Positions 1 to 57,478 of a stretch of DNA of 57,478 nucleotides are shown here, in pieces (the stretch's first letter is position 1; the number at the start of each line of letters is the position of its first letter). Origin of the DNA: Bacteroidaceae bacterium (GTDB lineage Bacteria; Bacteroidota; Bacteroidia; Bacteroidales; Bacteroidaceae); the NCBI GenBank assembly GCA_024398495.1, contig JAKSJA010000009.1, positions 1-57,478 of the forward strand, read 5' to 3'. Made by a program: the position numbers and the translations under genes. A model generated the notes under the pieces. It made no database searches. It was not told the origin of the DNA and was given only the letters and a program-made list of their open reading frames with translations.

Positions 1-137
1 CAATCGTGGCAACGCCAAACCGTGGCTATGTCTTCGACTACTGGGAGGATGAGGATGGCGACACCTACGATGATGCAACCTACACCTTCACTCCTACGGC
101 AAACAAGAAGTTTACTGCATTCTTCGATGTGGAGTAA
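1..137 (+). CDS. C-terminal fragment of a secreted repeat protein (InlB B-repeat-like)
   Basis: Only the last 44 or so codons are in the window, read in the frame that ends at the TAA at 135-137. The peptide (…ATPNRGYVFDYWED…YTFTPTANKKFTAFFDVE) has the GY.F..W and late FTAFF pattern of divergent InlB/Listeria-Bacteroides B-repeat domains, which are small beta-rich modules in surface or secreted Bacteroidota proteins. The ATG-initiated frame at 22-339 is a different frame and reads through the terminator, so it is not the gene. The start, full size and function lie outside the window. The family call is moderate because only one partial repeat is visible. Confidence 0.6.
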   Translation, partial: IVATPNRGYVFDYWEDEDGDTYDDATYTFTPTANKKFTAFFDVE

Positions 138-164
138 AAGGGAAAGGCCTCTCCCCAACCACCA

Positions 165-250
165 GCCTCTCCCCAGCCCTCCCCTCAAGGGAGGGAGTAC
201 AGAAAGTCTCCCCTTGTGGGGGAGATTTAGAGGAGGCTTCTCCGCCCCCA
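165..250. repeat. Dispersed C-rich hairpin element, copy 1 (inverted orientation)
   Basis: Runs such as CCCTCCCCTCAAGGGAGGG and CTCCCCTTGTGGGGGAG form two short hairpins. The stretch reading GGGAGATTTAGAGGAGGCTTCT at about 222-243 is the reverse complement of the start of the copy inside prmC at 11675. A related copy lies at 5243-5330. The elements sit next to gene ends, so a terminator-like or REP-like role is possible but is inference. Confidence 0.6.
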
Positions 251-268
251 CAAGAGAGGGAGTAAAGA

Positions 269-295
269 ACGGCAGCCAAACGGCTGTCGTTTTTG
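269..295 (+). terminator. Rho-independent terminator of the upstream partial gene
   Basis: ACGGCAGCC (269-277), loop AAAC, then GGCTGTCGT (282-290) forms a 9-bp stem with one G-U pair and runs straight into a T tract. It lies between the partial gene and the efp promoter. Confidence 0.75.
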
Positions 296-302
296 TTGTT
301 TT

Positions 303-333
303 TTTGCTGTTTTACAAAAAATCTATATCTTTG
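303..333 (+). promoter_or_regulatory. Bacteroidota-type promoter for efp
   Basis: TTTG at 303-306, a 19-nt spacer, and TATCTTTG at 326-333 match the Bacteroidota -33/-7 consensus. Transcription would start near 340, giving a leader of about 23 nt before the ATG at 363. The likely transcript covers efp, the glycosyltransferase, radC, the SufT-like gene and lpxH, because gaps are 0 to 9 nt. Confidence 0.75.
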
Positions 334-362
334 CACTAATTAAATTCTAACATCAAATAATT

Positions 363-929
363 ATGATCAATTCACAAGAGATTAAGAAAGGTACTTGTAT
401 CCGTTTGGATAACCAGATTTTTGTATGTATTGACTTCCTGCATGTAAAGCCGGGTAAGGGTAATACTATCATGCGTACGACATTGAAGAATGTCACAACA
501 GGTAGAGTGCTGGAACGTACTTTCCAGGTTGGCTTCAAACTTGAGGATGTTCGTATTGAACGCCGTCCTTATCAGTTCCTTTACATGGATGGTGCTGACT
601 ACATCTTCATGAATCAGGAGACGTATGAGCAGGCTCCTATCATCAAAGACCTTATCACAGGTGTTGACTATATGAAGGAGGGTGACGTGGTTGAGGTTGT
701 CACTGACACTACGGATGGTTCTGTTCTGTTTGCTGAAATGCCGGTGAAGACCGTTCTCCGCATCACTCACAGTGAGCCGGGTATAAAGGGTGATACTGCT
801 ACAAATGCTACTAAGCCTGCTACTCTTGAAACTGGTGTCGAGATTCGTGTTCCTCTGTTCATCAATGAAGGCGAACTGGTACAGGTCGATACTCGTGACG
901 GTTCTTATCTCCAGAGGGTAAAGGAATAA
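363..929 (+). CDS. efp: Translation elongation factor P
   Basis: EF-P binds the ribosome between the P and E sites and promotes peptide bond formation at polyproline stretches. The 188-aa protein has the usual length and three-domain plan: an N-terminal KOW-like domain with the loop VKPGKGN, then two OB-like domains ending in the family signature around GDTATNATKPATLETG. Lys32 at the loop tip is the position equivalent to E. coli Lys34, which is modified in other bacteria; which modification acts here cannot be seen. It leads a tight operon, and the next gene starts at the base after its stop codon. The call is very secure. Confidence 0.98.
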   Translation: MINSQEIKKGTCIRLDNQIFVCIDFLHVKPGKGNTIMRTTLKNVTTGRVLERTFQVGFKLEDVRIERRPYQFLYMDGADYIFMNQETYEQAPIIKDLITGVDYMKEGDVVEVVTDTTDGSVLFAEMPVKTVLRITHSEPGIKGDTATNATKPATLETGVEIRVPLFINEGELVQVDTRDGSYLQRVKE

Positions 930-1967
930 TTGCGGATTTCTTTTATCATACCTGTTTACAACCGTCCTGACGAAGTTCGGGAACTGTTGGAAAGTCTTTG
1001 TCTGCAGACGGATAAAGACTTTGACGTTTTTGTGGTTGAAGACGGTTCTTCGGTAAGGTGTGAAACGGTATGCAACGAGTTTTCTGACAAACTGGACATC
1101 CATTATTTCTACAAAGAAAATTCTGGTCCCGGACAGAGCCGCAACTATGGTGCGGAACGTGCTGACGGTGATTTTTTGATTGTTCTCGATTCGGATGTGG
1201 TGTTGCCACAGGAATATGTTGCAAACGTGAAGATGGAGATTGAACGGGAGGATACGGATGCTTTCGGCGGTCCTGACAGGGCGCACGAATCTTTCAGTGA
1301 TTTGCAAAAGGCAATCAATTATTCCATGACGAGTTTTCTCACTACCGGCGGTATCCGTGGTGGAAAGAAGAAACTGGATAAGTTCTATCCACGTTCGTTC
1401 AACATGGGGATAAAGAGGGAGGTCTATCATGCGTTGGGAGGTTTCTCCAAGATGCGTTTTGGCGAGGACATTGATTTCAGCATACGTATCTTCAAGGCTG
1501 GCTATCGCTGTCGTCTGTTCCCTGATGCGTGGGTGTGGCACAAACGCAGGACGGACATGAAGAAGTTTTTCCGTCAGGTGTTCAACAGTGGCATTGCCCG
1601 TATCAATCTGTATAAGAAATACCCTGACTCTCTCAAATTGGTTCATCTTCTGCCGATGGTATTCACGGTAGGTGTCGTGGCTTTGGTACTTACCTCTGCT
1701 GTGGGAAGAGTACTGATGGCATACGCTGGTGGTATGCGCTGGTATCCTATGGCTGCACTGCCATGGCTGCCGATATTGCTGTATGCTGTTGCCGTGTTCC
1801 TTGACTCCACAATACGTAATCACAGTGTGAAGATTGGATTCTATTCCATAGGTTCTGCCTTTGTGCAACTCATGGGCTACGGTTTCGGTTTCATATCGGC
1901 TTGGTGGAGACGTTGTGTACGTAAGGATGCGGAGTTCTCTGCCTTTGAAAAGACATTTTACAATTGA
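930..1967 (+). CDS. Family 2 glycosyltransferase with C-terminal membrane segments
   Basis: This is a GT-A type inverting glycosyltransferase that probably transfers a sugar to an envelope or lipid-linked acceptor; the substrate is unknown. The N-terminus RISFIIPVYNRPDEV is the GT2 nucleotide-sugar fold start, VLDSDV near residues 88-93 is the DXD metal site, and FGEDIDF near 180 fits the catalytic ED region. Hydrophobic stretches at about 232-258, 265-287 and 305-325 predict membrane anchoring. The start is a TTG at 930, immediately after the efp stop, chosen because it gives the canonical GT2 N-terminus. Coupling to efp translation is likely (inference). Confidence 0.9.
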   Translation: MRISFIIPVYNRPDEVRELLESLCLQTDKDFDVFVVEDGSSVRCETVCNEFSDKLDIHYFYKENSGPGQSRNYGAERADGDFLIVLDSDVVLPQEYVANVKMEIEREDTDAFGGPDRAHESFSDLQKAINYSMTSFLTTGGIRGGKKKLDKFYPRSFNMGIKREVYHALGGFSKMRFGEDIDFSIRIFKAGYRCRLFPDAWVWHKRRTDMKKFFRQVFNSGIARINLYKKYPDSLKLVHLLPMVFTVGVVALVLTSAVGRVLMAYAGGMRWYPMAALPWLPILLYAVAVFLDSTIRNHSVKIGFYSIGSAFVQLMGYGFGFISAWWRRCVRKDAEFSAFEKTFYN

Positions 1968-1970
1968 TTT

Positions 1971-2654
1971 ATGAAGATGTCCATCAACAATTGGGCTGAA
2001 GAAGACCGGCCGAGAGAAAAACTGGAGATGAAAGGCGCAGAGGCTCTTTCTGATGCAGAGTTGCTGGCCATTCTCATCGGCAGTGGCACTCCTTCGAAAA
2101 ATGCCGTTGACCTCATGCGTGAGATTCTCAACAGTTGCAGTGACAACCTCAATACATTGGGTAAGATGAGCATCAAGGAGTTGATGCTTTTCAATGGTAT
2201 CGGCAAGGCAAAGGCAATCACCATCCTTGCTGCCTGTGAACTGGGGAAACGTCGTCAGGTATCGCAGGCGGAGGAACGCAAGGACATGAGCAATGCGGGA
2301 TGTGTCTATGACCTTATGCATCCTCTGATGCGGGACTTGGACAAAGAAGAGGCATGGACACTGTATCTTGACCGTAAATGCCGACTGATAAAGAAGATGC
2401 GTATCTCTACCGGCGGTATAAGTGGCACGCTCATGGATGTACGTATCATGATAAAGGAGGCGATAATGTGCAATTCCACCGTTATGATTGCAGTACACAA
2501 TCATCCAAGCAACAACATGCAACCCAGCGGTGAGGACGACAGGGTGACGGCACGCATCAAGAAGGCTTGTGAGACAATGGATATACATTTCCTCGACCAT
2601 GTAATCATCTGTGACGGTGGGTATTACAGTTACAGGGAGAGAGGGAAACTTTAG
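1971..2654 (+). CDS. radC: RadC family JAB/MPN domain protein
   Basis: At 227 aa this is a full-length RadC. The N-terminal half carries a helix-hairpin-helix (FNGIGKAKA near 75-83), and the C-terminal half is a JAB1/MPN metalloprotease-like domain with the complete JAMM motif HNHPSNNMQPSGEDD near 175-189. The family was named for DNA repair, but its biochemical role is unsettled; the JAMM residues suggest a zinc-dependent hydrolase. It starts 3 nt after the glycosyltransferase. Two ATGs, at 1971 and 1977, are both possible starts. Confidence 0.93.
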   Translation: MKMSINNWAEEDRPREKLEMKGAEALSDAELLAILIGSGTPSKNAVDLMREILNSCSDNLNTLGKMSIKELMLFNGIGKAKAITILAACELGKRRQVSQAEERKDMSNAGCVYDLMHPLMRDLDKEEAWTLYLDRKCRLIKKMRISTGGISGTLMDVRIMIKEAIMCNSTVMIAVHNHPSNNMQPSGEDDRVTARIKKACETMDIHFLDHVIICDGGYYSYRERGKL

Positions 2655-2661
2655 ATGAGTT

Positions 2662-2982
2662 ATGACTTTTGAAGAGAAACAAGATATAGAGGGACGTATT
2701 GTTGACGTTTTGAAAACGGTATATGATCCGGAGATACCCGTAGATATTTATAATCTCGGGCTTATCTACAAGGTGGATGTCAAGGATGACATGACGGTAG
2801 ATATTGACATGACGTTTACTGCTCCTACATGTCCTGCTGCCGAGTTCATCGTTGAAGATGTGCGGCAGAAGGTGAATGCTTTGGAGGGTATCGTCAGCAC
2901 AACGGTAAACCTTGTCTTTGAACCAGAGTGGACCAAAGATATGATGAGTGAAGAGGCAAGACTGGATCTCGGAATGGATTGA
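2662..2982 (+). CDS. SufT/MIP18-like iron-sulfur assembly factor (DUF59)
   Basis: A 106-aa single-domain protein of the MIP18/DUF59 family, whose members help mature Fe-S proteins. The two family signatures are present: DPEIPVDIYNLGLIY near 22-36 and the Cys-containing TAPTCPAAE near 53-61. Bacteroidota often carry such a stand-alone gene; here it sits between radC and lpxH with 7- and 9-nt gaps. A role in the SUF pathway is inferred from the family; sufE is in this window but 49 kb away. Phenylacetate-degradation PaaD proteins share the fold, but no paa genes are nearby. Confidence 0.88.
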   Translation: MTFEEKQDIEGRIVDVLKTVYDPEIPVDIYNLGLIYKVDVKDDMTVDIDMTFTAPTCPAAEFIVEDVRQKVNALEGIVSTTVNLVFEPEWTKDMMSEEARLDLGMD

Positions 2983-2991
2983 CATAAAAAG

Positions 2992-3741
2992 ATGAAAAAT
3001 ATATATTTCATATCAGATGCGCATCTCGGGTCACTGGCGACAGAGAACTGCATGGAACAGGAGCGTTTACTTGTTGCGTTTCTCGACAGTATAAAGGATA
3101 AGGCTCAGGCTGTGTATATGTTGGGAGACATGTTCGATTTTTGGTATGAATATCGTCATGTCGTGCCGAAAGGTTTTACCCGTTTCTTGGGGAAAATATC
3201 AGAGTTGACGGACAGAGGTGTAGAAGTTCATTATTTCCTCGGCAATCATGATATATGGGCATACAGTTATCTGCGAGATGAGTGTGGGGTCATCCTGCAT
3301 AAAACTCCGGTTATTACCGTCCTCAATGGCAAGACCTTCTTCCTCGCTCATGGTGAGGGATTAGGAGAGACATCAAGAGGATTCCGTTTCATCCAGTCTG
3401 TATTCCATAACAGGATATGTCAGATTCTTTTCTCCGCATTGCATCCTCGCTGGGGAGTCAGTTTCGGACTTAACTGGGCAAAACACTCTCGTCTGAAACG
3501 TGAGGACGGACATGAACGGCCTTATATGGGGGAGGACAAGGAATATCTTGTTCTTTGGACGAAGGAGCACATGGCACACCATACAGACATTGACTATTAC
3601 ATCTTCGGTCACAGACATATAGAACTCGACCTCATGCTGTCGAAGTCTGTGCGCATGTTTATCCTCGGTGACTGGATTTCACAGTTTACCTATGCAGTTT
3701 ATGATGGAAAGGATGTATCCTTGCAGACATATCAGAGATAA
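2992..3741 (+). CDS. lpxH: UDP-2,3-diacylglucosamine diphosphatase (LpxH-type phosphoesterase)
   Basis: A 249-aa calcineurin-like metallophosphoesterase that would hydrolyse UDP-2,3-diacylglucosamine to lipid X in lipid A synthesis at the inner face of the cytoplasmic membrane. All metal-binding blocks are visible in order: SDAHLG (8-13), GDMFDFW (about 43-49), GNHD (about 83-86), HGEG (about 122-125) and FGHRHIE (about 204-210). The length matches Bacteroidota LpxH. It is the last gene of the efp cluster. Distinction from other phosphoesterases rests on the GDMFDFW and HGEG blocks. Confidence 0.9.
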   Translation: MKNIYFISDAHLGSLATENCMEQERLLVAFLDSIKDKAQAVYMLGDMFDFWYEYRHVVPKGFTRFLGKISELTDRGVEVHYFLGNHDIWAYSYLRDECGVILHKTPVITVLNGKTFFLAHGEGLGETSRGFRFIQSVFHNRICQILFSALHPRWGVSFGLNWAKHSRLKREDGHERPYMGEDKEYLVLWTKEHMAHHTDIDYYIFGHRHIELDLMLSKSVRMFILGDWISQFTYAVYDGKDVSLQTYQR

Positions 3742-3751
3742 TTGAAATTTT

Positions 3752-3759
3752 TATTTTTG
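3752..3759 (+). promoter_or_regulatory. Candidate -7 box for pepD
   Basis: TATTTTTG matches TAnnTTTG and would place transcription start near 3765, 15 nt before the pepD ATG. No good TTTG is seen 19-21 nt upstream, so this is a weak call. Confidence 0.4.
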
Positions 3760-3779
3760 TATTACTAAATATTCATACT

Positions 3780-5237
3780 ATGACAATCAAAGACTTAAAA
3801 CCTACTGGCGTATGGAGTGCTTTCCATTCCCTTACGCAGATTCCGCGTCCGTCAGGACATACAGAAGCAGTGGCTGCGTTTCTCGTTGACTTTGCAAACA
3901 GTAACGGTGCAAAGGGGCGTATTGATGAGATTGGCAATGTCATCATGGAAGTTGAGGCTACTCCGGGCTATGAAAATGCAAAGACGGTAATCCTGCAGGC
4001 ACACATGGATATGGTACCGCAGAAGACACCTGACAGCAAGCACAATTTTGAAACAGACCCTATCGAGACATGGATTGACGGTGACTGGCTGAAGGCAAAG
4101 AATACCACTCTCGGTGCTGATGACGGTATGGGTGTTGCCATCGCAATGGCAATAGTTGCCGACAAGACCATTCCTCACGGACCTCTGGAGGTTCTTGTTA
4201 CCAAAGACGAGGAGACGGGTATGTATGGTGCTTTCGGACTGAAAGAAGATGAACTCAAAGGCAACATGCTTATCAACATAGATTCAGAGACAGAAGGTGA
4301 ACTGACTATCGGATGTGCCGGTGGAACCGACATAAATGCAACTCTTGAATATCAGGAAGAAGATGCTCCTGCCGACAGTGTTATAATGAAAGTAGTCCTT
4401 ACAGGACTTCTTGGCGGACATTCTGGTCTTGAGATAAATGAGAGTCGTGCCAATGCCAACAAACTCATGGCACGAGTACTCTTTGCTACTGTAAACAAGG
4501 GTATGGCACTCATCAGTACATGGACAGGTGGCAACATGCGCAATGCCATACCGCGTGACGGTGAAGTTGTCGTTGCTGTCTGCAAGGATAAGGTTGAAGC
4601 CTTCCACGCAGAAGTGGAGAAGATAGCAAAGATATTCAAGGAAGAATATAAGGACAAGGAGAAAAACCTGTCGCTTACCGTTGAAACCATTCCTTCTGCA
4701 TCTGTGAAGGTAATCCCTGAGGCTATCGGCATCAATCTTGTAAATGCTGTCATGGCTGCACGTGATGGCGTGATGCGTTATATACCTACGATACCAGAGA
4801 TAGTAGAGACATCATGCAACTTCTCCATTATCACAATAGGTGGCGGCAAGGCAGAGTTCTCTCTTCTTGCACGCAGTGCTTCCGACACCATGAAGCAATG
4901 CTACTGTGATGAGCTGACTGCATGTTTCAGCATGGCAGGTATGAAAGTTGCCCTCAGTGGCAGTTACAGTGGATGGAATCCTAATCCGTCATCATCACTG
5001 TTAGCAGAGATGAAGGATGTATATAAGAAGATGTACGGTGTAGAGGCAAAAGTCCTTGTTGTCCATGCAGGTTTGGAATGCGGTATCTTCGGTCCTAAAT
5101 ATCCGAAGATGGAGATGGTATCCGTAGGTCCTACGCTCCTCTCTCCGCATACGCCGAGTGAACGTTGTTTCATTCCATCCGTTGAAAAGTCGTTCAACTA
5201 TATCTGCGAAGTGCTCAAGGCTCTGGCAGAAAAATAA
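3780..5237 (+). CDS. pepD: Cytosolic beta-Ala/Xaa-His dipeptidase (aminoacyl-histidine dipeptidase, M20 family)
   Basis: This zinc peptidase cleaves dipeptides such as Xaa-His in the cytoplasm. The 485-aa length is normal for PepD. Metal and catalytic segments are in place: QAHMDMV near 77-83, LGADDGMGVA near 113-122, KDEETGMYG near 143-151 and LLGGHSGLEI near 210-219, the last in the dimerisation/lid domain. No signal peptide is seen. It stands alone between the efp cluster and a convergent pair of genes, with C-rich hairpins after its stop. Confidence 0.94.
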   Translation: MTIKDLKPTGVWSAFHSLTQIPRPSGHTEAVAAFLVDFANSNGAKGRIDEIGNVIMEVEATPGYENAKTVILQAHMDMVPQKTPDSKHNFETDPIETWIDGDWLKAKNTTLGADDGMGVAIAMAIVADKTIPHGPLEVLVTKDEETGMYGAFGLKEDELKGNMLINIDSETEGELTIGCAGGTDINATLEYQEEDAPADSVIMKVVLTGLLGGHSGLEINESRANANKLMARVLFATVNKGMALISTWTGGNMRNAIPRDGEVVVAVCKDKVEAFHAEVEKIAKIFKEEYKDKEKNLSLTVETIPSASVKVIPEAIGINLVNAVMAARDGVMRYIPTIPEIVETSCNFSIITIGGGKAEFSLLARSASDTMKQCYCDELTACFSMAGMKVALSGSYSGWNPNPSSSLLAEMKDVYKKMYGVEAKVLVVHAGLECGIFGPKYPKMEMVSVGPTLLSPHTPSERCFIPSVEKSFNYICEVLKALAEK

Positions 5238-5242
5238 AAAAA

Positions 5243-5330
5243 AGAAGCCTCTCCTAAATCCTCCCCTCAAGGGGAGGACTTCTTGTTTTCTCCCTTCCCT
5301 TTAGGGAGGGGTTGAGGGTAGACTTCCTTA
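5243..5330. repeat. Dispersed C-rich hairpin element, copy 2; probable bidirectional terminator
   Basis: The element begins AGAAGCCTCTCCTAAATCC and contains the stems CCTCCCC-TCAA-GGGGAGG (5258-5275 region) and CCCTTCCCT-TT-AGGGAGGG (5293-5312 region). It fills the gap between the convergent pepD and prenyl synthase genes. Copies of the same element are at 165-250 and inside prmC (11675-11757). Its position suggests a shared terminator, which is inference. Confidence 0.65.
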
Positions 5331-6302
5331 CTTGTTGCGTTGGATGACGTAGTCAAGGTATGAGGTAAGTGCCGATTTGATTTCATCATTTCGGCATTTC
5401 TTTATGAATTCGGCAGCAGACATCTTCAATTCATCCATTTTCTTCTCGGCATACTCAATGCCATCATTCTGCTTTGTGAACTCTACAAGCTGTGCTATCT
5501 CTTCTTTGCTCACAGTATTGTCTTTTACCTTCATGGCGAGAGCCTTCATCTCTTCATTGCCCGTTATGAGGAGAGCATGTATCACTGGCAGTGTCAGTTT
5601 GCCTTCTGCCATATCATTACCCGTAGGCTTGCCGATGTCTGTTGATTCGTAGTAATCGAAGATGTCGTCACGTATCTGGAAAATCAGTCCTATGGTGTTG
5701 CCGAATCGTTCAGCGTCGTCAATATCCTCTTTTGTGGCATCTACCGATATGGCACCTATCTTTGCACAGGCGGCAAACAGAGATGCTGTCTTGCCTTGTA
5801 TTATGCGATAGTATTCTTCTTCTGAGATGTCCTTCTTACTGATGTTCGACAGTTGTTTCAGTTCTCCATCAGAGAGTGTGCGTCCTAAGTCTGCGAGCAA
5901 CGACACTATTTCTGTATGTCTTGTCTTTGCTACATGAAAGAGAGCCGTAGAGAGAATGTAGTCACCTACAAGTATAGATACCTTGTTGTCATATATTGCA
6001 TTCATTGAAGCCTGTCCTCTGCGTTCTACGCTTTCGTCCACCACATCATCGTGCACCAGGGATGCAGTATGCAGCAGTTCGAGTCCCAATGCTCCGTTCT
6101 GTGTCACCATGTTTATCTTTCCGAAGTTATTGGCGATGAGCATTACCAGTATCGGCCGCATCATCTTACCTCCACGATTGCTGATATGCAGCAGAGCATC
6201 GCCAAGCAATCCGTCTTTATCGGACAGAGCATTGTGGAACAGAGTCTTGAACTCTTCCAGTTCCTTTACTATCGGCTTCTTTATTTTTTCCGCAGTGTTC
6301 AT
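5328..6302 (-). CDS. Polyprenyl (octaprenyl-type) diphosphate synthase
   Basis: This trans-isoprenyl diphosphate synthase extends allylic diphosphates with IPP to make the long-chain side chain of quinones. The 324-aa protein shows the first Asp-rich motif DDVVD at residues 85-89 followed by RRG, and the second motif RDDIFDY near 210. GGKMMRP at 44-50 is the IPP-binding region. The residues before DDVVD are small or medium (HTASLVH), consistent with a long product, but chain length cannot be fixed from sequence. It lies 7 nt downstream of miaB. IspB is the closest named relative. Confidence 0.92.
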   Translation of the reverse strand: MNTAEKIKKPIVKELEEFKTLFHNALSDKDGLLGDALLHISNRGGKMMRPILVMLIANNFGKINMVTQNGALGLELLHTASLVHDDVVDESVERRGQASMNAIYDNKVSILVGDYILSTALFHVAKTRHTEIVSLLADLGRTLSDGELKQLSNISKKDISEEEYYRIIQGKTASLFAACAKIGAISVDATKEDIDDAERFGNTIGLIFQIRDDIFDYYESTDIGKPTGNDMAEGKLTLPVIHALLITGNEEMKALAMKVKDNTVSKEEIAQLVEFTKQNDGIEYAEKKMDELKMSAAEFIKKCRNDEIKSALTSYLDYVIQRNK

Positions 6303-6309
6303 CTTCCCA

Positions 6310-7614
6310 TCAGTTTATTGCCTCCCCGGACAGTGTGGCAGACGTCGCACTCAGCACCCTACACCTCACCGTCTCCCCAATGTGGTGGTTGCCTTTATCG
6401 AATACTATCACCTTGTTCTGTTCTGTTCTTCCGAACAGTTGGCTGCGTGACCGTTTGCTGAATCCTTCTGCCAGCACATCATATTCTTTCCCGATGCAAT
6501 CGCTGTTTTTCTCTGCTGAAATCTTTGTTTGCAGATCTATGAGTTCTGCCAACCGTCGCAGTTTCACTTCTTCTGTCACATCATCAGGCAGATGTTTTGA
6601 TGCGTATGTCCCCGGACGTTCAGAGTATTTGAACATGAAAGCTGAGTCAAAGCCCACCTCCTGCATCAGTTGCAGTGTTTCGTGGAAGTCGTCTTCCGTT
6701 TCGCTGTGATAGCCCACGAACACATCAGTGCTAAGCCCACATTCCGGTATTATATCTCTTATTGCCTTTACCCTATCGAGATACCACTCACGAGTATATT
6801 TACGGTTCATAAGTTTCAAAATCCTGTTGCTACCGCTTTGGAAAGGCAGATGTATGTGATTGCAGATGTTCTTCTCTTCGCTTATCACATGCAGGGTGTC
6901 GTCACTCATATCTTTCGGGTGTGAGGTGGTAAAACGTATCCTCATCTCCGGCTGACTCTGTGCCACCATGCGCAACAATTGTGGAAACCTTATATCATTA
7001 TACTCGTAAGAGTTCACGTTCTGCCCCAGCAGTGTTACCTCTCTAAATCCTTTTTCTTTCAGGTCAGCAACCTCTTTAAGTATGCTCTCTGCACTTCTGC
7101 TGCGTTCACGACCGCGTGTGTAAGGCACTATACAGTAGTGACAGAAGTTGTTGCATCCACGTGTGATGCTCACAAAACCATTTATCCTTCCTGAACATAC
7201 ACGCTCTGGTATGATACCGTCGTATGTCTCCTCTGCCGACAGGTCGGTATCTATTGCCTTCTGCCCCATCTCAGCCATTGCCACCAGTTCTGGCAGATGA
7301 CGGTAAGCGTCTGGACCTGCCACAAGGTCTGCATGGTGTTTGTCTATGAGTTCCTCTTTTGCTCTTTCCGCCATACAACCCAACACGCCTATGATGGTAT
7401 CTTTCTTCTTCCGTAATACCTGCAAGCGGTTTACTATCTTCTGTTCTGCATTGTCGCGTACTGAGCAGGTGTTGAGGAATATGGCGTCAGCATCGTCTAT
7501 ATTCTGGCACAAGTCATAGTCGGCCATCTTCATCACAGCAGCCACGACCTCACTGTCAGCAACGTTCATCTGACAACCGTATGTTTCTATGAATAGTTTT
7601 TTAGGCATTTGCAC
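6310..7614 (-). CDS. miaB: tRNA-2-methylthio-N6-dimethylallyladenosine synthase
   Basis: A radical-SAM methylthiotransferase that adds a methylthio group to i6A37 in tRNAs reading UNN codons. At 434 aa it has the full MiaB plan: an N-terminal UPF0004 domain with cluster ligands Cys14, Cys50 and Cys80; the radical-SAM triad Cys154-X3-Cys158-X2-Cys161 in RGCNNFCHYC; and a C-terminal TRAM domain from about 370. The NTCSVRDNAEQK block separates it from the MtaB and RimO relatives. It is the first gene of a two-gene minus-strand unit. Confidence 0.96.
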   Translation of the reverse strand: MQMPKKLFIETYGCQMNVADSEVVAAVMKMADYDLCQNIDDADAIFLNTCSVRDNAEQKIVNRLQVLRKKKDTIIGVLGCMAERAKEELIDKHHADLVAGPDAYRHLPELVAMAEMGQKAIDTDLSAEETYDGIIPERVCSGRINGFVSITRGCNNFCHYCIVPYTRGRERSRSAESILKEVADLKEKGFREVTLLGQNVNSYEYNDIRFPQLLRMVAQSQPEMRIRFTTSHPKDMSDDTLHVISEEKNICNHIHLPFQSGSNRILKLMNRKYTREWYLDRVKAIRDIIPECGLSTDVFVGYHSETEDDFHETLQLMQEVGFDSAFMFKYSERPGTYASKHLPDDVTEEVKLRRLAELIDLQTKISAEKNSDCIGKEYDVLAEGFSKRSRSQLFGRTEQNKVIVFDKGNHHIGETVRCRVLSATSATLSGEAIN

Positions 7615-7916
7615 TTTTATAATTTACTCGCAAAGGTACAAAAAAACAAATTGATAATTGTTCCGTGATTGGAAAAATACCTCCAAATGGTGTGAGTTTC
7701 TCAAATTTTATGTGTATCTTTGCCATGTCTTGGCACGATTTTTTACAATCTTAGGATAAGTGAAAAATCTTACATGATAGGATTCAGGGCAACTTTTTGT
7801 CGCCCATATAAACTTAAAATCTATCAAATGTTATAGTGTTAGGAAATTAAGGATAACGCACTGATATTTAAAATACATCGGCAATATAATATAAACAAAT
7901 AAACAAAAATCCAAGT
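7615..7916. other. 302-bp intergenic region between divergent miaB and a secreted-protein gene
   Basis: Two -7 type boxes are visible: TACCTTTG on the minus strand (7638-7631) for miaB and TATCTTTG on the plus strand (7715-7722) for the downstream gene. Neither has a perfect TTTG at the right distance. The second box would give an unusually long leader of about 190 nt. That leader contains a hairpin, GGGCAAC-TTTTT-GTCGCCC (7787-7805, one mismatch). No coding frame is convincing here. Confidence 0.5.
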
Positions 7917-9509
7917 ATGAAAAAACTTTACTTTTTATTAGCATCATTTGTAATCGTGCTGACATTATCAGCACAAGTAACTTTACCAACCCCTATGGGA
8001 CATGCCCGTAAGGCAACAAAAACAGAGAGAACAGCCTTTCTCAAAGCATTACATTCACAAAAGTTTGCAGAAAGTACCACTGCCACGTTTACCTATGATT
8101 CAGATAGCAAACTCAATCAAACGATAAATGGCATAACCGTCAAAGTGGAACAAGGGACAGGAAGTTCTGCTCCAAAGTATTACGATCCAAGCATGCGCCT
8201 TTATACCAACAACACCATTACCATTTCAGGTAGCAAAATCACTAAAGTATTACTGAAATTCACCAAACAGGGAACAAAACAATATGCAAACCTTAAGGCA
8301 GATTGCGGTACGCTGACCAGTGGTGGCGAATCAAAAAGCAATACAGATGAGAAAACCGATACTTGGGATGCACCGGCAACGGGTGATGTTTCCAAGGTTG
8401 TATTCAATATTGATGGTTCCGGACAGCGCGTTTTGGTCTCTATTACTGTTACAGGCGAAGGAGGCAGTGGCTCAGGAGATGAAGATAAAGACGATGACCA
8501 AGACTTAGATCAAACATACGTATATTCTGAGCCAACAAATGTTACTGCCAACATTGAGCCGTGCAGTCAATCTTCTTACTCTTTCATTAAAAACAATGTC
8601 AAGGTATCATGCAATCAAGGTGCCATCACAGCCGACTATTTCAGTTGCTATGCCGGTCAGTCTATCACCTTCACTGCAACCCAAAACATCAAAGCCATCG
8701 TGATAAATGGTTTGACGAAGAAAAACTTTGATGCTACGGCATCCAACGGCGACATTGATTTTGCATGGGATGATGAAGAAGACTGTGAAGGAAACCCTGT
8801 ATTGATTGTCAAAAATGTCAACAGCAAAACACTGACACTTCAATGTGTAAAGCAGTTGCGTTGCTACGACATCGATTTCTATTTCGTTGAAAATCCTGAC
8901 ATTGAGATTGAAGGTGGAGGAGATGAAGGAGAATACAATTATGATTATGAGCCTACTACTCCAACTACATTGAACATCACTTTTGATAGTATGGAATATG
9001 AAGACTACTCCGATTTATTCGGATTTAATATTTTGGATATATATTTCACTCATAACGATTATGAGATGGAGATGTATGTTTATGCACCATTAGCCGAAGG
9101 CACAGTGCTTGCTCCGGGCACATACGAGATTACCGACACCTATGAAGACGGTACCGTTCAGGCATCTCCCGGTGGTGACGACTACTATGACTACCCTACC
9201 TTCATCTCTACAGACTTCGAATATGACGAAGAATATCAGGAATGGTATTACACCACGTCATACTATCTTGTTTCCGGCACACTGAAGGTAGAAAACGACC
9301 CAGCAGGAGTAAAGATGACTTTGACAGGAAAGACATATTACGGTTCAACAGTCACTGCCACCTATGTAGGTGTGGGCACTGGAGATGTTAATTCTATCAA
9401 GGACATCACAGCCGATAAGACACAAGTGCGTAAGGCTATCAAGGACGGACAAATCCAGATAGAAAAGAATGGTATCCGATACAATGTGCACGGTATAGAA
9501 ATCCGTTGA
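7917..9509 (+). CDS. Secreted protein of unknown function with acidic linkers
   Basis: The product was not recognised as a named family. The 530-aa protein starts with a clear type I signal peptide (MKKLYFLLASFVIVLTLSA|Q). Two beta-rich segments follow (about 50-180 and 205-330), separated by an acidic Gly/Ser/Asp linker (GSGDEDKDDDQDLDQ near 184-198). A second acidic linker near 330-348 precedes a Tyr/Asp/Glu-rich domain at about 350-490. The tail, ending KAIKDGQIQIEKNGIRYNVHGIEIR in overlapping form, resembles the short conserved C-terminus on many Prevotella exported proteins. Codon use is more A-rich at the 5' end than in neighbours. An extracellular role is inferred from the signal peptide only. 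Confidence 0.8.
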   Translation: MKKLYFLLASFVIVLTLSAQVTLPTPMGHARKATKTERTAFLKALHSQKFAESTTATFTYDSDSKLNQTINGITVKVEQGTGSSAPKYYDPSMRLYTNNTITISGSKITKVLLKFTKQGTKQYANLKADCGTLTSGGESKSNTDEKTDTWDAPATGDVSKVVFNIDGSGQRVLVSITVTGEGGSGSGDEDKDDDQDLDQTYVYSEPTNVTANIEPCSQSSYSFIKNNVKVSCNQGAITADYFSCYAGQSITFTATQNIKAIVINGLTKKNFDATASNGDIDFAWDDEEDCEGNPVLIVKNVNSKTLTLQCVKQLRCYDIDFYFVENPDIEIEGGGDEGEYNYDYEPTTPTTLNITFDSMEYEDYSDLFGFNILDIYFTHNDYEMEMYVYAPLAEGTVLAPGTYEITDTYEDGTVQASPGGDDYYDYPTFISTDFEYDEEYQEWYYTTSYYLVSGTLKVENDPAGVKMTLTGKTYYGSTVTATYVGVGTGDVNSIKDITADKTQVRKAIKDGQIQIEKNGIRYNVHGIEIR

Positions 9510-9536
9510 TTGTAAAAGGAACTAAACATATATGAT

Positions 9537-11372
9537 ATGAAAGATTTTTTCGTGACGATAGGTGGTTATCTCAAACCCTATCGACTTAATATCTTTTGGA
9601 CGTTCTTCATGAATCTTCTCAGTGCCGTCCTCAACATATTCTCTTTCGCACTGCTTTTGCCTATTCTCAACATTCTCTTCAAGGTTGACCAGACAAAGTA
9701 TGTGTTCATTGCTTGGGACGATGCCACGGTGGGCTTAAAGGAACGTATCATCAACAATGGATACTACTATTCGCAGCAGATGATAGACCTTTTTTCTCCT
9801 GCTACAGCCATGCTCATCTTCGGTGGCATCCTCGCTGTGCTCACACTCTTGAAGACGGCTGCATACTTCGGTGGTTCTGCTACACTCGTACCTATCACCA
9901 CTGGTGTGGTACGCGACATACGCAACAAGATATATCGGAAGATTTTATCCCTGCCGTTGTCATTCTTCACAGAGGAGAAAAAGGGTGACATACTCACGCG
10001 TGTCACATCTGATGTCAATGAGGTGAACACTTCTATAGGAAACTCTATTGATGCGCTTATCAAAAATCCAATCCTCATCCTTGTATATATAGGCACGATG
10101 TGTTATATCAGTTGGGAGCTCACTCTGTTTACTCTCTTCGTGGTGCCATTGCTGGCATTTGGTATCGGTGCAATCGGCAAAAAACTCAAAGCCAAGTCTC
10201 TTTATGTTCAGCAGAAGCTGAGTGAGGGTACGAGCCAGATTGAGGAGACTCTCGGTGGCTTGCGTATCATCAAGGCATTTGTCGCTGAACGTAAGATGGA
10301 CAACCGTTATACTGCTGTAAACAACGAATACCGCCGTGCTAACATGATGGTGTCTATACGCCAGTCGGCAGCACACCCTGTCAGCGAGTTTCTCGGTACG
10401 TGTATGATAGTTGTCGTACTGTGGTTTGGCGGAACTCTCATCTTCTCTGGCAACTCACCTATTGATGCCAGTACGTTTATCTACTATCTCGTTATACTCT
10501 ATTCCACGCTGCAACCGTTGAAAGACATCTCAAAGGCAGGCTACAGCATACAGAAAGGACTCGCATCCATGGAGAGGATAAACAAGATTCTCAATGCCGA
10601 AAACAACATACGTGAAATTTCCAATCCTGTCACCATCAGTACGCTTAACGACAAGATATCTTTCCAGTCCGTCCATTTCAGTTACAACGAACAGAAGGAG
10701 GTGCTGAGCAACATCAATCTCACCATACCGAAAGGCAAGACTATCGCCCTCGTGGGACAGTCTGGTTCGGGTAAGTCAACACTCGTTGACCTCATACCGC
10801 GTTTCCACGATATCGATAAAGGAAAGATACTCATCGATGGAATCAACATCAAAGAATTGTCTCTGCTCTCGTTGCGCAACCTCATAGGCAATGTCAGTCA
10901 GGAGGCAATACTCTTCAACGATACCGTCTTCAACAATATCGCCTTCGGTGTTGACGGTGCCACACGTCAGCAGGTAGAAGATGCTGCACGCATTGCCAAT
11001 GCACACGACTTCATCATGGAGATGGAACATGGCTACGACACCAATGTCGGCGATCGCGGATGCCGTCTTTCTGGCGGACAGCGACAGCGCATCAGCATAG
11101 CACGTGCCATACTCAAAAATCCTCCCGTACTCATTCTCGACGAGGCAACGAGTGCCCTTGACACCGAATCAGAAAGACTGGTACAGGATGCCTTGGAACG
11201 ACTAATGCAGTCGCGTACCACCATTGCCATAGCACACCGTCTCTCTACCATCAAGAATGCCGATGAGATATGTGTTCTTCACGAAGGAGAGATAGTGGAA
11301 CGCGGCACCCATGAAGAACTTATCAGCAAGGACGGATATTACAGGAAACTCCATGACATGCAGAGCCTTTAG
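9537..11372 (+). CDS. MsbA-type ABC exporter (fused permease and ATPase)
   Basis: A 611-aa half-transporter with about six membrane helices in residues 15-320 and an ATPase domain in 365-611, acting as a homodimer in the inner membrane. Walker A (GQSGSGKST, about 408-416), the signature LSGGQRQR (about 513-520), Walker B (VLILDEATS, about 536-544) and the H-loop (IAHRLST) are all intact, so it should be active. The length and layout fit lipid A flippase or multidrug exporters; the cargo cannot be told from sequence. It overlaps prmC by 20 nt. Assignment as the essential MsbA is inference. Confidence 0.92.
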   Translation: MKDFFVTIGGYLKPYRLNIFWTFFMNLLSAVLNIFSFALLLPILNILFKVDQTKYVFIAWDDATVGLKERIINNGYYYSQQMIDLFSPATAMLIFGGILAVLTLLKTAAYFGGSATLVPITTGVVRDIRNKIYRKILSLPLSFFTEEKKGDILTRVTSDVNEVNTSIGNSIDALIKNPILILVYIGTMCYISWELTLFTLFVVPLLAFGIGAIGKKLKAKSLYVQQKLSEGTSQIEETLGGLRIIKAFVAERKMDNRYTAVNNEYRRANMMVSIRQSAAHPVSEFLGTCMIVVVLWFGGTLIFSGNSPIDASTFIYYLVILYSTLQPLKDISKAGYSIQKGLASMERINKILNAENNIREISNPVTISTLNDKISFQSVHFSYNEQKEVLSNINLTIPKGKTIALVGQSGSGKSTLVDLIPRFHDIDKGKILIDGINIKELSLLSLRNLIGNVSQEAILFNDTVFNNIAFGVDGATRQQVEDAARIANAHDFIMEMEHGYDTNVGDRGCRLSGGQRQRISIARAILKNPPVLILDEATSALDTESERLVQDALERLMQSRTTIAIAHRLSTIKNADEICVLHEGEIVERGTHEELISKDGYYRKLHDMQSL

Positions 11373-12288
11373 ACAACGACTCTCTACCTGTTACCCCGAG
11401 GGAGAAGCAAAGGCAATAGCCTTCCTCGTCTATGAAACTCTCTTCGGGCTCACACCCACAGACATATATATGGGCAGGGATGAGCAGATAGAGGATTCAT
11501 CCAAACTCCTTGACGACATCTTGCAGAGACTCCTCCGTCATGAGCCGGTACAGTATGTTCTCGGTCATACCACCTTCTGCGGTCATACCTTTTCTGTCAC
11601 ACCGTCAGTTCTTATTCCCCGTCCCGAAACGGAACAACTGACGAGGATGATTATAAACAGAGAAACCTACTCCCAGAAGCCTCCTCTAAATCTCCCCCTA
11701 AAGGGAGAGACCTTTGCCCCGTCCTTTAGGAAGGGGATTGGGGAAGGCCTCCCCCTTTCCATCCTTGACATTTGTACTGGTAGCGGCTGCATAGCCATAA
11801 GCCTTGCCCTTGCCATGCCACAGTCACAGGTATCAGCATGCGACATATCTTCTTCAGCCCTTGACGTAGCCCGTCAGAATGCTGATGCCCTGAATGCGTC
11901 TGTACACTTCTTCCAAGCCGACGCCTTAAATCTCTCAAACCCCTCAAACCTCTCAAACTCCTCAAACCCTTCACATGATCTTTACTCCATCATTGTATCC
12001 AATCCCCCATACGTCATGGAACACGAGCGAATATCGATGGAACCGCATGTTCTCGATTACGAACCAGCACTTGCACTTTTTGTTCCTGACGATGATCCAC
12101 TATGTTTTTATAAGTCTATAAGCACCTATGCTCTCCAACATCTCACCCCGACGGGAACGCTATATTTTGAGATAAACCCCTTATGTGCCGAAAACCTGCG
12201 TACCATGCTTATTAGTCAAGGCTTCTCACATGTCAACATCCTTGATGACACCTTCGGCACACCACGTTTCCTCATAGCAAAAAAATAA
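11353..12288 (+). CDS. prmC: Peptide chain release factor N5-glutamine methyltransferase, with two repeat-derived insertions
   Basis: PrmC methylates the Gln of the GGQ loop of release factors RF1/RF2 using SAM. The N-terminal helical domain, the SAM-binding motif DICTGSGCIAIS and the catalytic NPPY motif (VSNPPYVME) are intact in this 311-aa product. Residues about 108-135 (QKPPLNLPLKGETFAPS…) are encoded by a dispersed C-rich hairpin element, and a 9-bp tandem repeat encodes NLSNPSNLSNSSNPS near 193-208. Both keep the frame. The ATG at 11353 is preferred over the one at 11311 because it matches the family start and limits the overlap with the ABC gene to 20 nt. Confidence 0.93.
   Translation: MTCRAFRQRLSTCYPEGEAKAIAFLVYETLFGLTPTDIYMGRDEQIEDSSKLLDDILQRLLRHEPVQYVLGHTTFCGHTFSVTPSVLIPRPETEQLTRMIINRETYSQKPPLNLPLKGETFAPSFRKGIGEGLPLSILDICTGSGCIAISLALAMPQSQVSACDISSSALDVARQNADALNASVHFFQADALNLSNPSNLSNSSNPSHDLYSIIVSNPPYVMEHERISMEPHVLDYEPALALFVPDDDPLCFYKSISTYALQHLTPTGTLYFEINPLCAENLRTMLISQGFSHVNILDDTFGTPRFLIAKK
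11675..11757 (+). repeat. Dispersed C-rich hairpin element, copy 3, inside the prmC reading frame
   Basis: AGAAGCCTCCTCTAAATCTC followed by two imperfect GC-rich hairpins matches the layout and sequence of the copies at 165-250 and 5243-5330. Here it is translated in frame between the helical domain and the methyltransferase core of PrmC. Confidence 0.8.
11932..11967 (+). repeat. Four 9-bp tandem repeats within prmC
   Basis: The units CTCTCAAAC, CCCTCAAAC, CTCTCAAAC and TCCTCAAAC run head to tail and encode (L/P/S)-SN-type tripeptides in a surface loop of the methyltransferase domain before the NPPY motif. Confidence 0.85.
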
Positions 12289-12322
12289 AATGGAAATTAG
12301 GTCCATCCCACACCTACCCCCC

Positions 12323-12336
12323 TACAATATATTGTA
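12323..12336. promoter_or_regulatory. Perfect 14-bp palindrome upstream of the ftsX promoter
   Basis: TACAATATATTGTA is fully self-complementary and ends 21 nt before the TTTG of the ftsX promoter. A dimeric regulator site is possible but nothing identifies the protein. Confidence 0.4.
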
Positions 12337-12357
12337 ATGGGTATATTTTGATAAAAA

Positions 12358-12389
12358 TTTGGAATCTGGGCGTTTTTGTATTATCTTTG
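12358..12389 (+). promoter_or_regulatory. Bacteroidota-type promoter for ftsX
   Basis: TTTG at 12358-12361, a 20-nt spacer and TATCTTTG at 12382-12389 match the consensus. Transcription would start near 12396, giving a 64-nt leader. It probably drives ftsX, DUF3098, uppP, truB and queA. Confidence 0.75.
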
Positions 12390-12459
12390 TATCTGTTTTT
12401 GAGAAAACGGGCGTGATGAACGCTGACGACAACAGACAAAACAAACAGAATAAAAATCC

Positions 12460-13335
12460 ATGAATTATAGAATTTTTACGAACAGGAAGGGAGACATGCA
12501 CATCGCCACCCTTTGCCTCAGCACGACTCTCGTGCTTATCATCTTGGGTATGATTGTCCTTTTCCTATTTGCCGCAAACAACATTTCAAAATCTGTAAAG
12601 GAAAACCTTACGGCAAGTCTCATCCTTGACGATTCTCTGACATTGCAACAAGGGAAGAAACTGACACAGGATATGCTCCGCCGTCCTTATACTCATAGTG
12701 CTGAATTTATCGGCAAGGACAAGGTGCTGAAGGAGGAAACAGTTGCTATGGGCATTGACCCATCAGAATTTCTGGAGGAGAATCCGTTTCTGTCATCAAT
12801 AGAACTGACATTGAAAGCCGAATATGCAAACAATGACTCGGTGAAATGGATAGAAAAAGAGTGGAAACAGTCAAAATCCATAACGGACGTAATCTATCAG
12901 CATGACTTACTGGATAAGATAAATAATAACATCCAGAAAATAAGTCTTGTTCTTATCATCCTGGCAGTATTCCTGCTTATCGTATCGTTTACGTTGATTA
13001 ACAACACCATACGTCTGAGTGTTTATTCGCAGCGTTTCAAGATGCACACGATGAAACTGGTGGGGGCTACTTACGGTTTCATACGCAAACCGTTCCTCAA
13101 GAAGATGCTGATTGTAGGTATCATCTCTGCATCTCTGGCGTGTGTGTTCATCGGAATGTGTATTGTCCTGCTTTGCCATTATGAACAATATGCCGTGAGC
13201 ATAATCACACAGGACATCGTGCTTATCACATACATCTCTGTGTTTGTCATGGGATTGGTGATTTCTATTGTCTGCACGTACATCTCTGTCAATAAATTTT
13301 TGAAGATGACGGCTGCCGACTTGTATAGATATTAA
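12460..13335 (+). CDS. ftsX: Cell division permease-like protein FtsX
   Basis: FtsX is the membrane partner of the ATPase FtsE and links division to control of peptidoglycan hydrolases. The 291-aa protein has the expected topology: TM1 at about 20-45, a periplasmic domain to about 165, then three more TM segments (about 168-190, 215-245, 258-280) in the C-terminal FtsX permease domain ending TAADLYRY. No ftsE is adjacent, so the ATPase gene is elsewhere. The gene order ftsX, DUF3098, uppP, truB, queA is typical of Bacteroidota. Confidence 0.93.
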   Translation: MNYRIFTNRKGDMHIATLCLSTTLVLIILGMIVLFLFAANNISKSVKENLTASLILDDSLTLQQGKKLTQDMLRRPYTHSAEFIGKDKVLKEETVAMGIDPSEFLEENPFLSSIELTLKAEYANNDSVKWIEKEWKQSKSITDVIYQHDLLDKINNNIQKISLVLIILAVFLLIVSFTLINNTIRLSVYSQRFKMHTMKLVGATYGFIRKPFLKKMLIVGIISASLACVFIGMCIVLLCHYEQYAVSIITQDIVLITYISVFVMGLVISIVCTYISVNKFLKMTAADLYRY

Positions 13336-13338
13336 ATG

Positions 13339-13387
13339 GTCAACAGTCAACAGTCAACGGTCAACGGCGAACAGATAATGGTCAACA
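13339..13387 (+). repeat. Seven contiguous degenerate 7-bp repeats (GTCAACR)
   Basis: Head-to-tail heptamers are GTCAACA, GTCAACA, GTCAACG, GTCAACG, GCGAACA, GATAATG and GTCAACA. They start 4 nt after the ftsX stop codon. Related heptamers occur at the 3' end of truB (15186-15206). Confidence 0.85.
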
Positions 13388-13414
13388 GCATTAACGATTA
13401 AATAGCAAAATAAA

Positions 13415-13639
13415 ATGGGAAAAGAAAAACTGGCTTTCAGCAAAATCAATTTCATCATGCTTGCCATCAGCATGATAATAGTTATCATTGGACTTATCCT
13501 GATGGCAGGATCAGGTTCAACGGAAGAGGCATATAATCCTGATATCTTTTCTCCGATGAGAATAAAGGTAGCTCCTATCATCACATTTGTGGGGTTTCTG
13601 TCAATGATTGTTGCCATTCTCTGGAAGCAAAAGAAATAA
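13415..13639 (+). CDS. DUF3098 family small membrane protein
   Basis: A 74-aa protein with two transmembrane helices (about 12-32 and 50-70) and a short loop bearing FSPMRIKVAPI, which is the recognisable core of the DUF3098 family. The family is restricted to Bacteroidota and is usually encoded between ftsX and uppP, exactly as here. No biochemical function is known. The context suggests a role at the division site or in lipid-carrier recycling, but that is guilt by association. Confidence 0.88.
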   Translation: MGKEKLAFSKINFIMLAISMIIVIIGLILMAGSGSTEEAYNPDIFSPMRIKVAPIITFVGFLSMIVAILWKQKK

Positions 13640-13651
13640 AATTAAAAGACA

Positions 13652-14503
13652 ATGAGCGATATAGAAGCATTGATATTGGGACTTATTCAGGGACTGACTG
13701 AATACCTGCCTGTAAGTAGCAGCGGTCATCTGACTATATTCTCCAATCTGTTTGGCATGGAAGACGGTGAATCGAACCTTGCTTTCACCATAGCGGTACA
13801 CGTGGCAACAGTATTGAGTACGATTGTCATCCTATGGAAAGAGGTGGCATGGCTCATAATAGGCTTGACGAAATTCGATGACTCCAAACGCGACAAGGTA
13901 AAAGGAAAGACAATAGCGTCACGGTTGAGTGAAGAACACAAATACTCTCTCAACATTCTTGTGTCAATGATTCCTGTCGGCATTGTCGGATTGTGTTTCA
14001 AAGACTACGTAGAGGAAATCTTCGGCAGCGGTCTTGTTATCGTAGGCATAATGTTGCTGTGTACGGCACTCCTGCTTACATTCTCATACTACGCACATCC
14101 GCGACAGAAGAAAGAGATCTCCTTGAAAGATGCTTTCATCATAGGTATCGCACAGGCTATTGCCGTAATGCCGGGACTCAGCAGGTCGGGCAGTACTATC
14201 GCAACAGGACTTATACTTGGAAACAAGAAGGAAAAACTGGCACAGTTCTCGTTTCTCATGGTCATCCCTCCTATTCTTGGTGAGGCGTTTCTGGATACAA
14301 AGAAGATGTTGGAACAAGGCGTTGACGCTGTGTTCGGAGGAATCTCTATTTCCGCTCTAATCATCGGTTTTATCGCTGCTTTCATAGCAGGATGCATTGC
14401 CTGCAAGTGGATGATAAATATAGTAAAAAAAGGGAAACTAATATATTTTGCCGTCTATTGTGCTATAGTAGGCGTAGCACTCCTTGGTTATGAACTTCTT
14501 TGA
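13652..14503 (+). CDS. uppP: Undecaprenyl-diphosphatase (BacA/UppP)
   Basis: This integral membrane enzyme dephosphorylates undecaprenyl diphosphate so the lipid carrier can be reused in peptidoglycan synthesis; it also underlies bacitracin tolerance. The 283-aa protein has the two family signatures, [18 protein letters not shown] (about 9-26) and [13 protein letters not shown] (about 174-186), which form the active site, plus several predicted helices. Its last 14 nt overlap the start of truB, suggesting coupled translation. Confidence 0.96.
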
Positions 14504-15227
14504 GGGCGAGGTCATATATTTGAATAAACCTTACAAACTGTCAAGTTTCGGTGCTCTGGCCTTCGTGCGCACTCGGCTGTCACGCAGGTTAGAGGTAAAA
14601 CGTCTAAAGACAGGACATGCAGGAACTCTGGACCCTCTTGCTACGGGTGTCCTCATATTATGTACCGGAAAGGCAACGAAGAAAATAGAGGAGTTCCAGT
14701 ATAAGACGAAAGAATATACAGCAACCCTGCAACTGGGTGCTACGACACTTAGTTACGACATGGAGCATCCTGTTGACAGGACATACCCTGTGGAGCATAT
14801 TACAAGGGAACTGATACAAGAAACTCTGGCTTCTTTTGTCGGTACCATACAGCAGCGCCCTCCGGAATTTTCCGCCTGTAAGGTTGACGGCAAACCCGCC
14901 TACAAACTGGCACGCAAGGGAAAAGAGGTAAAACTGGAACCAAAGACACTGGTCATTGACGAAATAGAACTGACCGACTTCAACCCCGAAAACATGCAGT
15001 TATCAATACGGGTTGTATGCAGCAAGGGTACGTATATCAGGGCATTGGCTCGTGACATTGGCGAGGCATTAGGGTCGGGAGCATATCTGACCGCTCTTTG
15101 CCGCACAAGGATAGGGGATATAACGCTTGATGACTGTCTCACACTTGATGAGTTCAACACATGGCTTGAGAGGTTAGAGCTTAAAGTCAACAGTCAACGG
15201 TCAACGGACAATAGTGAAACCGTATAA
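14490..15227 (+). CDS. truB: tRNA pseudouridine(55) synthase
   Basis: TruB isomerises U55 in the T-loop of tRNAs. The catalytic segment [13 protein letters not shown] near 46-58 contains the nucleophilic Asp, and the [15 protein letters not shown] and [15 protein letters not shown] blocks are conserved. ATG at 14490 is preferred to the TTG at 14484. The last 14 or so residues ([14 protein letters not shown]) are encoded by GTCAACR heptamers and look like a repeat-derived extension beyond the conserved fold. The overlap with uppP implies one transcript. Confidence 0.95.
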
Positions 15228-15252
15228 CCGTAAAACCGCAAAACCGCAAAAC
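15186..15252 (+). repeat. 7-bp and 8-bp tandem repeats at the 3' end of truB
   Basis: Heptamers GTCAACA, GTCAACG, GTCAACG, GACAATA and GTGAAAC (15186-15220) are followed by octamers GTATAACC, GTAAAACC, GCAAAACC and the partial GCAAAAC (15222-15252). The first part encodes the TruB tail and the rest is untranslated. Confidence 0.85.
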
Positions 15253-15273
15253 GACAAATAACATATCAACACA

Positions 15274-16395
15274 ATGAAACTATCAGAATTTAATTTCTTT
15301 ACTCTCACGGACAAGGACATCGCACTTAATCCACCATTACATCGTGATGAATGTAAGATGATGATTATCCACAAAAAGTCCGGAGAAATTGAAATGTTCA
15401 AGAAAGATGAAAACGGGAAACCTCTCAACGGGAAAGGGAGGAAAAAGGTTTTCATTGAGTTCCGTGACATCATCAACTATTTTGACGAGGGAGACACCTT
15501 CGTATTCAATGACACCAAAGTATTACCTGCACGTCTTTTCGGTACAAAAGAAAAGACTGATGCAAACATTGAAGTGTACCTACTCAGAGAACTGAATAAG
15601 GAGATGCGTCTTTGGGATGTCATCGTGGAACCTGCCAGAAAGATTCGTATTGGTAATAAATTATTCTTCGATGAAAGCGGCAGCATGGTTGCGGAAGTTA
15701 TAGACAATACGACATCACGCGGACGTACATTGAGATTCCTGTATGAATGCAGTCATGAGGAATTTAAGGAGGAACTATTCAAACTCGGCGAGGCTCCATT
15801 ACCTGACTATATTATATCCAGAAGAAAGACCACTGCTGATGACCTCACAAATTTCCAGTGTCTATATGCAAAGAAAGAAGGTGCTGTCACCGCTCCTGCA
15901 TCCGGGTTGCATTTCTCACGCGAACTGCTGAAACGTATGGAGATAAAAGACATCAACAAGGCATTCGTCACTCTTCACACATCATTTGCAAACTTTAACG
16001 AAATCGATGTGGAAGATTTGTCTAAATACAAAATGGACAGCGAGCAGATGGAGGTCAACGAGGAGGCATGCCACTTGGTGAATACTGCAAAAGAAGAAGG
16101 ACATCACGTCATTGCAGTAGGGACAAGTACCGTACGTACTTTGGAGACGGCTGTCGGAACAGATGGAAAACTGAAAGAATATGAAGGATGGACAAACAAA
16201 TTTGTCTTCCCACCTTATAATTGTCAGGTAGCAGACTGCATGGTAGGCAACTTCTATCATCCTCTATCAACATTGCTTATGGTAGAATGTGCATTCGGAG
16301 GATATGACATAATGGTTGAGGCATACAAACTGGCATTAGAGAACGGTTACAAGTTCGGATGCTATGGTGACGCATTGCTCATCATGAATGACTAA
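15274..16395 (+). CDS. queA: S-adenosylmethionine:tRNA ribosyltransferase-isomerase
   Basis: QueA transfers and rearranges the ribosyl group of SAM onto preQ1 at tRNA position 34 to form epoxyqueuosine. The 373-aa protein contains family blocks such as DTFVFNDTKVLPARLFG (about 72-88), the GAVTAPASGLHF segment (about 206-217) and GTSTVRTLE (about 285-293). It is somewhat longer than the E. coli enzyme (356 aa), because of a charged N-terminal insertion around GEIEMFKKDENGKPL. It ends convergently with folK, with a 4-nt overlap. Confidence 0.95.
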   Translation: MKLSEFNFFTLTDKDIALNPPLHRDECKMMIIHKKSGEIEMFKKDENGKPLNGKGRKKVFIEFRDIINYFDEGDTFVFNDTKVLPARLFGTKEKTDANIEVYLLRELNKEMRLWDVIVEPARKIRIGNKLFFDESGSMVAEVIDNTTSRGRTLRFLYECSHEEFKEELFKLGEAPLPDYIISRRKTTADDLTNFQCLYAKKEGAVTAPASGLHFSRELLKRMEIKDINKAFVTLHTSFANFNEIDVEDLSKYKMDSEQMEVNEEACHLVNTAKEEGHHVIAVGTSTVRTLETAVGTDGKLKEYEGWTNKFVFPPYNCQVADCMVGNFYHPLSTLLMVECAFGGYDIMVEAYKLALENGYKFGCYGDALLIMND

Positions 16396-16796
16396 CCAGC
16401 AAAGACTTCCTTTAACGGAATCATCACAAAATCCCTTGTCTGCATCAGCGGATGAGGGATTTTCAATTCTGGTGTATCAATCCTGACATCATCATACAAC
16501 AATATGTCAATATCAATGATTCTATCATGATAATGTCCGTCATGACTTTTTAATTTTCGTCCCAAATCTTTTTCTATCTGTTGTGTCATCAATAACAATT
16601 CTTTGGGCGAAAGAGTTGTCTTGCATCCTATGACAACATTGACAAAATCATTCGGTGACAGAAAACCTTGCGGAGCAGAATAATAGAACGACGAGCGGGC
16701 CATAACAGTACCCACTCGCTTTCCTATCAATTCTATCGCCTTGTTGACATTTCCTTCCTTATCGCCAAGGTTTGAGCCTATACCAAGATATATCAT
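16392..16796 (-). CDS. folK: 2-amino-4-hydroxy-6-hydroxymethyldihydropteridine pyrophosphokinase
   Basis: HPPK transfers diphosphate from ATP to the pterin precursor in folate synthesis. The 134-aa protein is short but complete: GIGSNLGDKEGN at the N-terminus, the pterin-binding segment FVNVVIGCKTTLSP, and the signature DRIIDIDILLYDD with the magnesium-binding Asp pair, then the PHPLMQTRDFVMIPL end. It overlaps typA by 4 nt, so the two are probably translationally coupled. Confidence 0.93.
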   Translation of the reverse strand: MIYLGIGSNLGDKEGNVNKAIELIGKRVGTVMARSSFYYSAPQGFLSPNDFVNVVIGCKTTLSPKELLLMTQQIEKDLGRKLKSHDGHYHDRIIDIDILLYDDVRIDTPELKIPHPLMQTRDFVMIPLKEVFAG

Positions 16797-18607
16797 TCTT
16801 TGCCGGAACGCTTACGTGCCAAATGGTCAAGGATTATCTTACGTACACGCATACTTTTTGGAGTTACCTCTACCAATTCATCTTCTTTAATATACTCCAG
16901 TAGTTCTTCAAGGCTAAACTCTACTTTTGGTATTATATGTGCCTTTTCATCGTTTCCACTGGCGCGCGTGTTTGTTAACTGTTTTGCTTTTGTAACGTTT
17001 ATTACAAGGTCGTTTTCATGTACATGTTCTCCCACAACTTGACCTGCATAAACATCATCACCCGGATCAATGAAGAAACGTCCTCTATCCTGCAGTTTGT
17101 CAATAGAATAAGCAAAGGCATTTCCTGTTTCAAGTGCTATCATACTACCATTTATGCGACGTTCCATGTTGCCCTTATATGGCTGATACTCCTTAAAACG
17201 ATGGGCCATAATGGCCTCCCCCTGTGATGCTGTAAGAATATTGGTACGCAACCCTATGATACCACGGGAAGGAATGTCAAATTCTATGTTTACCCTATCA
17301 TCCTGAGTCTCCATAGATGTCATCTCTCCCTTACGACGTGTTACCATATCTATCATCTTGCTTGCAAACTCTTCCGGAACATTTATCGTCAGTTCTTCAA
17401 TAGGTTCACATTTCACACCGTTTATCTCTTTGTATATCACCTGCGGTTGTCCTACCTGCAGTTCATAACCCTCACGTCGCATCGTTTCAATCAATACTGA
17501 CAGATGTAATACGCCACGTCCACTGACAATCCATTTATCGGTGGAATCAGGGAAAGATTCTACTTTCATAGCCAGATTCTTTTCCAATTCACGATGGAGT
17601 CTGTCATTGATATGACGTGATGTGACCAACTTTCCTTCCTTTCCAAAGAATGGAGAATCGTTGATGGTAAACAACATGCTCATTGTCGGTTCGTCAATGT
17701 TGATAGTAGGTAATGCTTCAGGTTCTTCCAAATCACATATAGTATCACCTATCTCAAAATTGCTCAAGCCGATGACAGCACATATATCTCCACTGGACAC
17801 AGCATCAGTAGCAGTATGTCCCATACCAGTGAATGTATGCAGTTCTTTTATCTTTGTCTTCTCCATTGAACCATCACGATGACATACCGTTATTTGCTGT
17901 CCCTGTCGCAGTGTTCCGCGATGTACTCGCCCCACAGCAATTCTACCAGTGTAAGTAGAATAGTCCAATGATGTTATCAGCATCTGCGGAGTTCCTTCCA
18001 GATGCTGAGGTGCAGGAATATGCTCTATAATCTTATCCAAGAGATATGTGATATCGTTTGTAGGCTTATCCCACTCAGGGCCCATCCATCCCAATTTGGC
18101 ACTGCCATATACAACAGGAAAGTCCAATTGCTCTTCTGTTGCATTGAGAGAGAACATCAAGTCAAAAATCATCTCATATACTGTTTCAGGACGACAATTT
18201 GGCTTATCTACTTTATTTACTACAACAATAGGTTTCAGTCCTATCTGCAATGCCTTCTGTAATACGAAACGTGTCTGGGGCATAGGGCCTTCAAAGGCAT
18301 CTGCCAACAGCAGACAACCGTCTGCCATGTTCAGCACTCGTTCCACTTCACCACCGAAATCGGAGTGTCCCGGAGTATCAATGATATTTATCTTTACACC
18401 TTTGTATGTAATAGACACATTCTTAGAGAGAATTGTTATACCCCGTTCTCTTTCCAAATCATTGGCATCCAACACCTGACTACTTTCGTTCTGTCCTTCT
18501 CTGAATAAATGACCCGCTGTCATCATCTTATCTACCAGCGTAGTCTTCCCATGATCCACATGGGCGATGATGGCAATGTTTCTTATGGATTGCATAGTAT
18601 CTGACAT
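16793..18607 (-). CDS. typA: Ribosome-associated GTPase TypA/BipA
   Basis: TypA is an EF-G-like translational GTPase involved in ribosome assembly and stress responses. The 604-aa protein shows G1 (AHVDHGKTT, about 15-23), G3 (DTPGHSDF, about 77-84) and G4 (NKVDKP, about 131-136), then EF-G-like domains and the BipA-specific C-terminal domain. ATG at 18607 overlaps the upstream peptidase gene by 25 nt; the ATG 12 nt downstream (18595) is also possible. Confidence 0.96.
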   Translation of the reverse strand: MSDTMQSIRNIAIIAHVDHGKTTLVDKMMTAGHLFREGQNESSQVLDANDLERERGITILSKNVSITYKGVKINIIDTPGHSDFGGEVERVLNMADGCLLLADAFEGPMPQTRFVLQKALQIGLKPIVVVNKVDKPNCRPETVYEMIFDLMFSLNATEEQLDFPVVYGSAKLGWMGPEWDKPTNDITYLLDKIIEHIPAPQHLEGTPQMLITSLDYSTYTGRIAVGRVHRGTLRQGQQITVCHRDGSMEKTKIKELHTFTGMGHTATDAVSSGDICAVIGLSNFEIGDTICDLEEPEALPTINIDEPTMSMLFTINDSPFFGKEGKLVTSRHINDRLHRELEKNLAMKVESFPDSTDKWIVSGRGVLHLSVLIETMRREGYELQVGQPQVIYKEINGVKCEPIEELTINVPEEFASKMIDMVTRRKGEMTSMETQDDRVNIEFDIPSRGIIGLRTNILTASQGEAIMAHRFKEYQPYKGNMERRINGSMIALETGNAFAYSIDKLQDRGRFFIDPGDDVYAGQVVGEHVHENDLVINVTKAKQLTNTRASGNDEKAHIIPKVEFSLEELLEYIKEDELVEVTPKSMRVRKIILDHLARKRSGKE

Positions 18608-19782
18608 ATTCTATTTTGAAAAAATTTTGATTCATTCATTTTCATCACACCTTGATTGATCACGCAAAAGCATAGAAAATGACCATTTGACGAGGTGAGA
18701 TATCCAGCCAACGAAGATACTCCTGTGACAGAGCCTGTCTTAGCATGAACATTCTCCGCCGCTGTTGTTCGCTTCATGCGCTTCTTCAAAGTACCATCTT
18801 TTCCAGCTATGGGCAATGAAGGGAAAAAAGTATTAAAAATATCTTTGTTCTCGAATGCATATTTTAAAAATGTACATTCTAATTCTGCACTGACATAGTT
18901 GTATAAGGACAATCCACTACCGTCAGCAAAGCGATAATCCGAGGCACGCAAGCCGAGCCTTTTGACCAAAGTTTTTATCTTTTTCAAACCATCTTTGGCT
19001 CTGGCATTATTGCCCTTGTAATCATGTGCTATCTGGTACAGCATACTCTCTGCATACTGATTGTCACTTTTCTTCATCATCCTGTCAAGAATAGTTGAAA
19101 TATCGTGTGTGCATTCCGTTAAAAGGACAGCATCGGAAGGTACTTCTTTTATTTTTTCATATTCGCAAGAGTCTATCAGGCACACATTTTCCAACAACCG
19201 ACTTTGGAATACATCTATAAACACTTCATCCAATTCTCCGTTGTAAGGCAATGGGGTTAACACAAAGTTTTCATCATCCCAACACCATCCTTCGCCATAC
19301 TTCGTTGTGTCTTTGAAACTGACATCTGCATATATGCGTCCCCTTATCGTATCTATCCCCAATGATTTTATGACAGCGACAAGCGAATCCATATCCTTAC
19401 TACAAAAAGCTGGATCGAAACCTCCCTTACAATAAATATCGCCTTCCAAAGTATTGCCATTCAACTCGCCATTATAATACAGGGAAGTACGGAACTTATA
19501 ATCTCCACCAAGGTTATCAAGAGCTGTTATGGCTGTCAATACCTTCATGGTAGAGGCTGGGCGCAGTATCATCTTCTCATGCTTTGCATAAAGCGTACTG
19601 TCTGCCGTGAGGTCATATATCATGAGCCCCAGCTGTGTTTTCTCAAAATAAGAGTTATCTAACAAATCGTCTAATCTCTCCGTTATCTTCTGATTCCATG
19701 AGATGGTATCAATACATTCCTGTGCTACTGACAAGCAACAGAAAGTCATTGAAAAAAGAGAGACTATGATTATCCTTTTCAT
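18583..19782 (-). CDS. D-alanyl-D-alanine carboxypeptidase/endopeptidase (PBP4-like, S13 family, short form)
   Basis: A periplasmic penicillin-binding protein that would trim pentapeptides or cut cross-links in peptidoglycan. It has a signal peptide (cut near Ala20) and the three serine-hydrolase motifs: Ser77-Thr-Met-Lys80, SDN (in MKKSDNQYAES) and KTG (in HAKTGSVTG). At 399 aa it is shorter than E. coli DacB (477 aa), consistent with a reduced domain inserted between SxxK and SxN. It sits between the S41 protease and typA. Confidence 0.9.
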   Translation of the reverse strand: MKRIIIVSLFSMTFCCLSVAQECIDTISWNQKITERLDDLLDNSYFEKTQLGLMIYDLTADSTLYAKHEKMILRPASTMKVLTAITALDNLGGDYKFRTSLYYNGELNGNTLEGDIYCKGGFDPAFCSKDMDSLVAVIKSLGIDTIRGRIYADVSFKDTTKYGEGWCWDDENFVLTPLPYNGELDEVFIDVFQSRLLENVCLIDSCEYEKIKEVPSDAVLLTECTHDISTILDRMMKKSDNQYAESMLYQIAHDYKGNNARAKDGLKKIKTLVKRLGLRASDYRFADGSGLSLYNYVSAELECTFLKYAFENKDIFNTFFPSLPIAGKDGTLKKRMKRTTAAENVHAKTGSVTGVSSLAGYLTSSNGHFLCFCVINQGVMKMNESKFFQNRICQILCNP

Positions 19783-19824
19783 CTTTTATATTTTGGCATG
19801 CAAAGGTAGGCAAAAAATATCAAT

Positions 19825-21495
19825 TTACATTTGCACGGGGATAAAAAGCACATGCTTATATTCCTTTTCATCACGCAAAATCCTTTGTGCTTCTTTCGCT
19901 TCCACATCATGTTTCAGACTATATTCTATCGCACCTTTTCTATTGTAGAAGTATGTCACTATGTCTGCTCCCAGTAATGTCTTTATTTCATCCTTGTGTT
20001 TATCAATGTCATCGCTGATATTGTGGTTGAGTTTCTTTTTCAACGCCTCAAACTCAGCTTGCATTTCATCATAATATCCTTCCTTGCGTGCTGCTTCCTT
20101 CAACTGCTTAAGAATCTCATTACTTATACGGTCATACTTAAACCCATTGCTAATACATTTCTGTTTGAAATCTTCAAAATCCTCATCCGTAATTTCAAAT
20201 TCCGCTGGTGATGCAATAGTAGAATGATTGTTACAATAAGCACATACCCAATCAAAATATGTATCGGTAGAATCGACTATTTGTGACAGATAGAAAGATA
20301 GATGAGATATGGTGTCAGGGGTGATTCTTATGTCAGGCATGATGCCACGACCATCTCGAACTTCACGACCATTGCGTGTTTTGAAGGCATGTGTCAGAGA
20401 ATCAGGGATTTCATCTTTTTCAAACTTATCCTTCGCCGACCTGTTGTATTTCAATTCCTGGATACATCTTCCTGAAGGAATATAATATTTACCTATTGTC
20501 AGTTTAAGAGTGCTTTCAAAAGGTAAATCCACAGAACGCTGAACCAACCCCTTTCCGAAGGTACGTTGTCCTATTATCACAGCCCTGTCCAAATCCTGTA
20601 GTGCACCAGCAACAATTTCGGATGCAGATGCAGAACTATTGTTTACCAATACAACCAAAGGACAAACCGTGTCCAGAGGTTCCAGAGTAGTAGCATACGA
20701 AGAAAACAGACGTTCCATCTTACCTTTTGTCTCTACAATCTTAGTTCCTTTTGGAACAAATATGTTCACAATATCCACAGCTTCGTTTATCAGTCCGCCT
20801 CCATTATTACGCAAGTCAAGGATGAACGATTTTGCACCTTTATTCTTCAGTTCCACGAAAGAGCGTCTTACCTCCTTTGCACACCCTCCGTCAAGGAAAG
20901 AGGTAAGATAAACATACCCTATATCATCACCTATCATACCATAATAAGGTATTGTTGGCATCTGTTTAATAGATGCACGGGTAACCTTCATCTTCATTAT
21001 CTTCCCATTACGGCGTATCTTCAGAAGGAATGTAGTACCAGCTTCACCACGCAGATGTGATGATACGTATGACACCTCTTTTCCTTCCATCTTCTCCTTA
21101 TCAACAGCTAGGATTTCATCCCCTTTCTTAAGACCAGCCTTCATCGCAGGAGAATCATCAAAAGGTTCATCTATGACCACCGTCTTCCTCGAAAAACTAT
21201 AGTGTATCGTTGCGCCTATACCAGCATACGCACCTGTCATTCCTTTCTTGTAAGCATTCTCGTTAGGGAAATATTCCGTATATGGATCCATTTGTGACAA
21301 CATACTGCTTATGGCTGTGCCTATTACCTTCTCTGCATTTAACGTATCTACGAACATTATATCCAGGTTCTTATACATGGCATTGAATATATCAAGATGT
21401 TTAAGCACCTCAAAATTATGTGATGTCACATTCTGAGCCATACATATTGTTGTCAACTGGCACATAACAACTATTGATATCAGTATCTTTTTCAT
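19825..21495 (-). CDS. S41 family C-terminal processing peptidase with PDZ domain
   Basis: A periplasmic protease of the CtpA/Tsp type that degrades or processes proteins from their C-termini. From the ATG at 21495 the protein is 556 aa and begins with a signal peptide (MKKILISIVVMCQLTTICMA). The frame is open upstream, but that extension would place 18 unlikely residues before the signal sequence. A PDZ domain spans about 75-150 (…DDSPAMKAGLKKGDEILAVD), followed by the catalytic core with nucleophile Ser in NNSSASASEIVAGAL and general-base Lys in RTFGKGLVQ. The gene is divergent from tRNA-Asn. Confidence 0.93.
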   Translation of the reverse strand: MKKILISIVVMCQLTTICMAQNVTSHNFEVLKHLDIFNAMYKNLDIMFVDTLNAEKVIGTAISSMLSQMDPYTEYFPNENAYKKGMTGAYAGIGATIHYSFSRKTVVIDEPFDDSPAMKAGLKKGDEILAVDKEKMEGKEVSYVSSHLRGEAGTTFLLKIRRNGKIMKMKVTRASIKQMPTIPYYGMIGDDIGYVYLTSFLDGGCAKEVRRSFVELKNKGAKSFILDLRNNGGGLINEAVDIVNIFVPKGTKIVETKGKMERLFSSYATTLEPLDTVCPLVVLVNNSSASASEIVAGALQDLDRAVIIGQRTFGKGLVQRSVDLPFESTLKLTIGKYYIPSGRCIQELKYNRSAKDKFEKDEIPDSLTHAFKTRNGREVRDGRGIMPDIRITPDTISHLSFYLSQIVDSTDTYFDWVCAYCNNHSTIASPAEFEITDEDFEDFKQKCISNGFKYDRISNEILKQLKEAARKEGYYDEMQAEFEALKKKLNHNISDDIDKHKDEIKTLLGADIVTYFYNRKGAIEYSLKHDVEAKEAQRILRDEKEYKHVLFIPVQM

Positions 21496-21555
21496 ATTTC
21501 CATATAATATTATTTCCCCTAAAAGAGTTATCAACTCAAAACTTTTCAAAAAAAA

Positions 21556-21586
21556 TTTGGTACATTCATTTTTTTTAGTACCTTTG
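21556..21586 (+). promoter_or_regulatory. Bacteroidota-type promoter for tRNA-Asn
   Basis: TTTG at 21556-21559, a 19-nt spacer and TACCTTTG at 21579-21586 fit the consensus exactly. Transcription would begin near 21593, about 27 nt before the mature tRNA 5' end. Confidence 0.8.
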
Positions 21587-21619
21587 CACCCGCTATCGTC
21601 ACAAGACGGTAAACTTATT

Positions 21620-21693
21620 GCTTCAGTAGCTCAGTTGGTTAGAGCACCTGACTGTTAATCAGGGGGTCGTTGGTTCAAGCCCATCCTGGAGCG
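21620..21693 (+). tRNA. tRNA-Asn (anticodon GTT)
   Basis: The 74-nt sequence folds into a cloverleaf: acceptor GCTTCAG/CTGGAGC (7 bp with one T-G), D-stem GCTC/GAGC, anticodon stem CCTGA/TCAGG enclosing CTGTTAA (anticodon GTT), and T-arm GTTGG-TTCAAGC-CCATC. The T-stem has a U-U mismatch at its second pair. The discriminator is G and CCA is not encoded. It is a single tRNA gene followed at once by a strong terminator. Confidence 0.93.
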
Positions 21694-21694
21694 C

Positions 21695-21722
21695 AAAAAG
21701 AGAGTTCAAAACTCTCTTTTTT
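21695..21722 (+). terminator. Rho-independent terminator of tRNA-Asn
   Basis: AAAAAGAGAGTT (21695-21706), loop CAA, then AACTCTCTTTTT (21710-21721) is a perfect 12-bp stem ending in a T run. It lies 2 nt after the tRNA and just before the convergent rseP 3' end, so it may also serve rseP on the other strand. Confidence 0.85.
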
Positions 21723-21725
21723 GTT

Positions 21726-23096
21726 TTACATCACCCCTATATATCGCAATATATCATTCAAATTTGCCACTATCAGCAACAGTATGAGGATGATGAATCC
21801 AACATATTCTGCTGCTACCATAAATTTCTCTGAAGGCTGTCGGCCTGTTATCATCTCATAGATAAGGAACAGAGCATGTCCACCGTCGAGAGCTGGAATC
21901 GGCAGTATATTCATGAAGGCGAGGATAATGCTCAGGAAGGCTGTCATCTTCCAGAACAGCATCCAGTCCCATGCTGGTGGGAACAACGAGCCTATGGTAC
22001 CGAATCCTCCCAATGACTTGACACCTTCCGTTGAGAAGATATATCTCAGATCTCCCACATATCCAGCCAAAGTATTCCAACCATATTCAATACCGGCAGG
22101 GATGCTCTCAATGAATCCATATCTCACCTCTGTCGGCTTATACAAACCTGCCGTACTAAGGAAGTACACGTCCATACGCATCTCCTTTGACAGTATTACA
22201 GTTTCTGTCTTCGTTTCATTACCAGATACATACGTCAATGCTATTGTACGGCAATCCAATGAATCGGATGGTGTCATAACCGTTGACAGTTTATCCGTCA
22301 GCACTCCTATGATATCCGTAACCTTATTGTATGTAGTGGCATCCTCTCCGTTTATTGACTTTATGCAGTCACCTTTCTTCAATCCTATACCGGCAACGGC
22401 ACCATTAGGAATGACAGAGTCTATCCTTGCAGGAATACATACACGCATGAATGGTGGTACCTCTTTCATCATCTCCAAAAGATCCATCTTTCTTGATATA
22501 TTGATGTTCACTTCCTTACCACCACGCATCACAGTAACCGTTTTGGCATCAGCAACAGCACGGTAAAGGTCAACGTCAAATTTATCCAATGTCTTGCCAT
22601 CTGCCTTTATAGGCATATCGCCATCCTTGAAACCGAGTTGTTTGGCTGTATCATTATACTCCATTCCCTGCGTCATATCCTTCGTTGACAAATAACTATC
22701 ACCCCAGACAAACAGCACCATGGCATACAATATCAATGCCAGGATAAAGTTAACAAGTACACCTCCTATGATGATGAGCAGTCGTTGCCATGCTGGCTTT
22801 GAACGGAACTCCCATGGTTGGGCTGGTTGTTTCATCTGTTCTTTATCAAAACTCTCGTCAATCATTCCAGATATCTTGCAATAACCGCCAAGAGGTATCC
22901 AACCAATACCGTATGCCGTATCACTGTTCTTCGGCTTTATCTCAAAGAGATGAAACAGAGGGTCGAAAAACAAATAAAACTTCTCCACACGTACCTTGAA
23001 CAGTTTCGCGAAAAAGAAATGACCACCCTCATGTAGAACAACCAGTATTGATATTGCCAACATGAATTCCAAAAGTCTGATTAAAAATGTCTCCAT
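21726..23096 (-). CDS. rseP: RIP metalloprotease RseP (site-2 protease, M50)
   Basis: An inner-membrane zinc protease that cuts membrane-embedded substrates such as anti-sigma factors and signal peptides. The 456-aa protein has the zinc motif HEGGH in the first TM helix (about 22-26), PDZ-like domains in the periplasmic middle (about 115-320), and the third zinc ligand in NILPIPALDGGHAL (about 390-403). It is the last gene of the tsaB-murA-dxr-rseP run. Co-location with dxr is common in bacteria. Confidence 0.95.
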   Translation of the reverse strand: METFLIRLLEFMLAISILVVLHEGGHFFFAKLFKVRVEKFYLFFDPLFHLFEIKPKNSDTAYGIGWIPLGGYCKISGMIDESFDKEQMKQPAQPWEFRSKPAWQRLLIIIGGVLVNFILALILYAMVLFVWGDSYLSTKDMTQGMEYNDTAKQLGFKDGDMPIKADGKTLDKFDVDLYRAVADAKTVTVMRGGKEVNINISRKMDLLEMMKEVPPFMRVCIPARIDSVIPNGAVAGIGLKKGDCIKSINGEDATTYNKVTDIIGVLTDKLSTVMTPSDSLDCRTIALTYVSGNETKTETVILSKEMRMDVYFLSTAGLYKPTEVRYGFIESIPAGIEYGWNTLAGYVGDLRYIFSTEGVKSLGGFGTIGSLFPPAWDWMLFWKMTAFLSIILAFMNILPIPALDGGHALFLIYEMITGRQPSEKFMVAAEYVGFIILILLLIVANLNDILRYIGVM

Positions 23097-23128
23097 ATCG
23101 TATGTATATTATTTTTACTCTTTAACTT

Positions 23129-24280
23129 TTAATTCTTCAAACATTCCATCGCTATTCGGCGTGCCTCATCATCCGACTGCAAATAAACATCATAATCTGG
23201 AGCAGCATCAAATGTTGCCTTGTTCATTGTGCTCTCTATTATCTCTGCTATTTGTGGGAAACTTATCCTGTCATCAAGAAATGCGCGGTTTGCTATCTCG
23301 TTCGCCGCATTCATGATACATGGCATATTACCTTTTCTCTTTAAAGCTTCAAAAGCCATGGATAGACAACGGAATTTCTTCATGTCTGGTTCAAAAAACT
23401 CCAGTGGCTGTGAAAACAGGTCAAGGCGTTTATTATCCAGAGAGATACGCTGAGGAAAAGAAAACGCATATTGTATTGGCAGCCGCATATCAGGCACTCC
23501 CAATTGCGCTTTCACAGCACCGTCACGGAACTGTACTGCACTATGTATTATGCTCTGCGGATGCACCAACACCTGTATCTGTTCAGGTGTGACACCAAAA
23601 AGCCACTTGGCTTCTATCACCTCAAAACCCTTGTTCATCATCGTTGCGGAGTCTATGGTAATCTTTGCCCCCATATCCCATGTAGGATGTCTCAACGCAT
23701 CTGCCTTCGTCACTGTTGCCATCTGCTCCTCTGTCATCGTACGGAACGGGCCTCCAGAGGCCGTCAACAATATCTTCTCTATAGGATTGTCATCTTCTCC
23801 TACCAGCGACTGGAAGATGGCAGAGTGTTCACTGTCAACGGGGAGTATCTGGCAATGATTCTCTATTGCCAAGTTACATATCAGTTCACCGGCAACAACA
23901 AGAGTTTCCTTGTTTGCCAAGCATATCTTTTTCTTCGCTTTTATCGCAGCTATCGTGGGTGGCAAACCAGCAAAGCCTACCATCGCTGTCAATACCATGT
24001 CTATTGGCTCTGCCTGTACTATCTGACACAAAGCATCCTTACCAGCATATACTTTTATAGGTAAGTCAGAAAGCAACAACCGCAATTCATCGTAATGTGC
24101 TTCATTGGCTATGACGACTGCCGCAGGGTTGTATTTCCTTGCCTGCTCTGCAAGCTGTTGTACCCTATTGTTTGCTGTCAGACAATACACCTCATAGAGA
24201 TCACTGTGTGCATCTATCACATCCAGTGCCTGAGTACCTATCGACCCCGTACTGCCTAATATTGCAATCTGTTTTTTCAT
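23129..24280 (-). CDS. dxr: 1-deoxy-D-xylulose-5-phosphate reductoisomerase
   Basis: DXR converts DXP to MEP with NADPH, the committed step of the non-mevalonate isoprenoid pathway. The 383-aa protein starts with the NADPH-binding GSTGSIGTQALDV, followed by ANKETLVVAGE (about 120-130), the substrate/metal segment PVDSEHSAIFQ (about 149-159) and the SGGPFR and DMGAKITIDSATMMNKG blocks. It overlaps rimM by 4 nt. Its presence shows isoprenoids here come from the MEP route. Confidence 0.97.
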   Translation of the reverse strand: MKKQIAILGSTGSIGTQALDVIDAHSDLYEVYCLTANNRVQQLAEQARKYNPAAVVIANEAHYDELRLLLSDLPIKVYAGKDALCQIVQAEPIDMVLTAMVGFAGLPPTIAAIKAKKKICLANKETLVVAGELICNLAIENHCQILPVDSEHSAIFQSLVGEDDNPIEKILLTASGGPFRTMTEEQMATVTKADALRHPTWDMGAKITIDSATMMNKGFEVIEAKWLFGVTPEQIQVLVHPQSIIHSAVQFRDGAVKAQLGVPDMRLPIQYAFSFPQRISLDNKRLDLFSQPLEFFEPDMKKFRCLSMAFEALKRKGNMPCIMNAANEIANRAFLDDRISFPQIAEIIESTMNKATFDAAPDYDVYLQSDDEARRIAMECLKN

Positions 24281-24780
24281 AAGTCAAGCAATCCTTTCGG
24301 AATGTCCATTATTATCTTTTTATCCTTTATCTCCTTTATCCACTCTCCGGCTGCTGGAATAAGAACATGTTTCCCGTCATGGCTGTTCACCGCTTCAAAT
24401 AATATGTTCTCCGTAGTATCATCCACAGACACTATCTCTCCAATACGGTCTATGGTATATCCTACAAAATCCGTCCACTTCATCATTTCTTCACGGTTTC
24501 TGTCAGCAAGGCAGTAAGGGAAGAACACCTCTATTCCCGTCATGTCTTTTGCTCTCTCTGCACTGTCAACATCGCAGAATTTTATTAACACCTGGTCATC
24601 ACTTCGGAAACGGTATTCTTCGATGAAAAAAGGTACCATGATACCATCTATCTTCAGCACAAGATAATCGGCATCCACTCTATCGAAGACATCATCATCG
24701 ATAACCATATTCAACTCACCTTTCACGCCATGCGTCTTCCCCAGGATACCTATCTTGAAAACATCCTCTTCACGTATCAT
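24277..24780 (-). CDS. rimM: 16S rRNA processing protein RimM
   Basis: RimM assists maturation of the 30S head by binding S19. The 167-aa protein has the two expected beta-barrel domains: an N-terminal GKTHGVKGELNM start (about 13-24) and a C-terminal PRC-barrel with HVLIPAAGEWIKEID-like residues. It is joined to both neighbours by 4-nt overlaps (murA upstream, dxr downstream). Unlike in many Proteobacteria, it is not next to rpsP or trmD. Confidence 0.92.
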   Translation of the reverse strand: MIREEDVFKIGILGKTHGVKGELNMVIDDDVFDRVDADYLVLKIDGIMVPFFIEEYRFRSDDQVLIKFCDVDSAERAKDMTGIEVFFPYCLADRNREEMMKWTDFVGYTIDRIGEIVSVDDTTENILFEAVNSHDGKHVLIPAAGEWIKEIKDKKIIMDIPKGLLDL

Positions 24781-26084
24781 TCTTCACGTCTTATGTGAGC
24801 ACCAAGAGCTTTCAGACGGGCCTCTATATCTTCGTATCCACGGTCTATCTGTTCTATGTTGTTTATCCTGCTCTCACCATCTGCACTCAAGGCAGCAATG
24901 AGCAATGCAATACCAGCACGGATATCAGGACTTGACATCTTGCCTGCACGCAGCCGTATCTGCCTATCATGACCTATCACAACAGCCCTGTGAGGGTCAC
25001 ACAAAATTATCTGAGCCCCCATATCTATCAACTTGTCCACAAAGAATAGTCTACTCTCAAACATCTTCTGGTGTACAAGCACACTACCCTTTGCCTGGGT
25101 GGCAACAACGATAAGCACAGACAGCAGGTCAGGAGTAAGTCCCGGCCATGGTGCATCACTGATAGTCATTATGGAACCGTCAATGAAACTTTCTACCTGA
25201 TAATGTTGCTGATATGGTATATAGATGTCATCACCTCTTTTCTCTATCTTTATTCCCAGACGTGCAAACGATTCCGGGATGATGCCGAGATACTGCAGAC
25301 CCACGTTCTTTATCATAACCCCCTCACCAATCATCGCAGCGAGACCGATGAAAGAGCCCACCTCAATCATGTCTGGCAGTATGATATGTTCCGTTCCATG
25401 CAATTCCTTCACACCATTTATCGTCAGGAGATTAGACGAGATTCCTTTGATGTCTGCTCCCATACTGTTCAGCATCCGGCACAACTGTTGTATGTATGGT
25501 TCACACGCAGCATTGTATATTGTTGTCGTACCCTCTGCCATCACGGCAGCCATGATGATGTTTGCCGTACCGGTTACAGAAGCCTCGTCAAGCAGCATAT
25601 CACACCCCTTAAGCGTCTTACAGCCAATAGTAAACGTACCCTTTGCATCATTATGAACGAAACGTGCACCCAACTTCTCAAAACCGAGAAAATGAGTGTC
25701 TAATCGTCTGCGTCCTATCTTGTCACCACCCGGCTGTGATATGATAGCCTTCCTGAAACGAGCAAGCAAAGGACCTATCATGAGCACACTACCACGCAAG
25801 GCAGCACAAGCCGTTATAAACTCATAACTCTCAAGAAATTCCAAACTGATGTCGGCTGCCTCAAAAGTATAGGTATGCTCTGCAGGATTTGTAACCCTTA
25901 CCCCTATCTTCTTTATCAAACCAATAAGATTATTGACATCGCTGATGTCAGGGATATTCTTTATCGTTACCTTTTCGGAGGTAAGGAGGGTGGCACTTAT
26001 CACCTGAAGAGCCTCGTTCTTAGCACCCTGAGGGACGATTGTTCCTTTTAGAGGATAACCGCCATTGATTACAAACTGTGCCAT
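24777..26084 (-). CDS. murA: UDP-N-acetylglucosamine 1-carboxyvinyltransferase with Asp in place of the catalytic Cys
   Basis: MurA adds enolpyruvate to UDP-GlcNAc, the first committed step of peptidoglycan synthesis. The 435-aa protein carries the KNE motif (22-24) and the usual two-domain repeat fold. The loop that reads PGGC in E. coli MurA reads PGGDKIG here (Asp121). Asp at this site is known to keep MurA active while preventing covalent attack by fosfomycin, so intrinsic resistance is predicted. The codon is GAC. No second murA copy is visible in the window. Confidence 0.96.
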   Translation of the reverse strand: MAQFVINGGYPLKGTIVPQGAKNEALQVISATLLTSEKVTIKNIPDISDVNNLIGLIKKIGVRVTNPAEHTYTFEAADISLEFLESYEFITACAALRGSVLMIGPLLARFRKAIISQPGGDKIGRRRLDTHFLGFEKLGARFVHNDAKGTFTIGCKTLKGCDMLLDEASVTGTANIIMAAVMAEGTTTIYNAACEPYIQQLCRMLNSMGADIKGISSNLLTINGVKELHGTEHIILPDMIEVGSFIGLAAMIGEGVMIKNVGLQYLGIIPESFARLGIKIEKRGDDIYIPYQQHYQVESFIDGSIMTISDAPWPGLTPDLLSVLIVVATQAKGSVLVHQKMFESRLFFVDKLIDMGAQIILCDPHRAVVIGHDRQIRLRAGKMSSPDIRAGIALLIAALSADGESRINNIEQIDRGYEDIEARLKALGAHIRREE

Positions 26085-26099
26085 AACTTTTTCGTATTT

Positions 26100-26699
26100 T
26101 TATTTCTTGCGTGATTTCTTCTGCTTCTGTTGCGGAGACGTCACAATCTTCTCAAACCTGAAATTATTCAAGTCCAACTGTATCTTTCCATCAGTGAAAC
26201 GAGCCAAGTCATTGGCAACTTTTTCATCATCATTACCACCGAAATTCCATGTGTGCAGAGAACGTTTCATCTGATTTGCAGTACGCTCCACCAAGGCGTC
26301 ACGTTCCTCTCCATCTGGCATCTTCTTCAGAATGTTGAACAGATCTTCCAACAGATGTCCGTAATGACGTACCACGATGTTCTGCATCGGATATTTCAAA
26401 GGTGATGGTCTCTTCATGAAATCCTCACGTTTCGTCACAGGAAAAGGATAATCTATATCCAGTTCAAAGTTACTAATGATAGCCAGATGATTCCACAGTT
26501 TTTGTTTATAGTCTGCCGTCTGACGCAGATACGGATTCATCACATCCATAACGCTGACTATGTTGTGAGCACACGCTGTACGTTCTTCCTTCGTAGGTAA
26601 AGACTTACAGTAGTCCACCATCTTGTGAATATGTCTGCCGTACTCCGAGATTGTCAGTTTTTTTCTTTCGGTATTGTAATCCAAACCTTTGACATTCAT
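26100..26699 (-). CDS. DUF4290 family protein
   Basis: A Bacteroidota-restricted conserved protein of unknown function, about 199 aa from the ATG at 26699 (an ATG at 26708 is also open). The N-terminus GLDYNTERKKLTISEYGRHIH and the later NPYLRQTADYKQKLWNHL are hallmark segments, each conserved in the family. No membrane segment is seen, and the tail is Lys-rich (QQKQKKSRKK). It lies between tsaB and murA, a common arrangement in the phylum, so a link to translation or envelope growth is possible but unproven. Confidence 0.88.
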   Translation of the reverse strand: MNVKGLDYNTERKKLTISEYGRHIHKMVDYCKSLPTKEERTACAHNIVSVMDVMNPYLRQTADYKQKLWNHLAIISNFELDIDYPFPVTKREDFMKRPSPLKYPMQNIVVRHYGHLLEDLFNILKKMPDGEERDALVERTANQMKRSLHTWNFGGNDDEKVANDLARFTDGKIQLDLNNFRFEKIVTSPQQKQKKSRKK

Positions 26700-26714
26700 A
26701 TATATCACTTTTTA

Positions 26715-27413
26715 TTACAGTTTATTCTTTGATTTCACAGCCACGAATTCTTTGAGATAAAAAGGTTCAAAATACGCCACATCTTCAATTTGTCCGCGCA
26801 TCAAACGCTGTTCCGCCAGAGGCATCATGTTCTTTGCCAGAGGCACTATATTATCAAAAAAATGAGCATTGCTCACTCCACGTTCCTCTATGACTGCTCT
26901 GAACTTGTCACTGCCATTACCGAAGAAATATACATCGTGACCTTTCAGCAAGTCGCTGAACGAATACTCATTCAGCACCTCTGCACCAATCATCTTCACT
27001 GGTCGCAACGCTCTATCATAGACAGCAGTATATACCTCCATGCGGCGGGCATCAATCATAGGGCACAACAGAGCATTCTCCGGAATCTTCTCCCCCAACA
27101 ACAGAGGCACACACATTACCTCCAAAGTAGGCACACCGATGAGTTTTGCATTACGGCCATAGCACACACCTTTCGCTGTTGAAACCCCAATGCGCAGACC
27201 TGTATAGGAACCTGGGCCACAACTTACAGCAACAGCATCAACAGGGAGCATCTGAGAGTCAGCAAAAGCAATGGCATCCCTGACAAAACCACCAAGCACA
27301 GACGCATGGTTCGGACCTGTCATGTCTGACCTCTCAAAAAGGCATACACCATCATGAGAGTATGCAACACTGCAAACCTCTGTACTCGTCTCTATGTGTA
27401 ATACTGCTGCCAA
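26715..27413 (-). CDS. tsaB: tRNA threonylcarbamoyladenosine biosynthesis protein TsaB
   Basis: TsaB partners with TsaD and TsaE to install t6A at position 37 of ANN-reading tRNAs. The 232-aa protein has the ASKHA-fold N-terminus (LHIETSTEVCSVAY) and the family signature SCGPGSYTGLRIGVSTAKG near 64-82. It lacks the metal-binding His pair of TsaD, as expected for the non-catalytic partner. It is the first gene of the minus-strand run through rseP. Confidence 0.94.
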   Translation of the reverse strand: MAAVLHIETSTEVCSVAYSHDGVCLFERSDMTGPNHASVLGGFVRDAIAFADSQMLPVDAVAVSCGPGSYTGLRIGVSTAKGVCYGRNAKLIGVPTLEVMCVPLLLGEKIPENALLCPMIDARRMEVYTAVYDRALRPVKMIGAEVLNEYSFSDLLKGHDVYFFGNGSDKFRAVIEERGVSNAHFFDNIVPLAKNMMPLAEQRLMRGQIEDVAYFEPFYLKEFVAVKSKNKL

Positions 27414-27440
27414 TGTACCAATTTCCGATTATATATCTAT

Positions 27441-27460
27441 AATTGAAATGTATTTCAATT
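27441..27460. promoter_or_regulatory. 9-bp inverted repeat in the tsaB leader
   Basis: AATTGAAAT and ATTTCAATT flank a 2-nt spacer and pair perfectly. The site lies between the tsaB -7 box and its ATG, so it could be an operator or an RNA hairpin near the ribosome site. Both readings are speculative. Confidence 0.4.
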
Positions 27461-27469
27461 TTTAGTTTG

Positions 27470-27477
27470 CAAAAGTA
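27470..27477 (-). promoter_or_regulatory. Candidate -7 box for the tsaB operon
   Basis: CAAAAGTA on the plus strand reads TACTTTTG on the minus strand, matching TAnnTTTG, 57 nt upstream of the tsaB ATG. No good -33 element is seen. Confidence 0.45.
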
Positions 27478-27540
27478 CTAATAATTTGTGACTTGTAGTC
27501 TTTATACACCATTATTTTTTATGCATTTATCTTTTTTTAT

Positions 27541-27548
27541 TACTTTTG
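27541..27548 (+). promoter_or_regulatory. Candidate -7 box for yicC-gmk-nadD
   Basis: TACTTTTG matches TAnnTTTG and would give a leader of about 23 nt before the ATG at 27578. The -33 position holds only a T run, so support is moderate. Confidence 0.5.
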
Positions 27549-27577
27549 TACCGCGAAAAACAAAACATAAACAAACA

Positions 27578-28453
27578 ATGATCCTCTCCATGACAGGTTA
27601 CGGAAAGACAACCGTAACACATAAAGACAAGAAAATAAACATAGAGATAAAATCTCTTAACAGTAAGGCCATGGACCTTTCTGTCCGCATCGCACCTATC
27701 TACCGCGAAAAAGAAATGGAGATAAGGAAAGCCATTGCCGACAATCTCGAAAGAGGAAAGATAGACCTCGCCATATGGGTCACACAGGAAAACGGAACAA
27801 ATGCCGTACCCATCAACGTAGCACTTGTCGAAAACTACTACCAGCAGATAAAGAATATCATATCTGAACATAACATACCCGAACCAAACAACTGGATGTC
27901 ACTCCTCACACGCATGCCTGATGTCCTCACCAAGACAGAAGAGGAAGTTCTCGACGAAGAGGAGTGGACAGTTGTCTACGAGGGCATACAAACAACGATA
28001 CAACATCTCACAGACTTCCGCAGACAGGAAGGCAGAGCACTCGAGAAAAAATTCTCTGAGAAGATAGACAACATCGAACGACTCCTAGCAAGCATAGAGC
28101 CATACGAAAAAAGCCGCGTTGAAAAGATAAAACAACGCCTCATAGAGTCACTATCACAGATAAAGGAAGTGGAATACGATCAGAACAGACTCGAACAGGA
28201 GCTCATATATTACATCGAGAAACTTGATATCAGCGAAGAGAAGCAACGACTCGCCAATCATCTCAAATACTTCCGCGAAACAATGAGAGACGGAGCATCC
28301 CAAGGTAAAAAACTCGGTTTCATAGCACAAGAAATGGGACGTGAGATCAACACAACTGGATCCAAGAGCAACAACGCAGAAATGCAAAACATCGTCGTCA
28401 TGATGAAAGACGAACTCGAGCAGATAAAAGAACAGGTCCTCAACGTAATGTAA
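27578..28453 (+). CDS. yicC: YicC family endoribonuclease
   Basis: YicC-type proteins are RNases linked to small-RNA turnover in E. coli. From the ATG at 27578 the protein is 291 aa and begins with the invariant MILSMTGYGK; the frame is open upstream to 27488 but that stretch is promoter DNA. Other family blocks are KSLNSKAMDLSVRIAP (about 24-39), RQEGRALEK near 185, and the C-terminal DUF1732 signature EMGREINTTGSKSNNAEM. Cotranscription with gmk, as here, is widespread in bacteria. Confidence 0.93.
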   Translation: MILSMTGYGKTTVTHKDKKINIEIKSLNSKAMDLSVRIAPIYREKEMEIRKAIADNLERGKIDLAIWVTQENGTNAVPINVALVENYYQQIKNIISEHNIPEPNNWMSLLTRMPDVLTKTEEEVLDEEEWTVVYEGIQTTIQHLTDFRRQEGRALEKKFSEKIDNIERLLASIEPYEKSRVEKIKQRLIESLSQIKEVEYDQNRLEQELIYYIEKLDISEEKQRLANHLKYFRETMRDGASQGKKLGFIAQEMGREINTTGSKSNNAEMQNIVVMMKDELEQIKEQVLNVM

Positions 28454-28487
28454 TGCAAACAATTAAACGTACAAAACATAATACAAT

Positions 28488-29054
28488 ATGCAAGGCAAAC
28501 TATTAATCTTCGCAGCACCATCAGGAGCGGGAAAGTCAACCATAGTAAACTTCCTAATGCATCAAGGACTGAACTGCCATTTTTCAGTATCTACCACCAC
28601 ACGCAAACGCCGTGGAACAGAACAAGACGGAGTTGATTATTTCTTCATCACAAAAGAAGAATTTCAGAAACACATCATAATGAACGATTTCATCGAATAC
28701 GAAGAAGTGTATAGCGAAACTTTTTACGGAACACTCAAATCACAGGTAGAAGCACAGTTGGCACGCGGTGAAAACGTCATTTTTGATGTAGATGTAAATG
28801 GTGGTATGGCAATAAAGAAGTTCTATGGCGACAGAGCACTGTCAGTATTCATCATGCCGCCAAGTAAGGAAGAACTCACACACCGTCTACTCACACGCGG
28901 CACAGACGAGTATGGAGTGATAGAAGAACGAATGAAACGTGTTGACTACGAAATATCACAAGCCAACAACTTTGATCAAGTCGTCGTCAACGACAACCTC
29001 GAGCAGGCAGAACATAAAGTCATTGAACTGGTACAAGACTTCCTCAATAAATAA
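28488..29054 (+). CDS. gmk: Guanylate kinase
   Basis: Gmk phosphorylates GMP to GDP using ATP. The 188-aa protein has the P-loop APSGAGKST (about 8-16), the GMP-binding block STTTRKRRGTEQDGVDYFF (about 36-54) and FIEYEEVYSETFYGT (about 69-83). The length is typical. Its stop codon overlaps the nadD start (TAATG), which implies coupled translation. Confidence 0.96.
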   Translation: MQGKLLIFAAPSGAGKSTIVNFLMHQGLNCHFSVSTTTRKRRGTEQDGVDYFFITKEEFQKHIIMNDFIEYEEVYSETFYGTLKSQVEAQLARGENVIFDVDVNGGMAIKKFYGDRALSVFIMPPSKEELTHRLLTRGTDEYGVIEERMKRVDYEISQANNFDQVVVNDNLEQAEHKVIELVQDFLNK

Positions 29055-29710
29055 TGCGTCTTGGGATTTTCGGCGGGACATTCAATCCCATACACATAGG
29101 ACACATCCAACTGGCAAAAGCCTTTATTAAACAGGCATATCTCGATGCCCTATGGTTCATTGTATCACCGATGAATCCGTTCAAAAAAGATGATACTCTA
29201 CTCGCTGACTCTATGCGCCTTGAGATGACACGCTTGTCCATCTCCGACGCGTTCCACGACAATACAAATGTCCAAGCCTCCGACTACGAGTTCCATCTGA
29301 CACGCCCGTCATACATGATCAACACTCTCGAAGAGATATGCCGTGACAACCCACACTACGAACCCATACTCCTCATCGGCGAAGACAATTGGCAACGCTT
29401 CCCACAATGGTACAGGTCCGATGACATACTCGCACACTATCCCATCTATGTCTATCCACGACAAGGAAACAAGTCAAGGACACGATTAAGCGAAAGCAAA
29501 GTAATGCCTATATTAACTCTGCCGAATATGAGCAAGATCGAGCGTAGTTCAATAAGTCAACAGGCCAACCCGAAACTAATTTCCGCGCCTCTTTATGATA
29601 TAAGCAGTACACAGATACGCCGTATGGTACGAAAAGGCAAGGACATCACCGCCCTTGTCACCCCGTCCGTAGCAGCATATATCAACGCGCACCACCTCTA
29701 CCAAGACTAG
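29054..29710 (+). CDS. nadD: Nicotinate-nucleotide adenylyltransferase
   Basis: NadD makes deamido-NAD from nicotinate mononucleotide and ATP. The 218-aa protein has the nucleotidyltransferase start GIFGGTFNPIHIGH with the HxGH-type motif and the C-terminal ISSTQIRR motif (ISxTxIR). The internal segment SPMNPFKKDD is also conserved. It ends a three-gene operon with yicC and gmk, after which a weak hairpin, TAGTGG…CCACTA (29714-29737), may terminate transcription. Confidence 0.95.
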   Translation: MRLGIFGGTFNPIHIGHIQLAKAFIKQAYLDALWFIVSPMNPFKKDDTLLADSMRLEMTRLSISDAFHDNTNVQASDYEFHLTRPSYMINTLEEICRDNPHYEPILLIGEDNWQRFPQWYRSDDILAHYPIYVYPRQGNKSRTRLSESKVMPILTLPNMSKIERSSISQQANPKLISAPLYDISSTQIRRMVRKGKDITALVTPSVAAYINAHHLYQD

Positions 29711-29815
29711 TTTTAGTGGAAAATATATTTACCACTACCACAAGAATATATATTTGTTTCTTTTCGAATCATTCATAATTAACTTATCTAAATTTAAAGA
29801 AGATTTAGTTTTTCT

Positions 29816-29846
29816 ATTGATTTGCGTTATAATAGTATTATCTTTG
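29816..29846 (+). promoter_or_regulatory. Bacteroidota-type promoter for recO
   Basis: ATTG at 29816-29819, a 19-nt spacer and TATCTTTG at 29839-29846 resemble the consensus, with one change in the -33 box. Transcription would start near 29853, only about 12 nt before the ATG. Confidence 0.6.
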
Positions 29847-29864
29847 TAAATCATTATTGGAGAT

Positions 29865-30440
29865 ATGATTTGCTCAAAAGCGGTAATAATTGGTAGTGTA
29901 AAATATGGCGATAATTCGTCTATCATAACACTCTTTACACGTGAGGCGGGAATGGTGTCGTTCATGTGCAGAAGGAAACTGCATCTGTTACCAATGAGTA
30001 TCGTAGAGGTATGTTTTGAGAATAGACATAACAAACGTATCCAATATTTCAAAGATATAAAGCTGATTACACCTTTTATTGGGCTTGCTGAACATCCATA
30101 CAAGATGACAATAGTGATGTTTCTGGCGGAGGTTTTGCGTTACGCTCTACGTGAGGAAAAGGAAAGTGCTGATGTTTTTGATTATATAGAAAAGGAAATG
30201 TCTTGGCTTGATGTAGCAGAAAATGAATTTTCCAGTTTTCACATCACATTTCTTACAAACATCCTAAAATTTCTTGGGTACAATCCAGAATTTGATACAT
30301 CAATAACGAAAGAACCTCGGCTTATGAATCACAATGAGCGAAATCATCATACCGAGATTCTGATGGACTATTATCGTCAACACCTGCCATCATTTCCTGC
30401 GATAAAATCGCTGGAAGTGCTAAAAGGTATCTTCAGCTGA
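29865..30440 (+). CDS. recO: DNA repair protein RecO, unusually short
   Basis: RecO loads RecA on gapped DNA together with RecR. The N-terminal OB fold (KAVIIGSVKYGDNSSIITLFTREAG, with family-typical spacing), the FLAEVLRYALREE segment and the C-terminal end YYRQHLPSFPAIKSLEVLKGIFS-like match Bacteroidota RecO. At 191 aa it is about 45-50 residues shorter than usual. The missing part lies mainly between FLGYNPEFDT and ILMDYYRQHL, where relatives carry an extra helical segment. The frame is clean, so this looks like a compact variant, not a frameshift. Its end overlaps the convergent ftsZ by 8 nt. Confidence 0.85.
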   Translation: MICSKAVIIGSVKYGDNSSIITLFTREAGMVSFMCRRKLHLLPMSIVEVCFENRHNKRIQYFKDIKLITPFIGLAEHPYKMTIVMFLAEVLRYALREEKESADVFDYIEKEMSWLDVAENEFSSFHITFLTNILKFLGYNPEFDTSITKEPRLMNHNERNHHTEILMDYYRQHLPSFPAIKSLEVLKGIFS

Positions 30441-31731
30441 AGATATCTCCTTCAAGCGGAACATTACTTTTCATTGATGATATTTTCTGTATCCCTTTCA
30501 AGTCATCAAGTGTACGTTTGAAAGTTGGTGTATCATCAATCTGCTGGATGACTTCATCATTGTCAATGTCCATATCTGTGAAGATAAACAGTTTCGGCAG
30601 GCGTTTATGTGGTGCTGTCGGCTCTGTTCCATAATAATGAAGGCGACGCTCACGACGTTTGATGTCTTCCTGCTCAATTTCTGCACGGTTTGTAACCTCT
30701 TCCTGTGACAGTTTGCGATTATGTTCGGCCATGCCGGATATACTGTCAAGTCCATAGCCAGTTGCAATAATTGTGACCTTGACTTTTTGTCCAAGGTTGG
30801 TATCTACTGCCAGTCCCCACTTTATCTCAAAGTCATGGAACTTAGACATAAACTCATGAACATCCGTCATATCTTCCATTGTAAGGCCATTAGTGTAATT
30901 AGTATCATTACTAAAAAGTATGGAGAGAAGTATTTTCTTAGAAGAGAAAATATCATTATCATTAAGCAATGGAGAATTCAGCGCATCTTCTATTGCCATT
31001 TTGACACGTCTATCGCCCTCACCATATCCCGTACTCATAATAGCTACACCGCCATCTTTCAGAACTGTCTTTACATCGTTGAAATCGAGGTTTATCAACC
31101 CATGAACAGTTATTATCTCAGCAATACTCTTTGCAGCTATTGACAGAGTATCATCTGCTTTTGCAAAGGCATCCATGACAGATAACCGCGGATATATCTC
31201 ACGCAGACGTTCATTGTTAATGACAAGCATTGCATCAACATTCTTCGACATTGCATCAACACCGTCAAGAGCCTGATCTATCTTCTTTTCACCTTCAAAG
31301 AAAAACGGGATTGTTACAATACCAACTGTAAGGATATTCATTTCCCTCGATATCCTTGCAATGACAGGTGCAGCACCTGTTCCTGTACCTCCACCCATGC
31401 CGGCTGTGATAAATACCATCTTGGTTCCATCGTTGAGCATATTCCTTATTGCATCTTCACTTTCAAGAGCGGCGTCCCTTGCCTTTTCCGGTTTGTTCCC
31501 TGCACCCAGTCCTTCTGAACCCAACTGAATCTTTACTGGCACTTGTGAATCATTGAGTGCCTGATTGTCAGTGTTGCACAATACGAAAGATACATCATGG
31601 ATACCTTCACGATACATGTGATTTACAGCATTACCACCGCCACCTCCGACACCTATTACCTTAATGATGCTATGTTTATTATCAGAACCGCCAAAGTCGA
31701 GAATATTCGGTATATTGTTATTATTTTCCAT
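30433..31731 (-). CDS. ftsZ: Cell division GTPase FtsZ
   Basis: FtsZ polymerises into the Z-ring. The 432-aa protein has the tubulin signature GGGTGTG (in AGMGGGTGTGAAPV, about 113-126) and the N-terminal GVGGGGGNAVNHM nucleotide-binding turn. The GTPase and activation domains end near 330. A charged linker of about 70 residues follows, and TPTFKR near 402-407 may be the C-terminal interaction peptide, although 25 more residues follow it. It is the last gene of the dcw cluster and ends convergently with recO. Confidence 0.97.
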   Translation of the reverse strand: MENNNNIPNILDFGGSDNKHSIIKVIGVGGGGGNAVNHMYREGIHDVSFVLCNTDNQALNDSQVPVKIQLGSEGLGAGNKPEKARDAALESEDAIRNMLNDGTKMVFITAGMGGGTGTGAAPVIARISREMNILTVGIVTIPFFFEGEKKIDQALDGVDAMSKNVDAMLVINNERLREIYPRLSVMDAFAKADDTLSIAAKSIAEIITVHGLINLDFNDVKTVLKDGGVAIMSTGYGEGDRRVKMAIEDALNSPLLNDNDIFSSKKILLSILFSNDTNYTNGLTMEDMTDVHEFMSKFHDFEIKWGLAVDTNLGQKVKVTIIATGYGLDSISGMAEHNRKLSQEEVTNRAEIEQEDIKRRERRLHYYGTEPTAPHKRLPKLFIFTDMDIDNDEVIQQIDDTPTFKRTLDDLKGIQKISSMKSNVPLEGDIFS

Positions 31732-31775
31732 AATATGTTATTTTCTGATTTTAGTCTGTATCATTATACTATTTA

Positions 31776-33137
31776 TTATTCATCTTCAAGAATTTTCTTA
31801 AAGAAGTTACTTACATGTTTCATGACACCCTTCTTTTGAGTCGTATCAGTTATTGTATTGGTTCCATTTTCCTTTTTTTCCTCTCCAAATTCAACATTTA
31901 TGTCACTGTCAATATTGTTCACATCTGTGTCATCAGCATCAACTGGTGATTCCTGAATAGGATTTTGGAAAAGATCATTAGGATCAAGATCATCTCCCGC
32001 ACAATTGTCCTTTCCATTGATCATAATACCCAGAATCGTATTCAGAGTGGAATTCTTAAGGTCGTCACTCTCTATCTTCGTCAGTACAGGTGCGGAGATG
32101 GTCTTTGCAATACGTATCTTATAACCACGAATCATCTCTGCAAATTTCTCCGTAATATGCTTTAGATTAGAGCCTCCACCTGTCAGAATAAATCCACAGG
32201 AAAGCTTACCTTCGTATTCAGAAGGAATCTGGGCTTTGATATTTTCTATTATCTCTGTAAGACGTGCTTCGACAATATCGGCAAATGTCTGACTGTTGAC
32301 AGTACGTTCATCGTCTATAGGATAAGTATCTTCTTCATCCATTTCTGAAGAGTTATAATGTGCATCTGCATGAGCTAATTTCAGACGCTCTGCATCATTC
32401 TCATCCATATTGAGGAATGCAATATCTTTAGTGATGTTGTTACTGCCGATGGGAATGACAACAAGATGACGCAGTATGCTTTTGTAGTAAATGGATATTG
32501 TTGTAGTACTTGCTCCCATATCTACAAGAATACATCCAAGTCGTTTCTCCTGATCAGTAAGTATCACATCTGCCAATGCCAATGGTGCAAGTACTATCTC
32601 CGTTGAAGGTACACGTGCGGCAGAAAAACATCTGTTTATGCTGGCGTAGAATGACTTACGTACTACAATATTAAGGAACGTCCCTTCGAAATGCAAACAC
32701 TCTATACCCACAGGATCTGACTGATACTGATTGTCCACTTTATATTCCTGAACGGAGACATCAAGAATTTCACGATTAGGGTATGATGTAGCACGGTTTG
32801 TATCCATGATTCCATCTACCATCGCCTGTGTAATCTTGGTGGGCTCTGCAAACTCACTATCAACAGTTTCCAGCAGTCCATGTACGGACTGGCCTCCAAT
32901 GCCGACATACACCTTTTTGATTTTCACCTTCAACTGACTTGACAACTGAGTTACAACACGCTGAATTGCGTCCGTTGTCTTGTCAATGTTGTACACATAT
33001 CCTTTGCGGATAAACTGCGAAGAATCTTCCTGAACTAAAGACAATATGTTAATACTGCCGTCAGCATTTTTCTTGCCTGCAATTCCTCTAATATGTGAAG
33101 AACCGAGTTCAATGGCAACTACAAAATCTTTTGTCAT
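31776..33137 (-). CDS. ftsA: Cell division protein FtsA
   Basis: An actin-like ATPase that anchors FtsZ to the membrane. The 453-aa protein has the phosphate-1 segment VAIELGSSHIRGIAG (about 6-20), the SHS2/1C domain near 85-165 and the phosphate-2 segment CILVDMGASTTTISIY. The C-terminus KKGVMKHVSNFFKKILEDE-type stretch is an amphipathic helix suited to membrane binding, preceded by an acidic linker of about 50 residues. It lies 44 nt upstream of ftsZ. Confidence 0.95.
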   Translation of the reverse strand: MTKDFVVAIELGSSHIRGIAGKKNADGSINILSLVQEDSSQFIRKGYVYNIDKTTDAIQRVVTQLSSQLKVKIKKVYVGIGGQSVHGLLETVDSEFAEPTKITQAMVDGIMDTNRATSYPNREILDVSVQEYKVDNQYQSDPVGIECLHFEGTFLNIVVRKSFYASINRCFSAARVPSTEIVLAPLALADVILTDQEKRLGCILVDMGASTTTISIYYKSILRHLVVIPIGSNNITKDIAFLNMDENDAERLKLAHADAHYNSSEMDEEDTYPIDDERTVNSQTFADIVEARLTEIIENIKAQIPSEYEGKLSCGFILTGGGSNLKHITEKFAEMIRGYKIRIAKTISAPVLTKIESDDLKNSTLNTILGIMINGKDNCAGDDLDPNDLFQNPIQESPVDADDTDVNNIDSDINVEFGEEKKENGTNTITDTTQKKGVMKHVSNFFKKILEDE

Positions 33138-33148
33138 ATATATTGTTT

Positions 33149-33904
33149 TTATTTATTTTTCTTACATACAATCTGGTTTGGGATATCCACAGATATCACT
33201 GAATATTTGTTCCATCCGATGTCATTGAGCGCGTACAAATAGAATTTTCGTAACCGTTCTAATTTTTTTTCAACTCCTTTTGGCTGTCCGAAGAAGATGA
33301 CGTGCTCACCAACACGTGGTATCATCTCAATGTCATTATTCGGCAACACATTTATCTGTTCTATCTGATTTTTCCAAAAACTATCATGTACTATATAATT
33401 CCCTATTTTCGTGAGATACCGACGTGCATACATCTTGGTTATGTGCCCAGTTGCAACAATCAAATCGGTAGGATACTGATTTCTAAAAATGGCTTCACCA
33501 CATTCGTCAAGATAATAGTCTTCACCAGTATCGCTCTTTATACGCATTACTGCCGTACGTTGTGTAATGTCAACATTTATAGCTCCTGATACAGTACGAT
33601 AGCATTCGGCATCATGGATAAGAGTATTCGCCTGTAAATAATCTTCAATAGTCCTTGTGTTTATGCCACTCAAGGGTTTGCCAAGAGGATACAGGTTACG
33701 TGTTTCCAACATTGCTTTAATATCTCCAGCAGAAAGAAAGTTATCCGTTACATTGTCTGATATGGTTATATTCACCGTCTGACATACTGGATTTTTCAAT
33801 TTCATCGGTAGTTTTAGTGCAAACATAATGAAAAAGAGGCAGATCAATAGAACTGTATCTAAGACGATATAAACGACTTTATGTAACGTGCTCTTACTCA
33901 TCAT
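33149..33904 (-). CDS. ftsQ: Cell division protein FtsQ
   Basis: A bitopic membrane protein that links cytoplasmic and periplasmic division proteins through FtsB and FtsL. The 251-aa product has a short cytoplasmic N-terminus, one TM helix (about 9-29), and a periplasmic POTRA/FtsQ region. Sequence conservation is low, as is normal for FtsQ in this phylum, so the call leans on size, topology and position between murC and ftsA. Its start abuts the murC stop with a 1-nt overlap. Confidence 0.88.
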   Translation of the reverse strand: MMSKSTLHKVVYIVLDTVLLICLFFIMFALKLPMKLKNPVCQTVNITISDNVTDNFLSAGDIKAMLETRNLYPLGKPLSGINTRTIEDYLQANTLIHDAECYRTVSGAINVDITQRTAVMRIKSDTGEDYYLDECGEAIFRNQYPTDLIVATGHITKMYARRYLTKIGNYIVHDSFWKNQIEQINVLPNNDIEMIPRVGEHVIFFGQPKGVEKKLERLRKFYLYALNDIGWNKYSVISVDIPNQIVCKKNK

Positions 33905-35265
33905 TACTTTCTTTTAAGTATTTCTGTCAATACTGGTACCTGATTGTCCAGATCACCAGCACCAAGAACTACCAAAACATCAAAATCCCTGCTACGTACT
34001 ACATCTTGTATCTCATCTTTAGAACACATCATCTTCTTTACATTCGGAGATAAATTATCATAGATAAGTTTTGATGTAACACCTGGTATTGGATTCTCAC
34101 GTGCAGGATATATATCCAAAAGTATTACTTCATCAAACAGACTCAACGAGTCAGCAAAGTCCTTATAAAAATCGCGTGTGCGCGTATACAAATGAGGTTG
34201 AAATATGGCTGTTACTGTTCGTCTGTCATATACCTCTTTCAAACTTTTTGCACTCTGATAGATCTCTTTAGGATGATGAGCATAGTCACTAAGGAAAACA
34301 AGTTTGTCTGATTTTATCTTGAAATCAAAACGACGATCGACACCTTCAAACGTAGCCATTCCTGAACGTATTTCATCTGCTGTACAACCACTTAACTGGC
34401 ACATTGCCATGGCACCGATTCCATTATCTATATTGATAGGGATTGGCTGTCCAAGGCAAATGTCTTTTATCGTTTCAATGGGAGATATGAAATCAAACGA
34501 TATATTACCATTCTCAATGATAATGTTCTCTGCATGGAAATCACCTTCATCACGTCCGTATGTATAGACAGTGACACCATCCTGTACGTCTGCTTTCATC
34601 TCTAATCCTACATGTTGGATCAATGTACCACCTGGCTGAATGAGAGTAGTATAATGACGGAAACTGTCAAGGTATGCCTCTTTATTGCCATATATATCTA
34701 AATGGTCAGGATCGGTAGAAGTGATGACTGAAATATAAGGACGTAACCAATGAAAAGAACGATCGAATTCATCGGCTTCAATGACAACAAAATTACTATC
34801 ACTCAAGATATAATTCGTACCATAATTTTTTGAGATGCCTCCAAGGAAAGCATTACAATCAAGATGACTCTCATGCATTATGTGAGCAGCCATAGTGGAT
34901 GTTGTAGTCTTTCCGTGAGTACCTGCCACGCATAAACCTTTATTCGATTTTGTCAGTTCTCCCAACACCTGAGCACGTTTTTTTATATCAAAACCTTCTT
35001 TCCGAAAAAACAACAACTCCTTATGTGCAGCAGGAATGGCAGGAGTATATACAACAAGGGTAGAATCCTTTTCTTTACATTCAACAGGAATCTTCTCCAC
35101 ATCCTCATCGTAATGAATGATCATGCCCTCATCTTCCAATGTACGTGTAAGGTCGGATGGGGTCTTATCATAACCTGCAACAACAAGTTTCTTTTTCAGG
35201 AAATAACGCGCTATGGCACTCATCCCAATACCACCTGCACCGATGAAATATACTGCTTTTATCAT
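33904..35265 (-). CDS. murC: UDP-N-acetylmuramate--L-alanine ligase
   Basis: MurC adds L-Ala to UDP-MurNAc with ATP. The 453-aa protein starts with the Rossmann turn GAGGIGMSAIA, has the ATP-binding P-loop GTHGKTTTSTM (about 113-123), ADEFDRSFHWL, and the DYAHHPKEI motif of Mur ligases (about 325-333). It sits between murG and ftsQ in standard dcw order. Confidence 0.97.
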   Translation of the reverse strand: MIKAVYFIGAGGIGMSAIARYFLKKKLVVAGYDKTPSDLTRTLEDEGMIIHYDEDVEKIPVECKEKDSTLVVYTPAIPAAHKELLFFRKEGFDIKKRAQVLGELTKSNKGLCVAGTHGKTTTSTMAAHIMHESHLDCNAFLGGISKNYGTNYILSDSNFVVIEADEFDRSFHWLRPYISVITSTDPDHLDIYGNKEAYLDSFRHYTTLIQPGGTLIQHVGLEMKADVQDGVTVYTYGRDEGDFHAENIIIENGNISFDFISPIETIKDICLGQPIPINIDNGIGAMAMCQLSGCTADEIRSGMATFEGVDRRFDFKIKSDKLVFLSDYAHHPKEIYQSAKSLKEVYDRRTVTAIFQPHLYTRTRDFYKDFADSLSLFDEVILLDIYPARENPIPGVTSKLIYDNLSPNVKKMMCSKDEIQDVVRSRDFDVLVVLGAGDLDNQVPVLTEILKRK

Positions 35266-35272
35266 GTCTGTC

Positions 35273-36382
35273 TTATTTTACATTTGCTAATTTTATTACT
35301 TCTTCAGCAATTATACGTGCTGAATCAGGCAAAGCCAACTTCAATATGTTTTTACTGAGATCCGCCAGTTTAGCATCATCAGCCACCGTATCAACAGCAA
35401 GTTGTAGGAGAGTGTCCTTGGCTTCAGAATCTTTTACATAAAGAGCAGCATCTTCATTCGCCAAAGCCATGGCATTTTTCGTCTGATGATCTTCTGCAAC
35501 ATTTGGAGAAGGCACAAGGATAACGGGTTTACCTAATAGACAGAACTCAGATATACTGCTGGCACCAGCCCTGCTCACAACAAGATCTGCAGCCTTGTAC
35601 GCAGTTCCCATATCCGCCACAAAATCCGTTACATACAAGTTAGGGATATCATGCCCTTTCAGTGATTCCATAATGGAGGAATGATAATACTTTCCTGTCT
35701 GCCAGATAATCTGAATATCAGACTGTTTGATGATATCTAAATGACTGAGAATGCTTGCATTTATAGTGCCAGCCCCTAAGGAACCACCTACAAACAAAAT
35801 CGTTTTCCTACGACTATTGTCATTACCGAAGATTTGTGCCTTTGCCACATCTGAGGTTATCGTTGTCTGTAACAATGACTGGCGCACAGGGTTACCTGTT
35901 TTTATAATCTTCTCTGCTGGAAAAAAACGCTCCATATTATTGTATGCTACACAAATCTTTGCAACCTTTTTTGCAAGAAGTTTATTAGTCACGCCAGCAT
36001 AAGAATTCTGTTCCTGTATAAGGCATGGCACTCCTGCTGCTGCTGCTTTATTAAGTGTAGGGCCACTGGCATATCCTCCAACACCAACAGCTACATGTGG
36101 TTGGAAATCACGTATAATCTTACTTGCCTTACACTGTGATCTATACAACTTATACAAAACGATTATATTTTTGAATAAGTTCTTACGATCAAATCCCATG
36201 ACAGGTAAGCCTTTTATCTCATATCCGGCATCCGGTACACGTTGCATCTCCATCCTTCCCAAAGCACCGACAAACAATATCTCTGCATTTGGTTGCAGCT
36301 CCTTTATAGCATTTGCAATAGATATTGCAGGAAAGATATGTCCTCCTGTACCACCACCACTAATAATAACTCTCAATGCCAT
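35273..36382 (-). CDS. murG: MurG N-acetylglucosaminyltransferase
   Basis: MurG transfers GlcNAc to lipid I to form lipid II on the inner face of the membrane. The 369-aa protein has the GT-B fold signatures SGGGTGGHIFPAISIA (about 8-23), GGYASGP (about 103-109), GGSLGA (about 200-205) and the donor-site VSRAGASSISEF (about 270-281). It lies 7 nt upstream of murC and directly after ftsW. Confidence 0.97.
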   Translation of the reverse strand: MALRVIISGGGTGGHIFPAISIANAIKELQPNAEILFVGALGRMEMQRVPDAGYEIKGLPVMGFDRKNLFKNIIVLYKLYRSQCKASKIIRDFQPHVAVGVGGYASGPTLNKAAAAGVPCLIQEQNSYAGVTNKLLAKKVAKICVAYNNMERFFPAEKIIKTGNPVRQSLLQTTITSDVAKAQIFGNDNSRRKTILFVGGSLGAGTINASILSHLDIIKQSDIQIIWQTGKYYHSSIMESLKGHDIPNLYVTDFVADMGTAYKAADLVVSRAGASSISEFCLLGKPVILVPSPNVAEDHQTKNAMALANEDAALYVKDSEAKDTLLQLAVDTVADDAKLADLSKNILKLALPDSARIIAEEVIKLANVK

Positions 36383-36383
36383 A

Positions 36384-37646
36384 TTACAAATCTTTTACGA
36401 TTTCTGATTCTGTTTTTCGTTTTTTAGCAGTATGACTGACACTCAATATCATACCCAGATAGATACAATTGATTATCGTTGACGTACCACCTTTACTTAT
36501 CAAAGGCAACGGTTGCCCTGTTATAGGAGCTAACCCCACCGTAACACACATATTGAAGAAGGCTTGTGTACATATCAGCAACCCCAATCCCAAGACAAGG
36601 AATGCAGGGAAGTTACGTTCACACTTATTCGCAATCTTTGCTACACGGAATAGTAATATTATATACATTATCACCACAACCAACGCTCCGAAAAGCCCCA
36701 TCTCTTCTATTATAATTGCATAGATGAAATCAGCAAAAGCCTGTGGTAACCAGTCACGTTCTACAGAATTGCCAGGCAGCGTTCCCGTTAATCCACCTGT
36801 CGCAATCGCAATCTTGGCGTGAGCCTTCTGGCCATTTTTATCCCAATCATAATTTTTATAGTCAATCTCATCCGATGACAAAAAACTCGTTATACGGTTT
36901 TTCCATGTATCACAACGATGCAAAAGACCATGTCTCTTTATCAGAGACGAACCATCCTCTTGAGCCACAGTCGTTTCCGTATGAACACTACTATTGTTGG
37001 AGGCCAATTGCTTGTCAGTCTTACCAACTCCAAAAACTATCAAAACAGAAATTGCACCAATTATTCCAACCCATAGCAAAAGACGCAATATATATTTCTT
37101 CGGGATACGACCAATTATCATCATCATTAACATTACAATGAAAAGTAACGCTGCTGTAGAGAAATTTTCAAAGAAAATCAATACTATCAATGGAAGACAC
37201 ACCCATAATATATAGGAGAATGCACGCTTGTCTGCACCAAGCTCCGTCTGTGTGAAACTCAATATCTGTGCTATTGTCAAAACAGCAGTTCCCTTGGCAA
37301 TCTCCGAAGGCTGGAACTGTATTCCCAAAATGCTCACCCAACGTTGAGCACCATTTGTGGATTCGCCATTTAACAAAGCCACAATAAGGAAGATGAATGA
37401 AAATATCAATAAGAATGGTATCAATATCTTGAATTTACTGCAAGGGATATGCAGAACCATAACCATTGCAAAAAATCCAATAACCAACATACCGGCATGT
37501 TTCAAAATAGGATTAGCATAATCCTCCGTCTTGTATGTTAGTATGCTGGAAGCACTATAAACCTCAACAATACTTATAATACAGAAAAATAAGAACAGTA
37601 TCCAGATGCACTTATCTCCTTTGAATATGTTGAATATTTTTGTCAT
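36384..37646 (-). CDS. ftsW: SEDS peptidoglycan glycosyltransferase FtsW
   Basis: FtsW polymerises lipid II at the septum with its cognate class B PBP, FtsI. The 420-aa protein has about ten TM segments. Conserved SEDS blocks include the RWVSILGIQFQPSEIAK stretch (about 104-120) and the PITGQPLPLISKGGTS signature near the C-terminus (about 374-389). A large extracytoplasmic loop (about 205-290) sits where the catalytic Asp loop is expected. The gap to murG is 1 nt. Confidence 0.95.
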   Translation of the reverse strand: MTKIFNIFKGDKCIWILFLFFCIISIVEVYSASSILTYKTEDYANPILKHAGMLVIGFFAMVMVLHIPCSKFKILIPFLLIFSFIFLIVALLNGESTNGAQRWVSILGIQFQPSEIAKGTAVLTIAQILSFTQTELGADKRAFSYILWVCLPLIVLIFFENFSTAALLFIVMLMMMIIGRIPKKYILRLLLWVGIIGAISVLIVFGVGKTDKQLASNNSSVHTETTVAQEDGSSLIKRHGLLHRCDTWKNRITSFLSSDEIDYKNYDWDKNGQKAHAKIAIATGGLTGTLPGNSVERDWLPQAFADFIYAIIIEEMGLFGALVVVIMYIILLFRVAKIANKCERNFPAFLVLGLGLLICTQAFFNMCVTVGLAPITGQPLPLISKGGTSTIINCIYLGMILSVSHTAKKRKTESEIVKDL

Positions 37647-37656
37647 CTTTGTTATA

Positions 37657-38991
37657 TCATTCCTTTACTAGTGACTTAAACTGTTCTCCACGGTCTTCCA
37701 TATTGCGGAAAAGGTCAAAACTTGCACAGCATGGAGATAATAATACCGTATCACCGGCAGTTGCTATTTTTTTACATTCTGCAACACATTCCCTCATGCT
37801 GTGTGTATCTCGTATTTCTCCGTTGAAATCGTGAAAAAAATCAAGCAATTTAGTATTGTCAGCACCTAAGAATACCAAAGCTTTACATTTTTCATTAACA
37901 AGTTGCCTTATCTCATTATAATCGTTTCCCTTATCTTTGCCACCCAAAATGAGGACGGTTGGCGTTGTCATGCTTTCAAGAGCATAATAGCATGCGTCAA
38001 CATTCGTTGCCTTCGAGTCGTTGATAAACTGCACACCATTATATATTCCAGCATTCTCAAGTCTGTGTTCAACACCAGGGAATGTACCCAATGCGTGACG
38101 TATATGTTCCCTGCTGATTCCTGATACAAGAGCAGCAAGACCAGCCGCAAACTGGTTGTAGAGATTATGCACTCCTTTCAATGCTAACTCATCCTGTGGT
38201 ATTCTAAAATCATCATCGGATTGTTCAATAACATACTCACCTTCTTCCATATATGCTATTACACCGGACTTTTTCACAGCAGAAAAAGGGCACTGATATG
38301 AATGAATATCGTACTTTTCCAACTCCTGTTTGATAATAGGATCATCATACCAATAAATGAAATAATCCTTCTCCGTCTGATTCTGCAGAATGCGCATCTT
38401 TGCATCCACATAATTCTGCATATTATTATCGTATCGGTCAAGGTGATCAGGAGTGATATTAAGGAGGACGGCAACATCCGCCTTGAAATCATACATATTA
38501 TCCAGTTGGAAAGAACTAAGTTCAATGACATAATATTCGTGTGGTGTTTCTGCAACTTGCAATGCAAGACTGTTACCAATATTTCCCGCAAGTCCTACAT
38601 CATACCCAGCCTCTTTGAATATATGATATATCAATGACGTTGTTGTCGTCTTACCATTGCTGCCTGTAATACAAATCATTTTTGATGATGTGTATCGGCC
38701 AGCAAATTCTATCTCGCTGATAATATGAATACCTTTTGCAATAGCCTTCTGGATTATAGGAGCCTCATCTGGAATACCAGGACTTTTTATGATTTCATCG
38801 GCTGATAGAATTTCATTTTCACTGTGCTGACATTCCTCCCATAGTATGTTATGCTCATTAAGAAGTTGTTTGTATTTATCCTTTATCGACGACATATCCG
38901 AAACAAATACATCAAACCCTTTGCTCTTTGCAAGAACGGCGGCACCTGCACCGCTCTCTCCAGCTCCTAATACAACTATTTTTCTCATCAT
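37657..38991 (-). CDS. murD: UDP-N-acetylmuramoylalanine--D-glutamate ligase
   Basis: MurD adds D-Glu to UDP-MurNAc-L-Ala. The 444-aa protein has the N-terminal GAGESGAGAA UDP-binding turn, the P-loop GSNGKTTTTSLI (about 109-120), the NITPDHLDRY block and the FINDSKATN motif (about 316-324). The start at 38991 is favoured because its ATGA overlaps the mraY stop. Confidence 0.97.
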   Translation of the reverse strand: MMRKIVVLGAGESGAGAAVLAKSKGFDVFVSDMSSIKDKYKQLLNEHNILWEECQHSENEILSADEIIKSPGIPDEAPIIQKAIAKGIHIISEIEFAGRYTSSKMICITGSNGKTTTTSLIYHIFKEAGYDVGLAGNIGNSLALQVAETPHEYYVIELSSFQLDNMYDFKADVAVLLNITPDHLDRYDNNMQNYVDAKMRILQNQTEKDYFIYWYDDPIIKQELEKYDIHSYQCPFSAVKKSGVIAYMEEGEYVIEQSDDDFRIPQDELALKGVHNLYNQFAAGLAALVSGISREHIRHALGTFPGVEHRLENAGIYNGVQFINDSKATNVDACYYALESMTTPTVLILGGKDKGNDYNEIRQLVNEKCKALVFLGADNTKLLDFFHDFNGEIRDTHSMRECVAECKKIATAGDTVLLSPCCASFDLFRNMEDRGEQFKSLVKE

Positions 38992-40283
38992 CTTATTTTC
39001 AACGTAATTATTGCCAATGCGGCAAGAATAATTGATACAATCCAGAAACGTGTAACTATCTTTGACTCATGAAATACATTCTGTGATTTCTTGAAGATAT
39101 AACTGCATTCTGGATCTAACTGCGATAACTGTGTACGGAAATGATCATGGATTGGGGTACGTTTGAATATCCTTTGTTTTCTTCCTTTTCGTTTACCCAA
39201 TTTGAACCATTCTACCTGCAATATGACACTCAGACTTTCTACGAAAAATATTCCACAAAGTATCGGGAGCAATAACTCTTTATGGATACATATTGCACAC
39301 ACACCTATCAAACCACCTATTGTCAAAGATCCCGTGTCGCCCATGAATATCTGTGCCGGATAAGCATTGTACCAGAGAAAACCAATAAGAGCACCTATAA
39401 ATGCACAGATAAATATTACAAGTTCCTGTGCTCCAGGAATATACATGATATTAAGATAAGAAGCATATTCTATATGACTGCTAACATAAGCCAATATACC
39501 TAATGCCACGCCTATTATCGCAGAGTTACCAGCACACATTCCGTCCATTCCATCGTTGAGATTAGCACCGTTGGATACGGCAGTGACTACAAGGATAGTC
39601 ATAATAATAATAAATATCCATCCTGCAAGATATTTATACTCACCTAAGAAGGAAAACATATCCGTATAATCGAGATTGTGGTTTTTCACGAATGGTACAG
39701 TCGTCTTTGTCGATTTTGACAATTCTGCCTTATGTTCCACCTTGACATTCTGCTCCATAGGCAGTATGACTTCCGTCATATTTTCTCTTGGTTGGGATAT
39801 GTTCTCACGGATAACTGCATCAGGACTCAGATAAAGTGTCAAACCTACAATAAGTCCAATACCTATCTGACCTATTATCTTGAATTTTCCATGCAGTCCC
39901 TCTTTGTCTTTCTTAAATATCTTGATGTAATCATCCAAAAATCCCAAAAGTCCCAACCACAAAGTAGTGATAATCATCAATATTATATATATATTCCTCA
40001 GACGGCCTAATAATAATACAGGAATAAGAATTGAAACTATTATTATTACTCCACCCATTGAAGGCACTCCCTTTTTGTCCACTCCAAATGGATCTATCTT
40101 CACATCGCGTTGTGTCTCATTTATATTCTTACGACGGAGATATTTGATAAAATGTTCACCAAACCATGCCGATATCACAAGCGACAGAATCAATGCCAAC
40201 AACGCCCTGAAAGATATGTAACCCCACAGATGTGAACCAGCCACATCAAATTGTTCTAATAATCTGAAAAGATAATATAACAT
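38988..40283 (-). CDS. mraY: Phospho-N-acetylmuramoyl-pentapeptide-transferase
   Basis: MraY joins phospho-MurNAc-pentapeptide to undecaprenyl phosphate to form lipid I. The 431-aa protein has about ten TM helices. Catalytic Asp pairs are visible in GFLDDYIK (about 112-119) and NDGMDGMCAG (about 241-250), with the KKGVPSMGGV loop (about 70-79) and the late FKRTPIHDHF block. It is longer than E. coli MraY (360 aa) because of an extended periplasmic segment at about 160-220, a feature of Bacteroidota enzymes. Confidence 0.96.
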   Translation of the reverse strand: MLYYLFRLLEQFDVAGSHLWGYISFRALLALILSLVISAWFGEHFIKYLRRKNINETQRDVKIDPFGVDKKGVPSMGGVIIIVSILIPVLLLGRLRNIYIILMIITTLWLGLLGFLDDYIKIFKKDKEGLHGKFKIIGQIGIGLIVGLTLYLSPDAVIRENISQPRENMTEVILPMEQNVKVEHKAELSKSTKTTVPFVKNHNLDYTDMFSFLGEYKYLAGWIFIIIMTILVVTAVSNGANLNDGMDGMCAGNSAIIGVALGILAYVSSHIEYASYLNIMYIPGAQELVIFICAFIGALIGFLWYNAYPAQIFMGDTGSLTIGGLIGVCAICIHKELLLPILCGIFFVESLSVILQVEWFKLGKRKGRKQRIFKRTPIHDHFRTQLSQLDPECSYIFKKSQNVFHESKIVTRFWIVSIILAALAIITLKIR

Positions 40284-40293
40284 ACTCTTTCAA

Positions 40294-41757
40294 TTATGAA
40301 TTCTTAAAAATCTCAACCAGTATCTCTTTATCGTCAAAATGATGTTTTACACCATTTATCTCCTGATATTTCTCATGTCCCTTACCAGCAACAAGAATCA
40401 CATCCCCCGGCTTTGCCAACATACAAGCTGTACGGATAGCTTCTTTTCTATCCACTATCGTCAATGTCTTTTTCAGCTGTTCCGTGTTCAACCCCGCCAA
40501 CATATCGTTGATTATATCTTGAGGGTTTTCATTACGAGGATTGTCGCTGGTAATAATAACTTTGTCACTCTGTCGGACAGCTTCCTGTGCCATGAGAGGT
40601 CTCTTGCCTTGGTCTCGGTTACCACCTGCACCACATACTGTAATTATCTGACATTTTTGATGAATACCACCCAACACTTCATGAATAGCATTTAGAACAT
40701 TCTCCAAAGCATCTGGTGTGTGAGCGTAATCAACAAGACCAGTAATGCCATTAGCACTATGGATTGGTTCAAGCCGTCCGCTGACACTCTTCAACGTACT
40801 CAAAACCAAAAGTATATCATCTGGTTGACGCCCCAACATAATAGCTGCTCCATATACAGCCAGAAGATTGCTTACATTGAATTTACCGATAAACTGAACA
40901 TTTATCTCCTTACCACATAAGTCTAATAACATTCCATCGAAATGACATTCAAGAACTTTTGCCTGAAAGTCGGCAAGAGACTGCCGTGAATAAGTCTTCA
41001 CCACAGCCTTCGTGTTCTGTACCATGAACATACCATTCTTGTCATCGGCATTGGTTATCACGAAAGCATTACGACTGAGTCCGTCAAAGAAAGCCTTCTT
41101 TGCATCACGGTAGTTTTCAAACGTTTTGTGATAATCCAGATGGTCACGGGTCAGATTTGTAAATATTCCACCCGCAAAATTCAATCCACCGATTCGTTTC
41201 TGTGCGATAGCATGTGAAGAACATTCCATGAATACATATTGACATCCAGCCTCAACCATACTTGCCAGTAAACGATTCAATTCTATCGGATCTGGAGTAG
41301 TATGGTCCGTAGGAATGGCAAGACTTTCTATATAATTGCATACCGTTGAAAGAAGACCGCATTTATACCCGAACTTACGGAACATGTTATATAATAGGGT
41401 CGCTATCGTAGTTTTTCCATTTGTACCCGTCACACCGACAAGTTTAAGTTTCTTAGATGGCTCTCCATAGAAGACTGTTGCTACCTTGCCGGCATCATCT
41501 TCTGTTGATGATACTTGGACGTAAGTCACATCATCGTTCATCTTTTCTGGCAACGTTTCGCAAAGCACACTCTTCGCACCAAGCGCAATGGCCTTGTCTA
41601 TAAAGACATGACCATCAACCTGAGTCCCCTTGACAGCAATGAACATATGCCCCTCTTCTATACGACGGGAGTCTATGTTTACTCCAGAAACCTCCACATC
41701 ACCATTTCCATGTATGGACAATGGCTTTATTCCTTTTAACAGTTCACTTAATTTCAT
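40294..41757 (-). CDS. murE: UDP-N-acetylmuramoyl-tripeptide synthetase
   Basis: MurE adds the third stem-peptide residue. The 487-aa protein has the P-loop [15 protein letters not shown] (about 108-122), [12 protein letters not shown] and [13 protein letters not shown]. The diaminopimelate selector is [12 protein letters not shown] (DNPR motif, about 405-408), so the added residue should be meso-diaminopimelate, not lysine. murF is absent from the cluster and must be elsewhere. Confidence 0.97.
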
Positions 41758-41770
41758 ATCTCATTTATCT

Positions 41771-43879
41771 TCAATTCAAATGCAGAGTACATTTCGTACC
41801 TTTTGTTATGACACTGCCGACAGATATATCCTGTGCTATCACCTTTCCGCGTCCTGACAGCTTTACTTTCATTCCGCGTTTTTCAAGTGTATAGACAGCG
41901 TCACGCGCTCCCATGCCGATAACATCTGGCATGATATTTTTTCTATATCCTGCCAATCTGATGTCGGAAGACGTATAATGCTGACCTTTTAATTTTAGTT
42001 CAGCAAATACCTGTTCTGTCTTTTTCTTGTTGCCTACCTTCACCAATGGATGTAGGGAGTGTATGCTGTCGTGAGCCTCATAGGCTCTCAACACGATATC
42101 TCTTGCCATCACACCTTCGGCTATCTTCTTTGCCACAGAACCGGAAATCATACCGCCGGCAGCCGGTCCACCTGTGTTCTGAATACAGACAATGCAACTG
42201 TACTTAGGCTTATCAACAGGAAAGTAACCGGCAAAACTCAAAAGATAGTTCACTCCACCTGCACGATAGCCCGCAGAACCTTTTGAGATTTGTGCGGTTC
42301 CTGTCTTACCGGCTATCTTCACATATTTTGACCTCGCCGGCTTGCCTGTACCTCTGCTGACCACATGGGTCAGCATTGTCTGTACCTTCTTCAAGGCGTC
42401 TTTGTTACAGATTTGTTTCTTCAGTATTTCAGGAGGGAACTCCTTGATTACCTCCCCGTCTTTCACTACCTTGCTGACAAAACGGGGCTTCATCATCACA
42501 CCGTCATTGGCAATGGCATTGTAAAACGCAATTGTAGAAATAGGAGGAATCTGTGTTTCATATCCTATACTCATCCAAGGCAAGGATGTCCTTGCCCACA
42601 CCATGTGCGGAATCTTTTTCCTTTCCTTCGGACCATATATACGTGGCTTTGCACTACCCTTTATTGGCAAACGGAGATCAGAAGTAATACCTATACGGTT
42701 CAGACCATCAACAAACTTCTGAGGGTCATGTTTATAGTACTTGTCTATTACATAACTCACTCCGATATTTGAACTCTGCTCAAGTGCCTTGGCCATGTTT
42801 ATCGTACCATATCCACCATGGTGCCAATTATGGTCTTTCATTTGTGCACCATGCATATTCACAACACCACAACCGGTTTCTATTATTTCTGTTGTATCAC
42901 AGACTCCATCGTCAAGTGCTACCATCAGAGAGGCTGTCTTGAACACTGAACCTGGGTCAAGCAAATCTGAAAGTGCATTGTTTTTCATCTCAGCATACTG
43001 TCCTTCAGCATACTTCGATAAGTTTACCATCGCCTTCACATCGCCGGTATTACACTCCATAACAATGGCAACACCAACATTTGAATTATATTTCTTCAGT
43101 TGTTCCAATATCGCTCTTTCAGCAACATCCTGCATTTCCACATCAATTGTCGTGACGATATCGTTGCCGTCAATAGCCTTGACAGATGGAAGGTTTATAT
43201 TTGAAGAACGCACTTTCTGTTTTTTCTCCAAACCGTCAACACCACGCAGATACCTGTCATACGATAACTCAAGACCGTTCTTTGCACTGTCCTTGCCATC
43301 ATACCAATCACCTATCGTCCTGCCTGCAAGTCTGTCATAAGGATGATTGCGTGCATTATTGACTGGTTCTACATGAAAACCGCCACGACCAGCAGGTAAG
43401 CAGAACACAGGAAGACGGTGGACAGCCTTATATCTGTTATAATCTATTGACTTAGGATATATCAACACATGACGTCTGCCTCTTGTCTTGTGACGGCCAT
43501 TCTCCAGACGTGCCTTGAAGTCTGCTGCCGACATATCAGGAAATATCTCACTGAGTCCGGCATAGATGGCCTCCTCATTTGCTGACCATATCGAATCTCG
43601 CGTCAGAGAATCTCCTGCCTCGAAATCCATGTATATCTTATATTTCGGCAAGGAACTTGCAAGAATCGTCCCATCACAACTGAGTATGTTTCCACGGATG
43701 GCAGGAAGGGGCACACTGTCATTTTTCAATGTCTTTGACAGATTTATCCACCGCTCTCTGTCAACAGTCATTGTTCGCAGTGCTGCCAGAATGATGAAGA
43801 CTCCCAACAAAACAAATAGCCAGGCAAAAGTACGATATCGTACCAGCGTTTTTTTATTGTTGAAAAATACCTTCATCAC
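41771..43879 (-). CDS. ftsI: Septal class B penicillin-binding protein (FtsI/PBP3 type) with a PASTA domain
   Basis: A transpeptidase that cross-links septal peptidoglycan in partnership with FtsW. The 702-aa protein has an N-terminal TM helix (about 17-36), a dimerisation/pedestal domain, and a transpeptidase domain with SVFK (in LDPGSVFKTAS), SSN (in EQSSNIGVSY) and KTG (in IAGKTGTAQI). Residues about 650-702 form a C-terminal PASTA module. Proteobacterial FtsI lacks PASTA, so this organisation resembles Gram-positive PBPs but is usual in Bacteroidota. It overlaps ftsL by 4 nt. Confidence 0.95.
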   Translation of the reverse strand: MMKVFFNNKKTLVRYRTFAWLFVLLGVFIILAALRTMTVDRERWINLSKTLKNDSVPLPAIRGNILSCDGTILASSLPKYKIYMDFEAGDSLTRDSIWSANEEAIYAGLSEIFPDMSAADFKARLENGRHKTRGRRHVLIYPKSIDYNRYKAVHRLPVFCLPAGRGGFHVEPVNNARNHPYDRLAGRTIGDWYDGKDSAKNGLELSYDRYLRGVDGLEKKQKVRSSNINLPSVKAIDGNDIVTTIDVEMQDVAERAILEQLKKYNSNVGVAIVMECNTGDVKAMVNLSKYAEGQYAEMKNNALSDLLDPGSVFKTASLMVALDDGVCDTTEIIETGCGVVNMHGAQMKDHNWHHGGYGTINMAKALEQSSNIGVSYVIDKYYKHDPQKFVDGLNRIGITSDLRLPIKGSAKPRIYGPKERKKIPHMVWARTSLPWMSIGYETQIPPISTIAFYNAIANDGVMMKPRFVSKVVKDGEVIKEFPPEILKKQICNKDALKKVQTMLTHVVSRGTGKPARSKYVKIAGKTGTAQISKGSAGYRAGGVNYLLSFAGYFPVDKPKYSCIVCIQNTGGPAAGGMISGSVAKKIAEGVMARDIVLRAYEAHDSIHSLHPLVKVGNKKKTEQVFAELKLKGQHYTSSDIRLAGYRKNIMPDVIGMGARDAVYTLEKRGMKVKLSGRGKVIAQDISVGSVITKGTKCTLHLN

Positions 43880-44310
43880 TCATTCACCTCCACTTTGTAC
43901 AACGGTGTCACCAGCGCGTGCAGCGAAGTATCGTTATTGTTCTTTAATATCTCCATTACTCTGCCTTGACGGAAGTTTTTTGTCAACTGACTTTCGCTCC
44001 ACAGAGCACTGTATTTTGCATCTTTCAGCGTTTTCTGCAAATTGTCTATTTTCTGCAGTTCATAATCGCTGCTGTAACGATTTGATATTTGGATTATGAA
44101 AAAGAAAGATATCAGCAGGATAATGCCAAAATGCCCCTTTATCATACGTCCTGTCAAGATATCACCACCGACAATCTTCATCAGGGTCATCTTACCCTTC
44201 ACTGACTCGTCATCGCTACCAAGCGTCTTTATCTTGTTGATAGCCCTTATACGGTCCTGTGAAAGTTGCTCATCTTTCGTAATCTCTATGTCCTGTATCT
44301 CTTCGTTCAT
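43876..44310 (-). CDS. ftsL: FtsL-like division protein
   Basis: A small bitopic protein between rsmH and ftsI, the normal position of ftsL. The 144-aa product has a long charged cytoplasmic tail (about 1-62), one TM helix (about 63-82) and a periplasmic coiled-coil-like segment (YELQKIDNLQKTLKDAKYS). It overlaps both neighbours by 4 nt. Direct similarity to E. coli FtsL is not obvious; size, topology and synteny carry the call. Confidence 0.85.
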   Translation of the reverse strand: MNEEIQDIEITKDEQLSQDRIRAINKIKTLGSDDESVKGKMTLMKIVGGDILTGRMIKGHFGIILLISFFFIIQISNRYSSDYELQKIDNLQKTLKDAKYSALWSESQLTKNFRQGRVMEILKNNNDTSLHALVTPLYKVEVNE

Positions 44311-45230
44311 CTCTTCTCAGCAATTCTCAGTTTGGCGCTTCTGCTGCGCGGGTTCCTTTCCAGTTCATTGTCAGACACCGTTATCACCTTACATATTTCC
44401 TTCAAGGGAACTTGTTTCTGACCAAAGAAATCCTGCACCACCTTTCCTTCGATATTTCCTGCCTTAATGACATTTTTCACAAGTCTGTCTTCAAGGCTGT
44501 GATAAGTTATCACCACCATACGTCCACCCGCCTTCAGTAGGGCAACGGCGGAGACAATCATCTCTGACAAGGCCTCCATCTCATGGTTTACTTCTATACG
44601 CAGTGCCTGAAACAGTCGTGCCGCCTCCTTTTTCATGTTGGGTGTCAATTCATCCATACCCCATACGGCTTGCATCAGATTTTGCGTCGTTGACAGTGAT
44701 TTCTCTACTCTGTATGATGCAATCTTGCGGGCAACATTCCCGGCATTCTTTACTTCACCATACAGACGGAATACCGTTGCCAATCGTTCTTCATCATACT
44801 CATTCAGGATATCGGCAGCAGTCATGCCACCTCTGTTGTTCATCCTCATGTCGAGTGGGGCGTCATATCTGAACGAGAATCCTCGCGTCTCATCATCAAA
44901 GTGATGACTTGATACCCCTAAGTCTGCGATGATACCGTCCACGCTATCCACACCATAGTATCTCATCCAGTTTTTAAGATAGCGGAAATTACTTCTCACA
45001 AACACAAACCTTTCATCATCGATGATATTTTGCTCAGCATCCCTGTCTTGGTCAAAACCATACAGAGTTGCATTCTTCGGCATCCTGCTCAATATCTCCC
45101 TGCTGTGACCGCCACCGCCAAAGGTCATGTCAACATACGTACCTTCATGAACAGAAAGCCCATCAACACTTTCTTTCAACAACACCGGTACGTGATATGT
45201 CTCTGCAACCTTAACCATAGCCCTCGTCAA
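44307..45230 (-). CDS. rsmH: 16S rRNA (cytosine(1402)-N4)-methyltransferase
   Basis: RsmH (MraW) methylates C1402 in the 30S decoding centre with SAM. The 307-aa protein has YHVPVLLKESVDGL, the SAM motif VDMTFGGGGHSREIL (about 33-47), DGIIADLGVSSHHFD and FRYDAPLDMRM, and the late VITYHSLEDRLVK. The ATG at 45230 gives four extra residues ahead of another ATG at 45218; either could be used. It follows mraZ by 18 nt. Confidence 0.96.
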   Translation of the reverse strand: MTRAMVKVAETYHVPVLLKESVDGLSVHEGTYVDMTFGGGGHSREILSRMPKNATLYGFDQDRDAEQNIIDDERFVFVRSNFRYLKNWMRYYGVDSVDGIIADLGVSSHHFDDETRGFSFRYDAPLDMRMNNRGGMTAADILNEYDEERLATVFRLYGEVKNAGNVARKIASYRVEKSLSTTQNLMQAVWGMDELTPNMKKEAARLFQALRIEVNHEMEALSEMIVSAVALLKAGGRMVVITYHSLEDRLVKNVIKAGNIEGKVVQDFFGQKQVPLKEICKVITVSDNELERNPRSRSAKLRIAEKR

Positions 45231-45248
45231 AAGTTTTAGGGAATTTTA

Positions 45249-45716
45249 TCAGTCCTTGTGCCTATCATCCGATAAAGCACTCATCATGTCTTCTAACTCT
45301 CCGGCAAACTGTTGCTGTTCAAGCATTACCTTGTCCAGATTTTCCGGCGACCATACTTCAATGACATCACCCATGCCAACAAAACGCACATCCTGACTTA
45401 TTCCTGTCAGTTTTCTGTATCTGGCAGGGATGAGGATACGGCCATTGGTGTCAAGTGCCAAAATCTCTACATCACTGACGAACTGACGGAACAACATCTG
45501 TTCTTTACCGTTCCATCTGTTCAGTTTCTCACGCAGCAAGTCCATCTGAGCGCACCATACAGATTCAGGATATAGCACAAGACAATTCTGAAACACGTCT
45601 CTGCGCATGATGATATTCTCCTCGCCACCAGTTTGCAGTTCCTTACGGAAACAAGCAGGAAGGAAAGCCCTTCCCTTCGCATCAATACGTGCTTCTATGT
45701 TTCCAAGAAATCTCAT
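45249..45716 (-). CDS. mraZ: Division/cell wall cluster transcriptional regulator MraZ
   Basis: MraZ is a DNA-binding AbrB-like regulator of the dcw cluster. From the ATG at 45716 it is 155 aa, starting MRFLGNIEARIDAKGRAFLP. The two SpoVT/AbrB-like repeats are visible: one contains DAKGRAFLPACFRKE (about 12-26) and the second LDTNGRILIPARYRK (about 92-106). The frame is open upstream to 45785, but that stretch overlaps the promoter and operator-like repeats, so the shorter form is preferred. It heads the 13-gene cluster. Confidence 0.95.
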   Translation of the reverse strand: MRFLGNIEARIDAKGRAFLPACFRKELQTGGEENIIMRRDVFQNCLVLYPESVWCAQMDLLREKLNRWNGKEQMLFRQFVSDVEILALDTNGRILIPARYRKLTGISQDVRFVGMGDVIEVWSPENLDKVMLEQQQFAGELEDMMSALSDDRHKD

Positions 45717-45742
45717 CGTTGTTTCTGTATAGAAATTTCGTG

Positions 45743-45785
45743 CAAAAATAATAAAAATTATTTTAAGTCCCCCACAATTCCCCAC
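45743..45785 (-). promoter_or_regulatory. mraZ promoter box with MraZ-operator-like TGGGG repeats
   Basis: On the minus strand TATTTTTG (45750-45743) fits the -7 box. Upstream, TGGGG-AATTG-TGGGG (within 45784-45770) gives two boxes with a 10-nt period, the same layout as the TGGG direct repeats bound by E. coli MraZ. The downstream box occupies the -33 position, so binding would block transcription. A further AAAGTGG lies upstream. Autorepression is inferred. Confidence 0.55.
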
Positions 45786-45911
45786 TTTTTTTTATTTACT
45801 TTTTTCTAAATCTTTAACCTTAACCACTTTTTCTACTGATATTCAGATAGTTATAAGTGGTGGGAGAAAATCCAAAAATAAGGATTTATCCTTCTGAACT
45901 CCGATAATGAC

Positions 45912-45948
45912 AAAAAAATATGACAGATACGTTTCTGCACCTGTCATA
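45912..45948 (-). terminator. Rho-independent terminator downstream of the mnmG-apt-uvrC-hydrolase unit
   Basis: On the minus strand TATGACAG (45948-45941) pairs perfectly with CTGTCATA (45926-45919) around a 14-nt loop and is followed by seven T (45918-45912). It separates this unit from the mraZ promoter. Confidence 0.75.
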
Positions 45949-45986
45949 ATACCATTTTCAGCATCAAAAATCGGTCTTTTTACATA

Positions 45987-46006
45987 TTTTGTGGAAGACC
46001 ACAAAA
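45987..46006 (-). terminator. Second hairpin downstream of the hydrolase-like gene
   Basis: TTTTGTGG and CCACAAAA form a perfect 8-bp stem with a 4-nt loop. On either strand the hairpin carries its own T-rich flank, so it may act as a first terminator 48 nt after the stop of the 46054-47169 gene. Confidence 0.55.
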
Positions 46007-46053
46007 ACAACCTTCAGCCAAAAAGTGTTTTTATTGTTTGTATTCTCTAAAAA

Positions 46054-47169
46054 TCATCGATTTAATCGAACTTTTACCATTCCCATGGGATGAAATCTAT
46101 CCTTTGTTATAGCGTTATATAGAATAGTATAAACCCCGTTCCCTTCGGGGATGAGGCAAAGTGGTGTTCTCATCGTTATCCACCACTTTTTCACTTTCTC
46201 TTCTATGGCAATATATCTCGCCTTACTCCAGTGCAGTCCATCTTCTGACGTGGTATAGCCTATCTTGTTTGCAAACCCCTTGTTGGCAGGTCCTCCGTCA
46301 AAAACTGCGATATATGTGCCTTGTGGCAGACGGCTCACGATAGGGTTCTCCACAAACTCCGGATGTATCGATGTCACAGGATTCACATCTTCTCCCATCC
46401 GTTCCCACACACCGTCAAGACTGTCACTCTTTGCCAGTGCAATATACCAGTGTCCTTCCTTTCCGCCGAAAGGGTAGTCTTCACGCGACATGAAAGGATA
46501 GGCACCACTGTAAAAGGCCTTCCACGTACCGTCAGGACACTCGTATGGATAAAAAGAAGCCACCCCTTGACGACCTTCCCATAACTGTGTGTCAAGGCCG
46601 GGTTCCATCACAATGCCGAGGTCACGGTAAGGACCGCCGATGCCATCCATGCCTTCCTTTTCCGATTCACACTTCCATATCCTGCCGAAGGAATGGTTTG
46701 GTGCTATCACCGAATCACAGGTATAGCAGAGGTAATATCCTTGCCAGCGATTATGTGCTTTGTTGAAGATAGGGTAGTACGACCATATCGCTGCACGACG
46801 GTCATTGGCAGGATTGTCATAATGACTCACTGCATACTTTCCACTCGACTGGAATATAGTCCCTTCGCGTTTCCAGTGTATCGCATCCTTACTCGTCCAA
46901 TGTCCTATCCTCGTCTTTATCCTATCGTATTTCGCAGGTTTTCCTTTTTCACCGGCTCTTTCAGTCGGAAACAGATGATACACACCGTTCACCTTTACGC
47001 ACGCACCGCCTTCGAAGCCGCCCTGTATATCCTCGCACCCCGGAGATGCAGCCGTCAGCACAGGTTCGTCAGGACCGCCGATGACAGTAAAAAGAGGTTT
47101 TTCTTCCTGCGCATGACAGACGACAACTGACATACACGACAACATACACCAAATAAACACCTTATTCAT
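46054..47169 (-). CDS. Secreted beta-propeller glycoside hydrolase-like protein
   Basis: A 371-aa exported protein with a signal peptide (MNKVFIWCMLSCMSVVVCHA|Q). Blade-like repeats such as GACVKVNGVYHLFPTE, RIGHWTSKDAIHWKREG and KIGYTTSEDGLHWSKARY are the pattern of five-bladed propeller hydrolases (GH43, GH32 or GH117 clans). Acidic residues suited to catalysis exist in each blade, but a family or substrate cannot be assigned by eye. It follows uvrC by 12 nt, an odd housekeeping neighbour. No SusC/D-like transporter is nearby, so it is not part of a visible polysaccharide utilisation locus. Confidence 0.72.
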   Translation of the reverse strand: MNKVFIWCMLSCMSVVVCHAQEEKPLFTVIGGPDEPVLTAASPGCEDIQGGFEGGACVKVNGVYHLFPTERAGEKGKPAKYDRIKTRIGHWTSKDAIHWKREGTIFQSSGKYAVSHYDNPANDRRAAIWSYYPIFNKAHNRWQGYYLCYTCDSVIAPNHSFGRIWKCESEKEGMDGIGGPYRDLGIVMEPGLDTQLWEGRQGVASFYPYECPDGTWKAFYSGAYPFMSREDYPFGGKEGHWYIALAKSDSLDGVWERMGEDVNPVTSIHPEFVENPIVSRLPQGTYIAVFDGGPANKGFANKIGYTTSEDGLHWSKARYIAIEEKVKKWWITMRTPLCLIPEGNGVYTILYNAITKDRFHPMGMVKVRLNR

Positions 47170-47181
47170 ATTATTATATTG

Positions 47182-49011
47182 TTACGGTTTTTTCAAGAAA
47201 TCATATACCACTCTGGCTTTTGCCCTTCCCACCACATTTTCCAGAGCCTCCATGTCTGCCTCTCTTATCTGCTTGACACTCCTGAAATGTTGCAGTAGTG
47301 CCTGCTTTGTCTTCACGCCGATACCCTTGATATCGTCAAGTTCCGAGTGAGTCTGCCCTTTGCTCCTCTTGTCTCGGTGGAAAGATATCGCATATCTATG
47401 TACCTCATCCTGTATGCGTGTGAAAAGATGAAACACCTCGCTGTCAGTCTTCATCCCTACGGACACTATATTCATCGAATCCTCCGCATCATATATCAGC
47501 ACCTCGTTGGTACGGTGTCTGTCACTCTTCGCAAGTCCCACCACAGGGATGTCAAGTTCCAACTCCCTTAACACATCACTCACGATACCCATCTGTCCCT
47601 TTCCGCCGTCTGTTATTATCACGTCAGGCAGTTCTGCACCTTCCTCCTTCTGTCGTGAATACCGTCTCCACACCACCTCACGCATTGAGGCATAGTCGTC
47701 ACTACCCACCACCGTCTTGATGTTGAATTTCCTGTAATCCTGTGTTGACGGTTTCAGTTTCTTGAACACCACAAGTCCTGCTACGGCATCCGTACCGGAT
47801 ATGTTGGAATTGTCAAAACACTCTATCCTGTACGGCAGTTTCGGCAGATGAAGTGCCGTCTGTATCTCTTTCATCATCCTCACCGCCTTCTGCTCTGGAT
47901 TCAGTTTCTCCGCCTGTTTGAGGCTATCAAAACGATACTGCTTTCCGTCCATCCGCGACAGCCCCACCAGAGTCTTCGTGTCGCCACGCCGCGGCACTGT
48001 GAAGGCCACGCCATCCAGTTCCATTTCCATATCGAAAGGCACTATAATCTCCTTAGTCGTAGAGTTCTGCCTGTTGCGGATTTCTATGACAGCCATCTGC
48101 AACAGTTCCCTGTCGTCTTCATCCAACTTCTTCTTGTATTCAAAAGTGAAGGCTTGGTTTATGCTGCCACCGGCGACATGCAGGAAGTTTATGAATGCCA
48201 TGCTGTCATCACTCGTCACGGAGAATACGTCAACGTCATCAATGGTGCTGCTCACCACCTCGCTCTTGCTGCAATAGTCCTGTATCAGCAGGTAACGCTG
48301 CTTCATCTCCTCTGCCTCCTCGAAGCGCAACTCCTCCGACAGCCTCTGCATATCCCCGTACATCTTTGTCAGCAGAGCCCTCGTATTGCCTTTCAGTATC
48401 TCCTTCGCATCCTCGATGTTCCGCATATATTCCTCATGCGACTGCTTCCTTATACATGGTGCATCACATCTCTTTATATGCCATTCCAGACACGACCGAT
48501 ACCTGTCACCATCGACACCTTCCACCGTCATCGGCATGTTGCAGGTTCGAGGTTTATACAGTTTCTTTATCACGTCCAACATGGCGTACATACTGCCAAG
48601 ATGCGAGAAAGGACCATAATAATACCCCGTCCTTCTGTTCACCCTGCGTGTCTTGAAGATTCTCGGAAACTCCTCCTTGGTAACACATATATACGGATAC
48701 GTCTTACCGTCTTTCAGCAACACGTTGTATTTTGGATTATGCTGTTTTATCAGCGAGTTCTCAAGGAGGAAAGCCTCTTGGTCAGTCTTCACCACAGCAT
48801 ATTTGATGTCACAAATCTGCGACACCAAAACCTTTGTCTTGTAACTGCCGGGGTCGGTACGGAAATACGATGAAACCCTGCGTTTTAGGTTTTTTGCCTT
48901 ACCAACATAGATTATCTTTCCCGTCTTATCCAGATACTGGTAACAGCCGGGAGAGGAAGGCAATCTGTCAACGATAGCCTTTATGTCAGAGTTGTAAGAG
49001 GCACTTGACAT
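47182..49011 (-). CDS. uvrC: Excinuclease ABC subunit C
   Basis: UvrC makes both incisions in nucleotide excision repair. From the ATG at 49011 the protein is 609 aa. The N-terminal GIY-YIG nuclease is seen in SSPGCYQYLDK and IIYVGKAKNLKRRVSSYF. A UVR domain lies near 205-240, the RNase H-like C-terminal nuclease contains ECFDNSNISGTDAV and VIITDGGKGQ, and the end has a helix-hairpin-helix pair (DIKGIGVKTKQALLQHF). An upstream ATG at 49044 would extend the overlap with apt and adds non-family residues. Confidence 0.96.
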   Translation of the reverse strand: MSSASYNSDIKAIVDRLPSSPGCYQYLDKTGKIIYVGKAKNLKRRVSSYFRTDPGSYKTKVLVSQICDIKYAVVKTDQEAFLLENSLIKQHNPKYNVLLKDGKTYPYICVTKEEFPRIFKTRRVNRRTGYYYGPFSHLGSMYAMLDVIKKLYKPRTCNMPMTVEGVDGDRYRSCLEWHIKRCDAPCIRKQSHEEYMRNIEDAKEILKGNTRALLTKMYGDMQRLSEELRFEEAEEMKQRYLLIQDYCSKSEVVSSTIDDVDVFSVTSDDSMAFINFLHVAGGSINQAFTFEYKKKLDEDDRELLQMAVIEIRNRQNSTTKEIIVPFDMEMELDGVAFTVPRRGDTKTLVGLSRMDGKQYRFDSLKQAEKLNPEQKAVRMMKEIQTALHLPKLPYRIECFDNSNISGTDAVAGLVVFKKLKPSTQDYRKFNIKTVVGSDDYASMREVVWRRYSRQKEEGAELPDVIITDGGKGQMGIVSDVLRELELDIPVVGLAKSDRHRTNEVLIYDAEDSMNIVSVGMKTDSEVFHLFTRIQDEVHRYAISFHRDKRSKGQTHSELDDIKGIGVKTKQALLQHFRSVKQIREADMEALENVVGRAKARVVYDFLKKP

Positions 49012-49516
49012 CAATATCTTCTGGCAAGGCATCCCTGCCTGCAAAGCCTTCGTTCACCAGTTCTATGAGAGCATTGAACGACACCTTCTTCGGGTTGAAC
49101 TTCTTCACCAGACGGCAAGCAGCGGCAAACGTACCTCCCGTAGCAAGGATGTCGTCATGGATAAGCACCACATCATTCTCGTCAATGGCACCCTCATGAA
49201 TCTCTATCGTATCAGTACCATATTCCTTCTGGTAACTCTCTCTTACAATCTTGCCCGGCAACTTACCCGGCTTTCTGCAAAGCACGAAACCGGCACCAAG
49301 ACGTACCGCAAGGATGGCTCCCATGATGAAACCGCGGCTCTCGATGCCCACCACCTTCGTGATACCGGCATCCTTATACATCTCATACAGAGTGTCCGAC
49401 AGTTCGTTCAGTGTCGCCGCATCCTTGAAAAGTGTCGTCACGTCACGGAAGTTAACCCCCGGGATAGGCCAGTCCTGGATACTGCGCAGATTGTTCATAA
49501 TAAGTTCTTTGTTCAT
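48986..49516 (-). CDS. apt: Adenine phosphoribosyltransferase
   Basis: APRT salvages adenine to AMP with PRPP. The 176-aa protein has the N-terminal DWPIPGVNFRDVTTLFKD, the adenine-side block VVGIESRGFIMGA (about 55-67) and the PRPP-binding motif VVLIHDDILATGGT (about 116-129). It overlaps uvrC by 26 nt and lies 38 nt downstream of mnmG, so all three likely share a transcript. Confidence 0.96.
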   Translation of the reverse strand: MNKELIMNNLRSIQDWPIPGVNFRDVTTLFKDAATLNELSDTLYEMYKDAGITKVVGIESRGFIMGAILAVRLGAGFVLCRKPGKLPGKIVRESYQKEYGTDTIEIHEGAIDENDVVLIHDDILATGGTFAAACRLVKKFNPKKVSFNALIELVNEGFAGRDALPEDIDVKCLLQL

Positions 49517-49554
49517 AGTCAGTAATATTTTATGTTATTGTTTTTCAAGACCTT

Positions 49555-51468
49555 TCATCTTTTGGAGAGTACCAGCAGCACGTCAATGTCACTCGGTGAC
49601 ACCCCCGGAATACGCGAAGCCTGTGCCAGCGTCTCCGGCTGTATCTTTTCCAGTTTCTGACGGGCTTCAATGCTGAGACCTGTCATGGACATATAGTCGA
49701 ACTTTCCCTTTATCCTTATATATTCCAGACGGTGCATCTTCTCCGCCACCAGTCGCTCACGCTCTATATATCCGCTGTATTTTATCCTTATCTCTGCCGC
49801 TTCGGCAATCTCTTTCATCCTCGCATCATCCTGTCCGTAGCCGTACATCTTCGCCTTCAGTTCAGGGAATACCGCCGCCATGTCGTCAAGCGACACCTGC
49901 GGACGTCCGAGTATTTCCATCAGTCTGCACCCTGCCGTCAGCGGTGATGTACCCAACGCCTCCAGACATCCGTTTACCATCTGAGGTTTCACGGCAAAAG
50001 TCTCGCAGAAGGCGATGATATCCTCTATCCTCTCCTTCTTCTCCAACCACCACTCATAGCGGTCGCGTCTTGCCAACCCCATCTCGTAGGCCTTCTCCGT
50101 CAGCCGTGCGTCTGCATCGTCCTGACGCAGCAAGATACGGTATTCGGCACGCGAGGTAAACATTCTGTAAGGCTCATCCACACCCTTCGTCACAAGGTCA
50201 TCAATAAGCACCCCTATGTAACTCTCATCCCTGCCCATGACGAAAGGCTCCCTGCCGGCACAGTAGTTGGCAGCATTCACGCCAGCCACAAGTCCCTGCC
50301 CGGCAGCCTCCTCATATCCCGTAGTACCGTTCACCTGTCCTGCAAAGAACAAACCCTCTATAATCTTCGATTCCAACGAGTGTTTCAGTTGTGTAGGGTC
50401 GAAAAAGTCATATTCTATCGCATATCCCGGGCGGTATATCTTCAAATCCTTGAGAGCCGGTATCTTCTTCAACGCATTTATCTGCACGTCCATAGGCATT
50501 GACGAAGAAAAACCGTTCAGATACATCTCATTCGTATCCTCGCCCTCTGGTTCGAGGAACAGCGGATGGTGGTCCTTGTCAGGAAATGTCACCAGTTTCG
50601 TCTCCACAGACGGACAGTAACGCGGACCAATGCTCTGTATCTGACCGTTGAAGAGAGGAGAGTCCGGAAGTCCCTTCCTCAGTTCCTCATGGCACTCCTC
50701 GTTTGTCTGCAATATCCAGCACGGCAACTGTCTCAGCCCCTTGCCGGAGCGGTGTGTGGCATTGAGATAGGAAAAGCCATATACAGCCACATCGCCGTCC
50801 TGCCGTTCACAGTACTCGAAATGTACGCTGCGTCTGTCTATGCGCACCGGCGTACCCGTCTTCATCCTCGCCACCGTGATGCCATGACGTGTTATGCTCT
50901 CCGTAAGACCTTTCACAGCAGGCTCGGCGATACGTCCGCCCTCCACCTGCTTGCGTCCTATGTGCATGAGACCGTTAAGGAACGTACCCGCCGTGATGAC
51001 CACAGCCTTCGCCCTCAGTTCAGCACCCCATATCGTCCTCACGCCGGCAACCTTTCCGCCTTCCACCATCAGTTCGCACACCTGGTCTTGCCAGATGTTC
51101 AGATTGTCCGTCATGTCCAGACGACTGCGCCACTGCCAGATGAACTTCTCCCTGTCACACTGTGCGCGCGGACTCCACATGGCAGGACCCTTGCTCCTGT
51201 TGAGTATACGGAACTGTATCGTAGCAGCATCCGTCACCAGTCCCATCTGTCCGCCGAGAGCATCAATCTCGCGTACTATCTGCCCTTTGGCAATGCCGCC
51301 CACAGCAGGGTTGCAACTCATCTGTGCAATCTTGTTCATATCCATGGTGACAAGACACGTGTGCGCCCCCATGTTTGCAGCAGCACAGGCAGCCTCACAA
51401 CCGGCATGTCCGCCACCGATGACCAATATGTCGAAGTTTAAAACAGTCACAGACGGCAAAGGTAACAT
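49555..51468 (-). CDS. mnmG: tRNA uridine-5-carboxymethylaminomethyl modification enzyme MnmG
   Basis: MnmG (GidA) works with MnmE to modify U34 of several tRNAs. The FAD-binding GGGHAGCEAACAAANMG, the GPRYCPSVETK block and the PGYAIEYDFFDPTQL block are all present; the ORF is 637 aa. The first codons (ATG TTA CCT TTG) contain TACCTTTG, a perfect -7 box (51464-51457). The true start may therefore be the GTG at 51450, which gives a family-like short N-terminus (631 aa). It is divergent from sufE. Confidence 0.96.
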   Translation of the reverse strand: MLPLPSVTVLNFDILVIGGGHAGCEAACAAANMGAHTCLVTMDMNKIAQMSCNPAVGGIAKGQIVREIDALGGQMGLVTDAATIQFRILNRSKGPAMWSPRAQCDREKFIWQWRSRLDMTDNLNIWQDQVCELMVEGGKVAGVRTIWGAELRAKAVVITAGTFLNGLMHIGRKQVEGGRIAEPAVKGLTESITRHGITVARMKTGTPVRIDRRSVHFEYCERQDGDVAVYGFSYLNATHRSGKGLRQLPCWILQTNEECHEELRKGLPDSPLFNGQIQSIGPRYCPSVETKLVTFPDKDHHPLFLEPEGEDTNEMYLNGFSSSMPMDVQINALKKIPALKDLKIYRPGYAIEYDFFDPTQLKHSLESKIIEGLFFAGQVNGTTGYEEAAGQGLVAGVNAANYCAGREPFVMGRDESYIGVLIDDLVTKGVDEPYRMFTSRAEYRILLRQDDADARLTEKAYEMGLARRDRYEWWLEKKERIEDIIAFCETFAVKPQMVNGCLEALGTSPLTAGCRLMEILGRPQVSLDDMAAVFPELKAKMYGYGQDDARMKEIAEAAEIRIKYSGYIERERLVAEKMHRLEYIRIKGKFDYMSMTGLSIEARQKLEKIQPETLAQASRIPGVSPSDIDVLLVLSKR

Positions 51469-51486
51469 TTTTTCCCCACAAACCCG

Positions 51487-51517
51487 TTTATCATATCAAA
51501 AATAATTACTATTTTTG
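51487..51517 (+). promoter_or_regulatory. sufE promoter implying a leaderless or near-leaderless mRNA
   Basis: TTTA at 51487-51490, a 19-nt spacer and TATTTTTG at 51510-51517 resemble the consensus. Transcription would begin at about 51521-51524, essentially at the sufE ATG (51522). Confidence 0.55.
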
Positions 51518-51521
51518 CATC

Positions 51522-51935
51522 ATGACAATAAACGAAATCCAAGACGAGATAATAGAAGAGTTCAGTCAGTTAGACGACTGGATGGACCGTTACCAGATGC
51601 TCATAGACCTCGGCAACGACCTGTCGCCGATGGACGACAGTTACAAGACCGAAGACAACCTCATCGATGGCTGTCAGAGCCGCGTGTGGCTCACCGTAAG
51701 CAAGAACCCCGACAACACCCTCACCTTCATGGCAGAGAGTGACGCACTCATCGTCAAGGGCATCATAGCCCTTCTCATCCGAGTCTTCGACGGTCAGACA
51801 CCAGACGACATCCTCAATGCCGACCTCTACTTCATCCGCGACATAGGACTGCAAGAGCACCTCAGCCCGACACGTTCCAACGGTCTTGCCGCCATGGTAA
51901 AGCAGATACGACTCTATGCACTTGCACAGCGTTGA
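51522..51935 (+). CDS. sufE: Cysteine desulfuration protein SufE
   Basis: SufE accepts persulfide sulfur from the desulfurase SufS for Fe-S cluster assembly. The 137-aa protein has the catalytic Cys51 in IDGCQSRVW, the same position as in E. coli SufE, and the C-terminal GLSPTRSNG-like segment (HLSPTRSNGLAAMV). It stands alone; the rest of the suf genes are elsewhere. An inverted repeat array follows its stop codon. Confidence 0.95.
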   Translation: MTINEIQDEIIEEFSQLDDWMDRYQMLIDLGNDLSPMDDSYKTEDNLIDGCQSRVWLTVSKNPDNTLTFMAESDALIVKGIIALLIRVFDGQTPDDILNADLYFIRDIGLQEHLSPTRSNGLAAMVKQIRLYALAQR

Positions 51936-51965
51936 CGGTTGGTTAGAGGTTAGAGGAGGCTTCGC

Positions 51966-52080
51966 CTACGATACGCCTTTGGCTACGATACGTTATCACT
52001 ACGATACGTTTCACTGCTATAAGTTATCGTAACGCAGTGTATCGTAGAACTTTGTTCGTATCGTAGCGAAGCGTATCGTT
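51966..52080. repeat. Inverted array of six CTACGATACG boxes between convergent genes
   Basis: Three direct copies of CTACGATACG (51966, 51983, 51999) are followed by three inverted near-copies (52039, 52057, 52072). They surround the stem CACTGC…GCAGTG (52012-52017 and 52034-52039), whose loop contains GTTATCGTAAC. The whole region can fold into one long imperfect hairpin between sufE and the outer-membrane gene. It probably also ends transcription from both sides (inference). Confidence 0.8.
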
Positions 52081-52095
52081 ATTAAGATTAACTCT

Positions 52096-54162
52096 CTAAA
52101 TCCTCAACACCACCTGAATGTCAAGGTCCGACTGGCACGAGCCGTCTATCTTCTGGTTGCCACTGCCGATGACACTCCTGTCGAAATACTTTGTCAGCCC
52201 CATCTTTGCCGACAGCGACACAGTCTTACAGATGTCCCATTTCCCTATCACGTTCATCCTCATGCCCTCACCAGAGAAAGAAGGGTAGTAGAAATTATAC
52301 ATCAGGTTCTTCTCATACACATAAATCCTGCTGTCATAACCCGTAGTGCGGAAATACCCCACCATGGCAGACACCTTCAGCACCCTTCTCAAAACATAGT
52401 CAGCCGACTGTGACAGCATATATCCCCACTCATTGCCGTCAAAATGCGTCATGCAGCCATCCACCTCCGTCTTCCACGACAATGGTGACGACAGCCCATA
52501 CGCCCATGTCAGCCTCATCCTGTGCTGAACATCCTTCGCCAAGCCATCACCACTGACATCATCCTTATCCTTCACCTTCAGCCTGTATCTCGCCGACATC
52601 TTCTGCGACCCCTTCTCATACATCACCTGCACCATGTTGTCCGTACCGTATGACGAATTGCTCACACCATACTTCTTCCACGGCGAATAAAACCAGTCAC
52701 TATATACCGTCACATGCCATGCCGCAGATGGTTCCCACTCCGCACCCACGAACACGCCACTCTCGTTCTGCACCCTCCCGCAGTCGGAGAAAGCAGAAGC
52801 ATACAGCGAATTGTACTTGTACGAATAAAACCTCTGCAACACCATCAGTTTCAACCTATACGAACTACTGTACGTAAGTCTGTTTATCGTAGCCAACGCA
52901 CCATCCCCATTCATCGCCGTCTCACCACCGAAGGCAAACCCCTTCAGCGTCATCCCATAGTTCACACCAACATTACGGAAATCCTGTCCCTGCGGATACC
53001 ACCGCTTATATCCATATTCCGTAGCAGAGTCCGGCCGCAGAGCCTTGTCAAGATGCGAATATATCGCCGACACACCAAGCGACAGCCCCTTGTAGGCAAA
53101 CGCCACATTGCCACCCACCGTCTTCTCGTTGAGGTTTCCCTTCTTGTCGAACTCCGTCCTCGTGCGGTGATAACCATTCGTCACTATCGTCTGCACACAT
53201 GTCGAGTCACCCTTCTTCAACGTAGCATCCATATCCCTGTTCGAGAGGAACACGCTCACCCGCACATTCCTGTGCAACGCCACCGTTGCCGCAACACCGT
53301 TGAAATAACCACTCTCCGACAGCGACGAATGTGCACGGATATTGTTACCTCCGCTGCCACGCCCCAGAGACGACAGCACCGACAGTTTACCGAAACTCAT
53401 CCCGTTGTTCACCACCAGTCCCATGCCGAACCCCACCTTGTAGCACCCCACAGCAAGAGTCTTCAGAACTCCCACATTCCTCAGCAGCAGATAGTAGTTA
53501 TAATGGTCGTAGCCCCACTTGTTCTCATGGAAGAAAGGCTCCCCCGCATCCTTCGAAGCAGTAATCCCCGCCGTCACATCCTCACCATATCGGAAGGCAT
53601 ACCGCAGCGAGTGTTTAAGACCGTCACCGAGATAGTTGCCATTCGCCACCCCCTGCCGTTCATACATAGGCACACCCATCGTCGCCACCACCTCATGACC
53701 GCCATACCTCAACACATCCTTCAGTGGAGGCACACACCGTTTTCCTTCGTCACCGACAAACACAAAGTTCAGCAGCGACACCCTGTCCTCATACCCAAGA
53801 GAAGGAATCATCATCAGTTCCGCCGTTGACTTCATTCCCCCGTAACGGTGAATATAATACAGAATATCCTCAATCTGCTGTTCCGACAGGAAAGGCAGCA
53901 CCTGCAAGTCCTCCACGCTCGCCTCGTTGATGTTCATAGGATGTCGGTACAAGTTTACCAACGACTCATACACCCCCTGCCACGTATCGCTGTCAAAGTC
54001 CTCAAGAGAGAAATACGACAACAGCAGAGCCTCCTCCGCCCTGCTGTCATCATCCTTTGGCGTATTCCCCGTCTGCCCACAAACAAAAGCAACGCCTATC
54101 AGCCACATCGCCCCCAGCACGCCACACCTTCTTATTAGTAAAAAATATCGATTATTTCCCAA
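52096..54162 (-). CDS. Outer-membrane protein with N-terminal helix-hairpin-helix (ComEA-like) domain
   Basis: The 688-aa protein has a signal-like N-terminus (hydrophobic LGAMWLIGVAFVCGQ, about 16-30) and a helix-hairpin-helix pair (MNINEASVEDLQVLPFLSEQQ and later ELMMIPSLGYEDRVSLL, about 73-130). The rest, about 550 residues, alternates aromatic and polar residues and ends VVLRI, as expected for an outer-membrane beta-barrel. Such HhH-barrel proteins are common in Bacteroidota and have no established function; DNA uptake has been suggested only from the HhH. The start overlaps the Fic gene end by 28 nt. Confidence 0.8.
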   Translation of the reverse strand: MGNNRYFLLIRRCGVLGAMWLIGVAFVCGQTGNTPKDDDSRAEEALLLSYFSLEDFDSDTWQGVYESLVNLYRHPMNINEASVEDLQVLPFLSEQQIEDILYYIHRYGGMKSTAELMMIPSLGYEDRVSLLNFVFVGDEGKRCVPPLKDVLRYGGHEVVATMGVPMYERQGVANGNYLGDGLKHSLRYAFRYGEDVTAGITASKDAGEPFFHENKWGYDHYNYYLLLRNVGVLKTLAVGCYKVGFGMGLVVNNGMSFGKLSVLSSLGRGSGGNNIRAHSSLSESGYFNGVAATVALHRNVRVSVFLSNRDMDATLKKGDSTCVQTIVTNGYHRTRTEFDKKGNLNEKTVGGNVAFAYKGLSLGVSAIYSHLDKALRPDSATEYGYKRWYPQGQDFRNVGVNYGMTLKGFAFGGETAMNGDGALATINRLTYSSSYRLKLMVLQRFYSYKYNSLYASAFSDCGRVQNESGVFVGAEWEPSAAWHVTVYSDWFYSPWKKYGVSNSSYGTDNMVQVMYEKGSQKMSARYRLKVKDKDDVSGDGLAKDVQHRMRLTWAYGLSSPLSWKTEVDGCMTHFDGNEWGYMLSQSADYVLRRVLKVSAMVGYFRTTGYDSRIYVYEKNLMYNFYYPSFSGEGMRMNVIGKWDICKTVSLSAKMGLTKYFDRSVIGSGNQKIDGSCQSDLDIQVVLRI

Positions 54163-55124
54163 TGTCCGTTTTTTGTTGCTCCCACATGATGAATCAAACC
54201 ATCTGCAGTCATCTTTGCCACTATACGTTCACATTGTCGTAGTGTTATACCTATCATCTCAGCCATATCCTTCATGGATACATTTGGAGTATTGCGTATG
54301 ATAGACAAGATTTTTAGTTCATTTCCACCGACATTTCCACCGACATTTCTACCGACATTTGTCAGTTTCTCACCCTGATGAGTTTTTAGAGCAGTCAGTA
54401 TTTCCCGAAGCATAAAGTCTATGAATGGTCCGGAGTCAGCCTTTCTTGAACTTTCACCGATTGCATCGTAATAAGCCTGTTGATTTGCATATACCATATT
54501 TTCCACAGGAAGATGTTCAAAGAGCGGATGCAATCGTCCCAGTATAAGCGATTGCCAAAAGCGTCCCATGCGCCCGTTACCATCTATGAAAGGATGTATG
54601 AACTCAAACTCATAGTGGAAAACACAAGAGCGTATCAGCAGATGATCCTTACTTTTTCTTAACCATTCAAACAAGTCATTAATCAGCAAAGGTACTCTGT
54701 CAGCAGGAGGAGCAAAATGCTCACAACCATTCTCACTAAACACGCCAACATCACCACTTCTAAAATTACCCGCTCCGTCCACCAACGCTTCCATCATCAC
54801 TCCGTGTGCACGCAACAAGTCCTTTACCTTGAAAGCATCGAGTGTAGAATACATCTCGTATGTGCGCAGAGCATTTTTCACCTCCTGAATATCGCGCAAC
54901 GGAGCCACCACCTTTTTTCCATTGATGATGTCGCTCACCTGTCCCTCCGTCAGTCGGTTACCCTCTATAGCAAGTGAACTATGAATGGTGCTTATGCGGT
55001 TTGCCTTACGCAGTCGCAATCCATCCTCTTGCTCCAGACGAATGACGTATCGCTCTATCTGAGCAGATATTTCTGCTATCATATTGATAGCTTCGGCTGA
55101 TATTGTATATGGTGGTATGTACAT
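54135..55124 (-). CDS. Fic family protein (class II) with C-terminal winged helix
   Basis: Fic enzymes transfer AMP or other phosphate groups from nucleotides to target proteins. The 329-aa protein has the complete active-site motif HPFIDGNGRMGR (177-188) and an N-terminal inhibitory helix motif Ser50-x3-Glu54-Gly55, which makes it class II and self-inhibited. Residues about 265-329 are a winged helix (MKDMAEMIGITLRQCERIVAKM), typical of Fic/DOC proteins that bind DNA. A 12-bp tandem repeat encodes NVG(R/G) three times in the linker. No separate antitoxin gene is seen. The target is unknown. Confidence 0.92.
   Translation of the reverse strand: MYIPPYTISAEAINMIAEISAQIERYVIRLEQEDGLRLRKANRISTIHSSLAIEGNRLTEGQVSDIINGKKVVAPLRDIQEVKNALRTYEMYSTLDAFKVKDLLRAHGVMMEALVDGAGNFRSGDVGVFSENGCEHFAPPADRVPLLINDLFEWLRKSKDHLLIRSCVFHYEFEFIHPFIDGNGRMGRFWQSLILGRLHPLFEHLPVENMVYANQQAYYDAIGESSRKADSGPFIDFMLREILTALKTHQGEKLTNVGRNVGGNVGGNELKILSIIRNTPNVSMKDMAEMIGITLRQCERIVAKMTADGLIHHVGATKNGHWEIIDIFY
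54320..54355 (-). repeat. Three 12-bp tandem repeats in the Fic linker
   Basis: Plus-strand units CATTTCCACCGA, CATTTCCACCGA and CATTTCTACCGA are contiguous and encode a Gly/Asn hinge between the Fic core and the winged helix. Copy-number change would alter linker length by four residues without a frameshift. Confidence 0.85.
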
Positions 55125-55138
55125 TTTCTATTTTGTGG

Positions 55139-55146
55139 CAAAGTTA
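55139..55146 (-). promoter_or_regulatory. Candidate -7 box for the Fic gene
   Basis: CAAAGTTA on the plus strand reads TAACTTTG on the minus strand, 15 nt upstream of the Fic ATG. No clear TTTG is seen at -33. Confidence 0.45.
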
Positions 55147-55255
55147 CTAAAAATAAACCATTTATGTGAGCATAATTACATTTTTATGAGGGAATAACCA
55201 AAACAATTTTACATTTTTATCTATTCTCTAGAGAGACTTAAAATTATTATTAATC

Positions 55256-55346
55256 ATTAATTTCCCTATAGGTCATAGGGACAAGGAAGTCATAGGGACA
55301 GGTTTCTTCGACCCATATAAGTAGGTCACGGAACCTGTCGCTATGA
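55256..55346. repeat. REP-like imperfect palindrome cluster downstream of the AAA ATPase gene
   Basis: TCATAGGGACAGGTTTC (55290-55306) pairs with GGAACCTGTCGCTATGA (55330-55346), 15 of 17 positions. A partial direct copy, TCATAGGGACA, lies just before it, and ATTAATTTCCCTATAGG (55256-55272) recurs exactly at 57082-57098. The gap between the Fic gene and the ATPase (55125-55358) holds nothing else recognisable. Confidence 0.7.
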
Positions 55347-55358
55347 TCACTACAAGTG

Positions 55359-56711
55359 TTATAACAACCCACCCATATACAACGGAAGATAGATTACACC
55401 ATCCTCCACCTTTAAGTCACTCGTATGCAAAACAATAGGTTCTGCAACATACTTGTCAAACTTCTTTGCGAAGCGTCCTATAGAGGTCAATGTATAGCGA
55501 GGAGTTGACTTAACCTCAATCGGATGAATGTTGTGTCGGCTACTTATTACTGGCTTTGGCACAAGGAAGTCAATCTCCATTCGTTCCTCTGCCACCGTCT
55601 TTTTGTACGAGGAGAAGAAGTACAACCTATGGCCTGCCGTCCTTAGCATCTGAGCCACCAGATTCTCCACCAGCATGCCTTTGTTTACTTCCAGCTTGTC
55701 GTGCATCAACTTCCGGTACAGTTCCTCAGCTTTGATGGCTGCTTCCGTAAACGCATGACTGATCAGCAAACCGGTGTCTGCCATATACAATTTACGAGAA
55801 GCATCCTCCACTTTCATTTCCAAACCTACGCTCGGTTCCGCAGCAGCAAGACACGTGTTTACCACCCTCGATTCGTCTAACCAGAAGAATGCCATTTCTA
55901 CATTTCTTCCACGTGTCCCTTTGCCCAATGCTGACAATTTGAACTTCTTCTCATGTCGTTGCAGTTGCGATGGGATTGTATCAAAAATCTTCGTCACCCT
56001 CGCCTCCTGTCCTTTGGCATATTTACTGATGTCGCTTCGGTAGAGTGCCAGGATGTTGCGTTTCGTTCTGTCCACCTCGTCAAAGTCCTTCGACTCTACC
56101 CATTCCGCCACAGCCTGTGGCATTCCGCCCACTATCATATAGAGCCGCAGGTAATCCATCATTTTTCTGTGGAGCGACTGCCCCAAAGGCTTTCTTCCGG
56201 CAAAGCACTCCCTCACATAATCCATCATCATGTCATCACCCAATGCCCACATGAACTCCTCCAGATCCATTGGATGCATGTCGATTCTGTGTTCCTCGCT
56301 CGGGATGTTTATGTCCTTCACATTCGCATTGATGCTCATCAGCGACCCCGTTTCGATATATGCATACCTTCCGTCCTGCACCAGATACTTTATCATCTCG
56401 CGTGCTTCAGGGAACTTCTGAATCTCATCAAACACAATGAGCGACTCCCTGGGATAAAGTTTTTTGCCCGTTTCCAATTGCAGGTGCATGAAGAACTCAT
56501 CCCACTTGCCTCTGTATGTGCGGAAAACATCGAGCATAGTGTCCGAAGCTTCAGAGAAGTCAATCAGGATATACGACCTGTATTCCTTCCTTGCAAATTC
56601 CTCCACAATCCAGCTCTTGCCCACACGTCTGGCACCATCTATCAGCAAAGCCTCCTTCTGGCTTCGCTTTTCTTTCCATTCCAGCAGTTGGTCATATATT
56701 TTGCGTCTCAT
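55359..56711 (-). CDS. AAA ATPase of the DUF4143 type
   Basis: The 450-aa protein has Walker A GARRVGKS (26-33), Walker B LIVFDE (91-96) and a sensor-like ETGSLMS (about 118-124), followed by a helical region and a C-terminal PD-(D/E)XK-like fold (MEIDFLV…HPIEVKS, about 385-415). The family is abundant and mobile in Bacteroidota, with unknown function; defence or membrane-associated roles have been proposed for it. The nuclease-like Asp and Glu-x-Lys residues are intact. It has its own promoter and is flanked on both sides by shared repeats, which suggests an accessory cassette (inference). Confidence 0.88.
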   Translation of the reverse strand: MRRKIYDQLLEWKEKRSQKEALLIDGARRVGKSWIVEEFARKEYRSYILIDFSEASDTMLDVFRTYRGKWDEFFMHLQLETGKKLYPRESLIVFDEIQKFPEAREMIKYLVQDGRYAYIETGSLMSINANVKDINIPSEEHRIDMHPMDLEEFMWALGDDMMMDYVRECFAGRKPLGQSLHRKMMDYLRLYMIVGGMPQAVAEWVESKDFDEVDRTKRNILALYRSDISKYAKGQEARVTKIFDTIPSQLQRHEKKFKLSALGKGTRGRNVEMAFFWLDESRVVNTCLAAAEPSVGLEMKVEDASRKLYMADTGLLISHAFTEAAIKAEELYRKLMHDKLEVNKGMLVENLVAQMLRTAGHRLYFFSSYKKTVAEERMEIDFLVPKPVISSRHNIHPIEVKSTPRYTLTSIGRFAKKFDKYVAEPIVLHTSDLKVEDGVIYLPLYMGGLL

Positions 56712-57251
56712 AATTCTATTATTCTATAGTTTCTATTGATTCCTGATTGGAATTGAATGATTGTAATACACCAAACCAAGGATATCTTTTTGCTCAAATA
56801 TACACCATTCCAAGGTTTAATATGGTCGCAAAATTACACATATTTCTACGATTACCAAAGTTTCTTGATGAGTTTTAACACATTATTATGTAATTTGCGT
56901 CATTTGCAAGGAACGGAGAAAGAAGGAAGGGGAAAGCAACGGAGAAGTAAACAGGGTCACGGAACCTGTCCCTATGCCCCCCTATTATGTCTCTCGCAGA
57001 GAGCAGAGAGCGCAGAGATTTTTTTCCATACGAGCAGAGAATGCAGAGAGTAAATACACTTTTAATTATTCATTATTAATTATTAATTTCCCTATAGGGA
57101 ACTCTGCGTAGCACCTGAAAGGTGCGCCTCTGCCCTCTGCGTAAAAATCTTGAGCCATCGCAAAGATGGCTTGGATAGAAGTATATGACTGTTGGAAGTT
57201 AACTTGCATAAAGGCATATACTTATATACATAACCTCGTAAGAGACAAGAT
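56712..57251. other. Repeat-rich region without genes, upstream of the ATPase
   Basis: Beyond the ATPase promoter this stretch has no convincing gene. It holds GGTCACGGAACCTGTCCCTATG split across 56955-56976 (matching 55324-55345 with one change), GCAGAGAG-type short repeats (56988-57050), the 17-bp match to 55256-55272 at 57082-57098, and small hairpins GCACCT-GAA-AGGTGC (57113-57127) and AGCCATC-GCAAA-GATGGCT (57154-57172). AAGTTAACTT (57196-57205) is a perfect palindrome. The short frame 57092-57343 on the minus strand is repeat-encoded and is not called. Confidence 0.6.
56829..56859 (-). promoter_or_regulatory. Bacteroidota-type promoter for the AAA ATPase
   Basis: On the minus strand TTTG (56859-56856), a 19-nt spacer and TAATTTTG (56836-56829) match the consensus exactly. 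The predicted leader is about 110 nt. Confidence 0.7.
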
Positions 57252-57253
57252 TT

Positions 57254-57478
57254 TCTCTGCGAGAGGCTAAAAATCATTTGCGAGAGTCTTATTTTCATTT
57301 GCGAGAGGATTAAAAACTTCACTAACTTTTCGTAAAACTTCACTAAGTTTTAGTGAAATGTTTATGAAGTTCCGACCAATTCTTTATGAAGTTGCTGGCA
57401 ATTCTTTATGAAGTTGCTGGCAATTCTTTGTGTCGTGTAGAGCCATTCTTTGTGTCGCATAGAACATTTCTTTATGTC
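57254..57478. repeat. Mosaic tandem array of 21-22 bp units, running off the window end
   Basis: About ten contiguous units can be laid out with lengths 21, 21, 21, 21, then six of 22, and a partial eleventh. Units fall into groups that share their first 8-11 nt: (C/A)T(C/T)TGCGAGAG three times, TTCACTAA(C/G)TTTT twice, TTTATGAAGTT three times, TTTGTGTCG twice, then TTTATGTC at the edge. The second half varies more and usually ends AAAAC or ATTC. Two units are identical. TTCACTAA-GTT-TTAGTGAA (57339-57357) is a perfect hairpin. The 22-bp period and many stops exclude coding. Confidence 0.85.

Follow-up and report, generated by a model that had tools for sequence, protein, structure and literature searches.

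A dispersed intergenic repeat with graded classes of 22-bp units in the Equicola lineage of Bacteroidaceae

The array at the end of the contig

The window, that is, the whole stretch of DNA analysed (57,478 bp, contig C37 of a Bacteroidaceae MAG), ends in a tandem array which is real, occupies positions 57254-57478 (225 bp) and extends beyond the window. The contig terminates inside the array, at 57478, and homologous copies at other loci continue for many further units, in agreement with the earlier note on this DNA, in which the array was said to run on past the end. Compared with itself at a shift of 22 nt, 57254-57478 has an identity of 0.537 (0.436 for a shift of 21 nt), compared to a maximum of 0.382 among 2,000 shuffles; in 200-bp stretches of the rest of the window, the best values are 0.365 (lag 22) and 0.415 (lag 21). 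By TRF, 57258-57478 splits into four arrays that abut one another: the two nearer to the element centre have period 21, the two outer ones have period 22, and all are read on the minus strand. The array adjoining the centre is made of 2.8 copies of a 21-bp unit with a CTCTCGCA core (57258-57316, score 67), and the next one of 2.2 copies of a 21-bp unit with a TTAGTGAAG core (57313-57358, score 71). They are followed by 3.1 copies of a 22-bp unit with a TTCATAAAG core (57361-57429, score 110) and by 2.6 copies of a 22-bp unit with a GACACAAAG / GACATAAAG core (57421-57478, period 22, score 74), which run off the contig end. The sequence confirms the four group-specific half-units that the earlier note read on the minus strand.

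The element centre (57100-57264, unstranded) consists of a REP-like palindrome (57100-57147), the presence of which near the array had been correctly noticed, and of the stretch leading to the first CTCTCGCA unit. Its matches are dispersed genome-wide: most of 57102-57264 is matched at 83-98% in contigs C19, C18, C6, C16 and C4 of the same MAG, which also holds many shorter matches to the REP only. The window array is the truncated end of one copy of a dispersed element, sited between genes. The copy seems to represent a second subfamily, which has 21-bp units close to the centre.

The neighbouring gene (55359-56711, minus strand) encodes an AAA_14/DUF4143 ATPase (Pfam AAA_14 2.7e-21, DUF4143 5.2e-21); it adjoins the array and was judged to lie outside the element. 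The functional link with this ATPase that had been considered finds no support, as the proteins encoded beside ten other copies are unrelated (glycoside hydrolase 97, F420 ligase-type, NusG-type, OmpA/PD40, sodium:solute symporter, riboflavin kinase/FAD synthetase, Sel1-repeat, and three with no Pfam match). The ATPase is most likely a bystander.

Other repeats occur in the window. A second intergenic dispersed repeat (51941-52092) includes a 16-bp tandem (51983-52028) and is matched many times in the Equicola genome. GTCAACA/GTCAACG heptamers and 8-bp AAACCGTA/AAAACCAC repeats are found at 13338-13389 and 15186-15258. Within a Fic/DOC gene (54135-55124), a 12-bp tandem at 54320-54360 encodes repeated NVGG/NVGR.

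Architecture of the element

The best complete copy, L020 (contig C34), is about 1 kb long and is composed of graded classes of 22-bp units, a REP-bearing centre and an inverted second array. Along the first array (A) the class changes stepwise, from ACCTGACGTG to GTCGGGCAG, CCGTAGAT, GTCACAAAG, TTCATAAAG and CTCTCGCA. The second array (B) runs in the opposite sense and contains TTCCAAC and CAATTGCGG classes. The outer half-unit GATGTGTGCAACC is common to array A and to the reverse complement of the outer units of array B.

A motif map shows that, over the length available in each stretch, the unit classes follow an order common to the loci and to both species, and the TTCATAAAG-core class of the window takes the same place in this order as at other loci. 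The group succession and shared half-units first noticed in the window recur in this common order at many loci of the two species; the absence of a conserved order, regarded in the earlier note as an argument against function, is not what the comparison of loci and species gave. The family is a real, organised, lineage-specific dispersed repeat, with graded classes in a common order.

Some copies depart from this plan. In a third type, represented by L022, the units on one side are opposite in sense to those on the other and all keep a single 22-bp register; the counterpart of L022 in the other species includes some 23-bp units in mid-array. In one copy (L023), GTCAAC-type heptamers lie between the two arrays in place of the REP centre. 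Read by eye, 20 A-side ends show no common terminus.

Another element, with units of about 11 bp of the GTCACTAAGTC type, inverted arms and a centre of about 200 bp, is present at L009:590-1000, L012:950-1250 and L055:880-1280; it is found near some of the 22-bp arrays.

Distribution in genomes

The MAG of the window (1.43 Mb, 37 contigs, 62.7% complete) gives 50 matches with the last 779 bp of the window and 48 with a long copy, and the genome of Candidatus Equicola stercoris, a Bacteroidaceae MAG from horse faeces (PMC8957277), gives 52 matches to the element. The number of loci is a lower bound, and the loci were picked by their similarity to the element. With array limits defined by lag-22 identity, runs of at least 100 bp were found in 28 of the 35 stretches fetched from the own MAG (about 10.8 kb in total; L003 lies outside these counts) and in 30 of 32 Equicola stretches (about 10.0 kb), the latter count including L092, a second copy of the L076 place. 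L093, which is a distinct place, is absent from the run counts, the class-order map and the column-variation, indel, phase and consensus-fold analyses, and L112-L118 are outside these counts.

The element has a narrow range. A two-unit pattern scan of species genomes (84,980 as described) returned 25 stretches. Candidatus Equicola stercoris accounts for 18; of the remaining seven, six hold two to five units and L074 has 1.9 copies by TRF alone. Among 398 sampled genomes of the window genus, three match: the own MAG, a record which, judging by its contig positions, is the same Equicola genome, and a genome (G024) with one 27-bp match, which is a chance match with no tandem array around it. The own MAG is the sole match among 60 relatives, itself included. 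Searches of plasmids (query L020:440-1440), of phages (query L020:586-960) and, with one pattern, of viral contigs gave no match at the sensitivity used. A second viral pattern matched one contig, which has three unrelated 22-bp iteron-like repeats and was rejected. Short 22-bp runs with a KTCAYAAAGAA half occur in other Bacteroidota, but they say little because the search pattern itself demands the 22-bp spacing.

The copies sit between long ORFs; ORFs of 92-127 aa overlap the arrays in L019, L020, L025, L028 and L044. A protein-coding role of the arrays was dropped by reasoning, since 22 is not a multiple of 3 and indels of 44 bp shift the frame. At least ten contigs of the own MAG begin or end in or very near arrays (C2, C10, C12, C18, C23, C28, C32, C33, C36 and C37). 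The assembly of this MAG seems to break at the arrays, which therefore matter for assembly.

The 22-bp register

With all arrays pooled, the identity falls from 0.634 at lag 22 through 0.57 (lag 44) and 0.51 (lag 66) to 0.413 at lag 132; the other lags tested give 0.22-0.26 (0.286 and 0.277 at lags 19 and 25 in a separate run). The decrease from lag 22 to lag 132 is what would be expected of tandem duplication, which is one half of the earlier proposal of stepwise duplication at one end. The other half, growth at one end, is unsupported because whole units have been gained or lost at several interior places of both arms.

In 31 copies aligned to L020, all 19 nonzero net array indels (obtained from 26 raw gaps by merging gaps within 45 bp) are multiples of 22, compared to 1,471 array mismatches. 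The centre was intended as a control; it has 24 raw gaps in three copies and gives no contrast to the arrays, because its net changes too are 22, 22 and 0. Counted modulo 22, the last TTCATAAAG-type unit and the REP are 14 apart in the seven first-subfamily copies in which the two were found, 13 apart in a second-subfamily copy and 8 apart in the window copy. The phase between arrays A and B is 2 in six copies and 3 in two, the eight copies including the one with the replaced centre. A register that spans the array, the REP and the second array could result from selection of the spacing, but the data are suggestive only because several copies share ancestry, the mismatches, indels and phases being non-independent. 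The strict 22-bp register across unlike units is the most interesting point of the family.

Variation between copies and between species

How much the copies vary at a site depends on its place within the 22-bp unit in the outer part of array A (rotation p 0.0004) and in array B (p 0.0002); six control periods give p of 0.13 or more in these arms. There is no such dependence in inner A (p 0.86) or in the centre (p 0.72). A cruder test, with one copy as the reference, gives p values of 0.013 in outer A, 0.95 in inner A, 0.23 in A as a whole, 0.005 in B and 0.77 in the centre. In the outer arms, the distinction of conserved and variable unit parts exceeds a mere effect of duplication, and the inner arm gives no such signal. 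The inner units are nearly invariant across about 20 copies of the two species: in four consecutive inner units (L020:630-717), the variation between copies is 0.01-0.06, compared to 0.2-0.35 in the outer A units.

Arrays stand at the same places in the two sister species. The flanks of eight orthologous pairs diverge by 3-11%. In the seven comparable pairs, the arrays diverge by 5-23%, more than the flank in six of seven, and of the seven internal array gaps, four measure 22 bp exactly, one is of 1 bp and two are of 2 bp, the last two cancelling each other. The eighth pair, L042/L054, shows a divergence of 31% and many irregular gaps because different element arms adjoin the shared flank.

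A comparison of 18 rows of the own MAG with 19 of Equicola reveals no column that is fixed differently between the species, and the divergence between species is about that within species. This suggests that the copies are older than the species split. At one site, the flanks are 91 and 98% identical and the array only 69%, the best relative of the array (84%) being at another locus; at the L026/L063 site, the type of array differs between the species. Because the identity or type of the array departs from the flanks at these conserved sites, arrays may have been exchanged between loci by recombination or conversion.

Possible binding sites or an inert minisatellite

We tentatively prefer to see the element as a non-autonomous, dispersed, foldback-like repeat of the Equicola lineage, the arrays of which would be phased DNA binding sites. 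Its arms would have grown by local tandem duplication. Each unit would be a DNA-level site for a protein, part of it contacted and part of it free, and a multimer of this putative protein, transposase-like or nucleoid, would sit in register along the array. Since the units are proposed to be DNA sites bound in register, the element would work like a minisatellite MITE of the BrickBuilt type or a foldback element, and unlike a guide-RNA array. The dispersed copies, the common class order, the inverted arm, the identity peaks at lag 22 and its multiples, net array indels in multiples of 22 only, the periodic variation of the outer arms, the low variation of the inner units (0.01-0.06, with orthologous flanks at 0.03-0.11), the array-to-REP distance of 14 in seven copies and the lack of an excess of compensatory changes (see below) all argue for this proposal, and the protein- or RNA-binding ladder suggested earlier is compatible with the sequences.

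Several observations do not fit the binding-site proposal. Phase-specific variation is missing from inner A and, measured with one copy as the reference, from array A as a whole, the net changes of the centre are also 22 or 0, array divergence exceeds that of the flank in six of seven comparable orthologous pairs, the window copy is off the array-to-REP register (8), the consensus fold is in excess on one strand, and there is neither a partner nor a common A-side end. A single binder is also difficult to conceive, as the unit classes are so unlike that one sequence-specific protein could hardly bind them all. A more speculative version, which we consider doubtful, is that of a two-turn DNA lattice: the 22-bp spacing would be selected more than any one sequence, across unlike classes and the non-repetitive centre, through a putative filament- or scaffold-forming protein lying along the whole 1-kb element.

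The strongest competitor, possible even if we think it rather unlikely, is an inert minisatellite, in which 22-bp copies arise by slippage and diverge by mutation, old copies having been spread by recombination, so that the order of the classes reflects shared ancestry only. The decrease of similarity with unit distance is what such a process predicts, slippage alone also yields whole-unit indels, and the unrelated genes beside ten copies agree with it. So do the six of seven comparable pairs in which the array diverges more than the flank, and the conserved site where the array is 69% identical between species and the flanks 91-98%. An inert array accounts less well for the phase-specific variation of the outer arms, for inner units that are near-invariant in about 20 copies of two species, and for the fact that there are hardly any net indels other than those of 22 bp.

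Possible mobility and candidate partners

The arrays could also be the subterminal ends, with many transposase-binding sites, of a foldback element or MITE that is moved in trans now or was until recently, which we regard as improbable. The inverted arms with the common outer half-unit GATGTGTGCAACC and the dispersal of the copies between long ORFs are consistent with such mobility. So is the L042/L054 site: at L042:2850-3140 and L054:2200-2480, the same gene flank in the two species is adjoined by a different arm, as if by inversion, and the own contig ends inside the array. The 20 A-side ends without a common end, however, are not what is expected of a mobile element, and the lack of species-fixed columns gives no sign of a recent species-specific spread.

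Nor was a binding protein, a transposase or an autonomous partner found for the element. In the own MAG, one Y1 transposase is over the cut-off and its 1,895-bp locus has no array, and the Equicola genome (G060) has one weak Y1 match, under the cut-off. A RAYT as the partner of the REP-bearing centre was dropped, the sole Y1 locus over the cut-off in the own MAG being free of arrays.

Readings as a structured RNA or a guide array

A less probable reading still is that the element gives rise to a long RNA, structured or processed, of which the units would be modules. Folds are indeed more stable than those of dinucleotide shuffles, for the window (z -5.74 on the plus strand, -4.35 on the minus strand), for array A of L020 (z -2.77 and -2.88) and for eight whole elements (12 shuffles each, z -2.8 to -6.6). 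The consensus fold of the inner array also has a lower energy than column shuffles, more so on the reverse strand (-63.9 vs -45.3, sd 3.5) than on the forward strand (-52.3 vs -41.8, sd 5.8). However, the fold excess is seen on both strands, each of which is the better one in four of the eight elements, and there is no excess of compensatory changes in five regions, each region having 0-4 double-sided pair types, about as many as column shuffles. A search of Rfam with L020 and L001 gave four matches at E up to 1, all far under the gathering scores. On balance, we consider DNA-level sites more probable than an RNA.

A dyad symmetry every 11 bp as a general feature of the arrays was rejected, as 94 array rows have a mean z of 2.78 compared to 2.45 for 300 simulated arrays. 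The simulated 95% point (3.54) is exceeded by 18 of the 94 rows, mostly TTCATAAAG-rich, although some stretches are counted twice and 4 of the 18 are repeats of one place; the window array, at 3.0, is below it. The dyad symmetry may hold for a subset of arrays only.

A guide-RNA array of the TIGR or CRISPR kind is very improbable: the alternation of conserved and variable halves recalls repeats and spacers, and one weak match to Rfam is to a box C/D RNA (sR41, 23.2 bits compared to a gathering score of 54), but the cores drift along one array instead of being identical, the variable halves are inherited rather than replaced, and no Nop domain was found in the 62.7% complete MAG (PF01798; 0 of 1, compared to 4 of 14 in a ring of control genomes). 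The repeat-plus-variable layout put forward in the earlier note finds no support as a guide layout, since point changes distinguish homologous variable halves and no column is fixed differently between the species. Nor does the array show the near-identical repeats and unrelated spacers of a CRISPR, a kind that the earlier note had set aside: the cores drift and the variable parts are homologous between copies.

Comparison with known systems

Bacterial intergenic minisatellites are, in our view, often taken as noise or as typing markers. With its graded classes in a common order, its almost exclusively whole-unit indels and the position-specific constraint of its outer arms, this family, which occupies dozens of loci in each of the two sister genomes taken together, is a natural system for asking if the spacing as such can be under selection and by which protein or RNA the arrays are read. 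Among the literature matches listed, no report of the family was found.

TIGR arrays (PMC12045711) resemble the present units in their short alternating conserved and variable parts; their edge and loop repeats are conserved per locus and lie beside Nop-domain genes, whereas the present cores drift. The TAACTGA heptamers (PMC4679880) are likewise intergenic direct repeats of short units which vary by whole-unit indels, occur in some Bacteroidetes too and are described as having no known role. Unlike the present family, they are made of 7-nt units of a single sequence and are located just upstream of start codons in several genomes.

The REP and REPIN palindromes (PMC3116915, PMC3733652) share with the present centre a short multicopy palindrome. 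In REP/RAYT systems, a Y1 transposase lies beside copies, and none was found beside the present ones. To our knowledge, arrays of the 22-bp type are not part of REP elements.

The foldback transposons Tetris and Galileo (PMC4079207, PMC3573991) have inverted arms of tandem short repeats around a centre, as here. They are eukaryotic DNA transposons, whereas no transposase was found for the present family.

The closest known kind is BrickBuilt (PMC4596501), a MITE with a minisatellite described in Porphyromonas gingivalis and its relative P. gulae, which are Bacteroidales; it is present as 19 dispersed intergenic copies of up to 991 nt. Its tandem units are spacerless and 23 nt long, near the 22 nt found here, and comprise conserved and less conserved parts, as in the present family, which also consists of many dispersed intergenic copies with a narrow host range. 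Bidirectional promoter activity is a further trait of the BrickBuilt type. BrickBuilt is bounded by a leader and by a tail, which have IS5-like terminal inverted repeats; no common terminus was found among the 20 A-side ends read here. It repeats one unit sequence, with 0-11% mismatches, while the present family is distinguished by differing unit classes in a common order and by two inverted arms around a REP-bearing centre.
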